Of a DNA stretch of 64,000 nucleotides, positions 1 to 64,000 are shown piece after piece. The notes beneath the pieces were generated by a model, which had not been told where the DNA came from, did not search any database, and saw only the letters and a program-made list of their open reading frames with translations. The stretch is from Thermoanaerobacterium xylanolyticum LX-11. GTDB taxonomy: Bacteria > Bacillota > Thermoanaerobacteria > Thermoanaerobacterales > Thermoanaerobacteraceae. The number at the start of each line of letters is the position of its first letter. Within the stretch, counting starts at the first letter, position 1. A program made the position numbers and the translations under genes. The stretch spans positions 445,001 through 509,000 of the forward strand of contig NC_015555.1 of assembly GCF_000189775.2 (NCBI RefSeq), in the 5' to 3' direction.

Positions 1-381
1 GGGTGAAGCCGGAGTAAGATCTGGTGGAGGCCCGAACCACGTTGACGTTGAAAAGTCATGGGATGAATTGTGGGTAGCGGAGAAATTCCAATCGAGCTCG
101 GAGATAGCTGGTTCTCCCCGAAATAGCTTTAGGGCTAGCCTCAGGGGGAAGGAAATATGGAGGTAGAGCACTGAATGGACTAGGGGCCAAAGAGGTTACC
201 GAACCCTATCAAACTCCGAATGCCATATTGAGACCCTGGGAGTCAGACTACGAGTGATAAGATCCGTGGTCAAAAGGGAAAGAGCCCAGACCGACAGCTA
301 AGGTCCCAAAGAGCATGTTAAGTGGAAAAGGAAGTAGGATTTCCAAGACAACCAGGATGTTGGCTTAGAAGCAGCCATACA

Positions 382-413
<32 letters not shown>

Positions 414-1118
414 AAATCCCGCGCCGAAAATAAACGGGGCTAAAACATGCCACCGAAGCTACGGATTCTAAAGAAAGAATGGTAGGGGAGCGTACTGTAC
501 AGGACGAAGGACAAGCGAAAGCGAATCTGGACAGTACAGTAGAGAGAATGCCGGTATAAGTAACGAGAGTAAGGCGAGAAACCTTACCGTCGAAAGCCTA
601 AGGATTCCTGGGGAAGGATAATCCGCCCAGGGTAAGTCGGGACCTAAGCCGAGGCGAAAGCGTAGGCGATGGAGAACCGGTAATAAATCCGGTACCACCG
701 AAATCCGTCAAAAGAGAAGCAAGGACGCAGCGAGATAAGAAAGCGTGCGGTTGGTAGAGCACGTCCAAGCAGCGACGAAAAGAGCTTTGAGTGAAGTACC
801 AAAGCTCATAAGAGCTGTGAAGGGGAGCCGAAAGGCGAAGTTTCGAAGGGGCTGCCAAGAAAAGTTGCTATCGAGGATAAGGTGCCCGTACCATAAACCG
901 ACACAGGTAGGCGAGGAGAGAATCCAAAGACGAGCGGGAGAACCCTCATTAAGGAACTCGGCAAAAAGACTCCGTAACTTCGGGAGAAGGAGTGCCGAAA
1001 GGCCGCAGAGAAGAGGCCCAAGCGACTGTTTACCAAAACACAGGTTTCTGCTAAGTCGAAAGACGAAGTATAGGAGCTGACGCCTGCCCGGTGCTGGAAG
1101 GTTAAGGGGAAGGGTCAT

Positions 1119-1425
1119 CCGGCACTCAACTATACCTATTAGGAGTGAAAGAAATGTATTATGTCTATATAATAAAGAATGAAGATGGAGGCATATATAC
1201 AGGCTATTCAGAGAATATAAAGAAAAGAGTAGAAGCTCATAATAAAGGACTAAACAAATACACAAAAGGGCATAAATGGGAACTAATCTACTATGAAGCA
1301 TATAAAGCAAAAGAAGATGCCCAAAAGAGAGAAAAGCAATTAAAAAAATCTCATAATGCAAGAAGATGGTTAAAAGAAAGAATAGCCAAAAGCATAAACT
1401 CTTAGTAGATAGAGTTGAGTGCCGG
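1119..1425 (+). mobile_element. 23S rRNA intervening sequence 1, ORF-bearing
   Basis: This 307-nt insertion sits at the tip of helix 68, between conserved rRNA (GGTTAAGGGG on the left, AAGCCCCAGTAAACGGCGG on the right). It is bounded by an imperfect 27-nt inverted repeat, 1119-1145 and 1399-1425, that starts CCGGCACTCAACTAT and ends GAGTTGAGTGCCGG; 23 of 27 positions match. In RNA the ends would form a long stem extending helix 68, typical of rRNA IVSs that RNase III excises without religation (family knowledge). A GIY-YIG ORF fills nearly all of the interior. The arms match those of the second IVS at 2346-2442. Confidence 0.85.
1154..1405 (+). CDS. GIY-YIG nuclease family protein inside the 23S rRNA gene
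   Basis: This 83-residue protein is a single GIY-YIG domain of the short UPF0213/YhbQ-like type. It opens MYYVYIIKNEDGGIYTGYS, followed by the catalytic-arginine region KKRVEAHNKG and a glutamate in QKREKQLKK. The ATG at 1154 is chosen because AGGAG at 1141-1145 is 8 nt upstream; the GTG at 1145 overlaps that ribosome binding site. The ribosome binding site lies in the left arm and the stop codon in the right arm of the IVS terminal repeat, so folding into the rRNA stem should hide the translation start. A homing or IVS-mobilising role is inferred; no activity is shown. Confidence 0.85.
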   Translation: MYYVYIIKNEDGGIYTGYSENIKKRVEAHNKGLNKYTKGHKWELIYYEAYKAKEDAQKREKQLKKSHNARRWLKERIAKSINS

Positions 1426-1438
1426 AGAAGCTCTGAAC

Positions 1439-1533
<95 letters not shown>

Positions 1534-1784
1534 CTTGGGCGCTGTCTTGAAGGGGGACCCGGTGAAATTGTAGTACTCGTGAAGATGCGAGTTACCCGCG
1601 ACAGGACAGAAAGACCCCATGGAGCTTTACTGCAGCTTGTCACTGAATTTTAGTAATATCTGTACAGAATAGGTGGGAGGCAGAGAAATATGGGCGCCAG
1701 CCTATATGGAGCCAACGTTGGGATACCACCCTGATATTACCGAAATTCTAACATAGGAGCCGTAAACCGGCATATGGACACTGA

Positions 1785-1822
<38 letters not shown>

Positions 1823-2028
1823 AGTAACGGAGGCGTCCAAAGGTTACCTCAGCGCGGAAGGAAATCGCGCGAAAGAGTGCAAAGGCAGAAGGTAGCCTAA
1901 CTGCGAGAAAGACAATTCGAGCAGGGACGAAAGTCGGGCTTAGTGATCCGGCGGTAGAGAATGGGATTGCCGTCGCTCAACGGATAAAAGCTACCCTGGG
2001 GATAACAGGCTGATCTCCCCCAAGAGTC

Positions 2029-2172
<144 letters not shown>

Positions 2173-2345
2173 TCGCGGGCGCAGGAAATTTGAGAGGATC
2201 TGCCCTTAGTACGAGAGGACCGGGGTGGACAAACCGATGGTGTACCAGTTGCAAAGCCATTTGCACAGCTGGGTAGCCAAGTTTGGAAGGGATAAATGCT
2301 GAAAGCATCTAAGCGTGAAACCCACCTCAAGATAAGATTTCCCAT

Positions 2346-2442
2346 CTGGCACTCAACTATACTTACTGAAGGGAAAAAGCACTATGTACAAATGTTAGGG
2401 AATGAAATAAAATAGATTGCAGTAGGTAGAGTTGAGTGCCAG
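2346..2442 (+). mobile_element. 23S rRNA intervening sequence 2, ORF-less, same ends as IVS 1
   Basis: Here helix 98, normally a short hairpin after the TTTCCC segment, is replaced by a 97-nt insertion. Arms 2346-2368 and 2420-2442 match at 21 of 23 positions, enclosing 51 nt of A-rich sequence with no ORF. The outer core GGCACTCAACTATAC and the right-hand TAGAGTTGAGTGCC are identical to those of IVS 1, including the same single A-G mismatch in the stem. Helix 98 is a known IVS hot spot. This copy looks like a non-autonomous, internally deleted relative of IVS 1. Confidence 0.8.
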
Positions 2443-2589
2443 AGTAAGACACCTTGAAGAAGACGAGGTAGATAGGCCGGAGGTGTAAGAGTAGAAATAC
2501 TTTCAGCTGACCGGTACTAATAAGTCGAGGACTTGACCTTTAGCATTGTGCAGTATTCAAAGTTCATTTAAGAAAAATGAACGAAAGAT

Positions 2590-2700
2590 TTCCGGTGGCA
2601 ATAGCGGAGGTTAAAAACCCGTTCCCATACCGAACACGGAAGTGAAGCCCTCCAGCGCCGATGGTACTGATTACTCGGGAGAGTAGGTCGCTGCCGGTAA
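2590..2700 (+). rRNA. rrf: 5S rRNA
   Basis: It has the canonical 5S organisation: TCCGGTGGCAATAGCGGAGG at the 5' side, the loop-C region CCCGTTCCCATACCGAACAC, and GAGAGTAGGTCGCTGCCGG closing the terminal helix. It lies about 50 nt after the 23S 3' end, as in a normal 23S-5S operon. No tRNA gene is seen between or after them. The ends are approximate by a few nucleotides. Confidence 0.96.
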
Positions 2701-2709
2701 AAATTTATA

Positions 2710-2748
2710 AAAGAGGTAGTCTGTTTTAAATGGACTATCTCTTTTTTG
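2710..2748 (+). terminator. rRNA operon terminator
   Basis: A stem AAGAGGTAGTCTG / TGGACTATCTCTT (three G-U pairs) with a 7-nt loop is followed directly by a T-run, 10 nt after the 5S gene. Confidence 0.85.
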
Positions 2749-2825
2749 ATTTTTATGATTATTGAAGGACATGTGTAAGGGATTAGGGTATAATAATATT
2801 AAAGTATTGTGATTAAGGTGATGGA

Positions 2826-4193
2826 ATGGTTATAAAGATTAAAGAAGATTTCGCAAAAAAGATGAAGCTCCTTTTAAAAGATGATTTTGAAAAGTTTATG
2901 ATGGAATATGAAAACGAGCCATATAAAGCACTTAGAGTCAATACGTTAAAGATTTCAGTTGAGGAGTTCTTAAAAATATCTCCATTTGATTTATCTCCAG
3001 TGCCATGGTGTGACACAGGATTTTACTACAACCAAGATGATAAACCAGGGAAGCATTATTACCATGATGTTGGTTTGTATTATATTCAAGAGCCAAGTGC
3101 TATGGCGGTAGTGGAAGCGTTGAATCCTATGCCAGGGGATATGGTATTAGATTTAAGCGCGGCCCCAGGCGGTAAGTCTACACACATAGCTTCAAAGCTT
3201 AAAGGGGAAGGTTTATTAGTATCAAACGAGATTAATTCAAAGAGGGTAAAAGTTCTTGCAGAAAATATCGAGAGAATGGGTATAAGAAATGTCGTAATTT
3301 TAAATGAATCGCCTGAAAGATTAGAAAATAAATTTGCAAGAGTATTTGATAAAATACTCGTTGATGCTCCATGCTCAGGCGAAGGGATGTTTAGGAAAGA
3401 CGAGATTGCTATAAACGAATGGTCTTTGGAAAATGTATTAAGCTGTTCACTTAGACAGAAAAAGATATTAGATAGTGCAGCAAACATGTTAAAGCCTGGT
3501 GGAATAATGGTATATTCAACATGCACATTTTCGCCGGAAGAAAACGAAGGTGTAATCGACTATTTTCTAAAAAACCACAGCGATTTTGAATTAATAGAAA
3601 TTTATAACCATGAGGGATTTGATAATGGTCATCCTGAATGGGTCAATGGGTGCAGCGACTTAAAAAAATGTGTTAGGCTTTGGCCACATTTAATCAAAGG
3701 TGAAGGACACTTTATAACCAAATTGAGAAAAAAAGGGAGTTTTAACGATGGCAACAAAGCAAGTAAGAAGCTTAACATAAAAAAAATTGCAGCAAAAGAT
3801 CTTTTTTATGATTTTTCAAAAAAGTACCTTAAAGCAAGATTAGATGAATTAAACTTATACCAAATTGGTCAGCATGTGTATTATGTTCCTTATGAAATGA
3901 ACTTATCAGGCTTGAAGGTTTACAAACCTGGATTTGATTTGGGACAATTTAAAAAGGAAAGATTTGAGCCATCACATTGGTTGGCTATGTCATTAAAAAA
4001 AGACGATGTAAATATGATTTATAATTTAAAAGATAAAGAAATAGAGAGGTACATTCACGGTGAAACATTAAATGCTGATGTTGACGATGGATGGGTACTT
4101 TTAACAGTAGATGGTTATTCGATAGGTTGGGGAAAAGCTGTAAAAGGAGTTATAAAGAATTTTTACCCCAAATCTTTAAGAAACTATAGATGA
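2826..4193 (+). CDS. RsmB/NOP2/Sun-family 23S/16S rRNA m5C methyltransferase, RsmF-like
   Basis: This 455-residue SAM-dependent RNA cytosine-C5 methyltransferase probably modifies 16S rRNA. The SAM loop AAPGGKSTHIASKL is near residue 115, motif IV DAPCSGEGMF near 185 and motif VI STCTFSPEENEGV near 240; the two cysteines (PCSGEG and STCTF) are the catalytic pair of the family. The C-terminal third matches the extra RsmF-type domain with a PUA-like end (WVLLTVDGYSIGWGKAVKG). ATG 2826 has AAGGTG upstream. The last codons and the TGA stop overlap the left end of an IS element, so the native C-terminus has probably been altered by a few residues. Confidence 0.88.
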   Translation: MVIKIKEDFAKKMKLLLKDDFEKFMMEYENEPYKALRVNTLKISVEEFLKISPFDLSPVPWCDTGFYYNQDDKPGKHYYHDVGLYYIQEPSAMAVVEALNPMPGDMVLDLSAAPGGKSTHIASKLKGEGLLVSNEINSKRVKVLAENIERMGIRNVVILNESPERLENKFARVFDKILVDAPCSGEGMFRKDEIAINEWSLENVLSCSLRQKKILDSAANMLKPGGIMVYSTCTFSPEENEGVIDYFLKNHSDFELIEIYNHEGFDNGHPEWVNGCSDLKKCVRLWPHLIKGEGHFITKLRKKGSFNDGNKASKKLNIKKIAAKDLFYDFSKKYLKARLDELNLYQIGQHVYYVPYEMNLSGLKVYKPGFDLGQFKKERFEPSHWLAMSLKKDDVNMIYNLKDKEIERYIHGETLNADVDDGWVLLTVDGYSIGWGKAVKGVIKNFYPKSLRNYR

Positions 4194-5572
4194 GAAAAAT
4201 TGATAACAAATATTACCATAAAATAGATGCACTACGCCTATGCTAACTGTAGTTCTTCTAAAATTTCATCAATAGGTACTTTATTATTAGCTCGCTCATA
4301 CAGCCATTGAACACGCTGCTTTTGTACTTCTTTGCGTACTATTTTTATTCCTTGCCCAAATTTGCAATATTCGTCACCTGAAGTCGTACAATACAGGTAT
4401 GTCAATGATATAAGCCATAATAATCTATCTATTGATTTTGTTGATCGTACTTGATATGTATTTAGTCCAAGATTATTCTTTGTCTGCCTAAAGAATATTT
4501 CTATAGGCCATCTTTGACTGTAGTAATTTAGAATAGTCTCGGTATCTAATTCAGTATCAGTACAGATAAATGCATGTAGAGCATTCTGATTTTTAAAAGC
4601 TTTCTCAGGCCAACACAATACTACTACAGCATTATCTATTCCATTTAAGGCTCCTTCATAGCGATATACCCAGTAATTAGAACCGTTCACTGTAACGAGG
4701 TGAACTTCGTTCTTTTCGATATATTGGGCAAAGTCTTTTATCTGAATTCTAATGCCTTGTGGATAGATAATTCTGTTAGTTTTTAGTGCTCCTATGAGAT
4801 GGTATCCTCTTTCGAAATGTGCTTCTATTACTTTTTTGTTTATGTACCATGAATCGCATAGTCCATATGCTGGTCCTTTAGGTATTGGAAGCATAGATAC
4901 CATTTCACATATTCTTTCGATTTTGCTTTTACCACCTTTTTCATAGCGTTCAATACAGTAAGGTAATACCACATTGCCGCAAGATAGCATCATGGTAAGA
5001 AGTTGATGTCCCCAAACTTGCTTCCCTTTTAAATGTGATTGATGGAATCCTGTTGCCTGGATAGTATGTTTAGCCTGTAACGAAGGCTTTGTCTTCTCAG
5101 CAATAGTATCATCAAAAATCACAAATATCGGCTTGTTGCTAGTTTGGGATAATTCAAATATAATGCAAATAACTTCTCGCCTTATAGCTCTCCATGCATA
5201 CTCTATATTCCAAACACCTTGGCTTAAGAATTTGCCAAACGTGGTTCTATGGCAATTAGCAAGGCTTAAATTAACTATATCTGTAACAGTACCACTATAA
5301 CCTTTTTGAGTGGCAGCAATTATAAATTCTACAATATGACGAATAACAGGTTTAGTAAAATATAATGCAAAATTTAATTTCATTAAGTACTGGATTATTG
5401 ATGAATTTTCTGTTATTCTTTTATTATGAGACATTTGCTCCACTCCTATGGTTAATATTGTTATAGTGTAACAACATATTAAATACCATAAAAGCGTGCA
5501 TTTGTCTCTATTTTTTATTAAATTTTTTCATGTAAGTTTATTATGGTAATTTATGTTAGTGAATTTTCTCAT
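4190..5572 (-). mobile_element. Complete IS element of the IS4 superfamily with terminal repeats and target duplication
   Basis: The element is about 1383 bp and encodes one transposase on the minus strand. Its ends are imperfect inverted repeats of about 33 bp, both beginning ATGAGAAAA and sharing ATTACCATAA 23-32 nt in. It is flanked by CTATAG on both sides (4184-4189 and 5573-5578). Because that hexamer is a palindrome, the duplication could equally be TATA with ends starting GATGAGAAAA (4189-5573). Intact ORF and ends suggest recent, possibly active insertion. It landed between the methyltransferase gene and that gene's own terminator (5607-5642). Confidence 0.9.
4238..5434 (-). CDS. IS4-superfamily DDE transposase
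   Basis: This 398-residue transposase has the IS4 signature Y-(2)-R-(3)-E-(6)-K, seen as YSQRWPIEIFFRQTK near residue 320, supplying the catalytic glutamate. The first aspartate is in FVIFDDTIAEKTKPS near residue 120 and the second in GLCDSWYINKKV near residue 205, so the DDE triad looks complete. ATG 5434 is preferred over the GTG at 5443 because AGGAG lies 8 nt upstream of it and the GTG abuts the Shine-Dalgarno. The 4-bp or 6-bp palindromic target site and overall sequence are most like IS701/ISH3-type relatives; the subfamily was not settled here. Confidence 0.92.
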   Translation of the reverse strand: MSHNKRITENSSIIQYLMKLNFALYFTKPVIRHIVEFIIAATQKGYSGTVTDIVNLSLANCHRTTFGKFLSQGVWNIEYAWRAIRREVICIIFELSQTSNKPIFVIFDDTIAEKTKPSLQAKHTIQATGFHQSHLKGKQVWGHQLLTMMLSCGNVVLPYCIERYEKGGKSKIERICEMVSMLPIPKGPAYGLCDSWYINKKVIEAHFERGYHLIGALKTNRIIYPQGIRIQIKDFAQYIEKNEVHLVTVNGSNYWVYRYEGALNGIDNAVVVLCWPEKAFKNQNALHAFICTDTELDTETILNYYSQRWPIEIFFRQTKNNLGLNTYQVRSTKSIDRLLWLISLTYLYCTTSGDEYCKFGQGIKIVRKEVQKQRVQWLYERANNKVPIDEILEELQLA

Positions 5573-5606
5573 CTATAGTAAGAAAATAAAAAATTTTATT
5601 TTGTAT

Positions 5607-5642
5607 AAGATGATGCATATGACTTTGCATCATCTTTTTTTG
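5607..5642 (+). terminator. Intrinsic terminator, now separated from its gene by the IS
   Basis: A perfect 11-bp stem AAGATGATGCA / TGCATCATCTT with an 8-nt loop is followed by seven or more T. In the uninterrupted arrangement this would have ended the rRNA methyltransferase transcript. The 5435-5744 gap otherwise holds only the transposase promoter region, the IS right end and the start region of the next gene. Confidence 0.85.
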
Positions 5643-5744
5643 TGAATATTATTGTCTATGATTTTGAGTTTTTTATTTTTGATGAGAAAAAATAATGTGA
5701 AATTGGGAATAATAATTTTGTAAGTATTTTGGGATAAAGGAGAT

Positions 5745-8700
5745 GTGTTTTTCTTGGAGTTGACTACTTTTTTACACATGCTAATTGGAGCTTTGTTTAC
5801 GCTTTTTTCACTTATGATTTATGAGAAATTGAAGAATAAAAGTAATTATTATGAAGAAGCTAATTTACACGATATTTTATTAAATCACGATGAGCTTAAA
5901 AAACACGCCCAAGAATTAGCACAAAACCATTACATAATGAGAGATACTAAACTAAATTACATGCTTATACCTCGCATGAATAAAAGCTATAATTACATAA
6001 AATTCGTATACAAAAATATCAACTTGGCAGAAAGGACGCAGTCTATATCGCAAGATGCTGAATGGCTTTTAGACAATTTTTACATAATCGAAGAACAAGT
6101 TAAAGAAATCAGAAAGAGCCTATCAAAAGGCTATTATTCAGGGCTTCCTGGACTTAAGAATAGCATATTGAAAGGTTATCCGAGAGTGTACGCTATTGCC
6201 ATGGAATTAGTGTCCCATACGGACGGGAAAATTGATGAAGACACAATTATAGATTTCATCAATGCCTATCAATCAAAGTCGCTTTTGTCAAGCGGTGAAT
6301 TATGGGCTCTTGGACTTATGATAAAAATTGCTTTAATAGAAAACATAAAAAAGAGCTCTGAGAAAATAACTATAACGCAGAAGCAGTGGAGCAAAGCGGA
6401 TGAAGTAGCAAATATAATATTTTCGAACAAAAATATGACATTTGATGATATTAAAAAATTAATACATGACAAAGTTATGACTATTGGGAAGATTCCTACG
6501 TCTTTTTTTGAAAGGTTGCTTCAAAGGATTAGGATGGAAGGCGATGATTCGACGGTAATCGTACAGTACATCGATAGGATTCTTCAAGAGTATGATACAA
6601 ATATTGCAGACATTGTTGAATTAGATCATCAGATATTAGCCGCAAGACAAGTTTCAATTGGCAATGCAATAACAAGCCTTAAATATGTGTCAACGTTGGA
6701 TTGGTCTCAAATATTTGAGAAGCTTAGCAATGTAGAACAGATTTTGAGGCAAGACCCTGATGGTACGTATGAAATGATGGATTTTGAATCGAGAGATTAT
6801 TACAGACATCAAATTGAGGAAATAGCCAAGAGGTATAAAACATCGGAGACATTTGTTGCAAGAAAAGCCTTGGAGTGTGCGAGGGAAGTTTTAAATGACA
6901 ATAATAAACCTGAATACATAAATCATGTAGGATTTTATATAATAGGCAAAGGCAGAAGCATACTGGAAAGCAAGATAGGGCATAAGAAAAATTCTGTAAA
7001 AGTAATGCGTGTCGTAAAAAGCCATATAGCCATCTTTTATATAGCGTCTATAGTTGCTTTGACCATTTTTGCGTCTGCTGCTTTATGGGCTTTGTTAATA
7101 TTTAATGGTTTGGCAGCTATATATGCATTTATTCTGGCAGCTATTTCGATAATTCCTATAAGCGAATTTGTAATACAGGCAGTAAACTGGGCGATAATAC
7201 ACATTAAAAGACCTACTATAATACCTAAAATTGAATTAAAAAATGGAATACCTAAAGAAGCTGCCACAATGGTTATAGTCCCTGTACTTTTGACAAGTGT
7301 AAAGAGAGTTAAAGAGCTTTTAGCACAATTAGAAATAACATATATTTCAAATAAAGAGGACAATCTTTATTTTGCTATCGTAGGCGATTTTAAAGACACA
7401 AACAAGGAGAAATTGGAGGATGACGAAGAAATAGTGAATACGGCTCTTGGTGGAATAAAAGAGCTTAATGAAAAATACGGTGAGGGGAAAGACATATTTT
7501 TCTATTTTCACAGAAAACGCGTATATTGTCAGACACAAAATGCTTACATGGGCTGGGAGAGAAAAAGAGGTGCTATAGTAGAGTTTAATGAACTATTAAT
7601 GGGTTCAAATGATACCAGTTTCTACGTAAAAAGTGCTAATGTTGAAGAACTACCCAGAATAAAATATGTCATAACACTTGATGCGGATACAAATTTGATC
7701 ATGGATACTGCAAAACGGCTTATTGGGACAATGATGCACCCGTTAAACAAGGCAGTTGTTGATAGTGAGAAAAATGTAGTTGTTGAAGGATATGGGCTTT
7801 TGCAACCAAGGATAGGAGTGGATATTTTGTCTTCGTCAGCCACCGTGTTTTCTTCTATTTTTGCTGGCAATGGTGGCATTGACCCATACACAACTGCTGT
7901 ATCTGATGTTTACCAAGATCTATTTGGAGAAGGTATTTTTACTGGAAAAGGTATTTACGATGTGGAAGTATTTAGAACTATACTTAAAGATTTAATACCT
8001 GATAATTCCATATTAAGCCACGACCTTTTAGAAGGTTCTTTTATAAGGGCAGGACTTGTGACTGATATACTGCTTATTGATGGTTTTCCGTCTAAATACA
8101 ACTCATATATGATGAGAATGCACAGGTGGGTAAGAGGTGATTGGCAGCTTTTGCCGTATCTTTCAAGAAGAATTAAGACGAGACAGGGTAACTATATGGA
8201 AAATCCTCTTTCGATTATTTCAAAATGGAAGATAATAGATAACCTAAGGAGAAGCCTTGTTGCTCCATTTGCTTTGGCTTTGCTTCTTTTAAGTAACCTT
8301 GTGCCTTATAAAAGCTTTGTTATGTATGGGGTAGTGATATTAGCTTTATTTGAACCATTTATAGCAGCAGCAATTGATGCAGTGCTGGAAAAATCAAAAG
8401 AGATGAGTAACCACAGCATTTTGCTTGCAAATAGCTTGAAAAACACGTTTTACGCAAGCTTATTGCAGTTCGCATTTCTGCCTTATCAAGGCTATTTAAT
8501 GATAGATGCAGTAGTTAGAACTATCTACAGAGTTTATGTATCAAGAAAAAATCTATTAGAGTGGGTTACCGCGGCTGATATGGAAAGGCAACTTAAAAAT
8601 GATTTTATCAGTTTCTTAAAAAGAATGTTGGTATCAATTCCCATTGGGGCTATTTTAATCTTGGTGAGCATGTACTTTAAACGTGATATGCTACCATACT

Positions 8701-11700
8701 CAATTTTAATTTCTTTAATATGGTTTGCATCGCCGTACATTGCTTATCGGATAAGCAGTCCTATTGTTGAACGTGAGTTTATGATGGAAGAAAGTGATAT
8801 TAAAGAGCTAAGAAAACTGTCCAGGAAAATTTGGAGGTATTTTGAGGATTTTGTGACTGAAAATGATAATTACTTGCCTCCTGATAATTTTCAGTTAGAT
8901 CCGTATGCGGGTATTGCCAGAAGGACTTCGCCTACCAACATAGGCTTATACTTGACTTCTACAATATCGGCAAGAGACTTTGGATATATCACTACTTCAG
9001 AAATGGTTGATAGAATAGATAAAACGGTCAGCACTATTGAAAAGATGGAGAAATGGCATGGACATCTTTACAACTGGTACAAAACAGACGACTTAGAGCC
9101 ATTGAAGCCATACTATATTTCTACGGTAGATAGTGGAAATCTTGTTGGGTATATGATAGCGCTTAAGGAAGGCCTTAAAAAAGTTCCAGACATGCCATTG
9201 ACTGAAAAATTGTCAGCAGGTTTATCAGACTTAATTGAGATCGTAAATGACGAATTAAAAAGTAAAAAGATAAAATATGAGATGCTTGAAGGAGATTACA
9301 CCATTGAAGACTGGCATAGAAGCTTGAATCAACTTAGAGACGGCTTAAGCAGTATCAAATTTAATGATGATGATGGATGGTATATGAAAATTGTTGAAAC
9401 CATTGATTCTGATATCAAAGAATTGGATGAGCTTGTGCCATTTTATAATTATGACGAATATGAACAAATGTTTGAGTTAAACAAAGATACTACGCTAAAT
9501 AATTTGAAGGCAATGTATGAAAAAATTTTAGAAATGCCGTCATCTAATAGAGAAAAGTTTATAAAGCCTTACGAAAATGTTAAGCATTTAATAGAAAAAG
9601 TAGAAGATTTGATAATTAGATTAAATATTCTTATAGAGAAAACAGAGTTTAGGCCATTGTTTGATGAGAAAAGGCAGCTTTTTTCAATAGGTTACAATAT
9701 AGAAGATGAAAAATTGACTAAATCGTATTATGATTTATTTGCCTCTGAAGCAAGACAAGCCAGTTTTATAGCTATAGCAAAGAAGGAAGTTGATGCAAAA
9801 CATTGGTTTAGAATGGGGAGAATGGTGACAGGAGAAAATGCTCACAGAGGGTTAATTTCGTGGTCTGGTACAATGTTTGAATATTTTATGCCGCTTTTGA
9901 TAATGAAAAATTTTAAAAATACTATTTTGGATCAGACGTACAAATTTGTCGTAATGATGCAAAAGAAGTATGCAAAAAAATACAGTATTCCATGGGGAAT
10001 ATCGGAGTCAGGCTTTTACTCATTTGATATTAAACTTAATTATCAGTACAAAGCTTTTGGTGTTCCTTGGCTTGGGCTTAAGAGGGGACTATCTCGAGAT
10101 GTTGTTATAGCGCCTTATGGTGCGATTCTATCCCTCAGGGTAGATCCAAAATCTGTTGTTGAAAATATTAAAAGATTGAAAGACCTTGGAGTAGAAGGTA
10201 AGTATGGGCTTTATGAGGCTGTCGACTTTACGCCGGAAAGAATTCCTTATGGGAAAAAGTATGCTATAGTCAAAAGTTTCATGTCTCACCATTTAGGCAT
10301 GAGCATGCTTGCACTAAACAATTTTATAAATAAAAACGTGATGCAGGAAAGATTTCATTCAGATCCATATATAAAATCTGTTGAAATATTGTTGCAGGAG
10401 AAAGTACCAAATGGCCCAATGATTCTTAGAGAAGAAGTAGAGGCACAAAAGGAATTTGAAGAGCAAAAGAAAGAAGAAGTTAAGGCCGTAAGGGTTGTAG
10501 AAGAGATAGATGATATCCTTCCGCAGGTGCATATTTTATCAAACGGTGATTATTCTGTTGTTTTGACAGATAGGGGAACAGGTTACAGTAAGAAGGAAGG
10601 AATAAACATAACCAGGTGGAAAAACAGTTTAGATGAAATTCATGGGACGTTTATATTCGTCCAGAATGTAAACTCAAATACCACTTGGTCTACGACTTAT
10701 GCTCCATTTTTTGCGAAAGATGAAAAATATAAAGTTGTATTTAAGCAAGATATGGCTAAATTCATTAAAAAAGTCGGGAATATCGATACAGAAACGGAAG
10801 TCATTGTATCACCGGAAGACGATGTTGAAATAAGGCGTGTGACGTTAAAAAATCACAGCGAACATGATAGAGTGCTGGAAGTTACAAGCTATTTCGAACC
10901 AGTCTTAAGCGACATTAATGCAGACATTGCGCATCCTGCTTTTAACAAGCTGTTTATCAAAACAGAGATATTGTTTGACAGCGACATGATAGTTGCAAAC
11001 AGAAGACCCAGAGATTTAAAAAAGTCATATTTGTGGGTTGCTCATGCTGTATACGTAGATGGTGGCGAGACGGTAGGCGATACTCAGTTTGAGACAGACA
11101 GGGCTAAATTCATTGGCAGAGGGCGGACATTAAGGAATCCTGTTGCTTTAGAGACAGATAGACCATTGTCAAATTCAGATGGCTCTGTTTTGGACCCTAT
11201 CATGTCATTGAGAAAGAGGATTAAGTTAGATCCAAATGAAACGGTAAAAGTTGTATACATTACTTCTGTGGCAGAGTCAAAGGCAGAAGCAGTGAAATTG
11301 GCGAACAAGTACAAAAATGGTAGTGCGACGGAAAGAGCATTTGAAATGTCAGTATCCAGAGGTAAAGTTGAATTAGATTACTTGAATCTTAAATCAGACG
11401 AGTTAGGGCTTTTTCAAAAGATGCTTCCACATATAGTATTTTCAAGCCCCGTCAGGATAGCAAAAAAAGATACAATATTAAAAAATCAAAAAGGTCAATC
11501 TGGACTGTGGGCATACGGAATATCCGGAGATATACCGATAGTTCTTTTAGAAATATGCAAAAAAGAGGAATTGCCTGTATTAAAAAAGCTTCTTAAGGCT
11601 CATGAATATTGGAGAATGAAAGGGCTATACGTAGATTTAGTGATTTTAAACAATGACAAAGGTGGATATATTGATGCATTGGGCGATAGAATCAAAGACG

Positions 11701-14378
11701 TAATAAATGGAAGTTTTGCATATAACATAATGGGGCAGTTTGGTGGAGTGTTTCTGATAAATAGAAGTAGTTTAAAAGAGGAAGATTACATTTTGTTAAA
11801 TACAGTTGCAAAATTATCTCTTACTGCTGATATGCCTATTGAGAAGCAACTTGAATATGATGATATTGAGAAAAATAAAAAAGCCAAATTGCTTCATATA
11901 GATGAAAACAATAAGAAAAAAACATATCCAGTTCCGCTTAGAGAGAATCTGCAATTGCATTACAGCAATGGGTATGGTGGATTTTCTTTAGATGGACATA
12001 AATACGTTATAAATTTAGATGATGACAAGGTAACGCCTATGCCATGGATAAATGTTGTATCAAACTATAAATTTGGATTTCAAGTTTCAGAATCAGGAAG
12101 CGGTTTTTCATGGGCAGAAAATAGCAGAGAATATAAAATCACCCCATGGTCAAATGATCCTGTTTTGGACGAAGGCGGGGAGATTCTGTACTTAAGAGAT
12201 GACTTTACAGGTGAATATTGGACGATAACACCAAAGCCACTAAGGGATAAGGGACAATATGTGATTGAGCATGGATTCGGATATTCTTTATTTAAACATG
12301 GATGTTCAGGGATTAACCATGAGATGTTAGAGTTTGTGCCTATGAACGATACCGTTAAAATATCGCTTGTAAAGTTAAAAAACGTAAGTGGCGAGAAAAG
12401 AAGGTTGAGTTTGTATTACTTTATAAAACCTGTATTAGGCGTTTCAGAAAGCATAACATCGCCATATGTGGTTACAGAGATGAATGAAGAAATCGATGGG
12501 CTCTTAATAAGAAATGTGTACAATGAAGATTTTAAGGACAGGATTTCCTTTATAAGTTCATCTGTCAAAGTTCAATCATATACAGGAAACCTGTCGGAAT
12601 TTCTGGGATCTGATTTTGACACTAAACGACCTGAAGCTTTAAAAATGGAATCTCTATCGAATAATGTAGGAATTGGTTTAAGTCCATGTGCCGCGATTCA
12701 AGTTGTTGTCGAATTAGAAGAAAATGAAGAAAAAGAGCTGTCATTTTTGTTGGGAACTGGAATGTCTTTAGATGATGTCAGACGGATTATGAGTTATTAC
12801 AAGAATATCAATAACGTAAAAGAGGCATTGAATTATGTCAATACGTTCTGGAACAACTTCGTCGGCACAATAAATGTAGCGACACCTGACAAATCTTTCG
12901 ATTTGCTTTTGAATGGTTGGCTATTGTATCAGACCATATCATGTAGGATTTGGGCTCGGTCTGCATTTTATCAGTCAGGTGGTGCATACGGATTTAGAGA
13001 TCAACTACAAGATACTATGAATGTTGTGTACGTTGCACCAGAGCTTACGAGAGCACAAATATTAAACGCTTGCGCACATCAGTTTAAAGAAGGTGACGTA
13101 CTCCATTGGTGGCATCCCGTGACCGACAAAGGAATACGCACGAAATACTCAGATGACCTTTTATGGTTGCCGTATGCTGTTGCGGATTATGTCTCCGTAA
13201 CAGATGATACAAAAATATTAGATATACAAATTCCGTTTTTAAATGAAGAACCATTAAAAGATGACGAAGATGAAAGGTATGGCAGACCTAAGGTATCAGA
13301 TGAAACTGCCACAGTTTATGAGCACTGCATAAGGGCTATAGAACATTCACTGAAATTTGGGCAGCATGGAATACCGCTGATGGGATCTGGAGACTGGAAC
13401 GATGGCATGAATATGGTAGGCAATAAAGGAAAAGGTGAAAGTGTATGGCTTGGTTGGTTTATGTACGTAACACTTAAAAAATTCTCTAAGATATGCATTG
13501 AGAAAAATGACCATGAAAGGTGTGAAAAATATGAAGAAGTTGCCAATGACATAATAAAATCAATTGAAGAGTACGGCTGGGATGGAAGCTGGTATAGAAG
13601 AGCGTACTTTGATAATGGAATTCCGCTTGGCTCAAGCCAGAATAATGAGTGCAAAATAGATTCTATAGCGCAATCATGGGCTGCAATCTCAGGTGCAGCA
13701 AAATGGGATAGAGTGAAAGAAGCACTTGATGCACTTGAAAATTACTTGGTGGACTACGACAATGCAATAATTAAGCTTCTTTCGCCGCCATTTGATAAAG
13801 GGGATTTGAATCCTGGCTATATAAAAGGGTATGTGCCTGGCGTAAGAGAAAATGGAGGTCAATACACCCACGCTGCAATATGGGCTATAATGGCTTACGC
13901 AATGATTGGTGATGGCGACAAGGCTTATAGGCTTTACTCTATGATAAATCCTATAAACCATACAAGGACACTTATAGAAAATTCCAGGTATAAAGTAGAG
14001 CCTTATGTCATGGCAGCCGATGTATATGCCGTGGAGCCGAATACAGGCAGAGGAGGTTGGACGTGGTATACTGGTTCCTCAGGATGGATGTACAGAGTTG
14101 GTATTGAGCATATTTTAGGGTTTAAAAAAGAAGGAGATGCAATTGTCATCAATCCATGCGTTCCAAAAGATTGGGCGAAGTATAAAATAGAGTACATGTA
14201 CAAAAATGACACGAAGTATATAATCGAAGTGGAAAACCCCGAAATGGTCAACAGAGGCGTACGTGAAGTTTCTGTAGATGGGAATGTAGTTGATGATAAC
14301 AAATTCATTCTAAAAGATGATGGGAAGATACATCATGTTTTTGTGGTCATGGGAACGAGAGTATCTGTCAAAGCATAA
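5745..14378 (+). CDS. Cyclic beta-1,2-glucan synthase (GT84 + cyclisation domain + GH94)
   Basis: This 2877-residue membrane enzyme of the NdvB/ChvB/Cgs family makes cyclic beta-1,2-glucan from UDP-glucose. A membrane anchor (about 5-25) is followed by a soluble helical part and TM helices near 425-485. The GT84 glycosyltransferase has a DxD at D646-A-D648 and an (R/Q)xxRW-type motif HRWVRGDWQ at 793-801; further TM helices lie near 835-1005. A glucoamylase-like/GH189 cyclisation region is around 1030-1600 (RMGRMVTGENAHRGLISWSG near 1350). The C-terminal GH94 phosphorylase-like half has the general acid in GSGDWNDGMN (D2550). GTG 5745 is very close to AAAGGAG; TTG 5754 may be the true start. 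It has no glycan-export or modification neighbour. Confidence 0.93.
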   Translation: MFFLELTTFLHMLIGALFTLFSLMIYEKLKNKSNYYEEANLHDILLNHDELKKHAQELAQNHYIMRDTKLNYMLIPRMNKSYNYIKFVYKNINLAERTQSISQDAEWLLDNFYIIEEQVKEIRKSLSKGYYSGLPGLKNSILKGYPRVYAIAMELVSHTDGKIDEDTIIDFINAYQSKSLLSSGELWALGLMIKIALIENIKKSSEKITITQKQWSKADEVANIIFSNKNMTFDDIKKLIHDKVMTIGKIPTSFFERLLQRIRMEGDDSTVIVQYIDRILQEYDTNIADIVELDHQILAARQVSIGNAITSLKYVSTLDWSQIFEKLSNVEQILRQDPDGTYEMMDFESRDYYRHQIEEIAKRYKTSETFVARKALECAREVLNDNNKPEYINHVGFYIIGKGRSILESKIGHKKNSVKVMRVVKSHIAIFYIASIVALTIFASAALWALLIFNGLAAIYAFILAAISIIPISEFVIQAVNWAIIHIKRPTIIPKIELKNGIPKEAATMVIVPVLLTSVKRVKELLAQLEITYISNKEDNLYFAIVGDFKDTNKEKLEDDEEIVNTALGGIKELNEKYGEGKDIFFYFHRKRVYCQTQNAYMGWERKRGAIVEFNELLMGSNDTSFYVKSANVEELPRIKYVITLDADTNLIMDTAKRLIGTMMHPLNKAVVDSEKNVVVEGYGLLQPRIGVDILSSSATVFSSIFAGNGGIDPYTTAVSDVYQDLFGEGIFTGKGIYDVEVFRTILKDLIPDNSILSHDLLEGSFIRAGLVTDILLIDGFPSKYNSYMMRMHRWVRGDWQLLPYLSRRIKTRQGNYMENPLSIISKWKIIDNLRRSLVAPFALALLLLSNLVPYKSFVMYGVVILALFEPFIAAAIDAVLEKSKEMSNHSILLANSLKNTFYASLLQFAFLPYQGYLMIDAVVRTIYRVYVSRKNLLEWVTAADMERQLKNDFISFLKRMLVSIPIGAILILVSMYFKRDMLPYSILISLIWFASPYIAYRISSPIVEREFMMEESDIKELRKLSRKIWRYFEDFVTENDNYLPPDNFQLDPYAGIARRTSPTNIGLYLTSTISARDFGYITTSEMVDRIDKTVSTIEKMEKWHGHLYNWYKTDDLEPLKPYYISTVDSGNLVGYMIALKEGLKKVPDMPLTEKLSAGLSDLIEIVNDELKSKKIKYEMLEGDYTIEDWHRSLNQLRDGLSSIKFNDDDGWYMKIVETIDSDIKELDELVPFYNYDEYEQMFELNKDTTLNNLKAMYEKILEMPSSNREKFIKPYENVKHLIEKVEDLIIRLNILIEKTEFRPLFDEKRQLFSIGYNIEDEKLTKSYYDLFASEARQASFIAIAKKEVDAKHWFRMGRMVTGENAHRGLISWSGTMFEYFMPLLIMKNFKNTILDQTYKFVVMMQKKYAKKYSIPWGISESGFYSFDIKLNYQYKAFGVPWLGLKRGLSRDVVIAPYGAILSLRVDPKSVVENIKRLKDLGVEGKYGLYEAVDFTPERIPYGKKYAIVKSFMSHHLGMSMLALNNFINKNVMQERFHSDPYIKSVEILLQEKVPNGPMILREEVEAQKEFEEQKKEEVKAVRVVEEIDDILPQVHILSNGDYSVVLTDRGTGYSKKEGINITRWKNSLDEIHGTFIFVQNVNSNTTWSTTYAPFFAKDEKYKVVFKQDMAKFIKKVGNIDTETEVIVSPEDDVEIRRVTLKNHSEHDRVLEVTSYFEPVLSDINADIAHPAFNKLFIKTEILFDSDMIVANRRPRDLKKSYLWVAHAVYVDGGETVGDTQFETDRAKFIGRGRTLRNPVALETDRPLSNSDGSVLDPIMSLRKRIKLDPNETVKVVYITSVAESKAEAVKLANKYKNGSATERAFEMSVSRGKVELDYLNLKSDELGLFQKMLPHIVFSSPVRIAKKDTILKNQKGQSGLWAYGISGDIPIVLLEICKKEELPVLKKLLKAHEYWRMKGLYVDLVILNNDKGGYIDALGDRIKDVINGSFAYNIMGQFGGVFLINRSSLKEEDYILLNTVAKLSLTADMPIEKQLEYDDIEKNKKAKLLHIDENNKKKTYPVPLRENLQLHYSNGYGGFSLDGHKYVINLDDDKVTPMPWINVVSNYKFGFQVSESGSGFSWAENSREYKITPWSNDPVLDEGGEILYLRDDFTGEYWTITPKPLRDKGQYVIEHGFGYSLFKHGCSGINHEMLEFVPMNDTVKISLVKLKNVSGEKRRLSLYYFIKPVLGVSESITSPYVVTEMNEEIDGLLIRNVYNEDFKDRISFISSSVKVQSYTGNLSEFLGSDFDTKRPEALKMESLSNNVGIGLSPCAAIQVVVELEENEEKELSFLLGTGMSLDDVRRIMSYYKNINNVKEALNYVNTFWNNFVGTINVATPDKSFDLLLNGWLLYQTISCRIWARSAFYQSGGAYGFRDQLQDTMNVVYVAPELTRAQILNACAHQFKEGDVLHWWHPVTDKGIRTKYSDDLLWLPYAVADYVSVTDDTKILDIQIPFLNEEPLKDDEDERYGRPKVSDETATVYEHCIRAIEHSLKFGQHGIPLMGSGDWNDGMNMVGNKGKGESVWLGWFMYVTLKKFSKICIEKNDHERCEKYEEVANDIIKSIEEYGWDGSWYRRAYFDNGIPLGSSQNNECKIDSIAQSWAAISGAAKWDRVKEALDALENYLVDYDNAIIKLLSPPFDKGDLNPGYIKGYVPGVRENGGQYTHAAIWAIMAYAMIGDGDKAYRLYSMINPINHTRTLIENSRYKVEPYVMAADVYAVEPNTGRGGWTWYTGSSGWMYRVGIEHILGFKKEGDAIVINPCVPKDWAKYKIEYMYKNDTKYIIEVENPEMVNRGVREVSVDGNVVDDNKFILKDDGKIHHVFVVMGTRVSVKA

Positions 14379-14418
14379 AAAAATCAGCAGATGAAGTCTA
14401 TCTGCTGATTTTTCTTAT
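14379..14418 (+). terminator. Intrinsic terminator after the glucan synthase
   Basis: A perfect 14-bp stem AAAAATCAGCAGAT / ATCTGCTGATTTTT with a 7-nt loop begins right after the stop codon; the T-run is part of the right arm. Confidence 0.92.
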
Positions 14419-14435
14419 ATGATTTATAGATGTGA

Positions 14436-14481
14436 TTGACTTTTTGTAATATTTGTTATACTATATATATAACAGATATTA
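14436..14481 (+). promoter_or_regulatory. Promoter with overlapping dyad operator for the YtrA-type regulator
   Basis: A -35-like TTGACT lies at 14436-14441 and TATACT at 14457-14462. Overlapping the -10 is an inverted repeat, arms TAATATTTGTTATA (14447-14460) and TATAACAGATATTA (14468-14481), differing at one position, with a 7-nt spacer. Such a dyad just upstream of a GntR/YtrA gene is the usual autoregulatory operator (family knowledge); binding is inferred. Confidence 0.7.
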
Positions 14482-14502
14482 CAGTGGAGGTGAAGGTGGA
14501 CA

Positions 14503-14883
14503 TTGCTGTTAAAGATAGAATTTGAGTCAGATGTTCCCATATATACGCAAATAAAAAATCAAATAATAGAAGGAATAGCTTTAGGATTGCTTAAAGAAGG
14601 CGATGAGATGCCATCAATACGGCAATTAGCAAGTGATTTCGGCATAAATCTTCATACAGTGAAAAAGGCTTACGATCTTTTGAAAGATGAAGGATTTCTA
14701 AGCGTTCATAGAAGGAAAGGCTACGTTGTAACTAAAAATGCTTTTGCCGATGATGATTTTATCGAGAAATTGGAGAAAGATCTTCAGCCAATATTAGCAA
14801 ATGCGTATTCAAGAGGAATGATGCAAGATGAAATATTGAAGATATGTGAAGATATATTGCATAAATTTAAAAACGAAGAATAG
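14503..14883 (+). CDS. GntR family transcriptional regulator, YtrA subfamily
   Basis: This 126-residue protein has an N-terminal winged helix (YTQIKNQIIEGIALGLLKEGDEMPSIRQLA..., key helix FGINLHTVKKAYDLLKDEG at about 45-65) and only a short helical tail instead of a ligand-binding domain, which is the YtrA pattern. The TTG at 14503 follows GGAGGTGA with wide spacing; no better start is available in frame. The next gene starts 12 nt downstream behind TAGGAGG, so the two form an operon. YtrA regulators normally control ABC transporters, but here the partner is a DUF1648-type membrane protein. Confidence 0.88.
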   Translation: MLLKIEFESDVPIYTQIKNQIIEGIALGLLKEGDEMPSIRQLASDFGINLHTVKKAYDLLKDEGFLSVHRRKGYVVTKNAFADDDFIEKLEKDLQPILANAYSRGMMQDEILKICEDILHKFKNEE

Positions 14884-14895
14884 GAGGTCTTTTAA

Positions 14896-15984
14896 GTGAA
14901 GGGATTGTATTTTATCAATCTTTTGATGCCATATTTCATATTAATCATAATAGGTGTTATTACACCATTCATTACTCGCAAGACTATTGTATTTGGTGTC
15001 CATGTTCCCAAGGACTTTTTAAATGATAAAGAGCTTCAAAGGATTAAAACTTCTTATATAATAAATTTTTTGACTGTAAGTTTAATCTTTTTGATTCTTG
15101 TCATCAGCAGAATGAGAAACATAAATTTTGCTGTTGGTGGTATTTTTGTTGAAGTAATCATTATGTTTGCAATGTATATGAAAGCCCACCATGAAATAGC
15201 TGCATTAAAATCTAAAAGAGAGTGGAGCAAAGGGAAAAAAGAAGTAGCAGTTGTAGACATAGATTTTAGAAAGGAAAAGATAGTTGTATCGCCTTTATGG
15301 TTTTTATTGCCTGCAGCGATAGCAATTTTGACATTAGTTGTTGGGATATATATGTATCCGAAGATACCACAAAGAATACCAATGCATTTTAATTTTCGAG
15401 GTGAAGCAGATTCATTTGCTGATAAGTCAATTTTGTCAGTGTTTTCAATATGCATAGTACAGGCGTTTATGACCGGTTTGATGTTTTTTGCATTCAAGAT
15501 GATTGAATTAGCTAAACAACAGATAGATCCTTCGGATCCAGAGATTTCAAAGGAAAAGAACTTAAGGTTTAGGAGAATATGGTCGGGTTTCGTCGTGTTT
15601 ACATCTATTCTAATTAATGCTATGTTGATGGTAACAGCGCTTATTATATACGGAGTAGGTAAGGGTTGGCAAAATATTATGGCTATTTTTTCATTGTTGT
15701 TGGCATTGATCATAATAATCGCTGTGATAATCTTATCTATAAAGACCGGTCAAGGTGGTGAAAGGATAAAAATAAATAAAGAAAATGAGAAGCTGATATC
15801 AGTTGATAGAGACGACGATAAATATTGGAAAGGAGGGCTCATTTACTATAATCCTGACGATCCAGCGTTGTTTGTAGAGAAGCGATTTGGCGTAGGGTGG
15901 ACTTTCAATTTTGCAAGGCCAACAGCGTGGCTATTTATATTGGCGGTTATATTGATAATTTTAGTGATAGCATTAATAAAATGA
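14896..15984 (+). CDS. DUF1648/DUF5808-type integral membrane protein
   Basis: This 362-residue multi-pass protein has predicted TM helices near 8-28, 55-75, 80-100, 135-155, 190-210, 235-260, 265-285 and 340-360. The stretch PKIPQRIPMHFNFRGEADSFADK near 155-175 is the hallmark of DUF1648, which is also found in SdpI-like immunity/membrane proteins. The C-terminal soluble part containing WKGGLIYYNPDDPALFVEKR matches DUF5808. GTG 14896 is preceded by TAGGAGG. It is co-transcribed with the YtrA-type regulator. The function is unknown; an envelope-stress or peptide-resistance role is only a guess from SdpI relatives. Confidence 0.8.
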   Translation: MKGLYFINLLMPYFILIIIGVITPFITRKTIVFGVHVPKDFLNDKELQRIKTSYIINFLTVSLIFLILVISRMRNINFAVGGIFVEVIIMFAMYMKAHHEIAALKSKREWSKGKKEVAVVDIDFRKEKIVVSPLWFLLPAAIAILTLVVGIYMYPKIPQRIPMHFNFRGEADSFADKSILSVFSICIVQAFMTGLMFFAFKMIELAKQQIDPSDPEISKEKNLRFRRIWSGFVVFTSILINAMLMVTALIIYGVGKGWQNIMAIFSLLLALIIIIAVIILSIKTGQGGERIKINKENEKLISVDRDDDKYWKGGLIYYNPDDPALFVEKRFGVGWTFNFARPTAWLFILAVILIILVIALIK

Positions 15985-16111
15985 CTTACAGTTTGTTCCA
16001 TATGAAACAATTTAAAAATTAATGTAAAATTTATAATTTAATGCTTGAAATTGAAAATTAATTGGGTAATATTAGAATTGAAGATGATTTTTAGAAAGGA
16101 GATGCAATAGT

Positions 16112-17071
16112 ATGGATGCATCGGCAATCTCAATTTTAAGCACTGTCTTTATTGGTGTTTTCGCTATTGAATGTATTTGGTGGATTGTATGGATGGCAAT
16201 AGCAGCATCAAGAAAGATCATGGCAAATTTCTACTTCATGCTGGTGACGTTCATAATTTGGTGTGGTCTTGATGTATATGCGGTAATAAATATGAACGTC
16301 AATTTTGCAGTGATTGGAATTGTATTAGTCATCATACCGTTTATAATACTACCTGGCATGGTAAAAATAATTACGGAGTACCAAAGGGGAGTTCTGTTTC
16401 GATTTGGAAAATTGTCTGGACTTTTAGGACCTGGGTTTAATGTTATATTTCCATTTGGAATAGATAGAGTAATAAAAGTAGATTTAAGGACTTTTACAAT
16501 CGATGTTGCAAAGCAGGAAGTCATTACAAAGGACAATGTTCCTGTAAATGTTGATGCTGTTGTTTACTTTAATGTGTTTGATCCTATATTAGCTATAACG
16601 AAGGTTGCAAATTATACTCAAAGCACCACACTCCTTGGGCAAACAATATTGCGCTCAATACTTGGTCAGCATGAACTTGATGAGATGCTGGCAAAGAGAG
16701 CAGAGCTTAATGAAAAGCTTAGGGAGTTGTTGGATGAAGCTACGGATCCTTGGGGAATCAAGGTTACGGCAGTGGAGATAAAGAGCATTGAGCTTCCGGA
16801 TACGATGAAAAGGGCTATGGCAAAACAGGCGGAAGCAGAAAGGGAGAGACGGGCCAAAGTCATTTTTGCGGATGGCGAGTTTCAAGCATCTCAAAAACTT
16901 AAAGAAGCTGCTGCTGTCATATCCACAGAGCCTGCGGCATTGCAGTTGAGATACCTTCAGACGCTTCCAGAAATAGCTGCTGAAAAAAATTCTACTATAT
17001 TGTTCCCTATACCCATAGAGCTTTTTAACGTTTTTACAAAGCTTGTGGAAGATAAAAAGGAAAAGCAATGA
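16112..17071 (+). CDS. SPFH/band-7 slipin family protein
   Basis: This 319-residue membrane-associated scaffold has three hydrophobic segments in the first 95 residues, more than the single anchor of most slipins. The SPFH domain follows (ITEYQRGVLFRFGKLSGLLGPG from about 88, then KQEVITKDNVPVNVDAVVYF). A helical, coiled-coil-prone region AKQAEAERERRAKVIFADGE is near 235-255 and a conserved end FPIPIELFN is near 300. ATG 16112 has AAAGGAG upstream. It is monocistronic, with its own terminator. Slipins organise membrane microdomains; no NfeD partner is adjacent. Confidence 0.9.
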   Translation: MDASAISILSTVFIGVFAIECIWWIVWMAIAASRKIMANFYFMLVTFIIWCGLDVYAVINMNVNFAVIGIVLVIIPFIILPGMVKIITEYQRGVLFRFGKLSGLLGPGFNVIFPFGIDRVIKVDLRTFTIDVAKQEVITKDNVPVNVDAVVYFNVFDPILAITKVANYTQSTTLLGQTILRSILGQHELDEMLAKRAELNEKLRELLDEATDPWGIKVTAVEIKSIELPDTMKRAMAKQAEAERERRAKVIFADGEFQASQKLKEAAAVISTEPAALQLRYLQTLPEIAAEKNSTILFPIPIELFNVFTKLVEDKKEKQ

Positions 17072-17081
17072 ACATGATGTT

Positions 17082-17112
17082 AAGCGGAATCTCGATTGGG
17101 GTTCTGCTTTAT
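17082..17112 (+). terminator. Intrinsic terminator after the slipin gene
   Basis: A 12-bp stem AAGCGGAATCTC / GGGGTTCTGCTT pairs fully if G-U pairs are allowed, with a GATT loop and a T-rich tail TATTTATT. Confidence 0.75.
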
Positions 17113-17164
17113 TTATTAAGCATATAATATTGTTGGAATTAATTCAGTGAAATGAAGGGATATT

Positions 17165-17860
17165 ATGATTATTAAAGTTATGACGTACAATATTCATGGT
17201 GGAAAGGATATTGAAGGAAATTTGACATTGTACGGGATTTCTAATTTGATTAGAGAAATAGGTGTTGATATTGTCGGATTGCAAGAGGTTGACGTGTTTT
17301 TAAAGCGTTCATATTTTTTAAACGAGATTAAGTATCTGGCAAAAAGGCTTAAAATGCATTATGCTTTTGGACCGAATTTAAGAATTGGGTTTGGATCGTT
17401 TGGCAATGGAATACTTTCCAGGTATCCTATTGTAAAGAAAAAGAATCATCACATTTACTCAAAAGGTGAAAGAAGGGGTGTATTGACAGCGTTGATACAG
17501 CTAAATGAAAACAAAAAGATATGGTTTTTGACTACCCATTTGGGACTTAATCGTAAAGAGAGATTGGTGCAGTCACAAGAAATATTGAAAATCGTTTCGA
17601 ACTTGGAATATCCGGTTATTATGACGGGGGATTTTAATGAGACACCTGGAGAAGAAGCTTATTCTACCATAATCAGAGTGCTTAAAGATGCTGTAAATAC
17701 TCAAAATTCTGCTTTTCACACTTATGTGGATGGATGCGAAAATGTCAGAATAGATTATATAATGCATTCAAAAGGCATGCGCGTTGAATCAATAAAGGCT
17801 ATTGACTCTACTTTATCAGATCATTTACCGGTAGTAGCTTCTTTAAGGTGTGATTTTTGA
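17165..17860 (+). CDS. Endonuclease/exonuclease/phosphatase (EEP) family protein
   Basis: This 231-residue single EEP domain has the expected metal and catalytic motifs in order: MTYNIHGG at 6-13, the metal glutamate in GLQEVD, the substrate-loop histidine in TTHLG, TGDFNE near 158, and the terminal SDHLPV near 220. There is no signal peptide, so it is probably cytoplasmic. The substrate (nucleic acid, inositol phosphate or sphingomyelin-like) cannot be read from sequence. A Shine-Dalgarno AAGGGAT precedes ATG 17165. The gene sits just upstream of the his promoter but is transcribed separately. Confidence 0.85.
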   Translation: MIIKVMTYNIHGGKDIEGNLTLYGISNLIREIGVDIVGLQEVDVFLKRSYFLNEIKYLAKRLKMHYAFGPNLRIGFGSFGNGILSRYPIVKKKNHHIYSKGERRGVLTALIQLNENKKIWFLTTHLGLNRKERLVQSQEILKIVSNLEYPVIMTGDFNETPGEEAYSTIIRVLKDAVNTQNSAFHTYVDGCENVRIDYIMHSKGMRVESIKAIDSTLSDHLPVVASLRCDF

Positions 17861-17868
17861 AAATGTAC

Positions 17869-17942
17869 TTGACACATAGACAAAAATAAATTATTATTTA
17901 AATAACAAGTCATTACTTTATCACTTTACAAAAATAAAGTAA
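17869..17942 (+). promoter_or_regulatory. his operon promoter and leader dyad
   Basis: TTGACA (17869-17874), a 17-nt spacer and TATTAT (17892-17897) form a strong sigma-A promoter. In the leader, a perfect 9-bp inverted repeat TTACTTTAT / ATAAAGTAA (17913-17921 and 17934-17942, 12-nt spacer) lies between the expected start site and the hisZ ribosome binding site. It is a candidate operator or regulatory RNA hairpin. No T-box and no His-codon-rich leader peptide is seen. Confidence 0.7.
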
Positions 17943-17963
17943 AATAGTATAAGAGGTGCTTTG

Positions 17964-19124
17964 ATGAAGAATTTACCTGACGGAGTACAGGATTTTTTGC
18001 CTGATGAGTTGAGATTCAAGCGAAACATAGAAAATATATTGAGAAATACATTTGAATTATCAGGATACGAAGAGATAATGCCGCCTACATTTGAGTACAT
18101 TGACAACTTTTCTGTCACATCGGGAATTTTTTTCGATGAAAACAATATTTACAGGTTTTTTGATAAAAAAGGAGATCTACTGGCATTAAGACCTGATGTT
18201 ACGACACAAGTGGCGAGAATAGCATCTACAAAATACAATGAATATCCGCTTAAATTTTCCTACATTGCTAATGTTTTTAGATATGATAATCCACAAGTAG
18301 GCAGAATGAGGGAATTTACACAGGCAGGAATAGAGCTTATAGGGAGAAATCATGAATATTCTGACGCAGAGTGTATATCTGTTGCAATTGAAGCTCTTAG
18401 AAACATTGAGATAAAAGATTTTAAAGTAGATATTGGTCAAGCAGAATTTTTTAAATCGATACTTTGTGAGTTGAGGCTGACTAAGGAGGAAGAAGATATT
18501 CTAAAAGGACTTCTTAAAGACAAGAATCAGTCAGAGATCGAATATTTTTTAAAATACAACAATATTACAGGGCGTAACTATGAATTGGTAGCTAATTTGC
18601 CACTTTTCTTTGGGGGCATAGATGTTGTAGAAGAAGCAAAACGCGTATATGGATTTGAAAGTGCCATGAAAGCTTTAAACTATCTTGAGAGAGTTTATGA
18701 CATTTTAAAAGATTTTGACATGGATAGTTACATTACATTTGATTTAGGCATGGTTCAAAGTATCGATTACTACACAGGACTAATATTTAGAGTATTTGTA
18801 AAAGACCTTGGTTATGCAATTTGTGCAGGTGGCAGGTATGACAACTTGTTGAAAAATTACGGCAAAGACTTACCAGCTACTGGTTTTGCTATAAGCGTTG
18901 AAAGAGCTATGTTAGCACTTCAAAGTCAAAGCGGCATAACCACTAAAAAGCCTAAGAGGGTGGCAGTGGTTTTTGATGAAAAAAACAGAAAAGTTGCATA
19001 CGACATCGCAGTGAAATTGAGAAAGCAAGGGAATATAGCTGAACTTGTAAATATGGACAACAGTGAATATGCTAACAGAAAGAAATTTGATGAAATTATC
19101 AAGGCAGGTGTGCAAGATGGATAG
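17964..19124 (+). CDS. hisZ: ATP phosphoribosyltransferase regulatory subunit HisZ
   Basis: This 386-residue histidyl-tRNA-synthetase-like protein begins MKNLPDGVQDFLPDE and has class II-like motif 2 (LRPDVTTQVARIAS, then FRYDNPQVGRMREFTQAGIELIG) and the histidine-binding segment FDLGMVQSIDYYTG near 245. It has no anticodon-binding domain of the usual size, and it precedes a short HisG, so it is the regulatory partner rather than HisS. ATG 17964 fits AGAGGTG better than the TTG at 17961. Its end overlaps hisG by 8 nt, which indicates coupled translation. Confidence 0.95.
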   Translation: MKNLPDGVQDFLPDELRFKRNIENILRNTFELSGYEEIMPPTFEYIDNFSVTSGIFFDENNIYRFFDKKGDLLALRPDVTTQVARIASTKYNEYPLKFSYIANVFRYDNPQVGRMREFTQAGIELIGRNHEYSDAECISVAIEALRNIEIKDFKVDIGQAEFFKSILCELRLTKEEEDILKGLLKDKNQSEIEYFLKYNNITGRNYELVANLPLFFGGIDVVEEAKRVYGFESAMKALNYLERVYDILKDFDMDSYITFDLGMVQSIDYYTGLIFRVFVKDLGYAICAGGRYDNLLKNYGKDLPATGFAISVERAMLALQSQSGITTKKPKRVAVVFDEKNRKVAYDIAVKLRKQGNIAELVNMDNSEYANRKKFDEIIKAGVQDG

Positions 19125-19761
19125 CATAACAGTAGCGCTGCCTAAAGGGAGATTGGCAGAAAAGTCTTTTGAAGTATTTGCATCATGTGGCATAACTACA
19201 AACATTCAAAATGAGATTTCGAGAAAATTATTTATATACGATCATGAAAATAATCTCAATTTTATACTTGTAAAGCCATCTGATGTGCCTACTTATGTAG
19301 AGCACGGTGCTGCAGATTTGGGTGTTTGCGGAAAAGATGTGCTTTTGGAATTGAAAAGAGACTGTTACGAGGTTCTTGATTTGGGATTTGGCAGATGTAA
19401 AATGGTTGTTGCAGGCCCTTTGAATAAGAAGGATAATTTTTTGAGCAACAAGAGGGTTGCGACTAAATTTCCAGCTATAGCTGAAGAATTTTACAAAAAA
19501 AAAGGAGAAAATGTGGAAATTATAAAATTAAATGGTTCTGTAGAATTGGCTCCATTAGTAGGGTTGTCTGAAGTCATAGTGGATATCGTAGAGACTGGGA
19601 CAACTCTAAAGGAAAATGGACTTACAGTGTATGAGGAGATATTTTCTTCTAGCGCGAGGCTTATCGTAAATAAAGCCAGCATGAAGACAAAAAGTGAAAG
19701 GATAAAGGAAATAATATACAAATTAAAAGGCGCTATAGAAAGCGATATGTTTAAGGCTTAG
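19117..19761 (+). CDS. hisG: ATP phosphoribosyltransferase catalytic subunit, short form
   Basis: This 214-residue HisG catalyses the first step of histidine synthesis, condensing ATP with PRPP. It has the N-terminal ALPKGRLAEKS motif, the DLGVCGKD segment and the PRPP-binding loop region VDIVETGTTLKENG near 150-165. It lacks the C-terminal ACT-like regulatory domain, so it needs HisZ, encoded just upstream. ATG 19117, inside the end of hisZ, gives the conserved start MDSITVALPKGRL. Confidence 0.97.
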   Translation: MDSITVALPKGRLAEKSFEVFASCGITTNIQNEISRKLFIYDHENNLNFILVKPSDVPTYVEHGAADLGVCGKDVLLELKRDCYEVLDLGFGRCKMVVAGPLNKKDNFLSNKRVATKFPAIAEEFYKKKGENVEIIKLNGSVELAPLVGLSEVIVDIVETGTTLKENGLTVYEEIFSSSARLIVNKASMKTKSERIKEIIYKLKGAIESDMFKA

Positions 19762-19786
19762 TATTGATTTGAAGGAGCTGGTGATA

Positions 19787-21070
19787 GTGATAGAAATTTT
19801 CGATTTTAGAAGCTCGATTGATTACAAAGTAATAGAAAAGTTGACTAATAGATCAAAATTAGAAGATAAAAGGATAGAGGATATTGTTTATGAAATAATT
19901 CAAAATGTAAAGATGAATAAAAATAAGGCTTTGTTTGACTACACACTGAAATACGATGGTGTTGAAATAGACGAGAGCACCATAATGGTATCACAAGAAG
20001 AAATAGATGATGCATACAGCAAAGTAGATGGCGATTTTTTATCGTCTTTAAGGAAAGCCATAAAAAATATTGAAGATTATCACCAAAATCAAAAGCAAAA
20101 GACGTGGATGGATTTTAAAGACGGTATAGTGTATGGTCAGAAAATCAGACCTTTAGAAAAAGTGGGTATTTACGTGCCTGGTGGAACTGCTTCTTACCCA
20201 TCTTCTGTCATTATGAACAGCATTCCGGCAAAAGTTGCTGGAGTTGATGAGATTATTATGGTTACGCCCATAAAGGTGGGGATAAGTCCATTTGTGTTGG
20301 TTGCTGCTAATGAAGTAGGAATCAAAAAAGTATATAAAATCGGTGGAGCTCAGGCAATTGCGGCATTGGCTTTTGGAACAGAATCTGTGCCAAAGGTGGA
20401 TAAAATAGTCGGACCAGGAAATATATTTGTTGCGATGGCTAAGAAAGCTGTTTATGGATTCGTAGACATCGATATGGTGGCAGGACCAAGCGAAGTTTTA
20501 ATAGTGGCTGATGAAAGTGGCAATCCCTCCTATCTTGCAGCAGATCTTTTGTCGCAAGCAGAGCACGATGTTATGGCATCTGCGGTTTTAATCACCACTT
20601 CGATTGAGGTTGCAGAGAGTGTAAAGATGGAGATAGAAAGGCAAATTAAGTATCTTGAAAGAAAGGAAATAATAGAAAAATCAATAAATGATTATGGAGC
20701 CATAATTGTCGTTGATGACTTAGATGTAGCATTAAGCATAGCAAATGAAATAGCACCTGAGCACTTAGAACTTGTTTTAGAAAATTCTTTTGAGATGATA
20801 GGAAAAGTAAAAAATGCAGGTGCGGTTTTCTTAGGAGAAAATTCGCCAGAACCTTTAGGAGACTATATGGCAGGTCCTAACCATGTGCTTCCTACCAGTG
20901 GAACATCGAAGTTTTTTTCGCCGCTTTCCGTTGATGATTTCATTAAAAAGATGAGCATCCTCTACTACGACAGAAAATCGCTGATGAAGGTAGCAGATGA
21001 CATAGTAAGGCTTGCAGAATCAGAAGGGCTTACTGCACATGCTAATTCCATAAAAGTGAGGTACAGATAA
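19787..21070 (+). CDS. hisD: Histidinol dehydrogenase
   Basis: This 427-residue enzyme catalyses the last two oxidations, L-histidinol to histidine, with NAD and zinc. Motifs include YVPGGTASYPSSV near 120, KIVGPGNIFVAMAK, DIDMVAGPSEVLI, the catalytic Glu-His region IAPEHLEL near 320 and the zinc ligand region GPNHVLPTSGTSKF near 360. GTG 19787 is 9 nt after GAAGGAG and gives MIEIFDF; the further-upstream TTG at 19769 would sit before the Shine-Dalgarno. Its stop overlaps the hisC start (TAATG). Confidence 0.96.
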   Translation: MIEIFDFRSSIDYKVIEKLTNRSKLEDKRIEDIVYEIIQNVKMNKNKALFDYTLKYDGVEIDESTIMVSQEEIDDAYSKVDGDFLSSLRKAIKNIEDYHQNQKQKTWMDFKDGIVYGQKIRPLEKVGIYVPGGTASYPSSVIMNSIPAKVAGVDEIIMVTPIKVGISPFVLVAANEVGIKKVYKIGGAQAIAALAFGTESVPKVDKIVGPGNIFVAMAKKAVYGFVDIDMVAGPSEVLIVADESGNPSYLAADLLSQAEHDVMASAVLITTSIEVAESVKMEIERQIKYLERKEIIEKSINDYGAIIVVDDLDVALSIANEIAPEHLELVLENSFEMIGKVKNAGAVFLGENSPEPLGDYMAGPNHVLPTSGTSKFFSPLSVDDFIKKMSILYYDRKSLMKVADDIVRLAESEGLTAHANSIKVRYR

Positions 21071-22125
21071 TGATATACGATTTGATTAGGGATGAGATAA
21101 AGGGTTTTAAGAATTACGAAGTCCCAACAATAGAATGTATGTATAAAATGGATGCAAATGAGACTCCTTTTGGCCTTCCTGAAGCTACTATGAATAATCT
21201 TCAGGAAATAGTAAAAAGTGCGAATGTCAATAGGTATCCGGACCCTGTAAGCTTAAAATTGAGAGATAAATTAGCGGAATACTGTGGCACAACCAGAGAA
21301 AATATCTTTGTAGGGAATGGTTCTGATGAGATAATTCATATATTGATGAACGCTTTTGTCTCAAAGAATGATTGTGTCGTATACCCCGTACCGTCTTTCA
21401 GCATGTACAAAGTGTATTCTCAAATAGCTGGTGCAAAAAATGTAGAAGTGGCCTTGAAAGATGATTACAGTTATAATGTCGATGAAATCATAAATACAAT
21501 AAATATATTTAATCCTAAAATGGTCATTTTATGCAATCCCAACAATCCAACAGGTACTACATTAGATAGAGATGACATAGTAAAAATACTGAAGGTTAAC
21601 GATGGAATTACGGTTGTTGATGAGGCTTACTATGAATTTTATGGAGATACAGTAGTTGATTTGATTGGAAAATTTGAAAGGCTTATTGTATTAAGGACCC
21701 TTTCAAAGGCGTATGGCCTTGCAGGATTGAGAGTTGGATATGCAGTATCAAACTCTGATGTAATTAGTTGCCTTAATATGGTTAAATCACCTTACAATGT
21801 AAACAGCATATCGCAAGCAATTGCATTAAGTGTTTTAGAAGAAGGACGAGTTGACGAAAAAGTTGATTACATCAAAAATGAAAGAAAATTTTTACAGGAT
21901 GGATTAAAGGAAATAGGCAACTTAAAAGTGTATGATTCTAAGGCCAATTTTCTGCTGATAGAATTTGATGATGCTTACTATGTGTACAATAAACTATTGG
22001 AAAAGGGCGTACTTGTGAGAAATTTCTTAGGAGACAAAATCCTCTCTAATGCACTTCGCGTGACGATTGGAACGAGAGAAGCAAATAGTTATTTTTTAAA
22101 ATGTCTTAAGGAGATATTAGTATGA
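21070..22125 (+). CDS. hisC: Histidinol-phosphate aminotransferase
   Basis: This 351-residue PLP-dependent class I/II aminotransferase converts imidazole-acetol phosphate to histidinol phosphate. The PLP lysine is in LRTLSKAYGLAGLRVGYA near 218; NPNNPTGT and DEAYYEF are the usual cofactor-contact motifs, and the final arginine is in LRVTIGTREAN. It overlaps hisD by one nucleotide and hisB by four (ATGA), typical of a tightly coupled operon. Confidence 0.96.
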   Translation: MIYDLIRDEIKGFKNYEVPTIECMYKMDANETPFGLPEATMNNLQEIVKSANVNRYPDPVSLKLRDKLAEYCGTTRENIFVGNGSDEIIHILMNAFVSKNDCVVYPVPSFSMYKVYSQIAGAKNVEVALKDDYSYNVDEIINTINIFNPKMVILCNPNNPTGTTLDRDDIVKILKVNDGITVVDEAYYEFYGDTVVDLIGKFERLIVLRTLSKAYGLAGLRVGYAVSNSDVISCLNMVKSPYNVNSISQAIALSVLEEGRVDEKVDYIKNERKFLQDGLKEIGNLKVYDSKANFLLIEFDDAYYVYNKLLEKGVLVRNFLGDKILSNALRVTIGTREANSYFLKCLKEILV

Positions 22126-22706
22126 GAGAAGCGGAAATTAGAAGAAAGACAAATGAGACAGATGTATATGTGAAGATAAACATTGATGGGAAAGGAAATT
22201 CATCAATTGATACTGGAATAGGCTTTTTAGATCATATGCTAACTCTTTTTTCGAAACACGGTCTTTTTGACTTGCAAGTGGTTGCAAAAGGCGATTTGCA
22301 CGTTGATACACATCATACTGTCGAAGATGTAGGTATAACGTTGGGGCAGGCTTTCTTAAAAGCTTTAGATGACAAGATGTCGATTAAGCGTTACGGTGTT
22401 TCATACGTCCCCATGGATGAAGCGCTTTTAAGAACGGTAGTTGACATAAGCGGAAGACCATATCTTTATTACAAATTGAAGCTTGACTCCACATTGCTTG
22501 GGAACTTTGAAACGGAAACTGTAGAAGATTTTTTTAGAGCATTTGCGTTTAATTCTTTGATTACGCTTCATGTAGAAATGCTACATGGCATAAACACACA
22601 TCATATAATAGAGGGTGCTTTTAAATCGTTAGGACGTGCATTAGATGAAGCGACAAAAATAGATGACAGAATAGATGGAATACCATCAACGAAAGGCTCA
22701 TTATAA
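22122..22706 (+). CDS. hisB: Imidazoleglycerol-phosphate dehydratase
   Basis: This 194-residue protein is only the dehydratase domain; the phosphatase half found in enteric HisB is absent. The manganese-binding motifs are visible: GFLDHMLTLFSKHG, DLHVDTHHTVEDVG and HGINTHHIIEGAFKSLGRAL. It makes imidazole-acetol phosphate for HisC. It starts at the ATG that overlaps the hisC stop. Confidence 0.97.
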   Translation: MREAEIRRKTNETDVYVKINIDGKGNSSIDTGIGFLDHMLTLFSKHGLFDLQVVAKGDLHVDTHHTVEDVGITLGQAFLKALDDKMSIKRYGVSYVPMDEALLRTVVDISGRPYLYYKLKLDSTLLGNFETETVEDFFRAFAFNSLITLHVEMLHGINTHHIIEGAFKSLGRALDEATKIDDRIDGIPSTKGSL

Positions 22707-22722
22707 TTAAGGCGGTGTTTAA

Positions 22723-23325
22723 ATGATAGGCATTGTAGATTATGGAATGGGAAACTTAAGAAGCGTAGAAAAAGCATTCCAATATATTGGGCATGATGCA
22801 AAAATCATCGATGATGCAAAAGAAATTAAAGATGCTGCAGCGCTGGTATTGCCCGGTGTAGGAGCTTTTCCTGACGCTATGGAGATATTAAATAAAAGAG
22901 GAATTTCAAATGCCATCAAAGAAGAAGTGGAAAAGGGAAAGATGCTATTAGGTATATGCCTTGGCATGCAGCTTTTGTTTGATAGAAGCTTTGAAGTCAG
23001 GGAGACTGAAGGATTGCACATTTTAAAAGGCGAAATATCTGAGATTAAGACAAATTTAAAAGTGCCACATATAGGCTGGAATTCTCTCATCATAAAAAAG
23101 GATAATCAACTTTTAAATGGGGTAAGGGATGGAGACAGCGTATATTTTGTCCATTCGTATTATCTTTCAAATGGAGATTTAGATGATATATGTGCGACAG
23201 TTGATTATGGAATTTCAATACCTGCTGTTGTATGTAAAGACAATGTATTTTCTTGCCAATTTCATCCTGAAAAAAGTGGTAACATTGGGCTTAAGATATT
23301 AAGGAATTTTGCAGAGATGATATGA
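22723..23325 (+). CDS. hisH: Imidazole glycerol phosphate synthase, glutaminase subunit
   Basis: This 200-residue class I glutamine amidotransferase feeds ammonia to HisF. The nucleophile cysteine is in LGICLGMQLLFDRS near 82 and the His-Glu pair is in CQFHPEKSG near 184. MIGIVDYGMGNLRSVEKA is the typical start, behind a GGCGGTG ribosome binding site 16 nt after hisB. Confidence 0.97.
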   Translation: MIGIVDYGMGNLRSVEKAFQYIGHDAKIIDDAKEIKDAAALVLPGVGAFPDAMEILNKRGISNAIKEEVEKGKMLLGICLGMQLLFDRSFEVRETEGLHILKGEISEIKTNLKVPHIGWNSLIIKKDNQLLNGVRDGDSVYFVHSYYLSNGDLDDICATVDYGISIPAVVCKDNVFSCQFHPEKSGNIGLKILRNFAEMI

Positions 23326-23347
23326 TTTTGATTTTTGGAGGGATTTG

Positions 23348-24058
23348 ATGCTTATTATACCTGCTATAGATATAATAGATGGTAAATGTGTAAGGCTTAC
23401 AATGGGAGATTATGAGAAAAGTACAGTGTACTATGAAAAACCAGATGATGCAGCGAAGGCTTGGAGAGATCATGGTGCTAAAAGAATTCACATTGTCGAT
23501 TTAGAAGGGGCTAAAGAAGGACGCCTTGTGAATTTGCGTTCTATCGAAAAAATAAGAAAAGCATTTGACAACGAAATAGAAGTAGGCGGTGGAATAAGAA
23601 ACATTGAAACTGTTTCAGAGCTTTTTAATTTAGGTGTTGATTACATCATTTTAGGCAGTGTAGCAGTACATGACAGGCGATTGCTATTAGAGATCACTGA
23701 AAAATATAAAGATAAAATTATCGTGGGAATTGATGCAAAAGACGGATATGTTGCTACAAAAGGATGGCTTGAAAAAAGCCACATAAAAGATGATGAACTT
23801 GCAAAAGAGATTAAAGATATAGGTCTTAGTACGGTCATATACACAGACATTAAAAAGGATGGAATGATGGAGGGCCCTAATTTTGACGCAATAAAAAATA
23901 TCGTCAATACTCAGTTGAATGTCATTGCTTCTGGAGGAATTGCCACATTGGATGACATACGGAGATTAAAAGACATTGGAGCATTTGGAGCTATAATAGG
24001 CAAAGCTCTTTATACAGGCAGAATAAATTTAAAGGACGCATTGGAGGTCGTACAATGA
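23348..24058 (+). CDS. hisA: ProFAR isomerase
   Basis: This 236-residue (beta/alpha)8 isomerase opens the ribose ring of ProFAR. Two phosphate-binding half-repeats are seen: [16 protein letters not shown] with GGGIRN, and [15 protein letters not shown] with ASGGIA and [11 protein letters not shown]. The catalytic aspartates are D8 and that in [17 protein letters not shown] 23348 follows GGAGGGAT. It overlaps hisF by four nucleotides. Confidence 0.97.
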
Positions 24059-24819
24059 TTTCAAAGAGGATTATACCTTGTCTTGATGTAAAAGATGGAC
24101 GAGTTGTAAAAGGCGTGAATTTTGTAAATTTGAAAGATGCCGGAGATCCTGTAGATGTAGCAGAGGAATACAATAAAGCTGGTGCTGATGAGATAGTCTT
24201 TTTAGATATTACAGCGTCTTATGAAAAACGGGATATAATGATAGATGTTGTAAGAAGGACATCGGAGAAAGTATTCATACCCCTTACTGTAGGTGGAGGA
24301 ATAAGGACTGTAGATGATTTCAGACGAATACTGAAGGCAGGAGCAGATAAAATTTCAATCAATTCCGAGGCAGTTAAGAATCCAGATCTTATAAAAGATG
24401 CTGCAAAGAAATTTGGCAGCCAATGCGTCGTTGTTGCAATAGATGCCAAAAGAAAGAATGATGGCAAAGGCTTTGATGTGTATATAAATGGGGGTCGTGT
24501 TAATACAGGATACGATGTATTAGAATGGGCAAAAAAGGTAGAAAACTTAGGCGCTGGTGAGATTTTGCTTACAAGCATGGATGCAGATGGAACGAAAAAC
24601 GGATATGATATTGAATTGACGAGAATGGTGGCTGAAAATGTAAGAATACCTGTTATAGCATCGGGCGGTGCAGGCTGCAAAGAACACTTTAAAGAGGTTT
24701 TTTTGGAGGCAAAAGCCGATGCAGCATTGGCAGCTTCTCTATTTCACTATGGAGAGCTTGAGATAAATAAACTCAAAAGTTATCTTAAAGATAACCATAT
24801 ACCTGTCAGGATGATTTGA
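24055..24819 (+). CDS. hisF: Imidazole glycerol phosphate synthase, cyclase subunit
   Basis: This 254-residue (beta/alpha)8 cyclase partners with HisH. It has [19 protein letters not shown] at the N-terminus with the catalytic Asp, [10 protein letters not shown], the second catalytic Asp in [15 protein letters not shown] and [11 protein letters not shown]. It makes IGP plus AICAR. It starts on the ATG that overlaps hisA. Confidence 0.97.
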
Positions 24820-24836
24820 TGGAAAGGATCGTGTTT

Positions 24837-25499
24837 ATGTACATTGATGAATTGAAATTTGATGATAATGGATTGATACCCGCTATCGTTCAAGATTATA
24901 AGACAAAGGAAGTCCTTATGATGGCTTACATGAACAGGGAAAGTCTTGAGAAAAGTTTAGAAACTAAGGAGACGTATTTTTTCTCAAGAAGTAGGCAGTG
25001 CTTATGGCATAAAGGCGAAACATCCGGCAATATTCAACACATTAAATCTATCAAATACGACTGCGATGGTGATACGATCCTTATAGAGGTTGAAGCGGAT
25101 GGACCTGCTTGTCATACAGGCAATAGAAGCTGCTTTTACAGAAGCATTTTAGATCTTTCAGGTGATGAAAGTGAATCAATCTTAAAAAATCTCTACAGAA
25201 GGATCGAAGGTAGAAAAGAAAATCCTGTAGAAGGGTCTTACACAAATTACCTTTTTTCAAAAGGATTGAATAAGATTTTGAAAAAGATTGGGGAAGAAAA
25301 CACTGAAATATTGATCGCATCAAAAGAAGGTGACAAGGAAGAAATAATATATGAAATAGCTGATTATATTTATCACTTATTGGTTTTGATGGTAGAAAAA
25401 GAAATAAGCCTTGAAGATGTGTATGATGAACTTTCAAGAAGGTATTACAAAACAGATGAATTTAAAGAACAACACAAAATGAGAAAAGAGACAAAATAA
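24837..25499 (+). CDS. hisI: Bifunctional phosphoribosyl-AMP cyclohydrolase / phosphoribosyl-ATP pyrophosphohydrolase
   Basis: This 220-residue fusion (HisIE) carries out steps 2 and 3. The N-terminal cyclohydrolase has WHKGETSGN, the metal-binding YDCDGDT and the cysteines of [12 protein letters not shown]. The C-terminal pyrophosphohydrolase has [32 protein letters not shown] 24837 has GGAAAGGAT at good distance and gives [16 protein letters not shown] 24819 would add six residues with a weak site. This is the last gene of the operon, which carries no histidinol-phosphatase. Confidence 0.95.
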
Positions 25500-25546
25500 G
25501 GAAGCATCGCAAACTTCAATTAAGTAGTTTGCGATGCTTCCTTATT
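25497..25546 (+). terminator. his operon terminator
   Basis: A perfect stem of at least 16 bp, GGAAGCATCGCAAACT / AGTTTGCGATGCTTCC, is followed by TTATTTT. Its right arm overlaps the last codons of the convergent PIG-L gene, so the same DNA may act for both strands. Confidence 0.93.
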
Positions 25547-26944
25547 TTCGACTTTGTAGACGTTCCAAGGAATCTTGTCTATCAACTTGTTTTTATATAT
25601 TGAATCAGCCCCCATAAATATATAATTCAAATTTTGCGTATTTGGAATGTCAATCTTAATCCAGACTACATTTTTACTAAAGACTGGATTTGAAATTGGG
25701 ACATTGTAGATGGAATTTTTAGCCTTTCTGTACTCGTAAAGTTTTCCGCCTATCAGTCCTATATCTATTCTTTTGATATCACCTTTGTAAAATAGCCTCA
25801 TTTCCAAATGATAAGCCACTTTTTTTGATATAGGTGCCAATGACTTCATTCCTACGTAAAGCTCATTTCCTCTGTAGTAAAATGATGCCATCTCAGTGAG
25901 ATCTGCGCTTCTGTATATCTCTTGATTTAATACGCCCCCTGCAGGAACTTTAAACAATGTGTATGGCATTTCTGCCTGATTTAAATTTGGCAGCGTGCTG
26001 ACATCCTTTATATTTATTACAGGTTTCGTGCCAAAAAGCTCGTTTTGCCTTACAAATCCCATTAAAAATGGTTCCATCACAGCAATTTGAGATTTGTATT
26101 TCTTAAGTGCTACTTCCTTCTTTTGGATTTCGCTTGGCGTCAATTTGAACACCTGCCATTTTGTATTGCTGTCAGCCATATCAACAGGTGGAAGAAGCGG
26201 TCTGTTTGGCTCTAAAAGCCATGGGACAGGCCATTGTGGATGATGAATCAGAAACATATGCTCTCGTACATTTAAGTTCATGGCTACGATGGCATATCTT
26301 ACAAAATTGCTTACAGCCCAATGATCAGGGTGCACGTCATCTGCCATTGGATAATAAATATCTGTAGGATTGAAAGATTTTATGATTTCTTGTATACAAT
26401 TTTCAAGATTGTTTCCTGTATATGCTATGCCAGGTTTATACACATTTTTATAGGGGGAAAATGCGGATTTTGTTCCGCCACTAATTCTGGGAACGTTATT
26501 GTCCCAAAAATCGCTCCATAAAAAACGAGTGCTACCATCAGCAAAGCCTAAAAATACTACATCGTTTTTTGGAAGGCCAAGTTCTGCCATTGCAGCTATG
26601 CTTTCACTTTGTCTTTGAAGGCCAAGCTTATAAAAGTCTGATGGTGTAGGATTTACATGACCTGTAAGTACAGCAGCAGCTTTTTTGTAGCTATCTCCAT
26701 TTGTAACTATGACTACTTTTACCGGAATGTTTTGGCTTACTGCTCGCTGTATGACTCCCGCCATTCCTAAAGATTCATCATCAGGGTGTGGTACAATTAC
26801 AAGTATCCGTTGTCCGGGATTTTTAAATTCCGGCTCCGGCTTTTTTTCTGTCAGATTTGCGAAGGTGGTCTTTAAATTCATAACATATGATACCAATAGC
26901 GATAATACAATTATAGTAATTATTAAATATTTCTTCACCTTCAT
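25520..26944 (-). CDS. PIG-L family deacetylase, membrane-anchored
   Basis: This 474-residue protein has an N-terminal signal anchor (about 5-28) and a PIG-L/LmbE zinc deacetylase domain. The metal motif HPDDE is in ILVIVPHPDDESLGMAG near 52-56, and the second metal histidine is in DDVHPDHWAVSNF near 205. Such enzymes remove N-acetyl groups from GlcNAc-type substrates; anchoring suggests a cell-wall or exopolysaccharide target. The C-terminal 170 residues look beta-rich and are not recognised. A strong ribosome binding site GGAGGTG precedes ATG 26944. The 3' end overlaps the his terminator. Confidence 0.85.
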   Translation of the reverse strand: MKVKKYLIITIIVLSLLVSYVMNLKTTFANLTEKKPEPEFKNPGQRILVIVPHPDDESLGMAGVIQRAVSQNIPVKVVIVTNGDSYKKAAAVLTGHVNPTPSDFYKLGLQRQSESIAAMAELGLPKNDVVFLGFADGSTRFLWSDFWDNNVPRISGGTKSAFSPYKNVYKPGIAYTGNNLENCIQEIIKSFNPTDIYYPMADDVHPDHWAVSNFVRYAIVAMNLNVREHMFLIHHPQWPVPWLLEPNRPLLPPVDMADSNTKWQVFKLTPSEIQKKEVALKKYKSQIAVMEPFLMGFVRQNELFGTKPVINIKDVSTLPNLNQAEMPYTLFKVPAGGVLNQEIYRSADLTEMASFYYRGNELYVGMKSLAPISKKVAYHLEMRLFYKGDIKRIDIGLIGGKLYEYRKAKNSIYNVPISNPVFSKNVVWIKIDIPNTQNLNYIFMGADSIYKNKLIDKIPWNVYKVENKEASQTT

Positions 26945-26957
26945 CGCTTCACACCTC

Positions 26958-26974
26958 CAATTATGTCATAATTG
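26958..26974. promoter_or_regulatory. 17-bp palindrome in a divergent intergenic region
   Basis: A perfect 8-bp inverted repeat CAATTATG-T-CATAATTG lies just upstream of the PIG-L ribosome binding site and overlaps a possible minus-strand -10 (TACAAT). It is a candidate operator; the regulator is unknown. The rest of the 148-nt divergent gap is A/T-rich with no clear element. Confidence 0.4.
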
Positions 26975-27092
26975 TAGCATATATTTATTAATAATTTGTT
27001 AAAAAATTGAGATTTTATGTGAAAAATTTTTTGTAATGTATAACCATAAGCGTAAAATATTATTTGAGAGAAAATTTTTAGGAGGCATTGGC

Positions 27093-28028
27093 ATGATAGT
27101 TGATTTTCATTGTGACACGCTGTACTTGGCTGAAAAATACGGAAGAGACATGACGATAAAAAATACAGATGGGCATATTGATTTGATTAGATTGGAAGAA
27201 GGATTGGTACATCTTCAAGTATTTGCCACTTTTGTTGAACCAGAATTTATGAAAAAAGATGCTGCAGCAAAAACGTTAAAGATGATCGATAAACTTTATC
27301 AAGCCATAGAAAAAAGCGATAGAATCAAATTGATTTTAAGTGGTGATGATATTGATGAAGCAAAAAATAAAAACAAATTAGGCGCATTATTGTCAATAGA
27401 AGGCGGTGAAGCAATAGAAGGCGATTTGTCTCTCTTAAGGATGTTTTATAGACTGGGTGTGAGAGCTATGACGCTTACTTGGAGCCTTAGAAATGACATA
27501 GGTGATGGTGTATTAGGATGCAAGGATTGCGGCATCACGCAATTCGGTGAAAGTGTCGTAAAAGAAATGAACAGGTTAGGAATGATCGTAGATGTATCAC
27601 ATTTAAATGAAAGAGGATTTTGGGATGTTGTAGATTTGTGTGATAAGCCATTTATAGCGTCCCATTCTGACTGTAAAGCTCTTTGCAATCATCCGAGAAA
27701 TCTAAGTGATAAGCAGATAAAGGCCGTTGCTGATAAAAATGGCGTCATAGGAATTAATTTTTGCCCTGATTTCTTAAGAGAAGATGGCAATGCTACAATA
27801 GAAGATGTGCTTGACCATGTGGAATATATTGCGAAATTAGTAGGTGCAGAGCATGTTGGATTTGGCTCAGACTTTGATGGCATAGAAAAGACACCTGTTG
27901 GGCTTCATGATGTATCGTGTTTTCCCAAGGTACTTGAAGGACTTAAAAAAAGAGGTTTTAACGACGAAGAAATAGATTTAATATCACACGGCAATTTCGA
28001 AAGAATAATAAAAGAAATCTTACATTGA
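27093..28028 (+). CDS. Peptidase M19 family dipeptidase
   Basis: This 311-residue renal-dipeptidase-type zinc enzyme hydrolyses dipeptides. Zinc ligands are visible: HCD in MIVDFHCDTLYL (His6, Asp8), the bridging glutamate in SIEGGEAI near 107, and histidines in DVSHLNERGF and ASHSDCKALCNHPRNLSD. GFGSDFDGIEK near 268 is the usual C-terminal motif. ATG 27093 is chosen because AGGAGG sits 8 nt upstream; the frame stays open for 19 more codons without a better site. No signal peptide is visible, so it is cytoplasmic. Confidence 0.93.
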   Translation: MIVDFHCDTLYLAEKYGRDMTIKNTDGHIDLIRLEEGLVHLQVFATFVEPEFMKKDAAAKTLKMIDKLYQAIEKSDRIKLILSGDDIDEAKNKNKLGALLSIEGGEAIEGDLSLLRMFYRLGVRAMTLTWSLRNDIGDGVLGCKDCGITQFGESVVKEMNRLGMIVDVSHLNERGFWDVVDLCDKPFIASHSDCKALCNHPRNLSDKQIKAVADKNGVIGINFCPDFLREDGNATIEDVLDHVEYIAKLVGAEHVGFGSDFDGIEKTPVGLHDVSCFPKVLEGLKKRGFNDEEIDLISHGNFERIIKEILH

Positions 28029-28048
28029 TTAATTTTACAATAAAAAAT

Positions 28049-28072
28049 AGCCCCGATGATTTAATTGGGGCT
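28049..28072. terminator. Hairpin after the dipeptidase gene
   Basis: A stem AGCCCCGAT / ATTGGGGCT with a 6-nt loop lacks a T-run on the plus strand but has one (ATTTTTTATT) in the minus direction. It probably ends the dipeptidase transcript inefficiently. The 28029-28301 gap also holds a good ribosome binding site (AAAGGGGGAG) followed by an 8-codon TTG-started frame, too short to call a gene. Confidence 0.5.
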
Positions 28073-28218
28073 TGCATATGTTAAAGGGGGAGTCATTGTT
28101 TTGACCAAGAATACATTATACATATAATTCAAATAAAAATCAAGAGGTTATTAAAAAATTATTTGATAAATAAATTTTCAGAAGATTATATTTTAGTGTC
28201 AACTTTTATACTTTTTTG

Positions 28219-28247
28219 TTGAACAATTTAGCTTCAGTAATTATAAT
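28219..28247 (+). promoter_or_regulatory. glyA promoter
   Basis: TTGAAC at 28219-28224 and TATAAT at 28242-28247 are separated by 17 nt, about 55 nt before the glyA start. No glycine or SAM-type riboswitch structure is recognised in the leader. Confidence 0.65.
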
Positions 28248-28301
28248 AAAAATATAGCACTTTATTGCTGTATAGTGAAAATAAAAATTGGAGGTAAGAC
28301 A

Positions 28302-29534
28302 ATGAATATCGATATTATAAGAGAAGTAGATCCTGAAGTGGCTGATGCAATTTCTAATGAGATTAAAAGGCAGAAAAATAAGATTGAACTGATCGCATCA
28401 GAGAATTTTGTAAGCCCTGCAGTCATGGAAGCGATGGGTTCACCGCTTACGAACAAGTATGCTGAGGGGTATCCTGGAAAGCGGTATTACGGAGGTTGCG
28501 AGTACGTCGATGTAGTTGAGGAGCTGGCAAGAGAGAGGCTTAAAAAGCTTTTTGGAGCAGAGCATGCAAATGTACAGCCTCATTCTGGCGCTCAAGCCAA
28601 CATGGCAGCTTATTTTGCATTGATAAATCCAGGTGATACAGTATTAGGCATGAATCTGGCACACGGTGGACATTTAACACATGGCAGCAAAGTAAATTTC
28701 TCCGGCAAGTTGTACAACATCATACCTTATGGAGTAAGGGAAGACACTGGTTTTATAGACTACGATGAGTTGGAAAGATTAGCAAAAGAGTACAAGCCTA
28801 AGCTTATTGTAGCAGGTGCAAGCGCGTATCCCAGGATAATAGATTTTAAGAGATTTAAAGAAATTGCAGATTCAGTTGGAGCATATTTAATGGTAGACAT
28901 GGCACACATTGCAGGACTTGTAGCGGCAGGACTTCATCCTAATCCTGTAGAGTATTCAGACGTTGTAACGTCTACAACACATAAGACTTTAAGAGGGCCA
29001 AGAGGCGGCATAATCTTATCTAAAGAGGTTCACGCAAAGGCCATCGATAAATCTGTTTTTCCAGGAGTACAAGGTGGTCCACTGATGCACGTAATCGCTG
29101 CAAAAGCAGTATGCTTTAATGAAGCATTAAAACCAGAATTTAAAGAATATCAGAAGAAGATCGTGAGAAATGCAAAAGCCTTGGCAGATGGCCTTATGGA
29201 CAGAAAAGTGAACTTAGTTTCAGGTGGTACAGACAATCATTTGATGTTATTGGACTTAAGAGGGACTGGCGTCACAGGCAAGGAATTAGAAAAAAGGCTT
29301 GACTATGTAGGAATAACGGCAAATAAAAATGCCATACCAAACGATCCATTAGGTCCTAATGTCACTTCAGGCCTAAGGCTTGGAACACCAGCGGTTACTA
29401 CGAGAGGAATGAATGAAGATGATATGGATATGATTGCTGATATAATCTATAATGTTTTAAAAGATGAAAATTACGTTGATGTAGCTAAAAAGAGAGTAAG
29501 TGAACTTCTCGACAAATATCCACTTTATGAATAA
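28302..29534 (+). CDS. glyA: Serine hydroxymethyltransferase
   Basis: This 410-residue PLP enzyme interconverts serine and glycine with tetrahydrofolate. [21 protein letters not shown] and [15 protein letters not shown] are the characteristic N-terminal blocks. The PLP lysine is in [15 protein letters not shown] near 228, and the folate/inter-subunit region [13 protein letters not shown]-like segment appears as [21 protein letters not shown] 28302 follows TTGGAGGTAAG. It is monocistronic. Confidence 0.97.
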
Positions 29535-29562
29535 GCCTGTAGTTAGGCTTATTTATTTTTTA
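29531..29562. terminator. Bidirectional terminator between glyA and the convergent gerAB-like gene
   Basis: A stem ATAAGCC / GGCTTAT with an 8-nt loop begins at the glyA stop and is followed by TTATTTTTT. It serves glyA and sits next to the end of the minus-strand gene. Confidence 0.75.
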
Positions 29563-30644
29563 CTTGTTTTAGGATTTCTTATGAATGACAGTATCAATGC
29601 TATGAGTGGTATGATTATCTGCAGCGGCACATGAATATAAAGCGTCGTCAATTTAAGCCCAATCAGAATGTGAAGTGGGTATGAATCAGCTATTAATATA
29701 GATAAGGCGTATACGATAGTGCCCACAGGTATAAGCAAAAATTTGTACTCTTTTAAGTTGAAGATCGTCTGTATTGTCTTTATGGCGGCATACGTAAAGA
29801 CAGTTATTTTTATGACACCTCCTATAACAGTTACTATTGCATAAAATGGGTCAAGATTTCTAAAAGTTCCAAATTTCATTATAAGTGCAAGCTCATAAAA
29901 TGGGAAATTTGCCCTTGTCGCTTCTGCTACTCCAAGGACTGAAAATATTTCCACTGTGTTTAATGCAAGCCAAAGGCCTGTTGTTACAACTAATGCAAAG
30001 CAATATTTGGTCAATTTATTTGTGTTAAACTTGAATTCTGGGAACACCATCATAAATGTGATAAGCTCACCGTATGGAAATGTGAGAATATTTGGAAATG
30101 CAGCTTTTACTACAGGCATAAGTCCATTTCCTAAGATAGGAAAAATTTTTTTTATAGTTACACAATTTACGCTGAATACGCCAATGAATTGAAAAAATGC
30201 CATGATAATAAAAGTTGGCAATAGCACGTGTGAAGACTTTATCATAACGCTTATGTCGAACACAAGGTAGTACATAACTACAACCAAAATTGCAATTGAA
30301 AAGGCTGATACAGGTGCTTGCTTGTATATGGTACCTATATTAAGCTCGGCAAAATCTCTTGTTACGCGGGCAGCTATGTACAAGAAGTAAATGGCGTAAA
30401 TTACAGAAAGCACTTTGCCAAATGCCTTTCCAAATGTGACTTCCAAAATTTGAGGCAGATTTCCATCGTGCATTTTATAAAGTGTTACGTATAAGTAGAC
30501 CAGTGGCAGTGCAGCGACAGTTGCCAGCAATATTGATATCCACGCGTCTTGCTTTGCAGACGCGCCTAATACAAATAATACAGCACTTCCTAATTCAAAC
30601 GCCAGCATTGCAGAAAAAAGTTCCTTGTACGTTATTTTATTCAT
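29553..30644 (-). CDS. GerAB/ArcD/ProY family spore germination permease
   Basis: This 363-residue, roughly ten-TM protein of the APC-type GerAB family opens with MNKITYKELFSAMLAFELGSAVLF, the typical N-terminus. GerAB proteins form the nutrient-sensing membrane subunit of germinant receptors and normally lie in gerA-B-C operons. No gerAA or gerAC homologue is adjacent, so this is an orphan B subunit. ATG 30644 is preferred (AGGA 10 nt upstream); the GTG at 30653 lies on the ribosome binding site. Presence supports an endospore-forming host. Confidence 0.85.
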   Translation of the reverse strand: MNKITYKELFSAMLAFELGSAVLFVLGASAKQDAWISILLATVAALPLVYLYVTLYKMHDGNLPQILEVTFGKAFGKVLSVIYAIYFLYIAARVTRDFAELNIGTIYKQAPVSAFSIAILVVVMYYLVFDISVMIKSSHVLLPTFIIMAFFQFIGVFSVNCVTIKKIFPILGNGLMPVVKAAFPNILTFPYGELITFMMVFPEFKFNTNKLTKYCFALVVTTGLWLALNTVEIFSVLGVAEATRANFPFYELALIMKFGTFRNLDPFYAIVTVIGGVIKITVFTYAAIKTIQTIFNLKEYKFLLIPVGTIVYALSILIADSYPLHILIGLKLTTLYIHVPLQIIIPLIALILSFIRNPKTSKK

Positions 30645-30706
30645 TAGTTTCACATCCTAATCTGCTATTCTATATTATTATGTTGTGAATAATTTTTTGT
30701 TTTTAC

Positions 30707-31639
30707 TCACTTAGAACCATTTTCAAACATAATTTCTATAAAATAAAACAGGTATTTCATTATTGGTAGAACCAACAATGTTGAAGCAATATTAAAGAAC
30801 ATATGGCTATTTGAAATTTGCAAAGACACATTGCCTGGAGTAATAAATTTCAAAAATTTATAGTAATAGTGTGTCAAAGGGAGAAAAACGATTGTTCCTA
30901 TTAGATTAAAAAGCACGTTAAAAATAGCTATTTTCTTTCCTTCTTTGTTTGTGGCAATGCTTATCAATAAAGCTTCAGAGCACGTGCCTATATTAAGTCC
31001 ATACACGATGTAGATGGCATTGTATACAGGCATTATTTTAACATTTGCAAGAACTTGAAGCATTGCGATGCAAAATGTGCTAGACTGCATGATAAGTGCC
31101 ATGACGATTCCAGTTGCTATGCCATAAAATGGGTTTTCTGTCATAGTGACAAAATTTTTTATAGCAGAAAAATTTCTAAGTGGTGAAACGGCTATATCAA
31201 TTATTTTTAGTCCCGCAAATATGATTCCGAAGCCCAAAAGTATATTGCCGATGAACTTAAATGTTTTTTGCTTTTGAAATCTTAAAATGGAGCCTAAAAA
31301 AATCAAGTAAGGTACAGCACTGTAAAGGTCAAATGCGTAGAGTTGAACGGCAATCGTTGTTCCGATATTTGCTCCCATTATTATGCCTGCTGCACTGTAC
31401 AAGTTTAGAAGTCCTGCATCAGCCATGCTAACTGCTACTATTGTAATCATGCTGCTGCTTTGCATCATTATGGCCAGAATGAATCCAATAAATATTGATA
31501 AATATATATTCCCTGTGTATTTTTCAATAAGTGTCTTGACTTTGTGCTTTGAAATGATTTTTAACGATGAAGTTAAAAATAAAAGTCCAAGGAGAAAAAT
31601 TGCGATACCTAAAGCTATGAAAAAGATCGTATTTACCAT
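30707..31639 (-). CDS. Na/Pi cotransporter family protein (NptA/PF02690 type)
   Basis: This 310-residue membrane protein has two inverted Na_Pi_cotrans repeats. Each repeat has a QSS motif, IMMQSSSMITIVAVS near 58 and LIMQSSTFCIAML near 187, followed by GANIGTT near 90 and GLNIGTC near 217. It probably imports phosphate with sodium. The PhoU-like C-terminal domain of longer relatives is missing. ATG 31639 is preceded by TGGAGGTC. It is on its own between two separately oriented genes. Confidence 0.88.
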   Translation of the reverse strand: MVNTIFFIALGIAIFLLGLLFLTSSLKIISKHKVKTLIEKYTGNIYLSIFIGFILAIMMQSSSMITIVAVSMADAGLLNLYSAAGIIMGANIGTTIAVQLYAFDLYSAVPYLIFLGSILRFQKQKTFKFIGNILLGFGIIFAGLKIIDIAVSPLRNFSAIKNFVTMTENPFYGIATGIVMALIMQSSTFCIAMLQVLANVKIMPVYNAIYIVYGLNIGTCSEALLISIATNKEGKKIAIFNVLFNLIGTIVFLPLTHYYYKFLKFITPGNVSLQISNSHMFFNIASTLLVLPIMKYLFYFIEIMFENGSK

Positions 31640-31768
31640 TTTGACCTCCAGCGTTTTTTTAATACATATTTATTTTGATTTTGAAATATTACTATTAAAT
31701 ATGACTTTGTATAAAATGATTTTTTTTCTGGATACTAATTAGTAGTAATAATCATAGAAGGTGATGAT

Positions 31769-34114
31769 ATGAAAGCTATAATCATGGCTGGTGGTGAGGG
31801 TAGCAGGTTAAGGCCGTTGACATGTGGAATTCCTAAGCCTATGGTACCTATGGCTGGAAAGCCAGCTATTTGGCATATTATAAACCATGTTCAAAAGTAT
31901 GGCATAAATGATGTGGGTGTAACCCTTTTTTATTTGCCTCACAAGATAAAAGATTATTTGTATGAGCAATACGGTGACGTGATAAAGTATTATGTGGAAG
32001 ATAAACCACTTGGGACAGCAGGCAGCGTAAAGAATGCTGCTGATTTTCTTGATGATACATTTGTGGTAATAAGCGGCGATGTGATAACAGATATAGATCT
32101 GAAAAAGGCTTATGAATTTCACAAAAACAAAGGTTCGAAAGTGACATTGGTGCTTACAAAAGTAGATATTCCATTGGAATATGGCGTTGTGATAACAGAT
32201 GATGATGGAAAAATCGTGAAGTTTTTAGAAAAACCATCATGGGGAGAGGTATTTAGCGATACTGTAAATACAGGTATTTACATCATAGAGCCTGAGATTC
32301 TAAATTTCATACCTGAGAACAGGCAATTTGACTTTAGCAAGGATTTATTTCCAATGCTGCTTGAAAAAAATGTTCATGTGTATGGATACATCAGCAACGA
32401 TTACTGGTGTGACATAGGGAATGGAGTTCAATACCTTAAAAGCCACCTTGATCTCCTAAGTGGGAATATCGATCTTGGATTTAAAGAGAAAATAAGCAAA
32501 GATGGAATGATTTTTGGTAAAAATGTTTTTATATCTCAGAGTGCCAAGCTTGTTCCGCCATTAATAATAGGCGACAGTGCTATTATAGATGATGGTGCAG
32601 TGATAGGACCGAATGTAATAATTGGAAGTGGAAGCTATGTAGGACCTATGTCAACATTAAAGAATAGCGTACTTTGGGACAATGTAAAAATTGGAAGAAA
32701 TAACGAAATCAGAGGAACTGTATTTTGCAGCGGAGCAATTACCGAAAATAACGTCAGGACTTTTGATAATTCAATAATAGGTGAAAAATCTAAGCTTCAA
32801 TCGTTTTGTGAGATTAAACCAAATACGAAAATATGGCCTAATAGAATCATATCAACAGGGAATATAGTAGAAAGAGATGTTGTGTGGGGAAATAATGATG
32901 AAGCGTCATTGTTTGGAGATAGAGGGATAAAGGGGAATTTGCATGATAATCTTACACCTGACAATTTGGTAAGATTAGGTGAAGTAATAGGCAGCATATT
33001 TGATGGAGAGATACTTGTGGGATGTGTGGATGATTCTTACGCAAGATTAGCTTTAAATCTTTTAAAAGATGGGATAATTTCAGTGGGAAGAAAGGTGTAC
33101 AATGCTCATTCTACCATGCTGCCTGCTATGAGGTATTCTATCAAAAAAAATGGATATAAAGCAGGCGTATTTGTAAAAAAAATAGATAAAAAAACGGTAA
33201 ATATTATTTTAATAGATGAGAATGGGTGTGACGTGGACAGAAATGTAGAGAAAAAGATATTGAATAAATACAAGATCAACGATTATAGTATAGCCAATGT
33301 TATAAATGACGAAGTTATAGTAGATGTAAATAAGGAGTACGCTGAAAGTTTATCTTTAAATGGCGATTCATTTGAAAAATTAAATGTAAATTTTATTGGT
33401 CAGACCACAAGAAGTTTATTAAGCTTGTTAAATCAAAGTCGCGGTTATGAAAAAGCTGTGGCAAGTTACGATATGGGTATTAAGATTTCAGATGATGGAG
33501 AAAATGTTGAAATTTATGATGATGAAGGACATTTGCTTGATGAAGATGAATTGGATTATTTGAGGATACTTGTCGGCAAGGAAAATGGGAAAAGTAAGTT
33601 TATAATACCATTCAATAGTTCTCAATTTTTAAGTGAAATGTCGAAAGAGCTTGGCATCGAGACGAGGTTTAGTAAAATCTCTCAGAGCGAGAAGATGAAA
33701 AAAATGTTTGAGATTGAAAGTAATAATGGTGATGAGAATTCTCAGTTTAGCCTTAGTTTCGACGGTATAAATTTTACATTGAGATTAGTTGAATATTTAA
33801 GCAAAAACAAGCTTAAATTGTCTGATTTAAAGAAGTCTATACCACAGAGGGTTAAATTGAACAAAGTGATAAACTGTAATTGGAAGGACAAGGGTTTGAT
33901 AATAAGAAAGTTTTACGAAAAAAAGGATGAAAAATCGATGTTTTTAGATGGGATAAGGTTTAATTATGGCGATGCTTGGGTTTTGTTAGTTCCAGATTCA
34001 GAGCTGCCTGCATGCAGAATATATTCAGAGGCTCCCACAAAGGAAAAAGCAGAGGCACTTTTAAACAAGTATGTTGAATATGTGAATGAAATAATAAAGT
34101 CTAAAGACAGTTAA
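31769..34114 (+). CDS. Sugar-1-phosphate nucleotidyltransferase fused to a degenerate phosphomannomutase-like domain
   Basis: This 781-residue fusion has a nucleotidyltransferase at 1-240 (GGEGSRLRPLTCGIPKPMVP; GDVITDID metal site), a left-handed beta-helix at about 250-370, and an alpha-D-phosphohexomutase-like region from about 385 to the end. It resembles mannose-1-phosphate guanylyltransferase/phosphomannomutase fusions. In the mutase half, the expected TASHNP phosphoserine loop is replaced by VFVKKIDKKTVN, and the phosphate-binding RPSGTEP motif near the C-terminus is VPDSELP. The mutase half is therefore probably catalytically dead and may be regulatory or structural. ATG 31769 follows GAAGGTGATG. 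Confidence 0.85.
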   Translation: MKAIIMAGGEGSRLRPLTCGIPKPMVPMAGKPAIWHIINHVQKYGINDVGVTLFYLPHKIKDYLYEQYGDVIKYYVEDKPLGTAGSVKNAADFLDDTFVVISGDVITDIDLKKAYEFHKNKGSKVTLVLTKVDIPLEYGVVITDDDGKIVKFLEKPSWGEVFSDTVNTGIYIIEPEILNFIPENRQFDFSKDLFPMLLEKNVHVYGYISNDYWCDIGNGVQYLKSHLDLLSGNIDLGFKEKISKDGMIFGKNVFISQSAKLVPPLIIGDSAIIDDGAVIGPNVIIGSGSYVGPMSTLKNSVLWDNVKIGRNNEIRGTVFCSGAITENNVRTFDNSIIGEKSKLQSFCEIKPNTKIWPNRIISTGNIVERDVVWGNNDEASLFGDRGIKGNLHDNLTPDNLVRLGEVIGSIFDGEILVGCVDDSYARLALNLLKDGIISVGRKVYNAHSTMLPAMRYSIKKNGYKAGVFVKKIDKKTVNIILIDENGCDVDRNVEKKILNKYKINDYSIANVINDEVIVDVNKEYAESLSLNGDSFEKLNVNFIGQTTRSLLSLLNQSRGYEKAVASYDMGIKISDDGENVEIYDDEGHLLDEDELDYLRILVGKENGKSKFIIPFNSSQFLSEMSKELGIETRFSKISQSEKMKKMFEIESNNGDENSQFSLSFDGINFTLRLVEYLSKNKLKLSDLKKSIPQRVKLNKVINCNWKDKGLIIRKFYEKKDEKSMFLDGIRFNYGDAWVLLVPDSELPACRIYSEAPTKEKAEALLNKYVEYVNEIIKSKDS

Positions 34115-34131
34115 TAAAAAATTAATGTCTA

Positions 34132-34198
34132 AAACATTGCAGATGAACCTAAAAATTGATATAGTTAATATTGTGGAATGATCTGCAATGTTTTTATT
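34132..34198 (+). terminator. Long-loop intrinsic terminator
   Basis: The 13-bp arms AAACATTGCAGAT (34132-34144) and ATCTGCAATGTTT (34181-34193) enclose a 36-nt loop and are followed by TTATTTTTG. Confidence 0.75.
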
Positions 34199-34219
34199 TT
34201 TGCTTAGAATGGTGATAAT

Positions 34220-34489
34220 ATGTCAAACAAATACATATCTGCTTCTGAGATAAATCAATACTTGTATTGCCCATATCAATGGTACTATGAAAAAAAGTAC
34301 GGACATAAATATATAAATGAATTGAGAGAAAAAAACGGCATAAGGTATGAAGATAGCAACTTTAAAAAAGGCATTGAGTATCATGAGAAATACTATAGAG
34401 ATATTGTAAAGTTAAAATACAAGAAAATAGCTATAGCCATATTGATTCTCTTGGCTTTTGTAGCTATTGTAATAGGGTTTTTGAAATGA
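34220..34489 (+). CDS. Membrane-anchored Cas4-like N-terminal fragment (split PD-(D/E)XK protein, part 1)
   Basis: This 89-residue protein looks like the first quarter of a Cas4/RecB-type nuclease: ISASEINQYLYCPYQWYYE with Cys17, the position of the first Fe-S cysteine in Cas4, then FKKGIEYHEKYYR, and a single TM helix at about 69-88. The catalytic core is missing here but is found in the next gene, which starts at an overlapping ATGA and also begins with a TM helix. Reading frames differ by one. It could be a natural two-subunit split or a frameshifted single gene; the clean ATGA overlap favours a real split. Confidence 0.7.
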   Translation: MSNKYISASEINQYLYCPYQWYYEKKYGHKYINELREKNGIRYEDSNFKKGIEYHEKYYRDIVKLKYKKIAIAILILLAFVAIVIGFLK

Positions 34490-35058
34490 TAGTGTTAAAT
34501 TTTGTCTTTACACTTTTAATACTTTACGTCATCTTGAAGGAGATTGCAGAAAAAAGACCTCCTTATAAGGAGATGAAAAGGACAATCGGTTTCAAAAGAG
34601 GAAAGCTTATATACATAGATAAGCAGGAAGAGGTAAAAAAGGACGGCGTTATGTACAGCAAGCTTTTAAAATCTTCAAAATATGGCATAAGTGGAAAGCC
34701 AGATTATATTTACGATGTTGGGAATGAATTGATACCGTTGGAGCTAAAAAGTTCAAAAGCCGAAGGACATTCCCCATTTTTGAAAGATGTGATGCAATTG
34801 ACTGCTTATTTTTTGATAATAGAAGAAGAATTTGGTAAAAAAGTAAGACGGGGTAGAATCGTCTATCAAAATACGATGTTTGAAGTATATAATACGAAAG
34901 GTCTTAGAAGAGAACTTATTAAAATTATAAAAGAGATGAGACTCTTAGAGGAAGAAAAGTTTTTCCCTGATGTGGAAGGGGATTTTATAAAGTGCAGATT
35001 TTGCCCATGTAGAGACACTGTGTGCGAAATATATAAAGGAAGCAAAGTAAAAATCTGA
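34486..35058 (+). CDS. Membrane-anchored Cas4-like nuclease core (split PD-(D/E)XK protein, part 2)
   Basis: This 190-residue protein starts with a TM helix (3-19), followed by a PD-(D/E)XK core: D73 in ISGKPDYIY, E86 and K88 in PLELKSSK, and Q104 in QLTAY. The C-terminus carries a cysteine cluster at 170, 173, 175 and 180 (CRFCPCRDTVC), where Cas4 proteins hold three of four Fe-S ligands. The fourth would come from Cys17 of the upstream partner. No CRISPR array or other cas gene is nearby. The function is unknown; DNA end processing at the membrane is an inference only. Confidence 0.8.
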   Translation: MIVLNFVFTLLILYVILKEIAEKRPPYKEMKRTIGFKRGKLIYIDKQEEVKKDGVMYSKLLKSSKYGISGKPDYIYDVGNELIPLELKSSKAEGHSPFLKDVMQLTAYFLIIEEEFGKKVRRGRIVYQNTMFEVYNTKGLRRELIKIIKEMRLLEEEKFFPDVEGDFIKCRFCPCRDTVCEIYKGSKVKI

Positions 35059-35124
35059 TAAGAATACAAAACATCTGAATGCAAAAAATACATAAGAAGA
35101 TATTTTTGAAATGAGGATGATAAA

Positions 35125-36090
35125 ATGTTAAAAAAGTTAGGTGTTTTATTTTTTGTCATAGTGATGGTTTTATCGACAGCGTCTTGCAGCTTTCTGAAAA
35201 CCAAGAATCCAACAAATGTGGAAAAGAAGTCTGTTCAAAAGCCAAGTGTGAATGTGAAGACAAATAGCAGTGTGGCAAGCAATAACGGGAAAGATAATTC
35301 AGCTAAAAATACTTCTAACGATGTTAGTGATACTAAGATTACGGAAAACAACACCGTGAATAGCAATGTGTACAGTAATTCTTTGATAAATGCACAAGGC
35401 CTTGATAATACATTGTACGGATGGGGTATGAGGGTGTTACCTGATCACAAGACGCCTGAGATTACATCCAAAGCTATGAGCCTTATAAAAAAATACGATG
35501 GAATATTTACAGGCGACACAACAAAAAAATACGTGTACTTGACATTCGATGAAGGATATGAAAACGGATATACACCTAAAATCTTAGACATACTAAAGGT
35601 AAATGATGTAAAAGCGGCTTTTTTTGTGACGGGTCCGTATATTAAAGAGCATGGTGATCTTGTTAAGAGAATGGTGTCTGAAGGACATATAGTAGGCAAC
35701 CATACAGTAAATCACCCCAGTCTTCCTAAGCTTTCAGATGAAAAAGTTAAAACCGAGATAACTGGTCTTGCTGAAATGTTTAAAGAGCTTACAGGAAAAG
35801 ATATGCATTATTTGAGGCCACCTATGGGTGAGTACAGCGAAAGGACATTGTATATAGCAAAGTCTTTGGGATATAAGACGGTGTTTTGGAGTCTTGCTCT
35901 TGCTGATTGGCAGCCACTGCCAGGAGGTCCTGATGAAAGCTACAATACCGTTATGGCCAGAATTCATCCAGGAGCAGTAATACTGCTTCATGCTGTCTCA
36001 AAAGATGATACGATGGCTCTTGATAGGATATTAAAAGATATAAAAGCGCAGGGATATGTATTTAAGACTTTAGATGATATAAGCCAATAA
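35125..36090 (+). CDS. PdaA-like polysaccharide (muramic acid) deacetylase, lipoprotein
   Basis: This 321-residue carbohydrate esterase 4 protein has a lipoprotein signal peptide with lipobox STASC (Cys21), a Ser/Asn/Lys-rich linker to about 75, then a NodB domain. Motif 1 YLTFDEGYENGYT has the PdaA-type pattern rather than the canonical TFDDG; GNHTVNHP supplies the metal histidines, LRPPMGEYSERT is motif 3 and VILLHAVSKD motif 5. PdaA makes the muramic-delta-lactam of spore cortex, matching the gerAB-like gene nearby. ATG 35125 has GAGGAT upstream. Confidence 0.9.
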   Translation: MLKKLGVLFFVIVMVLSTASCSFLKTKNPTNVEKKSVQKPSVNVKTNSSVASNNGKDNSAKNTSNDVSDTKITENNTVNSNVYSNSLINAQGLDNTLYGWGMRVLPDHKTPEITSKAMSLIKKYDGIFTGDTTKKYVYLTFDEGYENGYTPKILDILKVNDVKAAFFVTGPYIKEHGDLVKRMVSEGHIVGNHTVNHPSLPKLSDEKVKTEITGLAEMFKELTGKDMHYLRPPMGEYSERTLYIAKSLGYKTVFWSLALADWQPLPGGPDESYNTVMARIHPGAVILLHAVSKDDTMALDRILKDIKAQGYVFKTLDDISQ

Positions 36091-36105
36091 AGCGAGGGGA
36101 TAATT

Positions 36106-37140
36106 TTGAATCATATATTAGAGAGGAAGAATTTTTACATGATGGCTGTTGCGTTTGTTTTAAGCTTTGGCGCTATAGCCATCATAATGAAATTTTCAGG
36201 GTATCAAGGATTAAAAGATGTTATGAATATAAATCCTATATACATTGGCATCATGCTGCTTTTTATTTTTTTAAGCTTGATGGTTGATACTTATAGGATA
36301 AGGGATTTACTATTGGCGTTAGGAGAAGATCTAAGCGTTGGATATCTATTTAAGTTCAATTTGGCTACTTTTTTCTTCAGTTATATAACTCCATTTGGTT
36401 CAGGTGCACTTCCAATAACTATTTACCTTTTAAACAAAAAAAAGATACCACCAAATAAAAGTCTTATGATTTTTACAGCCAAGATTTTGTTTTCAGGTAT
36501 TTTTTTCGGCACGATACCTCCTATTTTACTGATATTTTTTAGAAAGCAGTTGGAGCTTACGCATGCTTTATCTATATTTGCCATATTGGTTTCATTTATA
36601 CTACTGATTTTATTGATAGCTCTCATCTATATAATATTGAGGCCAGCTTTTTTAATCTCTGTAGTAAATTTGATTGCTGGCATAAGTTTTTTCTCAGGTG
36701 AAAGGTATAAAAAGTTTTTTGAAAATACAAAAACTGAAATTATTGAATACAATCACAGATTTAATGAACTTTTCATGGTAAGTTCGGGAGGAAAGCTCTT
36801 AATATCACAGCTTTTGTACGCTATGCTTTTTTGGACTTTGTTTTACAGCATTGCACCAATTTTGATGATAGCAATGAACATAAAATTCAATATTTTAGCT
36901 GTCATATCAAGGCAAATTATATTTTACGATATTCTTGCTTATAATGTGATACCAAGTGGGGCAGGATTTGTTGAAGTTGGCTTTGCCAGTATATTTTCAA
37001 ATATAGTTCCACATCATCTATTAGGTGTGTTTATAGGTATATGGAGATTTTTCACATACTACGTTTATTTGATTGCATCAGGAATAGGATTTTTCTTAAT
37101 GATGAGAAAAGATACAGACAAGCCGTTAGGCGCTGAATGA
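36106..37140 (+). CDS. Lysylphosphatidylglycerol synthase TM-domain/UPF0104-like flippase
   Basis: This 344-residue protein with about eight TM helices resembles the membrane half of MprF-type proteins. The motif YITPFGSGALPITIYLL near 90-106 and SGAGFVEVGFASIF near 285 match conserved family blocks. It probably moves a lipid across the membrane; the substrate is unknown. TTG 36106 is chosen because GAGGGG lies about 7 nt upstream. It follows the PdaA gene by 15 nt and is likely co-transcribed. Confidence 0.82.
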   Translation: MNHILERKNFYMMAVAFVLSFGAIAIIMKFSGYQGLKDVMNINPIYIGIMLLFIFLSLMVDTYRIRDLLLALGEDLSVGYLFKFNLATFFFSYITPFGSGALPITIYLLNKKKIPPNKSLMIFTAKILFSGIFFGTIPPILLIFFRKQLELTHALSIFAILVSFILLILLIALIYIILRPAFLISVVNLIAGISFFSGERYKKFFENTKTEIIEYNHRFNELFMVSSGGKLLISQLLYAMLFWTLFYSIAPILMIAMNIKFNILAVISRQIIFYDILAYNVIPSGAGFVEVGFASIFSNIVPHHLLGVFIGIWRFFTYYVYLIASGIGFFLMMRKDTDKPLGAE

Positions 37141-37175
37141 TTATTTTACCACATTGCGCCTTAAAAATCTTTTTA

Positions 37176-37204
37176 TTGACTTTATTCGAAAAAACGAATA
37201 TAAT
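37176..37204 (+). promoter_or_regulatory. arsR promoter with an ATTCG-N6-CGAAT operator in the spacer
   Basis: TTGACT (37176-37181), 17 nt and TATAAT (37199-37204) form a near-consensus promoter. The spacer is filled by ATTCGAAAAAACGAAT (37184-37199), a perfect 5-bp inverted repeat with a 6-nt centre. Occupancy would block polymerase, so the gene is probably autorepressed. Confidence 0.85.
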
Positions 37205-37224
37205 TAGTTGGGAAGGGTGATAAC

Positions 37225-37509
37225 ATGGTAACAATTGATTTGTACGACAAGACGGCTGAGTACTTTAAAGCACTGTCGCATCCGACAAGAATCAAGATTA
37301 TTGAGCTTCTAAGTAGAAATGAGATGTGCGTTTGTGAAATGATGGCTGTTTTGAATCTTGACCAATCTCATATTTCAAGACATCTTATGGTGTTAAGAGC
37401 AAATGGGATAGTAAAAGATTCAAGGGAAGGGACGAAGATTTATTATACTCTTAAAAATAAGGACATGGTTAAAATTATAGATTCAGTTAAGAAAATAGTT
37501 GGTGAGTAG
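37225..37509 (+). CDS. ArsR/SmtB family repressor
   Basis: This 94-residue winged-helix repressor has Cys35 and Cys37 in the MCVCE motif at the start of the recognition region (the ELCVCDL position of ArsR), with the DNA-recognition helix DQSHISRHLMVLRANG. The ligand could be a thiophilic metal or metalloid, or a reactive sulfur species; sequence does not decide. The operator ATTCG-N6-CGAAT occurs at its own promoter and upstream of two following transcription units, so it probably governs the whole 37-40 kb redox cluster. It is unlike the second ArsR at 50.4-50.7 kb. Confidence 0.92.
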   Translation: MVTIDLYDKTAEYFKALSHPTRIKIIELLSRNEMCVCEMMAVLNLDQSHISRHLMVLRANGIVKDSREGTKIYYTLKNKDMVKIIDSVKKIVGE

Positions 37510-37528
37510 GCAGTTGCTTATCCGATAT

Positions 37529-37544
37529 ATTCGAATAACCGAAT
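37529..37544. promoter_or_regulatory. Second copy of the ArsR-type operator
   Basis: ATTCGAATAACCGAAT keeps both 5-bp arms of the first operator, with a different 6-nt centre. It lies between arsR and the transporter gene, about 27 nt upstream of the transporter -35. Confidence 0.75.
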
Positions 37545-37570
37545 AAAAAAATAAAATTTCAATAAATATA

Positions 37571-37599
37571 TTGACATATGACAAAAACCAAGATATACT
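37571..37599 (+). promoter_or_regulatory. Promoter of the TDT transporter gene
   Basis: TTGACA and TATACT are separated by exactly 17 nt. The start TTGACATATGACAA is repeated in the MFS promoter at 39957. Confidence 0.8.
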
Positions 37600-37635
37600 A
37601 TTATTGATTTAGCAAAATATTATAGGAGGTCTGAG

Positions 37636-38733
37636 ATGAAAGAAAAAATTAGTTTAAATGATGTTGTAAGGCACTTTTCCCCTGCTTGGTATGCATCAGT
37701 CATGGGGACAGGAGGCTTAGCAAATGTTTTGTATATGCTAAGCGGTAAAATGGCGTTTTTAAAGCCGCTCTCTGTAATAATCTTTTGGTTAAATGTTATT
37801 CTGTTTTTATTGTTGGTTGGGCCATGGACAGCGAGATGGTTTTTGCACTTTGATAAGTTAAAAGATGATTTAAGACATCCAGTGATGTCAAACTTTTTCG
37901 TCACGATGCCTGTTGGAGGACTTATCTTAGGTACTAATTTCTTTATCATAGGAAAAGATTTCTTTAATATGAGCTTTGTAGTGTTTCTTGGAACTATACT
38001 ATGGGCTTATGGTGTGTTATTAGCTCTAATTTTTGGCGTATTTGTAACATACAATATGATGTTAATGGATGAAGTAAGCCCAGAACTAACTAATAATTCA
38101 TGGTATATAACACCTGTGGCAAGTATAGTAATACCGCTTCTTGGAAATCAGCTTGTGAAAGCTTATGCAAAGAAAAGTATTGGTGTAGCACAGATTGTAA
38201 ATCTTACTGATATTGTGTTTTTTGGAATAGGTTTGTTTCTATTCATAATACTTAGCAGTATAATATTAAACAGGTTTATAAATCATAAAATGCCTCATGC
38301 TATGGCTACACCTACATTTTGGATAATTTTAGGTCCTATAGGCGTAGGGACGTTAAGCTTAATGGGGATCGCTGATGCGTCGAAATTAGTTGGCCTTATT
38401 ACAACCACTGATTCTCTAAAAATGTTATCTCTTATTTTGTGGGGATTTGGAATATGGGCTTTTGTTCTCACAATTGCTATAACTGTCAAATATTTAAGAG
38501 AAGGTGGAATTCCTTTTTCACTATCATGGTGGGCCTTCATATTCCCGCTTTCAGCATATACGCTTTCTTCATTTAATGTATATATGTATGTGAAGCTTCA
38601 AATAGTGTACTGGTACACACTTTTATTAGCTGCATTATTGATTGTCTTATGGATAAGCACTTTTATAAAATCTTTGGTTGGGACATTTAATGGAAAGCTT
38701 TTGGTCCCTCAGGAACCTAAAAATAAAAAGTAA
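37636..38733 (+). CDS. TDT (TehA/SLAC1/SSU1-type) anion transporter
   Basis: This 365-residue protein has about ten TM helices. The opening HFSPAWYASVMGTGGLANVLY is the signature of the tellurite-resistance/dicarboxylate transporter family, which includes plant SLAC1 channels, bacterial TehA and the yeast sulfite pump Ssu1. ATG 37636 follows TAGGAGG. Placement behind a thiol-type ArsR and next to iron-sulfur and Hdr-like proteins makes export of a sulfur oxyanion or similar anion a reasonable guess, not a demonstration. Confidence 0.88.
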   Translation: MKEKISLNDVVRHFSPAWYASVMGTGGLANVLYMLSGKMAFLKPLSVIIFWLNVILFLLLVGPWTARWFLHFDKLKDDLRHPVMSNFFVTMPVGGLILGTNFFIIGKDFFNMSFVVFLGTILWAYGVLLALIFGVFVTYNMMLMDEVSPELTNNSWYITPVASIVIPLLGNQLVKAYAKKSIGVAQIVNLTDIVFFGIGLFLFIILSSIILNRFINHKMPHAMATPTFWIILGPIGVGTLSLMGIADASKLVGLITTTDSLKMLSLILWGFGIWAFVLTIAITVKYLREGGIPFSLSWWAFIFPLSAYTLSSFNVYMYVKLQIVYWYTLLLAALLIVLWISTFIKSLVGTFNGKLLVPQEPKNKK

Positions 38734-38739
38734 ATAACT

Positions 38740-38770
38740 TGTGTAATGTAGCTATTTGCTACATTACACA
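38740..38770 (+). other. Perfect 13-bp hairpin without a T-run
   Basis: TGTGTAATGTAGC / GCTACATTACACA with a TATTT loop follows the TDT stop codon. No T-tract follows, so it may be a weak terminator or an mRNA-processing/stability hairpin. Confidence 0.6.
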
Positions 38771-38843
38771 GGCAACCTATAATATATTTTATAAATTTAT
38801 GAAATATTTTTTTAGAACAAATAGTTATTTTTTTGGCTATTTG

Positions 38844-38859
38844 ATTCGAAAAACCGAAT
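38844..38859. promoter_or_regulatory. Third copy of the ArsR-type operator
   Basis: ATTCGAAAAACCGAAT, extended to GATTCG...CGAATC, sits 21 nt before the next start codon, immediately upstream of the ribosome binding site AGGAGG. Confidence 0.78.
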
Positions 38860-38883
38860 CAAGAAATAAAAGGAGGTGCGATG

Positions 38884-39201
38884 ATGATTATAGCTTTTGC
38901 ATCAAAAAATCATTTGGGACTTAACAGCGATATAGGAAGTGATATTGTAAATTCTGAATACATTACAGTTGCAGAGGTAGAAGATGGTAAGTTAAAGAAA
39001 GTAAAAAATGTAGAAAATATATTTTACAATGATCAAAAATTGAATGCAAAAGATTTTGTGGACTTTATTTCAAAGACAAATGCTGAGATTTTTGTTGTGA
39101 TGAACATAAGTGAAGAAATAAAAGCAGAACTTTTAAAGAACAACATATCAGTAAAGCTTGTAACATTAGGGCGAATAGCAGATATATTAAAGTCATTTTA
39201 A
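38884..39201 (+). CDS. Small NifX/NifB-C-like (dinitrogenase iron-molybdenum cofactor-type) protein
   Basis: This 105-residue protein begins MIIAFASKNHLGLNSDIGSD and continues ITVAEVEDGKLKKVKNVENIF, a layout matching the short NifX/NafY-type fold, including the conserved loss-of-function-free glycine region after the first strand. No cysteines are present. ATG 38884 is 7 nt after AGGAGG; ATG 38881 is possible. It follows an ArsR operator and precedes a ferredoxin. The family assignment is tentative; in non-diazotrophs such proteins are linked to iron-sulfur or molybdenum chemistry. Confidence 0.55.
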   Translation: MIIAFASKNHLGLNSDIGSDIVNSEYITVAEVEDGKLKKVKNVENIFYNDQKLNAKDFVDFISKTNAEIFVVMNISEEIKAELLKNNISVKLVTLGRIADILKSF

Positions 39202-39234
39202 AGATTGAAAAAAGATTGAAAGGGGGTGAAAGAC

Positions 39235-39441
39235 ATGGCTAAAAATTGGTATCCGATTATTGACCACGATAAATGCATACAGTGCTACCAGTGTGTTAAT
39301 TTCTGCACACACGATGTTTATACAATAGGCGACGATGGTTTTCCGCTTGTAATAAATCCTGACAACTGTGTAGAATTCTGCAGAGGTTGCCAGAAGATAT
39401 GCGATAACGATGCTATATCTTATTTTGGCGACAATAAATAA
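39235..39441 (+). CDS. 2[4Fe-4S] ferredoxin-like protein
   Basis: This 68-residue protein has two cluster motifs, CIQCYQCVNFC near 14-24 and CVEFCRGCQKIC near 47-58; the second has CxxxC in place of CxxC. It is likely a soluble electron carrier or small subunit. ATG 39235 is used because the GTG at 39226 lies within the ribosome binding site AAGGGGGTG. It sits between the NifX-like and HdrA-N-like genes, suggesting a shared redox complex. Confidence 0.9.
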   Translation: MAKNWYPIIDHDKCIQCYQCVNFCTHDVYTIGDDGFPLVINPDNCVEFCRGCQKICDNDAISYFGDNK

Positions 39442-39506
39442 GCTTAATTTACAATCTCGTTTAAAGATTTTAAAAAATTATAAATTTAATTGGAGGGAAT
39501 AATAAA

Positions 39507-39872
39507 ATGAGCAAAAAGGGATTGCTTTTATGTGTATGCCAAGGCACATGTCCTTCATTTCAGGAGATGGACACATTCGAAGTCTTAAACACATTGAGAA
39601 GAGAAAATATATTCGAATGGGTAGGATTGCATCCACAACTTTGCGCAGAGGATGGCGACAGGTATTTGCGTGAACTTTTGAAAGGTGCAGATATAGATGA
39701 GTTATACGTTGCTGCATGTGATCCAGTAATGCAGAGAAAAATGTACAGGGATGCTTTTGATGCAGTAGGATTCGACAGAGAAAAGCATATCGGTATAGAA
39801 ATAAGAAATATGAATACAGAGCAAGTAATAAATGAGATTAAAAAGGCTGTTAAAGAAAAAGAACAAGGTTAA
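39507..39872 (+). CDS. Stand-alone HdrA N-terminal-domain-like protein
   Basis: This 121-residue protein resembles the N-terminal domain of heterodisulfide reductase subunit A: LLLCVCQGTCPSF at the start, GLHPQLCAEDGDRYLRELL, and DELYVAACDPVMQRKMYRDAF, followed by IGIEIRNM. In HdrA these segments precede the FAD domain, which is absent here. Conserved cysteines are at the CVCQGTC, QLC and AACDP positions. A role in ferredoxin-linked thiol or disulfide chemistry is inferred from the family and neighbours. A GGAGGGAAT ribosome binding site precedes ATG 39507. Confidence 0.75.
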   Translation: MSKKGLLLCVCQGTCPSFQEMDTFEVLNTLRRENIFEWVGLHPQLCAEDGDRYLRELLKGADIDELYVAACDPVMQRKMYRDAFDAVGFDREKHIGIEIRNMNTEQVINEIKKAVKEKEQG

Positions 39873-39891
39873 AATAAAAGAAATATAATAT

Positions 39892-39939
39892 AACTGCTGC
39901 GATTGCTAAATAATCTTAATTATGTTAGTCGCAGCAGTT
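39892..39939 (+). other. 11-bp hairpin without a T-run
   Basis: AACTGCTGCGA / TCGCAGCAGTT encloses 26 nt and is followed by A-rich sequence. It ends the small-redox-protein unit. Confidence 0.6.
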
Positions 39940-39956
39940 TAAAAATAAATCATAAA

Positions 39957-40039
39957 TTGACATATGACAATAATCGGTATATAATATATTTGAAATTTCA
40001 AATATATATTTTGCTTCTATTATACCCTGCTATGGTATA
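39957..40039 (+). promoter_or_regulatory. MFS-gene promoter with two dyads downstream
   Basis: TTGACA (39957-39962), 17 nt and TATAAT (39980-39985) form a near-perfect promoter. A perfect 24-bp palindrome, half-site ATATATTTGAAA, runs 39984-40007, overlapping the -10 and start region. A second dyad TATACC-N7-GGTATA at 40021-40039 resembles CsoR-type operators only loosely. The -35 region TTGACATATGACAA is shared with the TDT promoter. The remaining gap to 40134 shows no further element. Confidence 0.7.
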
Positions 40040-40134
40040 GTATAAATTAATTGTCGAGAACAGAAAATGTTATTAAATAGGTATTATAGGTAACAATATA
40101 TTAAAAAGAGTTCTATAAATCTGGAGGGAATATT

Positions 40135-41532
40135 ATGAACAATATGGGTGATTCAAATGGATATACAAAATCGAAGTGGATTTTGTATACCGTAATGATA
40201 GGCGCATTTATGTCTATGTTTGACAGCGGTGTTGTAAATGTGGGACTTCCTGTCATATCAAAAGAATTTAAAGTAGACATAAATACTGTTCAATGGATAG
40301 CCACCATTTATTTGCTTACTATGTCTGCACTTTTGCCGATACTCGGCACAATAGCTGATAATTATGGCAGAAGGAAGATATACAATATGGGATATTTTAT
40401 AATATCAATCTTTACGCTACTGTGTGGTCTATCTGTAAATCTTACAATGCTTTTAGTGATGAGGACTTTACAGGCAGTAGGTGGTGCAATGGTAATGGCA
40501 AATGGAATGGCCATTGTGACAGAAAATTATCCACCTAATGAAAGAGGTAAAAATATAGGCTTGCTGGCTACTACTATGGCTATAGGAAGTATTGCAGGTC
40601 CTCCATTAGGAGGGTATGTAACTGGAATTTGGGGTTGGAGATCTGTATTTTATTTGACATTTATTGTATCTATTTTGGGATTTATAGCTTCGTACTATTC
40701 AGTTCCTTTAGATAGAAAAGGTGCAAAAAAAGATTTTAAATTTGATCTTACTGGTTCTATATTTTTGGTGCTTTCAATAGTAACATTCATATTAGGATTT
40801 TCGGATATAAATAAGTATGGGATAAATAATCCTATTGTTTATGGTAGCTTAATCATTTTTGCAGTGTCATTTGTCATATTTATTATAGCTGAAACAAAAA
40901 AAGAACATCCTGTTGTAAATTTAAGCTTATTCAAGAATATCACTTTTACATCATCAGTTATAGCTTCATTATTATCGTTTATGACCATGTACTCACCAAA
41001 TGTCTTGATGCCTTTCTATTATCAGAAAGTTGTTGGATTAAGTGTAGGGACATCAGGATTATATATGATGGCTTTTCCAGTGGCAATGGCTATAATATCT
41101 CCTTTTAGTGGTGCACTTTCTGATAGGATAGGAGCTGTAGCATTGACGTCATCTGGACTTGTCATAAATGGAATTGGTCTCATACTGCTTGCAAATGTTA
41201 AAATAAATACACCAATTTATTTAGTTTTAGTGTATGTAGGGCTTATGGGATTGTCTCTTGGAATGTTTCAGTCACCTAATAATAGCTGTATAATGGGCAG
41301 CGTTCCTAAGGATAAATTAGGAGCGGCAAATGGCATTACGCAACTTGTAAAAAATTTAGGCATGGTAATGGGCATGGCATTTTCTGTTGCATTGTTTACA
41401 GCATTTATGAAGCATTACACAGGAAACTATAGCACTAAATTTCTTCAAAGTGCTCATATAGTTTACTATATTGCTGCAGTATTGAGCTTTATAGGTGCTG
41501 CAATATCTGCAATTAGAAATAAAACAAATTAA
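40135..41532 (+). CDS. MFS transporter, DHA2 (EmrB/QacA, 14-TM) family
   Basis: This 465-residue drug:proton-antiporter-type exporter has motif A-like GTIADNYGRRKIYNMGY near 85 and motif C GSIAGPPLGGYVTG near 155. SMFDSGVVNVGLPVI near 25 is the DHA2 motif D1. ATG 40135 follows CTGGAGGG. The disulfide oxidoreductase gene follows 19 nt downstream behind its own ribosome binding site, so they form one unit. The substrate is unknown. Confidence 0.9.
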   Translation: MNNMGDSNGYTKSKWILYTVMIGAFMSMFDSGVVNVGLPVISKEFKVDINTVQWIATIYLLTMSALLPILGTIADNYGRRKIYNMGYFIISIFTLLCGLSVNLTMLLVMRTLQAVGGAMVMANGMAIVTENYPPNERGKNIGLLATTMAIGSIAGPPLGGYVTGIWGWRSVFYLTFIVSILGFIASYYSVPLDRKGAKKDFKFDLTGSIFLVLSIVTFILGFSDINKYGINNPIVYGSLIIFAVSFVIFIIAETKKEHPVVNLSLFKNITFTSSVIASLLSFMTMYSPNVLMPFYYQKVVGLSVGTSGLYMMAFPVAMAIISPFSGALSDRIGAVALTSSGLVINGIGLILLANVKINTPIYLVLVYVGLMGLSLGMFQSPNNSCIMGSVPKDKLGAANGITQLVKNLGMVMGMAFSVALFTAFMKHYTGNYSTKFLQSAHIVYYIAAVLSFIGAAISAIRNKTN

Positions 41533-41551
41533 TAAAAGAAAGGTGATTAAA

Positions 41552-42940
41552 GTGAAGGAACTAAAGTATGATGTTGTTGTGGTAGGCGGAGGGCCTGGTG
41601 GAACACCGGGAGCCAATATGCTTTCCAAAAATGGCCTTAAAGTTGCCCTTGTTGAAAAAGGTGTTGGCTTAGGTGGAACGTGTCTTTTTGAGGGTTGCAT
41701 TCCATCAAAAATATATATTGAGACGGCTACAAGATATGCAGATATAAAAAAGTTTAAAAATTTTGGCGGAATACTTAATTACAATGATATTGATGTCGAT
41801 TTTTTAGCCATAAAGGAAAGAAAAGATAAAATATTAAATGCACGTGTTACAAGAGCTGAAAAAGCTTCTAAAATGAATAAATTGGACATTTATTATGGAA
41901 TGGCTACTATAGCAGACAAAAATGTTGTAGAAGTTGAAACAAAAGAGGAGAAGATAAGGCTTGTATTTGATAAGCTTATTATTGCTACAGGTTCTGAGAC
42001 AGTAAAACCACCTATACCGGGAATTGAGTTGCCAGGTATAATGTTTAGTGAAGATGTATTTGAACTAAAAACAAAACCTAAATCTATGGTTGTAGTAGGT
42101 GGTGGATATATTGGTGTTGAAATAGCATCTATGCTTGCTAGAATGGATACAAAGGTCACTATCATTGAGGCACTTCCAAGGATATTGACTACTGAAGATG
42201 TTGCAGTAAGTGAAGCAGTAGAAGAAGGCTTAAAAGAATACAATATAGATATTTACACAGATGCTAAAGTAGCATCAATTTCTAAAGAAAATGACTTATT
42301 TAAGGTCAACTATGTAAAAGGTGGTATCGAAAATGCGGTATCAGCTGAAAAAGTATTGGTAGCAGTTGGAAGAAGACCTCGTACTGAAAACTTAAATATA
42401 GAATTATTGGGAATAAAATTAGGAAATCATAAAGAGATACCAGTAAATGATTTTATGCAAACAGAAAACCCAAATGTGTATGCAACTGGCGATGTAAATG
42501 GCAAAATTATGCTTGCACATGCGGCTACAAGAGAATCAATTATTGCAGCGAAATCAATATTGGGGAGCAATGTTCCGATGACTTACAATGCAATACCACA
42601 TGCGATTTTCTGTGAACCTGAGGCGGCAAGTGTTGGCATTGACTCATCAAAAGCAACTGATTTAGGTTACAAAGTTATCAAATTCTCTTATTCAGAGGAT
42701 GCAAGAGCATTGATTGTAGGTGATGATAAGGGATTTGTTCAGATGATTGTCGACCCTGCGACTCATAAGCTTTATGGTATGCAGATAGTAGGAAAAGAAG
42801 CTGGTGAGCTTATAATGGAAGCAACATATATAATTAGGACGAATGGTAGGCTTGAGGATATTACTGCAAGCATCCATACACATCCTACATTAAGCGAAAT
42901 AATAACTGAAGCGGCAGAGAAAGCATTAAATCTTTTATAA
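41552..42940 (+). CDS. Dihydrolipoyl-dehydrogenase-like FAD disulfide oxidoreductase
   Basis: This 462-residue class I pyridine-nucleotide disulfide oxidoreductase has FAD motif VVVGGGPGGTPGAN, redox-active disulfide CLFEGC near 41-46, NAD motif VVVGGGYIGVEIASMLARM near 175, second FAD motif YATGDVNGKIML and the C-terminal active-site His-Glu in HTHPTLSEII. No 2-oxoacid dehydrogenase or glycine-cleavage gene is near, so the partner may be another disulfide, metal or sulfur substrate (as for mercuric or CoA-disulfide reductases). GTG 41552 follows AAAGGTGAT. Confidence 0.88.
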   Translation: MKELKYDVVVVGGGPGGTPGANMLSKNGLKVALVEKGVGLGGTCLFEGCIPSKIYIETATRYADIKKFKNFGGILNYNDIDVDFLAIKERKDKILNARVTRAEKASKMNKLDIYYGMATIADKNVVEVETKEEKIRLVFDKLIIATGSETVKPPIPGIELPGIMFSEDVFELKTKPKSMVVVGGGYIGVEIASMLARMDTKVTIIEALPRILTTEDVAVSEAVEEGLKEYNIDIYTDAKVASISKENDLFKVNYVKGGIENAVSAEKVLVAVGRRPRTENLNIELLGIKLGNHKEIPVNDFMQTENPNVYATGDVNGKIMLAHAATRESIIAAKSILGSNVPMTYNAIPHAIFCEPEAASVGIDSSKATDLGYKVIKFSYSEDARALIVGDDKGFVQMIVDPATHKLYGMQIVGKEAGELIMEATYIIRTNGRLEDITASIHTHPTLSEIITEAAEKALNLL

Positions 42941-42953
42941 AACTTTATTATGC

Positions 42954-42984
42954 TACGTATGCAAGTTTATTGCTTGCATACGTA
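42954..42984 (+). other. Perfect 12-bp hairpin without a T-run
   Basis: TACGTATGCAAG / CTTGCATACGTA with a 7-nt loop sits 13 nt after the oxidoreductase stop. It is the third such hairpin in this cluster. Confidence 0.6.
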
Positions 42985-43032
42985 TGTCCAATAATATATA
43001 GGATTTAACATGATTATCGGGAGAGCAAAGAG

Positions 43033-44031
43033 ATGAAGATTGGTATTCCAAAGGCGCTTTTATATTATTATTATTTTCCGTTTTGGGATGTTCTATTTAA
43101 AGAATTGGGAATAGAAACGGTATTATCTGAAGACACATCGAAAGTCATATTGGATTTAGGCGTTAAGAAAGCAGTGCCAGAGATATGTGTTCCAATGAAA
43201 GTGTATACTGGACACATTATAAATCTTTTAGATAAAAATGTTGATTATATATATATTCCTAGATTCGTAAGTTTAAGCAAAGGTACATTCATGTGTCCAA
43301 AATTCATGGGATTGCCAGACATGATTAAGGGATTGTTTGATGACATTGATGACAAGATATTGACGAATAGCATAATTTCTAAAGACGATGATATTTCTGA
43401 TTTTAAGATTTACAAAGATTTCATAGTGAGGTTAGGCGTAAGTAAATATGATTTAAAAAAAGCATTAAAAAGAGCAAGAGAAGAATGGCTCTCTTTTAGA
43501 AAGTTAAATAAAAAAGGTTTTGATATAAATGAACTTTTGGATGAAGATACACCTCAAAAATATGATGGCGATATTACAATAGGTTTATTGGGATATGTAT
43601 ACAATGTTTACGACAGATTTATGAATATGGATCTTATAAATACATTGAGAAAGATGAATGTAAAAATCATTACATTTGATATGTTAGATGAAAAATTAAT
43701 CAAAAAGTATCAAAGCCGTTTTAAAAAAGAGATGTTTTGGGAGTTTACTAATAAGATAATGGGAGCTGCTTATAATTTTATGGAAATGGATATTATTGAT
43801 GGCATAATACAAATATCAGCCTTTGGATGTGGTTCTGATTCCATTCTTGAACCGTTTCTTTCTATAGATTCAGAAAATGCAAAGAAACCGTACATGATAT
43901 TGCGAATAGATGAGCAAACGGGAGAAAGTCATATATTGACACGTATAGAAGCGTTTATTGATCTTGTTAGAATAAAAAAGCAAAAATTGAAAAGAGTTAA
44001 AGTTGAAAACACTTCGGAAGGCGTGATTTAA
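43033..44031 (+). CDS. DUF2229-type acyl-CoA dehydratase activase-related protein
   Basis: This 332-residue protein starts MKIGIPKALLYYYYFPFWDV, the characteristic DUF2229 opening, and keeps cysteines in AVPEICVPMKVYTGH and GTFMCPKFMGLPD and near 275 in SAFGCGSDSILEPF, plausible iron-sulfur ligands. In many clostridia this region is part of a roughly 1400-residue fusion with activase and HgdB-like parts; here it is free-standing. It is the first gene of a three-gene module, with the next gene starting directly after its stop. The function of the family is not established. Confidence 0.82.
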   Translation: MKIGIPKALLYYYYFPFWDVLFKELGIETVLSEDTSKVILDLGVKKAVPEICVPMKVYTGHIINLLDKNVDYIYIPRFVSLSKGTFMCPKFMGLPDMIKGLFDDIDDKILTNSIISKDDDISDFKIYKDFIVRLGVSKYDLKKALKRAREEWLSFRKLNKKGFDINELLDEDTPQKYDGDITIGLLGYVYNVYDRFMNMDLINTLRKMNVKIITFDMLDEKLIKKYQSRFKKEMFWEFTNKIMGAAYNFMEMDIIDGIIQISAFGCGSDSILEPFLSIDSENAKKPYMILRIDEQTGESHILTRIEAFIDLVRIKKQKLKRVKVENTSEGVI

Positions 44032-45126
44032 TTGAAAGTTACTTTTCCATATATGGGTTCACCACTTATTTATGAAAAGTTATTTGAATTGTTAGGGCAT
44101 GATGTTATAACTCCGCCAAAGCCATCTCTCAAGACAATAAATTATGGTGTTAAATATAGCCCTGAATTTGCATGTTTTCCTTTGAAAGTCATATTGGGAA
44201 CATATTTAGAAGCTATTGAGTTAGGAGCAGATACGATAATAACATCTGGGGGTAATGGACCTTGTAGAGCTGGTTACTATGGAGAAGCACAGAAGAAAAT
44301 TTTAGAGAATATGGGGTATGAAGTGGATTTTATAATATTGGATGAACCAAAAAGAGATTTTAAAGGCTTCTTACAGAAAATATCAAGGATTAAAGGAGAA
44401 AATACGTGGACAGACGTATTAAGAATAGTAAACACTGTATATAAAATGGCAAAATCTATGGATAAAATAGAAAAAATAATAGAAGAAAAAAGAGCTTATG
44501 AATGCAACAAAGGCGAATTTACAAAAGCTTGGAATGAAATATTATCGTTGTATAGAAGAATTAGAATGCCTGATGATATATTATTTGTAGAAAAAGAGGC
44601 ATATAGACGCATTAATAATATTGAGATATGCAATGTTCCTGAGAGCGAAAAAATAAAAATAGGTATAGTTGGTGAAATATATGTTGTTATGGAGCCATCT
44701 ATAAATAACAATATAGAAGAAGTTTTGAATGGATATGGAGTAGAAGTGGAAAGAGCTCATTATATATCAGAATGGATAGACAATAATTTACTGCCTTTTA
44801 AGATCAATAAAAAAGAACATGATATTTTGAAAAAAGCAGAAAAATATATAGAGATAATAATAGGTGGTCATGCAAAACAGTCGATCGGTGCAATTTTGGA
44901 TTTTAAAGATAGGGGATTTGATGGTGTCATACACTTAAAGCCCTTTGGATGTTTACCGGAATTAATTTCTCAGAGTATAATAGATAAAATATCTAAGCAA
45001 TATGATTTTCCAATTATATCTCTTTCCATTGATGAACAGTCAGCTACTGCAAATTTATTGACAAGGATTGAAGCATTTATTGACGTGGTAAAAAATAAAA
45101 AATTAATGGCAAAGATGGTGAAGTAG
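44032..45126 (+). CDS. HgdB/CoA-protein-activase-like iron-sulfur protein
   Basis: This 364-residue homologue of the 2-hydroxyacyl-CoA dehydratase (HgdB/BcrB-like) superfamily has the conserved motifs KYSPEFACFPLKVILGTYLE near 43-62, SGGNGPCRAGYYGEAQ near 78-93 and HLKPFGCLPELISQ near 303-316. The cysteines in FACFP, GPCRAG and FGCLP are likely cluster ligands. TTG 44032 abuts the upstream stop and has GGAAGG about 8 nt before it. It pairs with the preceding and following genes; no true dehydratase substrate gene (CoA transferase, acyl-CoA dehydrogenase) is nearby. Confidence 0.82.
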   Translation: MKVTFPYMGSPLIYEKLFELLGHDVITPPKPSLKTINYGVKYSPEFACFPLKVILGTYLEAIELGADTIITSGGNGPCRAGYYGEAQKKILENMGYEVDFIILDEPKRDFKGFLQKISRIKGENTWTDVLRIVNTVYKMAKSMDKIEKIIEEKRAYECNKGEFTKAWNEILSLYRRIRMPDDILFVEKEAYRRINNIEICNVPESEKIKIGIVGEIYVVMEPSINNNIEEVLNGYGVEVERAHYISEWIDNNLLPFKINKKEHDILKKAEKYIEIIIGGHAKQSIGAILDFKDRGFDGVIHLKPFGCLPELISQSIIDKISKQYDFPIISLSIDEQSATANLLTRIEAFIDVVKNKKLMAKMVK

Positions 45127-45127
45127 T

Positions 45128-46090
45128 ATGAAGAATATATACATTGGTGTTGATGTTGGTTCTGTTAGCGTAAATGTCGTAGCAATTGACGAGGAAGACG
45201 ATTTGTTATTTAAGTCATATACAAGGAATATAGGACAACCAGTAGATATAGTAAAAAGTGAAATTAAAAAGCTTTATCAAGCAATTGGTGATAGCAATAT
45301 AAATGGGATTGGAATAACTGGCAGTGGAAGGCAACTTTTAGGATATATTTTAGGAGCAGATGTAGTAAAAAATGAGATTACAGCACATGCTACAGCAACA
45401 TTGTATTATTATCCAGATGTAAAAACGATATTTGAGATAGGAGGACAGGATTCTAAGTTAATAATTATTAACGATGGTATCATATCAGACTTTGCAATGA
45501 ATACAGTCTGTGCGGCCGGAACCGGATCGTTTCTTGATCATCAGGCAGAGAGGCTTGGAATAAAAATAGAGGATTTTGGAGAAATTGCACTGACTGCTGA
45601 AAGAGATGTTAGAATAGCAGGCAGATGTACTGTTTTTGCAGAATCAGATATGATATCAAAACAGCAGTACGGATTTAGCAAAGCTGAAATATTAAAGGGT
45701 CTTTCTAAGGCTTTAGTCAGAAATTACATGAATAACCTTGTAAGAGGAAAGAAATTAAAACCTCTTTATGTCTTTCAAGGAGGTGTTGCAGCAAACGTAG
45801 CAATTAAAAAGGCATTTGAAGAAGAAATTGGAGAAGAAGTTATTGTACCTAAGCATTTTGATGTAATGGGTGCGATTGGAATTGCAATGATAGCAAAAAA
45901 TCATATAAAGACAACAAATAAGCCGACAAAGTTTAAAGGTTTTGAAATTTCTGAAGAGAAATTTGTAACAACTAGTTTTATTTGCAATGGTTGCCCAAAT
46001 GAATGTGAAGTTATTAAAATACAGGCAAATGGCAAGACGATTGCAATGACAGGCGATAAGTGTGGTAAATGGTCTAATTCTATAGTTTAA
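45128..46090 (+). CDS. HgdC/BcrAD-BadFG-type ATPase (dehydratase activase)
   Basis: This 320-residue ASKHA-fold ATPase has phosphate 1 motif YIGVDVGSVSVNVVAID, phosphate 2 FEIGGQDSKLI near 100, the cluster-binding cysteine regions NTVCAAGTGSFLDHQ near 125 and AGRCTVFAESDM near 160, and adenosine motif FQGGVAANVA near 215. It should bind one [4Fe-4S] cluster between subunits and drive ATP-dependent electron transfer. A C-terminal tail with CNGCPNECE and KCGKW adds a possible extra metal site. ATG 45128 lies one base after the upstream stop. Confidence 0.9.
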   Translation: MKNIYIGVDVGSVSVNVVAIDEEDDLLFKSYTRNIGQPVDIVKSEIKKLYQAIGDSNINGIGITGSGRQLLGYILGADVVKNEITAHATATLYYYPDVKTIFEIGGQDSKLIIINDGIISDFAMNTVCAAGTGSFLDHQAERLGIKIEDFGEIALTAERDVRIAGRCTVFAESDMISKQQYGFSKAEILKGLSKALVRNYMNNLVRGKKLKPLYVFQGGVAANVAIKKAFEEEIGEEVIVPKHFDVMGAIGIAMIAKNHIKTTNKPTKFKGFEISEEKFVTTSFICNGCPNECEVIKIQANGKTIAMTGDKCGKWSNSIV

Positions 46091-46110
46091 AAAATTGGGA
46101 GGTTATTAAA

Positions 46111-47025
46111 ATGGCTCATCATCATGAACATGAAGTCAAAACTAAGAAAAGCTTAATAACAACGATGTTTTTAAATTTTTCAATAACAGCAGCAGAAATT
46201 ATTGGAGGGCTATTCTCAGGAAGTTTGTCCCTTATATCAGATGCGCTTCACAATTTTAGCGATGCTATATCTATCATAATTAGTTATTTTGCTATGTTGA
46301 TATCACAGAAGGAAAATAATGAAAGGATGACGTTTGGATATAAGAGAGCAGAAATTCTTGCAGCTCTTTTTAATTCAGTCGTTTTGGTTGTAATATCGGT
46401 ATTTTTGTTTAAAGAGGCTTATATAAAATTTTTCAATCCAGAGCCTATCAATGGAGCTATAATGATTGTAGTTGCTCTAATAGGTCTTTTGGCAAATGCA
46501 TCGTCGGTACTTCTGCTTAAAGAAAATGCAGAAGAAAATCTCAACATTCGTTCTGCCTACGTACATCTTCTGTCAGATGCCTTGTCTTCTGTAGGAGTAG
46601 TTATTGGAGGAATATGTATATATTTTTTTAAAATTTATTGGATAGATCCGCTATTGACGGTTTTAATTGGTATATATATAATTAAAGAAAGCTTTGAAAT
46701 AATCAACGAATCTGTGAGCATACTTATGCAAGGAACACCTGAAAACATAGATTTAGAAATTGTAAAAAGAGAAATTGAGAAATTACCAAATGTAAAAAAT
46801 ATTCACCATGTTCATGTTTGGCAGACAAATGACGACGATGTACATTTTGAATGCCATGTAAATTTAAAAGATGATGTTAAAGTAAGTCAATCAAAAGAGG
46901 TGATGGAACAGATTGAAATTGTTTTAGATGAATTGTTTGACATACATCATGTTACATTGCAGATGGAGTACGAATGTTGTGAAGATGTTGGCTTGATAAA
47001 AAAGGTTGATGATACTATTAATTAA
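46111..47025 (+). CDS. Cation diffusion facilitator (CzcD/ZitB-like) metal efflux protein
   Basis: This 304-residue CDF transporter has a His-rich N-terminus (MAHHHEHEVK), six TM helices, and metal-site motifs DALHNFSDAISI near 46-57 and HLLSDALSSVGV near 150-161, both HxxxD type as in zinc exporters. A cytoplasmic ferredoxin-like C-terminal domain carries HHVHVWQTNDDDVHFECHV. It probably exports zinc or cadmium by proton antiport. A GGGAGG ribosome binding site precedes ATG 46111, 20 nt after the activase gene. Confidence 0.93.
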   Translation: MAHHHEHEVKTKKSLITTMFLNFSITAAEIIGGLFSGSLSLISDALHNFSDAISIIISYFAMLISQKENNERMTFGYKRAEILAALFNSVVLVVISVFLFKEAYIKFFNPEPINGAIMIVVALIGLLANASSVLLLKENAEENLNIRSAYVHLLSDALSSVGVVIGGICIYFFKIYWIDPLLTVLIGIYIIKESFEIINESVSILMQGTPENIDLEIVKREIEKLPNVKNIHHVHVWQTNDDDVHFECHVNLKDDVKVSQSKEVMEQIEIVLDELFDIHHVTLQMEYECCEDVGLIKKVDDTIN

Positions 47026-47067
47026 CACATTTCTGTAATTTAAAATGGGAGAGGAATGTGATGCGAA

Positions 47068-48153
47068 ATGATAGCCAGTGCTTTTTTGCTTTTAGGCATT
47101 ATTTCTGGTTTTGTTTTATTTAGAAATTTGAAGGTGACTTATGGTAATCAGCCTCTTAAAAGGCATTATAAAATTTCTGTCATAATCCCTGCAAGAAATG
47201 AAGAGAAAAATCTCCCATATATACTTGAGTCTTTAAAAAATCAGACGTATATGCCTTATGAAGTAATTGTAGTTGATGATTTTTCCTCAGATAGGACTTT
47301 TGAGATCGCTGAAAGTTATGGCATTAAAGTTATAAGAAATACTGAAATGCCTGATGGTTGGACTGGGAAGACGTGGGCTTTGTGGAATGGATATAAAAAT
47401 TCTACAGGCGATGTATTTGCATTCATCGATGCTGATGTTAGGCTATCTCCACGTGCTTTGGAGTCATTGGTGAAAGCGAGGGAGAAGGCAAATGGAGCTA
47501 TATCTGTTGTGCCATATCATAGCCCTGAGAAATTTTATGAAAAGCTTTCATTGATACCATATATTTTGGGGATTTTTGCATTTACATCGCCATTTGAAAA
47601 ATACAATCCACGAAAAGGAATGTATGGCTCTTGTATTGTTGTGTCTCGTGAAGATTATGAAAAGGTAAACGGACATTACAGCATAAAGGGAGAGCTTTTG
47701 GACGATTTAAATTTAGGAGAGAAATTTACGTCAAATGGTATAAATGTTCAGAATTTCATAGGATACGATCTAATTTCGTTTAGGATGTATCCATACGGCA
47801 TAAAAAGTGAAGTAGAGGGGTTTGGAAAAGGAGCGATATTAAGCACATCCAGATTAGAAACTGCGACGATAATTCTTATAGCGTTATGGCTTATAGGATT
47901 ATTGGCGGTAGAGTTTATTACTCCATTTCTTGCATTTTATAAAAGTGATTTGTTTGGTTTGTTTTTGGTGCTTTACATTATGTACACATTGCAGATAATT
48001 TATATAGACAACTGGACAGGGCGTTATGGCATCATAGTTCCTTTATTTCATATACTATCATCGCTATTTTTTATATACATCATGGTTTACTCATTGTACC
48101 AAGTTTTCTTTTTAGGATACGTCACATGGAAGGGGAGAAGGATTAAGGTTTAA
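47068..48153 (+). CDS. GT2 glycosyltransferase, CrtQ-like, membrane-bound
   Basis: This 361-residue family 2 glycosyltransferase has an N-terminal TM helix (3-18), the nucleotide-sugar motifs VIIPARNEEKNLPYIL and VVDDFSSDRT, PDGWTGKTWALWNG, the DxD-type FIDADVRLSP near 120, and LLDDLNLGEKF as the acceptor-base region. Three or more TM helices close the protein. The PDGWTGK motif is typical of 4,4'-diaponeurosporenoate glycosyltransferase-like enzymes. A PlsY paralogue follows by 14 nt, so the pair may glycosylate and acylate a lipid. Confidence 0.85.
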   Translation: MIASAFLLLGIISGFVLFRNLKVTYGNQPLKRHYKISVIIPARNEEKNLPYILESLKNQTYMPYEVIVVDDFSSDRTFEIAESYGIKVIRNTEMPDGWTGKTWALWNGYKNSTGDVFAFIDADVRLSPRALESLVKAREKANGAISVVPYHSPEKFYEKLSLIPYILGIFAFTSPFEKYNPRKGMYGSCIVVSREDYEKVNGHYSIKGELLDDLNLGEKFTSNGINVQNFIGYDLISFRMYPYGIKSEVEGFGKGAILSTSRLETATIILIALWLIGLLAVEFITPFLAFYKSDLFGLFLVLYIMYTLQIIYIDNWTGRYGIIVPLFHILSSLFFIYIMVYSLYQVFFLGYVTWKGRRIKV

Positions 48154-48167
48154 AGGGGGGGATTACA

Positions 48168-48803
48168 TTGATAATGCTTTTTGTCTTAATAGGATTTCTA
48201 AGTGGTTCAATGATGTTTTCATACTGGTTAGGCTTATTAGCTTTAAAAGATATACGTCATTACGGTGATGGAAATCCCGGTGCATTTAATCTCTGGCATG
48301 CAGTTGGATACAAATTTGGTATTTTAGGAGTTGTTCTTGACTTTTTAAAAGGCTATTTTCCTCTATTATTCATGATGTCAAAGGGATATATTAGCGGCAT
48401 TGGAATAGTTCCTGTAGCTGTTGCCACGATATTAGGTCATGTTTTTTCTCCTTTTCTAAAATGGCGTGGTGGCAAGGGAATAGCTGTTACGTTTGGTGTA
48501 TGGAGTGCTTTAACATCATTTAGAGTGTCTATTGCATACGCTGTTATATTGGCTATGTTGTATGTCATAGCCGTCATTTTAAACAAGGGAAAAGCTACAT
48601 CATCTGAAGTAGATGGATTGATGGTTGTAGTTGGAATGTTGACTTTGGTATTATTTCTTTATTACAAATCATACCAAATGTATATTTATGATATATGGTT
48701 TGCTAACCTTCTCATCATTACATATACAAATAAGGAGAAGCTTTATAAGCTTTATAAAGATGTTTATGATAAACGTCATGAAAAAAACGCTGTTATGAGA
48801 TAA
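48168..48803 (+). CDS. PlsY-type glycerol-3-phosphate acyltransferase paralogue
   Basis: This 211-residue integral membrane acyltransferase has conserved PlsY blocks: GDGNPGAFNLWHAVG near 36-50 (canonical GSGNPGATN), DFLKGYFPLL near 58, and FLKWRGGKGIAVTFG near 96-110. It is unusual in using GDGNPGAFN and in ending with an extra region of about 35 residues. As it is coupled to a GT2 gene, it may act on a glycolipid rather than supply bulk phospholipid. TTG 48168 is 7 nt after GGGGGG; ATG 48174 is possible. Confidence 0.82.
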   Translation: MIMLFVLIGFLSGSMMFSYWLGLLALKDIRHYGDGNPGAFNLWHAVGYKFGILGVVLDFLKGYFPLLFMMSKGYISGIGIVPVAVATILGHVFSPFLKWRGGKGIAVTFGVWSALTSFRVSIAYAVILAMLYVIAVILNKGKATSSEVDGLMVVVGMLTLVLFLYYKSYQMYIYDIWFANLLIITYTNKEKLYKLYKDVYDKRHEKNAVMR

Positions 48804-48830
48804 GCCAGCAAGAAAACTTGCTGGCTTAAA
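48802..48830. terminator. Hairpin terminator between convergent genes
   Basis: A perfect 11-bp stem AAGCCAGCAAG / CTTGCTGGCTT with an AAAA loop overlaps the PlsY-like stop codon. The T-run is weak, but its position between convergent genes fits a terminator. Confidence 0.65.
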
Positions 48831-48856
48831 TAGAAAAAGGGTATTGTGGATATGCG

Positions 48857-49267
48857 TTAATTTAAGTTTATTTCATTGTTTTTAATTCTTTCAATAAGTT
48901 CTTTAACCTTTGATTCAATTATGTCTCTTGTCCTTCTAAACTCATCTATTGGTTTTCCATCGGGATCATCTAAGCCCCAGTCTTCTTTTAACTTGCAAGG
49001 TATATATGGGCATTCTACATTGCATCCCATAGTAATCAAGATGTCCACTTTTGGAGGTATCTCATCTAATAATTTTGGGCGATGACTGCTTATATCGATG
49101 CCTACTTCTTTCATAACTTCAACCGCTTTTGGATTTACCCTTTCAGCAAGTTTTGTACCAGCGCTGTATGCTTCAAATATATCAGAACCTAAATATTTCG
49201 CAAAACCTTCTGCCATTTGACTTCTGCATGAATTTGCCACACAGATAAATGCTACTTTTACTTTCAT
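48857..49267 (-). CDS. arsC: Arsenate reductase, thioredoxin-coupled LMW-phosphatase type
   Basis: This 136-residue enzyme reduces arsenate to arsenite. The P-loop CVANSCRS (Cys9 nucleophile, Arg15) is of the C-X5-R type, with further redox cysteines at 82 and 91 (GCNVECPYIPC) and the catalytic aspartate in LDDPDGKPIDEF. Cysteine spacing is close to the S. aureus enzyme (10, 82, 89). It is the last gene of arsR-acr3-arsC, 15 nt after acr3, with GGAGAG before its ATG. Confidence 0.95.
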   Translation of the reverse strand: MKVKVAFICVANSCRSQMAEGFAKYLGSDIFEAYSAGTKLAERVNPKAVEVMKEVGIDISSHRPKLLDEIPPKVDILITMGCNVECPYIPCKLKEDWGLDDPDGKPIDEFRRTRDIIESKVKELIERIKNNEINLN

Positions 49268-49282
49268 AAAAATTCTCCTCTC

Positions 49283-50359
49283 TTATTTTTCACTGTTTGA
49301 TTCTTTGTTTTTATTCCAGTTGAGCCTTTTCCTAAAATACAAGGCTACATTAACTAACATTAGCATTACAGGAACTTCTATTAATGGGCCAATTACACTT
49401 GCAAAAGCCTCATTTGAATTAAGTCCAAAAACCGCAACTGCAACTGCTATTGCCAATTCAAAGTCATTGCTTGCCGCATTTAAACCAACAGTTGTACTTT
49501 CTGAATATCCGTATTTAAATTTGTATGATGTGAAAAATCCCATTAGAAACATTATAATAAAATATAGCGTCAGTGGAATTGCAACCATTAAAACTTGCAA
49601 AGGCAATGTTACTATATATTTTCCCTTTAGAGAGAACATAACTATAATTGTAAACAAAAGTGCTATAAGAGTAATAGGACTTATTTTAGGTATAAAATTT
49701 TTTTCATACCATGTGTTTCCTTTAGCTTTAACAAGTAACAATCTCGATAGAACCCCTGCAACAAATGGGATGCCGAGATATATAAGAACAGATGTAGCAA
49801 TATCTTTTATAGAGATATTCAAATTAATTGCTTTGGTGCTAACACCAAAAATCGGAGGAAGTATTTTTATAAATACATAAGCAAATATGGAATAAGTGAT
49901 TACCTGCCAGATAGCGTTAAAAGCCACCAAAAGAGCAACAAAATCTCTATCCCCATCTGCTAAATCATTCCAGACTAATACCATTGCAATGCATCTTGCA
50001 AGTCCTACCAGTATTACACCTATCATTAGATGTGGATAATTGTGAAGAAATATAATGGCAAGAAGAAACATCACTAAAGGTCCTATAAACCAGTTATATA
50101 AAATTGCAATTTTAAAAGGTTTTTTTGAAGTTTTGCTTTTTCCTATTTCCTCGTATTTAACTTTTGCAAGTGGTGGATACATCATTAAAATAAGCCCAAT
50201 TGCAATTGGAATCGACGTTGCTCCTATGCTAAGCTTATTAAGCATATTTGCAAAATTAGGGAAAATATATCCTATCAAAATACCAATAATCATTGCTAAT
50301 AAAATCCATACAGTTAAAAATCTATCTAGAAAAGATAAACCTTTTTTATTTTCACTCAA
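49283..50359 (-). CDS. acr3: ACR3 family arsenite efflux transporter
   Basis: This 358-residue, ten-TM arsenite/H+ antiporter of the ACR3 type has the family's catalytic cysteine region GLARCIAMVLVWNDLA near 118-133 and the conserved FTSYKFKYGYSESTTVGLNAASNDFELAIAVAVA block near 285-315. TTG 50359 starts directly after the arsR stop, with AGGAGGTAATTAAA upstream, so translation is probably coupled. It exports the arsenite produced by ArsC. Confidence 0.95.
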   Translation of the reverse strand: MSENKKGLSFLDRFLTVWILLAMIIGILIGYIFPNFANMLNKLSIGATSIPIAIGLILMMYPPLAKVKYEEIGKSKTSKKPFKIAILYNWFIGPLVMFLLAIIFLHNYPHLMIGVILVGLARCIAMVLVWNDLADGDRDFVALLVAFNAIWQVITYSIFAYVFIKILPPIFGVSTKAINLNISIKDIATSVLIYLGIPFVAGVLSRLLLVKAKGNTWYEKNFIPKISPITLIALLFTIIVMFSLKGKYIVTLPLQVLMVAIPLTLYFIIMFLMGFFTSYKFKYGYSESTTVGLNAASNDFELAIAVAVAVFGLNSNEAFASVIGPLIEVPVMLMLVNVALYFRKRLNWNKNKESNSEK

Positions 50360-50360
50360 T

Positions 50361-50720
50361 TTAATTACCTCCTCTTGTTAACTGTTCGCAAGATAACTTA
50401 CTTTCTTTGTGTTTTTTTAAATTTTCATTGTCTAAAATGAATTGCGAATAATTGCTTAAAGTGCCAGTCAGATAATCATACAATAATTTATTTTCTTTTA
50501 TAAAATTATCATCAATTTTGTAATAAGCCCACTGGGCTTTTTTTTCAAATGTTATGATCCCTTCGCTTTTTAGCTTATTTAGATGGCGGGAAACATTTGA
50601 TTGAGTCATGTTTAAAATGGTTTCTATATCACATACACATAATGTTTCTTGTGATAAGAGGTTAAATATTCTCAATCTGTTTTCATCACATAATGCCTTA
50701 AAGACGCCAACAATATTCAA
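50361..50720 (-). CDS. arsR: ArsR family arsenic-responsive repressor
   Basis: This 119-residue winged-helix repressor has the As(III)-sensing motif LCVCD (Cys28, Cys30) and recognition helix TQSNVSRHLNKLKSEG. A cysteine near the C-terminus (KLSCEQLTRGG) may be a third ligand. TTG 50720 has AGGAGGG 8 nt upstream. First gene of the ars operon; its promoter at 50759-50787 has TATAATC direct repeats nearby that may be its operator. It is distinct from the arsR-like gene at 37.2 kb. Confidence 0.94.
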   Translation of the reverse strand: MNIVGVFKALCDENRLRIFNLLSQETLCVCDIETILNMTQSNVSRHLNKLKSEGIITFEKKAQWAYYKIDDNFIKENKLLYDYLTGTLSNYSQFILDNENLKKHKESKLSCEQLTRGGN

Positions 50721-50758
50721 TAGCTACCCTCCTTATGATTATATTTGATTATACTCAT

Positions 50759-50787
50759 ATTATAGCTTAACAAAACCAATCTGTCAA
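50759..50787 (-). promoter_or_regulatory. ars operon promoter
   Basis: On the minus strand, TTGACA (50787-50782), a 17-nt spacer and TATAAT (50764-50759) are both consensus hexamers. TATAATC repeats follow in the untranslated leader. Confidence 0.88.
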
Positions 50788-50816
50788 ATTTATTTTCTTA
50801 ATTATTTCTATTAGTA

Positions 50817-50879
50817 TTGATATTATACATTTTGATATAAATTACCATACAAATTTATAAATTTGATATTATATATCAA
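50817..50879. promoter_or_regulatory. Cluster of TTGATAT half-sites upstream of the glp sigma-54 promoter
   Basis: TTGATAT occurs at 50817-50823, 50832-50838 and 50863-50869, the last paired with ATATCAA at 50873-50879 in a perfect 7-bp dyad. These lie about 55-115 nt upstream of the -12 element, where enhancer sites of sigma-54 activators are found. The related words AATATCA and TGATTGATA occur near 58797-58823, upstream of dhaK. Function inferred. Confidence 0.5.
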
Positions 50880-50918
50880 CTTGTAGATTATATTTATGCT
50901 AAAATAAATGAAGATGTG

Positions 50919-50934
50919 TTGGCATACAATTTGC
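50919..50934 (+). promoter_or_regulatory. Sigma-54 (-24/-12) promoter of glpP-glpF-glpK
   Basis: TTGGCATACAATTTGC matches the sigma-54 consensus, with GG and GC elements exactly 12 nt apart. The same 16 bases occur upstream of dhaK at 58905-58920. It lies 28 nt before the glpP start. Confidence 0.85.
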
Positions 50935-50961
50935 ATTTATAAAATGATAGGAGGAATTGAT

Positions 50962-51531
50962 GTGGATAATTTCATTGTTGAAAGGATTAAAAATTTTCCT
51001 ATTATCGCAGCTATAAGAAATTTAGAAGATATAAAAGATGTTTACTCATCTAACTGTGAAGTGATATTTTTGCTGACAAGCAATATATTGATATTGAAAG
51101 ATGCAATTGATGACATTAAATCACATGAGAAAACAGCATTCATTCATTTTGATTTAGTAGAAGGGCTTGGTAAAGATTATAAGGCGGTGGAGTATCTTAA
51201 GGAAGTAGTAAAACCAGATGGTATAATTTCTACGCGTACTAATATACTTACATATGCTAAGGAGTTGAATATTCCTTGTATTGAGCGCATTTTTCTTCTC
51301 GATACGCAAGCGCTAAAAACAGGTTTAAATTCAATTAAGCAGATTGAACCAACTGCAATAGAGGTGATGCCAGGTGTTGCACATGATGTGACGAAAAAGC
51401 TTACTACGGAAGTGTATCAACCTATTATTGCAGGTGGTTTAGTTAAAACAAAAGAAGATGTGATAAATGCTCTTTCTTCTGGCGCAGTAGCAGTTTCTAC
51501 AAGTGAAAAAAGTCTTTGGTTTATCGACTGA
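50962..51531 (+). CDS. glpP: Glycerol-3-phosphate-responsive antiterminator
   Basis: This 189-residue (beta/alpha)8-like protein of the GlpP family is recognised by PIIAAIRNLEDI, the FIHFDLVEGLGKDYKAVEYL block, IISTRTNILTYAKE and EVMPGVAHDVTKKLT with GGLVKTKEDV. In Bacillus, GlpP with glycerol-3-P lets transcription pass a leader terminator of glpD. GTG 50962 sits 7 nt after AGGAGG; an upstream in-frame ATG at 50908 would lie inside the sigma-54 promoter and is rejected. The likely target is the hairpin at 53915-53962. Confidence 0.93.
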   Translation: MDNFIVERIKNFPIIAAIRNLEDIKDVYSSNCEVIFLLTSNILILKDAIDDIKSHEKTAFIHFDLVEGLGKDYKAVEYLKEVVKPDGIISTRTNILTYAKELNIPCIERIFLLDTQALKTGLNSIKQIEPTAIEVMPGVAHDVTKKLTTEVYQPIIAGGLVKTKEDVINALSSGAVAVSTSEKSLWFID

Positions 51532-51592
51532 CAAGGAGGTAATGTAGTTTTCTGTTTTTTTTGCTAAAATTTTAGAAAATAGGAGGGTATTG

Positions 51593-52324
51593 ATGAATGT
51601 ATCATTGACAGGGAAATATTTTGCAGAATTTTTAGGTACAATGATTTTGATACTTTTTGGAGATGGTGTTGTTGCGAACGTTGTATTAAACAAAACAAAA
51701 GGTCATAATGGAGGATGGATAGTAATTACTACTGGATGGGCAGTAGGAGTTGGAATACCTGCTTTTATATTTGGCAATATCAGTGGTGCACATCTAAATC
51801 CAGCTTTGACAATTGCATTGGCTGCATTTGGTAAATTTCCATGGGCAGACGTACCTGGTTATATTGTTTCACAATTGCTGGGTGGCATTGCAGGTGGTGT
51901 TTTAGTATGGCTGTTATATTTTCCACATTGGGCAGAAACAGATGATAAATTAGGTAAATTGTCAATATTCTGTACAACACCGGCTGTTAGAAATATACCA
52001 GCAAACATTTTAACGGAGGTAATTGCCACATTTATTCTCGTATTTGCGGTATTGGGAATTAGTTCTGTAAAAGCTGTAAATGGTATCTCGCCAGGTGTCA
52101 TTTTTGCACTGATATGGGGGTTAGGACTGTCATTTGGTGGCCCGACTGGTTATGCTATGAATCCAGCGAGAGATTTAGGACCAAGAATTGCACATTCAAT
52201 ATTACCCATAGCTGGAAAAGGTGATTCTGACTGGCAATATGGATTGATAGTACCTATATTTGGCCCTATTATTGGAGGATTATTAGGTGCATTAGTATAT
52301 CAAATTTTTGTTAGCATGCTATAA
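51593..52324 (+). CDS. glpF: Glycerol facilitator (aquaglyceroporin)
   Basis: This 243-residue MIP-family channel has both half-helix signatures, SGAHLNPALTIAL near 63-75 and GYAMNPARDLGPR near 184-196; the D after NPAR is typical of glycerol facilitators. Six TM helices are evident. It admits glycerol for GlpK. ATG 51593 follows AGGAGGG. The 61-nt gap after glpP contains no terminator, so it is probably co-transcribed. Confidence 0.96.
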   Translation: MNVSLTGKYFAEFLGTMILILFGDGVVANVVLNKTKGHNGGWIVITTGWAVGVGIPAFIFGNISGAHLNPALTIALAAFGKFPWADVPGYIVSQLLGGIAGGVLVWLLYFPHWAETDDKLGKLSIFCTTPAVRNIPANILTEVIATFILVFAVLGISSVKAVNGISPGVIFALIWGLGLSFGGPTGYAMNPARDLGPRIAHSILPIAGKGDSDWQYGLIVPIFGPIIGGLLGALVYQIFVSML

Positions 52325-52348
52325 AAAATTGTAGTAAAATAAATATAG

Positions 52349-53851
<1,503 letters not shown>

Positions 53852-53914
53852 GTGGTATAATTAAATTGATAAACAAAAGATACAATTGAATATTAGGATG
53901 GCGGAGAATAGGAG

Positions 53915-53962
53915 AGCCATATATAACCGGATAGCCGGCTATATATGGCTTTGTCTTTTTTT
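53915..53962 (+). terminator. Leader terminator before glpA, candidate GlpP target
   Basis: A 16-bp stem, AGCCATATATAACCGG / CCGGCTATATATGGCT with one mismatch and a 4-nt loop, is followed by TTGTCTTTTTTT. It separates glpK from glpA and would stop read-through unless antiterminated. Position and partner gene match the glpD leader of Bacillus. Confidence 0.8.
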
Positions 53963-53992
53963 AAGAATTTGATAGCTGAAAGGGATGGTAAA

Positions 53993-55474
53993 ATGTACGA
54001 TGTCATAATAATCGGCGGCGGTGTAGTAGGTTCATCAGTTGCCAGAGAATTATCTAAATACAACATTAAAGTTCTGCTTATAGAAAAAGAAGATGATGTA
54101 GCGTCAGGTGGTGCATCAAAAGCCAATAGTGCTATACTTCATGCGGGATACGACCCAGTGCCTGGTACATTGAAAGCCAAACTAAATGTAAGAGGAAATG
54201 AGATGTTTGATGAGCTTTGTAAAGATTTAGATGTTCCAATGAAAAGAGTTGGTTCACTTGTTGCCGCATTTTCACAAGATGAAGTAGATAGCCTTTATAA
54301 ATTGTATGATAGAGGGTTAAAAAATGGCGTCAAGAATATGTCTATTATATCTTCGGATATGGTTAAGGAAATTGAACCAAACATAAACGACACAATTGTT
54401 GCTGCTTTATATGCAAAGACAGCAGGTATTATATGTCCTTACGGTTTTGTAATAGCCTTGGCTGAAAATGCTGCACAAAACGGCGTCGAATTTGTATTTA
54501 ATCAAGAAGTCATATCTATAGATAAAGAAGACGATGTTTTTAGGGTAAAAACACAAGTGAAAGAGTATTTTAGCAAATACGTAATCAATGCGGCAGGGCT
54601 TTATGCAGATGTGATAAACAATATGGTAAGCGATAAACATTTTTCGATTCATCCAAGAAAAGGCGAATATTTGATTTTAGATAAAGAAGAAGGCTATTTG
54701 GCAAATACCGTCATATTTCAAGTACCAACTAAGATGGGAAAAGGAATACTGGTGTCGCCAACTGTTGATGGCAACTTGCTTATAGGTCCTACGTCTGAGG
54801 ATATATCCAATAAGGAATTTCGAAAGACTACTTACAAAGGATTGGAGAAGGCTATAAAAGGCGCCAAAAAGAGCGTTGAAAAATTTAACGAAAGGAAGAC
54901 GATAACACAATTTACTGGTGTAAGGGCTGTGCCAGATGTATATGGCGAAGATTTTATTATAAGCGAATCAGATGTTAAAGGTTTTATAAATGTAGCAGGC
55001 ATTGAATCACCTGGTTTCACATCATCACCAGCAATTGCGGAGATGGTAAGAGAAATTCTTAAAGATGCAGGACTTAAAATGGTTGAAAAAGATAATTTCA
55101 ATCCCAAGAGGAAGCCTGTCATACGCTTTAATGAATTGACAGATGAAGAAAGAAATGAGCTGATAAAGAGAGAACCTGCTTATGGAAAGATCATTTGCAG
55201 ATGTGAGACAGTTACTGAAGGTGAGATAATTGATGCCATAAGAAGGCCTGTTGGCGCAAAAAGCATTGACGGCGTAAAGAGGCGGACCAGAGCTGGCATG
55301 GGCAGATGTCAAGGTGGATTTTGCAGCCCCAGAGTGTTAGAGATACTTTCAAGAGAGCTTAATGTAGATCCGCTTAATGTCACAAAGTTTGGCGGCAATT
55401 CAAATATTTTGACGGCTAAAGCGAAAGAATACGTCGTAAATTTGTACAATGAACTATTAAAAAGTGGGGTGTAG
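53993..55474 (+). CDS. glpA: Glycerol-3-phosphate dehydrogenase, GlpA type with BFD [2Fe-2S] domain
   Basis: This 493-residue FAD oxidoreductase has the dinucleotide fold MYDVIIIGGGVVGSSVARELS, the DAO-type core with HAGYDPVPGT and TGVRAVPD, then a C-terminal BFD-like domain whose cysteines CRCET and GRCQGGFCSP bind a [2Fe-2S] cluster. It oxidises glycerol-3-P to DHAP. ATG 53993 follows GAAAGGGATGG; the longer frame starts inside the leader hairpin. It is first of three genes with the FAD partner and DUF1667 protein. Confidence 0.92.
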   Translation: MYDVIIIGGGVVGSSVARELSKYNIKVLLIEKEDDVASGGASKANSAILHAGYDPVPGTLKAKLNVRGNEMFDELCKDLDVPMKRVGSLVAAFSQDEVDSLYKLYDRGLKNGVKNMSIISSDMVKEIEPNINDTIVAALYAKTAGIICPYGFVIALAENAAQNGVEFVFNQEVISIDKEDDVFRVKTQVKEYFSKYVINAAGLYADVINNMVSDKHFSIHPRKGEYLILDKEEGYLANTVIFQVPTKMGKGILVSPTVDGNLLIGPTSEDISNKEFRKTTYKGLEKAIKGAKKSVEKFNERKTITQFTGVRAVPDVYGEDFIISESDVKGFINVAGIESPGFTSSPAIAEMVREILKDAGLKMVEKDNFNPKRKPVIRFNELTDEERNELIKREPAYGKIICRCETVTEGEIIDAIRRPVGAKSIDGVKRRTRAGMGRCQGGFCSPRVLEILSRELNVDPLNVTKFGGNSNILTAKAKEYVVNLYNELLKSGV

Positions 55475-56746
55475 ATGATGATGAAATACGACATAGTAAT
55501 AATTGGTGCAGGTCCTGCAGGACTTGGAGCAGCAGTTGAAGCGTATGAAAAAGGTGTAAAAGATATTTTAATAATCGAAAGGGACAGCTATCCGGGAGGA
55601 ATACTTCAGCAGTGCATACACAATGGATTTGGACTTATTGAATTCAAAGAAGAATTATCTGGGCCGGAATACGCAGAAAGATTTATAGAAAAGGTAAATG
55701 AATATGGAATAAAGATTATGCTTAATACGATGGTATTAAACATATCAAGCGATAAAGTAGTTAAAGCAGTAAATCAAGAAAATGGCGTCATGGAGATTAA
55801 AGCGAAAGCGATAATACTTGCGATGGGCTGTAGAGAAAGGCCAAGAGGTGCAATCAGCATACCTGGCACAAGGCCTGCAGGGATATTTACGGCGGGAACG
55901 GCACAAAGATATGTAAATATGGAAGGATACATGCCTGGCAAAGAGATTGTGATATTGGGTTCTGGTGATATTGGACTTATAATGGCCAGGAGGTTTACGC
56001 TTGAAGGTGCTACGGTAAAAGCTGTTGTTGAACTTATGCCTTATTCCAGTGGACTTACCAGAAACATTGTTCAGTGTTTAGATGACTTTGGCATACCGCT
56101 TCTTTTAAGCCACACTGTGATAGAAATACGCGGTAAAGAAAGAGTTGAAGGTGTGACGATAGCACAGGTAGATGAAAACAGAAAGCCAATATTAAACACA
56201 GCTAAATACATAAGCTGTGATACTTTAATATTATCTGTAGGTTTGATTCCTGAGAATGAACTGTCAAAAAGTGCAGGCATAATGTTAGATCCCGTTACTG
56301 GGGGACCGCTTGTGAATGAAAGTATGGAAACGAATGTGGAAGGAATATTTGCCTGTGGCAATGTGTTGCAAGTGCACGATCTTGTGGACAATGTTACAAA
56401 AGAAGCAAGGCTGGCGGCTGATTCTGCAGTAAAGTACATTAATAATATGTTAATAAAAGAAGGGCGATACATCGTCGTGAAAGCTGGTTTAGGCATTAGA
56501 TATGTGGTGCCGCAAATAGTAAATTATGATAATATAGATGCAAAAGTTAAATTTCACATGAGGCCTACTGATGTGTACAAAAACGCTTATATCGCCGTGA
56601 AATCAGGTGACAGAGAGATAGCCAGGAAAAAAATGCAGAGGTTGACACCAGGAGAGATGATATTAATAGATGTGCCAAAGGAAAAATTTTTAAGAGATGA
56701 TCTATCTCCTGCAGATGAAATCACATTCGAAGTAGAGGTGGTATAA
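55475..56746 (+). CDS. NAD(P)/FAD-dependent oxidoreductase, partner of GlpA
   Basis: This 423-residue two-dinucleotide-domain flavoprotein has FAD motif YDIVIIGAGPAGLGAAVEAYEKG, NAD motif IVILGSGDIGLIMARR near 150 and FACGNVLQVHDLVDNVT near 290. Such proteins sit next to GlpA homologues across Firmicutes and probably pass its electrons to NAD. No redox-active CxxC disulfide of thioredoxin reductase is present; SYPGGILQQCIHNGFG occupies that region. ATG 55475 starts directly after the glpA stop. Confidence 0.88.
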   Translation: MMMKYDIVIIGAGPAGLGAAVEAYEKGVKDILIIERDSYPGGILQQCIHNGFGLIEFKEELSGPEYAERFIEKVNEYGIKIMLNTMVLNISSDKVVKAVNQENGVMEIKAKAIILAMGCRERPRGAISIPGTRPAGIFTAGTAQRYVNMEGYMPGKEIVILGSGDIGLIMARRFTLEGATVKAVVELMPYSSGLTRNIVQCLDDFGIPLLLSHTVIEIRGKERVEGVTIAQVDENRKPILNTAKYISCDTLILSVGLIPENELSKSAGIMLDPVTGGPLVNESMETNVEGIFACGNVLQVHDLVDNVTKEARLAADSAVKYINNMLIKEGRYIVVKAGLGIRYVVPQIVNYDNIDAKVKFHMRPTDVYKNAYIAVKSGDREIARKKMQRLTPGEMILIDVPKEKFLRDDLSPADEITFEVEVV

Positions 56747-56747
56747 T

Positions 56748-57113
56748 ATGATAAAAAGAGAATTAACTTGTATTGTATGCCCAAATGGTTGTCGCTTGGT
56801 TGTAGAAATGGAAGGAAAGGAAATTGTAAATATCACAGGATATGAGTGCAAAAGAGGATTAAAGTATGCTGAAGATGAGATAATTGCTCCCAAAAGGACT
56901 CTGACTACAATAGTAAAAGCTGAAAAGGGTCATCTTCCAGTAGTTTCTGTCAGGACTAAAGAGCCAATTCCAAAAGAGCTTATCGGCAAAGCAGTGATGG
57001 AACTATCTAAAATAACTTTAAAGCCGCCGATTAATGTAGGTGATGTCGTTGTCAAAAACATCTTAAATACTGGTGTGGATGTTATTGCAACGAGAAATCT
57101 TTACAGCAAATAA
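56748..57113 (+). CDS. DUF1667 small cysteine-rich protein of the glp unit
   Basis: This 121-residue protein begins ELTCIVCPNGCRLVVE and has a fourth cysteine in GYECKRGLKYAEDE, a likely metal or iron-sulfur site of CxxCxxxC plus C type. DUF1667 proteins are regularly the third gene after the GlpA-like and FAD oxidoreductase genes and may be the electron-transfer subunit in place of GlpC. It starts one base after the preceding stop. Confidence 0.88.
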   Translation: MIKRELTCIVCPNGCRLVVEMEGKEIVNITGYECKRGLKYAEDEIIAPKRTLTTIVKAEKGHLPVVSVRTKEPIPKELIGKAVMELSKITLKPPINVGDVVVKNILNTGVDVIATRNLYSK

Positions 57114-57167
57114 GTGTTTAGTGGCTTATTAATTATGACATATTTTAATGAGGAAGGAATGCAAAGT

Positions 57168-58799
57168 ATGGAGAAAATTTGTGAAAGAATAAAGTCTCCA
57201 ATTAATATACACTCGCAAATATCTGCAATGATAGTCAGGAGAGTAAATGACGTATGCAAAAAGGACAATGTCAAAGTTATGCTTAAAAAAGCTGAAAGCG
57301 CAAGGCTTGTGCCTGCCAATAGCATGCTTTCCATGATAACTTTTTTTGCATCAGAAGGCGATGATATTGATATAATCGTAGAAGGAGATAACTGCATTTC
57401 TTCAATGGAAGAGATTAAAAAGATTTTTTTAGTGGATTTAAAAAAGGTGAATGACGAGAGTGGAACATATGAGCTTTTAAAGAATACGTCTATTGCGTAC
57501 GAAGAAATATTTAACTCCATTGCAGTTGGCATAATTGCTACGGACGATAATGGAATCATAACTATATTTAATAAAGCATCTGAAAAAATAACAGGTTTTA
57601 GCCTTGATAAGGCAATCGGCAAAAATATAAGTGAAGTTATGTCAGATATAGATGTAAGTCAAGTCTTAAAATATGGAAGTGAGTTTTTAAACAAAAAATA
57701 CGTCATAGGTGAAAAGACGCTTTTTTTAAACATGACTCCTATTTATGCTGGAGGCAACATTACTGGTTCATTGGTTGTATTTCAAGATTTTCCACAAATC
57801 GAGTACCTTGAAGGAGAACTTAAAAGGAGCAGAAAACTTGATAAAGCCTTTGACATAATAGTAGGTAACAGCGGAAAATTGAAAGATGCATTGACGGTGG
57901 CATCTAAAGCGGCAGAAACGGATTCTAACGTAATAATACGAGGCGAAAGCGGGACAGGAAAAGAATTAGTTGCTAATGCGATACATTATTCAAGCAAAAG
58001 ACACGATAAACCTTTTATAAGGGTAAATTGTGCTGCTATACCAAGCACACTTTTAGAAAGTGAGCTTTTTGGTCACGAAAAAGGAGCGTTTACTGGCGCA
58101 ATAATGCAGAAAATAGGGAAGTTTGAACTTGCTGATGGAGGGACGATCTTCCTGGATGAAATAGGAGATATACCAATAGAAATTCAAGCAAAACTTTTAA
58201 GGGTTCTTCAAGATAAAGAGTTTGAAAGAGTTGGTGGAATAAAGACTATAAAAGTAGATGTAAGGATAATTGCGGCAACAAACAAAAACCTTGAAGAAGC
58301 TATGAAAAATGGCACATTTAGGGAAGATCTTTACTACAGGTTAAATGTTATACCTGTCTTTTTGCCAGCTTTAAGGGATAGAAAAGAGGACATTCCTGTT
58401 TTGGTAGAGCATTTTATAAAGAAGATGAACAAAAAACTTGGAAGAAATGTTCATTTTATTACAAACATAGCCATAAAATCCCTGATAAAGTATGATTGGC
58501 CGGGAAATATAAGAGAGCTTGAAAATCTAATTGAAAGGTGCATAACATTAAGCGATAAAGAGTACATTGACTTCGATGATCTTCCATCGTATATAAAAAA
58601 TGTAAAAGACAGCAAAGACGATGAGGTAATATATTTAGGCGACAATTACGATATTGAAAAGATGGAAAATTATGAGTATAAAATAATCAAAGCTGCATTA
58701 TCCAGGTATAAAAGTTTTAACAAAGCTGGAAAAGCCTTAGGATTGACCCATAAAACAGTTGCAGCTAAAGCGAGAAAATTTCATCTGGTTGAAAATTAA
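57168..58799 (+). CDS. Sigma-54-dependent activator with HPr-like, PAS, AAA+ and Fis-HTH domains
   Basis: This 543-residue enhancer-binding protein has an HPr-like domain at 1-85: His15 in NIHSQISAM aligns with the HPr phosphorylation histidine, but the following Arg-Pro is replaced. A PAS domain follows at about 105-215 (VGIIATDDNGIITIFN), then a sigma-54 AAA+ domain at 240-460 with Walker A GESGTGKE, GAFTGA loop and DEIGDIP, and a Fis-type HTH at the end (NKAGKALGLTHKTVAAK). ATG 57168 is 10 nt after AGGAAGG. It sits between glp and dha genes whose promoters are sigma-54 type. Confidence 0.92.
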   Translation: MEKICERIKSPINIHSQISAMIVRRVNDVCKKDNVKVMLKKAESARLVPANSMLSMITFFASEGDDIDIIVEGDNCISSMEEIKKIFLVDLKKVNDESGTYELLKNTSIAYEEIFNSIAVGIIATDDNGIITIFNKASEKITGFSLDKAIGKNISEVMSDIDVSQVLKYGSEFLNKKYVIGEKTLFLNMTPIYAGGNITGSLVVFQDFPQIEYLEGELKRSRKLDKAFDIIVGNSGKLKDALTVASKAAETDSNVIIRGESGTGKELVANAIHYSSKRHDKPFIRVNCAAIPSTLLESELFGHEKGAFTGAIMQKIGKFELADGGTIFLDEIGDIPIEIQAKLLRVLQDKEFERVGGIKTIKVDVRIIAATNKNLEEAMKNGTFREDLYYRLNVIPVFLPALRDRKEDIPVLVEHFIKKMNKKLGRNVHFITNIAIKSLIKYDWPGNIRELENLIERCITLSDKEYIDFDDLPSYIKNVKDSKDDEVIYLGDNYDIEKMENYEYKIIKAALSRYKSFNKAGKALGLTHKTVAAKARKFHLVEN

Positions 58800-58863
58800 T
58801 ATCAGGATTCATTTATGATTGATACTTTTTACCAAGAAAAAATAAAAATCTTTTCATTGAAGT

Positions 58864-58903
58864 GGCCATATGCTGACATTTTCATCTGCATATGACCTTT
58901 TTT
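58864..58903 (+). terminator. Intrinsic terminator after the sigma-54 activator gene
   Basis: Arms GGCCATATGC and GCATATGACC (one G-T pair) with a 14-nt loop are followed by TTTTTT, immediately before the dhaK promoter. Confidence 0.8.
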
Positions 58904-58904
58904 A

Positions 58905-58920
58905 TTGGCATACAATTTGC
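58905..58920 (+). promoter_or_regulatory. Sigma-54 (-24/-12) promoter of dhaKLM
   Basis: TTGGCATACAATTTGC is identical over 16 bases to the promoter upstream of glpP. It lies 40 nt before the dhaK start and just after a terminator, and the adjacent upstream gene encodes a sigma-54 activator. Confidence 0.88.
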
Positions 58921-58959
58921 AGTAGATATAAAAAAATAAAAAATATGGGGGTTAATATC

Positions 58960-59958
58960 ATGAAAAAGCTCATTAACAATCCTGAAGAAGTTGTAAAGGA
59001 AATGGTGGCAGGACTTCTTTACGCATATCCAACATACTTGAGAAAGCTTGATAATGTAGATGTTGTAGTAAGAAAAACATCTCCTGTAGAGGGGAAAGTT
59101 GGGCTTGTAAGCGGTGGTGGCAGTGGACATGAGCCTGCACATGCAGGGTATGTAGGTAAAGGCATGTTGGATGCAGCTTGCTTAGGTGCTGTTTTTACGT
59201 CGCCAACGCCTGATCAAATCTATGAAGCTATAAAAGCTGTTGACGGCGGAAAAGGTGTTTTGCTCATAATCAAAAATTATACAGGCGATGTAATGAATTT
59301 TGAGATGGCAAAAGAGATGGCTGAAATGGATGGTATAAAGGTTTCAGAAGTGATTGTGAATGATGATGTGGCTGTTGAAAACAGCACATATACGCAGGGC
59401 AGGAGAGGTATTGCAGGTACTGTTTTCGTCCATAAAATAGCTGGAGCTAAAGCTGAAGAAGGGGCTGAGATTGAAGAAGTCAAGGAAGTTGCAGAAAAGG
59501 TCATAAAGAATTTAAGGTCTATGGGAATGGCATTTACACCATGCATTGTGCCTGCAGCAGGAAAACCAAGCTTTACACTTGAAGAAGATGAAATTGAGAT
59601 AGGAATTGGAATACACGGTGAACCTGGTACACATAGGGAGAAGATAAAAAGTGCAAAAGAGATAGTTGCTGAGCTTATGGACAAAATTGTTTCTGACTTG
59701 CCGTTTAACGACGGTGATGAAGTGGCATTGATGGTAAATGGCCTTGGTGCTACACCTCTTTCAGAGCTTTTCATAGCAAACAAAGAAGTGAATGAATACC
59801 TTATGGGAAAAAATATCAACGTTTATAAAACTTTCGTGGGTGAATACATGACGTCCCTTGAGATGAGCGGATTTTCAATAACACTTTTAAAACTTGATGA
59901 AGAACTTAAATCGCTTTTAGATGCATCAGCAGATACACCTGCCTTTAAGCAATTATAA
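58960..59958 (+). CDS. dhaK: Dihydroxyacetone kinase subunit DhaK
   Basis: This 332-residue subunit binds dihydroxyacetone covalently through a histidine, in IGIGIHGEPGTHREK near 220, after the SGGGSGHEPAHAGYVG region near 48-63. It hands the substrate to DhaL-ADP. ATG 58960 follows ATGGGGG and gives MKKLINNPEEVV; an upstream in-frame ATG lies inside the terminator and promoter and is rejected. First gene of a PTS-dependent dhaKLM unit. Confidence 0.96.
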   Translation: MKKLINNPEEVVKEMVAGLLYAYPTYLRKLDNVDVVVRKTSPVEGKVGLVSGGGSGHEPAHAGYVGKGMLDAACLGAVFTSPTPDQIYEAIKAVDGGKGVLLIIKNYTGDVMNFEMAKEMAEMDGIKVSEVIVNDDVAVENSTYTQGRRGIAGTVFVHKIAGAKAEEGAEIEEVKEVAEKVIKNLRSMGMAFTPCIVPAAGKPSFTLEEDEIEIGIGIHGEPGTHREKIKSAKEIVAELMDKIVSDLPFNDGDEVALMVNGLGATPLSELFIANKEVNEYLMGKNINVYKTFVGEYMTSLEMSGFSITLLKLDEELKSLLDASADTPAFKQL

Positions 59959-59984
59959 GATATGAGCCGAAAGGGATGATGATA

Positions 59985-60626
59985 TTGTTGTTGAGAAAGA
60001 CAGACGTAGTAAACATTTTAAATGACATAGTAAAGACAATTGAAGATAATAGGCAATACCTTACAGATCTGGATGCAGCAATAGGTGATGCTGATCACGG
60101 CATAAATCTTGATAGGGGATTTAAAGCAGTGAGGGATAAGATGACACAATTTTCAGATAAAGACATAGGCACAATACTTAAAAATGTTGGTATGGTTTTA
60201 GTTTCTACTGTTGGTGGAGCATCTGGACCACTTTATGGAACATTTTTCATGAGAATGGGAAATGTAGTATCAGGCAAAAACACATTAGATGAAAATGACA
60301 TTGTCGCGATGTTTGAGGCTGGTCTTTCTGGAATAAAAGAAAGAGGAAAAGCACAAGTAGGAGACAAGACTATGATCGACTCGATGGAGCCTGCCTTGAA
60401 TGAGTTAAAGAAAGCATTAAGTGAAGGACGTGGTTTAAAAGAAGCTATAGAAGCAGCGGCAAATAATGCATACAATGGTGTTTTAATGACTAAAGACATT
60501 GCTGCAAAAAAAGGCAGAGCCAGCTATCTTGGCGAAAGAAGCATAGGACATCAGGATCCTGGAGCAACATCAGCTTATTTGATGATAAAAACTGTTGCTG
60601 ATTATGTAGATAAGTTGCAACAATGA
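59985..60626 (+). CDS. dhaL: Dihydroxyacetone kinase subunit DhaL (ADP-binding)
   Basis: This protein of about 213 residues is the nucleotide-binding kinase subunit, with the metal-binding GDADHGINLDRGF near 37 and the GGASGPLYGTFF, DKTMIDSMEPA and YLGERSIGHQDPGATSA motifs. It carries tightly bound ADP recharged by DhaM. AAAGGGATG places the start near TTG 59985 (or 59988/59991); ATG 59976 would overlap the Shine-Dalgarno. Its stop overlaps an ATG of the next frame. Confidence 0.93.
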   Translation: MLLRKTDVVNILNDIVKTIEDNRQYLTDLDAAIGDADHGINLDRGFKAVRDKMTQFSDKDIGTILKNVGMVLVSTVGGASGPLYGTFFMRMGNVVSGKNTLDENDIVAMFEAGLSGIKERGKAQVGDKTMIDSMEPALNELKKALSEGRGLKEAIEAAANNAYNGVLMTKDIAAKKGRASYLGERSIGHQDPGATSAYLMIKTVADYVDKLQQ

Positions 60627-60643
60627 AGAAAGGATTGGATCTA

Positions 60644-61036
60644 ATGGTAGGTATAGTTATTGTGTCTCATTCAAAGAAGGTGGCAGATGGCTTGTATGAA
60701 TTAGCTGACCAGATGACAGGAGGGAAAATAAGGATAGGCAAGTCTGGCGGCACCAAAGATGGGCGATTAGGCACAAATGTAGACGAAATCGTAGAAGAAA
60801 TAAAAAAGTGCGAAAGCGGCGACGGCGTTTTAATCTTAGTTGATTTAGGAAGTTCTGTAATGAGTGCTCAAATGGCGTTAGAATTTCTTGATGAAGAATA
60901 CGCGGGAAAAGTTGAGATAGCAGATGCGCCTCTTGTTGAAGGAACGATTGCTGCAAGCGTAGAAGCTTCAATAGGCAGTGACATATTAAAAGTTAAAGCA
61001 GTAGCAGAAGCGGCTAAAAATCTTGTTAAGATTTAA
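60644..61036 (+). CDS. dhaM: PTS-type phosphocarrier DhaM
   Basis: This 130-residue EIIA-mannose-like single domain has the phosphohistidine in VIVSHSKKVADG (His9) and GTNVDEIVEEI, followed by LVDLGSSVMSAQMALEFL. It transfers phosphate from HPr to DhaL-ADP. Only the EIIA domain is present, as in most Firmicutes, without the HPr and EI parts of the E. coli protein. ATG 60644 is 9 nt after AAAGGA. Confidence 0.95.
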   Translation: MVGIVIVSHSKKVADGLYELADQMTGGKIRIGKSGGTKDGRLGTNVDEIVEEIKKCESGDGVLILVDLGSSVMSAQMALEFLDEEYAGKVEIADAPLVEGTIAASVEASIGSDILKVKAVAEAAKNLVKI

Positions 61037-61038
61037 TT

Positions 61039-61067
61039 GCCTGGATGAAACCAGGCTTTATTTTTTT
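61039..61067 (+). terminator. dha operon terminator
   Basis: GCCTGG / CCAGGC with a 6-nt loop is followed by TTTATTTTTTT. Confidence 0.85.
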
Positions 61068-61116
61068 GTAGAAATTTTTATAAAAAAATATTAAAATATA
61101 TAATATACAGAGGGGG

Positions 61117-63060
61117 GTGAAGTCAATTTACGATCACATAGTTTCTGAATACGATACCAAACTTAAAACATATGTAGAAGAAAGGAGGTACATGGATGCG
61201 TATAAATACATTTTCAAACAGAAAAATCTCGTCAGCGATCTCGATAGAAGTATTTACTTATACTTAATTTTATGGCAAATTAAAGTTGAAATTTATCTCG
61301 GTATTATTGAAGATGCGAAAGAGCACTTTTTGAACATTTTTGATAATATTATTTTATCTAAGAATAACATATCATTATTTATTGAATGTGTGCTGTTGCT
61401 TGATATGTTCGAATTGTCGCTAAAAAAAGATGGCATATATGAGCAATTGATGAACTACGATGAAGAAAATAATTGGATAAATTTATATATTTTTATATTA
61501 AGTTTTAAAAATAAAAGCAGGAATTATTCAATTGAGGACGAACTACTATATATGGCAGAAAAAAATACTGACAGATTTTTTCAGTCATTAATACATACTG
61601 TATTGGCAGAGGTGTACAAAGATGATAGAAACGAGAGATGGTATATTGAATTGAGGAAGGCTTATGAGCTTAATCACGACAATTTGAGAATGATTAGGCT
61701 AATGATACAGTGGGGTATTAAAGGGGATGATGAGCTTAGAAAGGTTAAATATTTTAGGCACTTTCCCGAAAATAAGATTATTTTAAAAAAGTATTACGAA
61801 CTTTATAGCAATAGAGATCGTGAAAGTCGGGATTTTAGTCTTTTTAAATTTAATTTATTAGAAGGTGGTGGTACGGGTGGTAGTAGTTACTTAATAACGT
61901 ACGATGATGTTAATGTATTATTAGATTGTGGAATTAACTTTAAAGATGATCACATATATTACGAGAATTTAAAAAAAATTGGCATTGATATTAAAGATAT
62001 TGATTTACTCATTATTACACATTGCCATCTTGATCACTGCGGGGGCATTGTAAACCTTATAAAAAGCGGACTAAATTGTCCTATAATTATGTCTTATGAG
62101 ACGAAATATATATTGAACGGATTTTTTTCTAAAAACAGCAATATGCAGGATTTAAATCTAAATGATGCTGATTATAAGTTGCTGAATAAAATAAACAGCA
62201 TGACATTGACCGATTGCCTTTTTGATGAATCTGTGAAAGGCAAAAGAGTCTTAGTGAAGCTTATTCCATCCGGACATATATTGGGGGCTTGCGGGGTTTA
62301 CGCAGAAATTGGTGGTTTTTCAGTGTTTTATACAGGCGATTTTACTGTAAAAGATGTTGAGACAAATAGTGGTCTTACAATTCCTGATGGAATGCACGCT
62401 GATGTGCTGATTACTGAAGCTACGTTTGGATATACGTCAAGCTTTAGCGTTTATGATAAGACAATTCAAGATAAGTTGATTCTGGAAGTGATAGAGGAAT
62501 TAGCCAATCGTGGTGTTGGCTTTATACCTGCATTTGCTGTAGGGAAAGCTCAAGATTTATTGATGCTTATGAAGAGAAACTTTGAATATATGCCGTACAA
62601 TGTGTATGTTGATGGAGCATTGTCGTATATAACCATGTTATATGAAAAAGTAAGAGGGCCTATCTACGGAAATGGCATATTAAATGCAAATGACATAAAA
62701 TTGTATGATAGCAAAAGGGAATTTATAAGAAAGGAAATTTCGCTGGGAAATTGTCTGGTAATGACCAGCTCGGACAATCTTACCGAAGGCAGTACTTCTT
62801 TTGTGTACGGGCGGGAGTTGATGTCATTTGACAATGCGATTTTGCTAAACATAAGCAACAACATAAAGAAACCTATATCTATGTTGCAGGAGAATATTCC
62901 TATTATCAACCATGGGATACTGCAGGATATTTTAGAAGTATTTTTGAAATTGACACCTAAAAAGGTTTATATTGTTCATAGAGGAGCAAAGACAAATAGT
63001 ACATTTAATATTGAGGAGATTTTGAATATGTTTGATGATGTAGACGTTATGGCTCCGTAG
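61117..63060 (+). CDS. Metallo-beta-lactamase/beta-CASP-like protein with a helical N-terminal domain
   Basis: This protein of about 647 residues has roughly 240 N-terminal residues of helical, TPR-like sequence, then an MBL fold: THCHLDHCGG near 307-316, SGHILGACGVYAEIGG near 386, YTGDFT near 407 and ADVLITEATFG near 428. A beta-CASP-like insert follows (TSSDNLTEGSTSFVYG near 550) and VHRGAKTNS near 628. CPSF73/RNase J-type enzymes have this order, so a nuclease is plausible. The start is uncertain: GTG 61117 lies within AGGGGGG, and alternatives are AUU 61126 or ATG 61192. An Hsp70-like gene follows. Confidence 0.75.
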   Translation: MKSIYDHIVSEYDTKLKTYVEERRYMDAYKYIFKQKNLVSDLDRSIYLYLILWQIKVEIYLGIIEDAKEHFLNIFDNIILSKNNISLFIECVLLLDMFELSLKKDGIYEQLMNYDEENNWINLYIFILSFKNKSRNYSIEDELLYMAEKNTDRFFQSLIHTVLAEVYKDDRNERWYIELRKAYELNHDNLRMIRLMIQWGIKGDDELRKVKYFRHFPENKIILKKYYELYSNRDRESRDFSLFKFNLLEGGGTGGSSYLITYDDVNVLLDCGINFKDDHIYYENLKKIGIDIKDIDLLIITHCHLDHCGGIVNLIKSGLNCPIIMSYETKYILNGFFSKNSNMQDLNLNDADYKLLNKINSMTLTDCLFDESVKGKRVLVKLIPSGHILGACGVYAEIGGFSVFYTGDFTVKDVETNSGLTIPDGMHADVLITEATFGYTSSFSVYDKTIQDKLILEVIEELANRGVGFIPAFAVGKAQDLLMLMKRNFEYMPYNVYVDGALSYITMLYEKVRGPIYGNGILNANDIKLYDSKREFIRKEISLGNCLVMTSSDNLTEGSTSFVYGRELMSFDNAILLNISNNIKKPISMLQENIPIINHGILQDILEVFLKLTPKKVYIVHRGAKTNSTFNIEEILNMFDDVDVMAP

Positions 63061-63103
63061 AGCCTTTAAATTTATTTTACCATGAGGGAGTAAAGGAGGA
63101 AAA

Positions 63104-64000
63104 ATGAAACCATATATTGGTATTGACCTTGGAACTACTAATACGGTCGTGGCGTGTGCTGATTATACAGAAGATGGCAACGTGAAAATTGATATTTTAG
63201 ATATAGAGCAAATCTCTGATAAGAACGGTAGTATAACAGTAAAAAAAACGTTGCCATCCTGCATTTACGTGGATGATGGCGGAAATGAATATATAGGCCA
63301 ATTGGCTAAAAATATGAAAAACATTGAATACGATCGTGTAATATACAATAGCAAAAATTATATAGGGAATAGGAATCATGTGTGGCAAATTGGCAAAAAA
63401 AAGTATACTCCAGAAGATGTGGCAGAGAAAATTTTGTCTGTTGCTAAGGCAAACGTTGAAAGATTTTATGGTGAAAGAGTACATGGTGCTGTCATAACAG
63501 TTCCGGCATCTTTTAATCATGACCAAATTGAATCTACTAAAAATGCAGCTAAATCGGCAGGATTTTTAGAGGATCAGCTTATCTTTATATCAGAGCCTAC
63601 AGCGGCATTGTTGGATCTAATTTATGAAGAAAAGTTAAGCGATAAAAGATACGCCATTCACGATTTTAGCAAGCCAAAAAAAGTTTTGGTATTTGATTTA
63701 GGTGGAGGCACTTGTGACGTATCCATAATGAATGTGGAAATAAATGGTGATGATTATAAAGTTGAAGAATTGGCAATATCTCCTCATACACAACTTGGAG
63801 GCGTTGACTTTGATGTATGTGGAGTTCTGTATTTATTGCACAAGTATTCTATTTTAAATGATGTTGATTATAAGCGAATGTTGCCTAATGTTGATGTAAA
63901 GCGATATATATTTAGCGTATTGTCGCTGGAGATTGAGAAAGCCAGAATCATGTTTTCATCTATAGGCAGTGGTTTAACAGGTGAAGAATATGGCGATGTT
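63104..64000 (+). CDS. Hsp70/DnaK-like chaperone family protein, 3' end outside the window
   Basis: The first 299 codons are open to the window edge. The ASKHA ATPase motifs are clear: phosphate 1 YIGIDLGTTNTVVACAD at 4-20, connect/phosphate region VITVPASFNHDQIEST near 130, ISEPTAALLDL near 165 and phosphate 2 VFDLGGGTCDVSIM near 197. Long inserts compared with DnaK, such as KLSDKRYAIHDFSKPKK, and no grpE or dnaJ upstream indicate a specialised Hsp70 rather than the housekeeping DnaK. ATG 63104 has AAAGGAGG upstream. It follows the MBL gene by 43 nt and is probably co-transcribed. Confidence 0.9.
   Translation, partial: MKPYIGIDLGTTNTVVACADYTEDGNVKIDILDIEQISDKNGSITVKKTLPSCIYVDDGGNEYIGQLAKNMKNIEYDRVIYNSKNYIGNRNHVWQIGKKKYTPEDVAEKILSVAKANVERFYGERVHGAVITVPASFNHDQIESTKNAAKSAGFLEDQLIFISEPTAALLDLIYEEKLSDKRYAIHDFSKPKKVLVFDLGGGTCDVSIMNVEINGDDYKVEELAISPHTQLGGVDFDVCGVLYLLHKYSILNDVDYKRMLPNVDVKRYIFSVLSLEIEKARIMFSSIGSGLTGEEYGDV

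Follow-up and report, generated by a model that had tools for sequence, protein, structure and literature searches.

The window analysed here is a stretch of 64,000 nucleotides from Thermoanaerobacterium xylanolyticum LX-11 (NC_015555.1), and the parts of the gene pair described below all lie on its plus strand. ORF1 (34220-34489) codes for a protein of 89 amino acids, which contains an N-terminal Cas4 piece and ends in one predicted transmembrane (TM) helix (residues ~70-89, 34427-34486). The Cas4 piece carries Cys17 (codon 34268-34270), a predicted N-terminal Fe-S ligand whose counterpart in the alignment with canonical Cas4 is the N-terminal Cys, and a GxxxH motif with His55 (34382-34384), a predicted active-site metal ligand. 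ORF2 (34486-35058) codes for 190 amino acids and starts with a predicted TM helix (residues ~2-23), which is followed by a PD-(D/E)XK nuclease core and three C-terminal cluster cysteines. The alignment places the catalytic residues D73, E86 and K88 (GKPD...ExK) at 34702-34749, Q104-x3-Y108 of the QhxxY motif (described in PMC4176176) at 34795-34809 and C170-x2-C173-x6-C180, the predicted C-terminal Fe-S ligands, at 34993-35025. The ORF1 stop and the ORF2 start overlap in an ATGA (34486-34489), which can be read directly from the DNA. An AGGG (34474-34477) resembles a Shine-Dalgarno site for ORF2; this assignment is based on the sequence and on anti-SD pairing across the ORF2 starts of the family. 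Both gene coordinates and the overlap are exactly those of an earlier note that was made from the DNA letters alone, and the Cys17 and TM helix it had placed in ORF1 and the TM helix, D73, E86/K88 and Q104 it had placed in ORF2 are present. The best 19-residue hydropathy mean is 3.3 for the C-terminal segment of ORF1 and 2.2 for the N-terminal segment of ORF2.

A terminator-like hairpin with a U tract (34131-34194; z -4.87) is located between the upstream gene and ORF1 and ends about 25 nt 5′ of the ORF1 start. It is kept in Thermoanaerobacterium, and the promoter of the gene pair may be located in its loop. Thermoanaerobacter has another hairpin at this place, followed by a TATAAT box. No Rfam family was found near the pair.

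ORF2 scores 109 bits against TIGR00372 (cut-off 65) and 31.6 bits against Pfam Cas_Cas4 (cut-off 22.7); the strong TIGR00372 score may come in part from similar family members in the seed of the model. ORF1 alone is weak against Cas4 profiles (23 bits with TIGR00372; hhalign probability 40%), and the match covers only model positions 1-58, which is the N-terminal end; the PADLOC Cas4 models behave alike. Comparison of the ORF1 sequence with the PDB gave chance-level matches only, and a fold search with the ORF1 model found no PDB match. Taken together, the likeness of the pair to Cas4 is judged to be more than chance, because ORF2 matches Cas4 models, ORF1 matches their N-terminal end and both are conserved across two orders. 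Modelled with AlphaFold2 (mean pLDDT 81), ORF2 shows a TM helix at residues 2-23 and a nuclease core with pLDDT >88, while the Cys region is poorly defined (45-54), as would be expected if a partner is missing. Its best structural match is Cas4 7mi4 (Z 12.7, 3.3 Å, 121 residues), followed by MGME1; in VIA comparisons the Z score is 12.7 for 7mi4 and 9.9 for 8d3l. ORF1 was modelled as a single helix from residue 45 to 88 (pLDDT 72, pTM 0.41). The helix with His55 may therefore continue directly into the membrane, although confidence in this model is low.

In an alignment of 98 pairs, which includes one natural fusion described below, C17, G51 and H55 of ORF1 (G51 and H55 forming the GxxxH motif) and G70, K71, P72, D73, E86, K88, Q104, Y108, Y127, C170, C173 and C180 of ORF2 are invariant (98/98). 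The earlier note had proposed that Fe-S ligands are divided between the two polypeptides, with a Cys170/173/175/180 cluster in ORF2, and had named a lack of Cys17 conservation as grounds for dropping the idea. The division of the predicted ligands is borne out, Cys17 included. From the cluster, C170, C173 and C180 remain, and C175 drops out: it is replaced in 8 of the 98 relatives. The conserved set of predicted ligands is, by this alignment, C17 together with C170/C173/C180, and C175 is not a conserved ligand. His55, which was overlooked at first, corresponds to the metal-binding His of Cas4, so the predicted catalytic metal site is divided as well, with H55 in ORF1 and D73/E86/K88/Q104 in ORF2. 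His62, Asp99 and Glu113 bind the metal in SSO0001, and Cys32 together with Cys188, Cys191 and Cys197 binds the cluster; the reference active-site residue is His62/His94 (PMC4176176). The distance from the His to the Asp is 37 residues in SSO0001 and 107 in ORF1 and ORF2 counted end to end, and the extra length is mainly made up of the two TM segments.

Cas4 nucleases can be recognised by a PD-(D/E)XK core that carries the D, ExK and QhxxY motifs, four cysteines (one N-terminal, three C-terminal), a His of the active site placed after the N-terminal Cys and before the Asp, and the presence of all motifs in one polypeptide; biochemically they are marked by a bound Fe-S cluster and 5′-3′ exonuclease activity on single-stranded DNA. 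The core is found complete in ORF2 and the His is contributed by H55 of ORF1, while the four cysteines are reached only when both proteins are counted; this holds for all 98 pairs. The motifs are not united in one polypeptide, as detailed below, and the two biochemical features are only predicted for the pair. Since the whole core is located in ORF2, it is conceivable that ORF2 alone is a functional membrane nuclease and ORF1 a distinct membrane protein with an accessory or regulatory task, with no cluster shared. One genome (L173) indeed has ORF2 without a recognisable ORF1, and Pcal_0546 and SSO1391 still cleave after loss of cluster cysteines (PMC4176176). However, only ORF1 supplies the fourth Cys as well as the His of the active site, both of them invariant and in the canonical Cas4 order; SSO1391 depends on the equivalent His, its H80A variant being inactive (PMC4176176); and the two proteins are fused in one relative. 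We consider an independent ORF2 nuclease unlikely, and an architecture of two membrane-anchored subunits very likely, in the absence of biochemistry and of a model of the complex.

The earlier note had suggested a search for the same gene pair in other genomes, and had reasoned that relatives with one continuous ORF would expose the arrangement as a frameshift. Among the 101 loci examined in Thermoanaerobacterales and Lachnospirales, 97 have two intact separate genes, two have a frameshifted ORF1, one lacks ORF1 and one is a fusion; a continuous ORF is thus not the rule. ORF2 is present in 21 of 24 Thermoanaerobacterales genomes, each time directly preceded by ORF1. Nineteen of these loci belong to Thermoanaerobacteraceae, the family of the window, and overlap by 4 nt without exception (-4); the two in another family overlap by 16 and 25 nt. 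Named genomes with matches in the family are Thermoanaerobacterium, Thermoanaerobacter and Caldanaerobacter. In a Defluviitaleaceae MAG, which NCBI taxonomy assigns to Lachnospirales, the two genes are 15 nt apart. Throughout that order, ORF2 was found in 80 of 295 genomes (E < 1e-20), and the split is kept in 78; the remaining two are the fusion (L194) and L173, which has rlmD downstream and no yhaM upstream. In two draft genomes (L005, at 1233-1504, and L015) ORF1 is broken by a frameshift and ORF2 is intact, which is either a real loss or an assembly error. A sparse sample of 398 genomes from the phylum of the window gave strong ORF2 matches only within Thermoanaerobacterales. A second sparse sample, of 381 genomes from the class to which the Defluviitaleaceae MAG belongs, yielded no more than the MAG itself and one genome of its order that was already known to match.

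The junction itself could be explained by a single polypeptide, if programmed -1 frameshifting at the ATGA joins ORF1 and ORF2 or if an assembly or sequencing frameshift merely makes them look separate. The constant -4 nt spacing in Thermoanaerobacteraceae, the TTTAAAA or TTTTAAA present at some junctions and the true fusion in L194 would fit such a product. Against it, a slippery heptamer is absent at the junction of the window and at several others, and the split recurs in about 100 genomes. Across the loci, the spacing ranges from -65 to +54 nt and falls into all three frames (57/35/5 of 97), and L127 has about 0.2-0.3 kb between its two genes; a frameshifted single product is therefore excluded. 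In addition, ORF2 starts show Shine-Dalgarno signals: the mean anti-SD pairing energy is -5.16 kcal/mol at the starts taken together and -1.93 kcal/mol at internal ATGs (p ~1e-20). The ORF2 start codons were picked by rule (nearest ATG first), and some overlaps may be wrong by a few codons. Frameshifting or recoding was rejected on the basis of the three-frame spacing, the L127 gap and the anti-SD pairing, and we regard a single polypeptide as highly improbable. As far as sequence can tell, ORF1 and ORF2 are real genes and translation of ORF2 initiates independently.

The fusion in L194 (minus strand) is a single ORF of 277 codons in which both TM segments are joined as a hairpin. The earlier note had pictured the pair as a single Cas4 whose junction is a TM hairpin, and this is literally realised in the fused protein. 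It sits inside the clade of split proteins, so the fusion looks secondary, although its branch is long. In the tree, the split proteins are set apart from single-chain Cas4, and the separation stays fully supported when the comparison is limited to columns common to canonical Cas4, which is consistent with a single origin of the split. The pair could also be a decayed relic of a CRISPR-associated cas4, and the interrupted ORF1 of the two draft genomes could be read in this way. This is refuted by the conservation of catalytic and cluster residues across distant lineages, and the separate position of the pair in the tree also speaks against it, as do the dN/dS values, which for pairs with measurable dS are 0.03-0.14 for ORF1 and 0.03-0.06 for ORF2. 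Such values indicate strong purifying selection on both genes, and a relic can be practically dismissed.

Both proteins show a pronounced charge bias around their hydrophobic segments. In ORF1, the 15 residues before the TM helix contain on average 5.2 Lys and Arg and those after it 0.9, a direction seen in 96 of 97 proteins; the ORF1 helix of the window likewise is K/R-rich on its N-terminal side and has almost none on the other. In ORF2 the bias is reversed (0.4 before, 4.9 after; 83 of 84 proteins). According to the positive-inside rule, both nuclease parts are therefore predicted to be cytoplasmic. Seven Lachnospirales genomes in two groups (L133, L140 and L172; L186, L187, L195 and L197) have an ORF2 without and an ORF1 with a TM segment. 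The TM hairpin is thus not obligatory, and ORF1 seems to be the essential anchor and that of ORF2 dispensable.

The chromosomal neighbours of the pair are constant within each order. In Lachnospirales, the genes are closely packed in the order yhaM-ORF1-ORF2-rlmD: a YhaM-family 3′-5′ exonuclease is encoded directly upstream in 69 of 77 pairs, usually at a distance of -4 to +18 nt, and rlmD is located downstream in 63 of 77. The YhaM-family protein has OB and HD domains and scores 179 bits with the NCBIfam YhaM model, which is below the equivalog cut-off. In Thermoanaerobacterales the upstream gene varies by genus and a pdaA-type deacetylase gene is located downstream. The yhaM link is absent from this order: a search of the genome of the window with a partial YhaM query found nothing, though without a positive control. 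The earlier note's observation that no CRISPR is nearby was correct. No CRISPR-like direct repeats are present at 24000-45000 of the window and no cas1 or cas2 gene lies beside the pair; the Cas1 genes of this genome are found at 2.387 and 2.471 Mb, next to two other, ordinary Cas4 genes, while the pair is located at 0.479 Mb, which is 1.9-2.0 Mb away in coordinates. A CRISPR link, in which the pair would be encoded with cas1/cas2 near an array, was rejected because of these distant Cas1-Cas4 loci and the lack of repeats.

A membrane Cas4 might alternatively handle incoming DNA, by processing DNA taken up in transformation or by breaking down the DNA of phages or plasmids at the membrane; the earlier note had considered competence or phage DNA entry. 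The predicted position of the nuclease parts at the cytoplasmic membrane face would suit this function, and natural competence has been reported in Thermoanaerobacterium and Thermoanaerobacter. However, no competence, mobile-element or defence genes are among the recurring neighbours, the constant partners being yhaM and rlmD, and the suggested role is unsupported. PADLOC matches of the pair are to Cas4-like nuclease models only, and a related-locus search found no pair in IMG/VR viral contigs, which does not prove its absence. This function therefore seems rather unlikely to us. A solo-Cas4 is defined by its location outside a CRISPR or mobile-element context and by largely vertical inheritance; the pair meets this definition, because its neighbours are constant per order, the groups of the tree follow the order and no viral contig was found.

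Cas4 is regarded as a soluble single-chain nuclease. Solo-Cas4 proteins (COG1468 / PF01930, DUF83) have the same nuclease core, four cysteines and His/D/E/K/QxxxY residues as the two halves of the pair counted together, and are likewise encoded outside CRISPR loci; the pair differs in that it consists of two polypeptides with a TM helix each, between which cluster ligands and active site are divided. CAS-Cas4 proteins (type I-C and Geobacter Cas4-Cas1; 8d3l, 7mi4), SSO0001 (4ic1) and Pcal_0546 (4r5q) resemble the ORF2 core in fold and have the pattern of active-site and staple residues in common with the pair but, unlike it, are single soluble chains that are encoded with cas1/cas2 or alone. 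No hydrophobic TM segments were found in the single-chain Cas4 proteins sampled (L054-L075). AddB is part of a helicase complex. In the AddB-type iron staple nucleases, one N-terminal and three C-terminal cysteines brace a RecB-like nuclease, as predicted for the pair (AddB, PMC3466216). The MGME1/Exo5/Dna2 group comprises structural neighbours of the ORF2 model; in these and in the AddB type the cluster is held within one chain and there is no split.

The main text of Hudaiberdiev et al. (2017; PMC5704561) reports a monophyletic Thermoanaerobacteriales branch of solo-Cas4, which very probably corresponds to ORF2, as we infer. That main text contains neither the word split nor a membrane Cas4, and its only use of membrane is in an unrelated gene name. 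Among open-licence papers, no relevant report of a split, membrane or Lachnospirales Cas4 was found. The solo-Cas4 lineage is known, and as far as these papers show its split and membrane anchoring are new: in about a quarter of the sampled Lachnospirales genomes and in most Thermoanaerobacteraceae, Cas4 is cut in two, with both halves anchored and every catalytic and cluster residue kept. Current annotation names ORF2 Cas4 and likely misses ORF1.

The best overall explanation, which we consider probable, is that ORF1 and ORF2 pair as the subunits of a single solo, non-CRISPR Cas4-family nuclease, a heteromer of two proteins in the membrane. The two TM helices would run in opposite orientations, with their outer ends in contact on the outside of the membrane and the nuclease parts both in the cytoplasm. 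ORF1 would provide the active-site His as well as the N-terminal cysteine that belongs to the iron-sulfur staple, and ORF2 the PD-(D/E)XK core and the other three cysteines. Because active site and cluster are each incomplete in either half, activity would be expected only from the membrane heteromer, which would act on the ends of nucleic acids at the inner membrane face. The sequences show two genes and their conservation, the division of the residues, the TM segments with their charge bias, the independent start of ORF2 and a natural fusion; the physical pairing of the proteins, the assembly in trans of a 4Fe-4S cluster, nuclease activity towards DNA ends and the role in the cell are inferred. 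The operon with yhaM speaks only weakly for end-trimming or turnover rather than for defence or the uptake of DNA. A housekeeping function in trimming or degrading nucleic-acid ends at this membrane face, in Lachnospirales together with the co-operonic YhaM, is no more than a tentative inference. It is also imaginable, but rather doubtful, that the pair is a membrane-assembled nuclease switch, in which metal site and 4Fe-4S cluster are completed only when the oppositely oriented anchored proteins meet; activity would then be tied to assembly, and possibly to redox state, at a particular place in the membrane, for instance a complex with YhaM that handles DNA. For solo-Cas4, the function of which is unknown, the pair supplies a definite partner and location and, in Lachnospirales, YhaM as a constant operon partner, and it is a clear case in which to study Fe-S assembly across a subunit interface.

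Two other regions of the window were noted. An ORF of 2877 amino acids at 5745-14378 contains GH94 and glucoamylase domains and resembles cyclic beta-glucan synthase. A small cluster at 38881-39872 follows genes for an ArsR regulator and a transporter-like protein; its members are a protein with a dinitrogenase-cofactor domain, one that resembles ferredoxin and an ORF that has no Pfam match.
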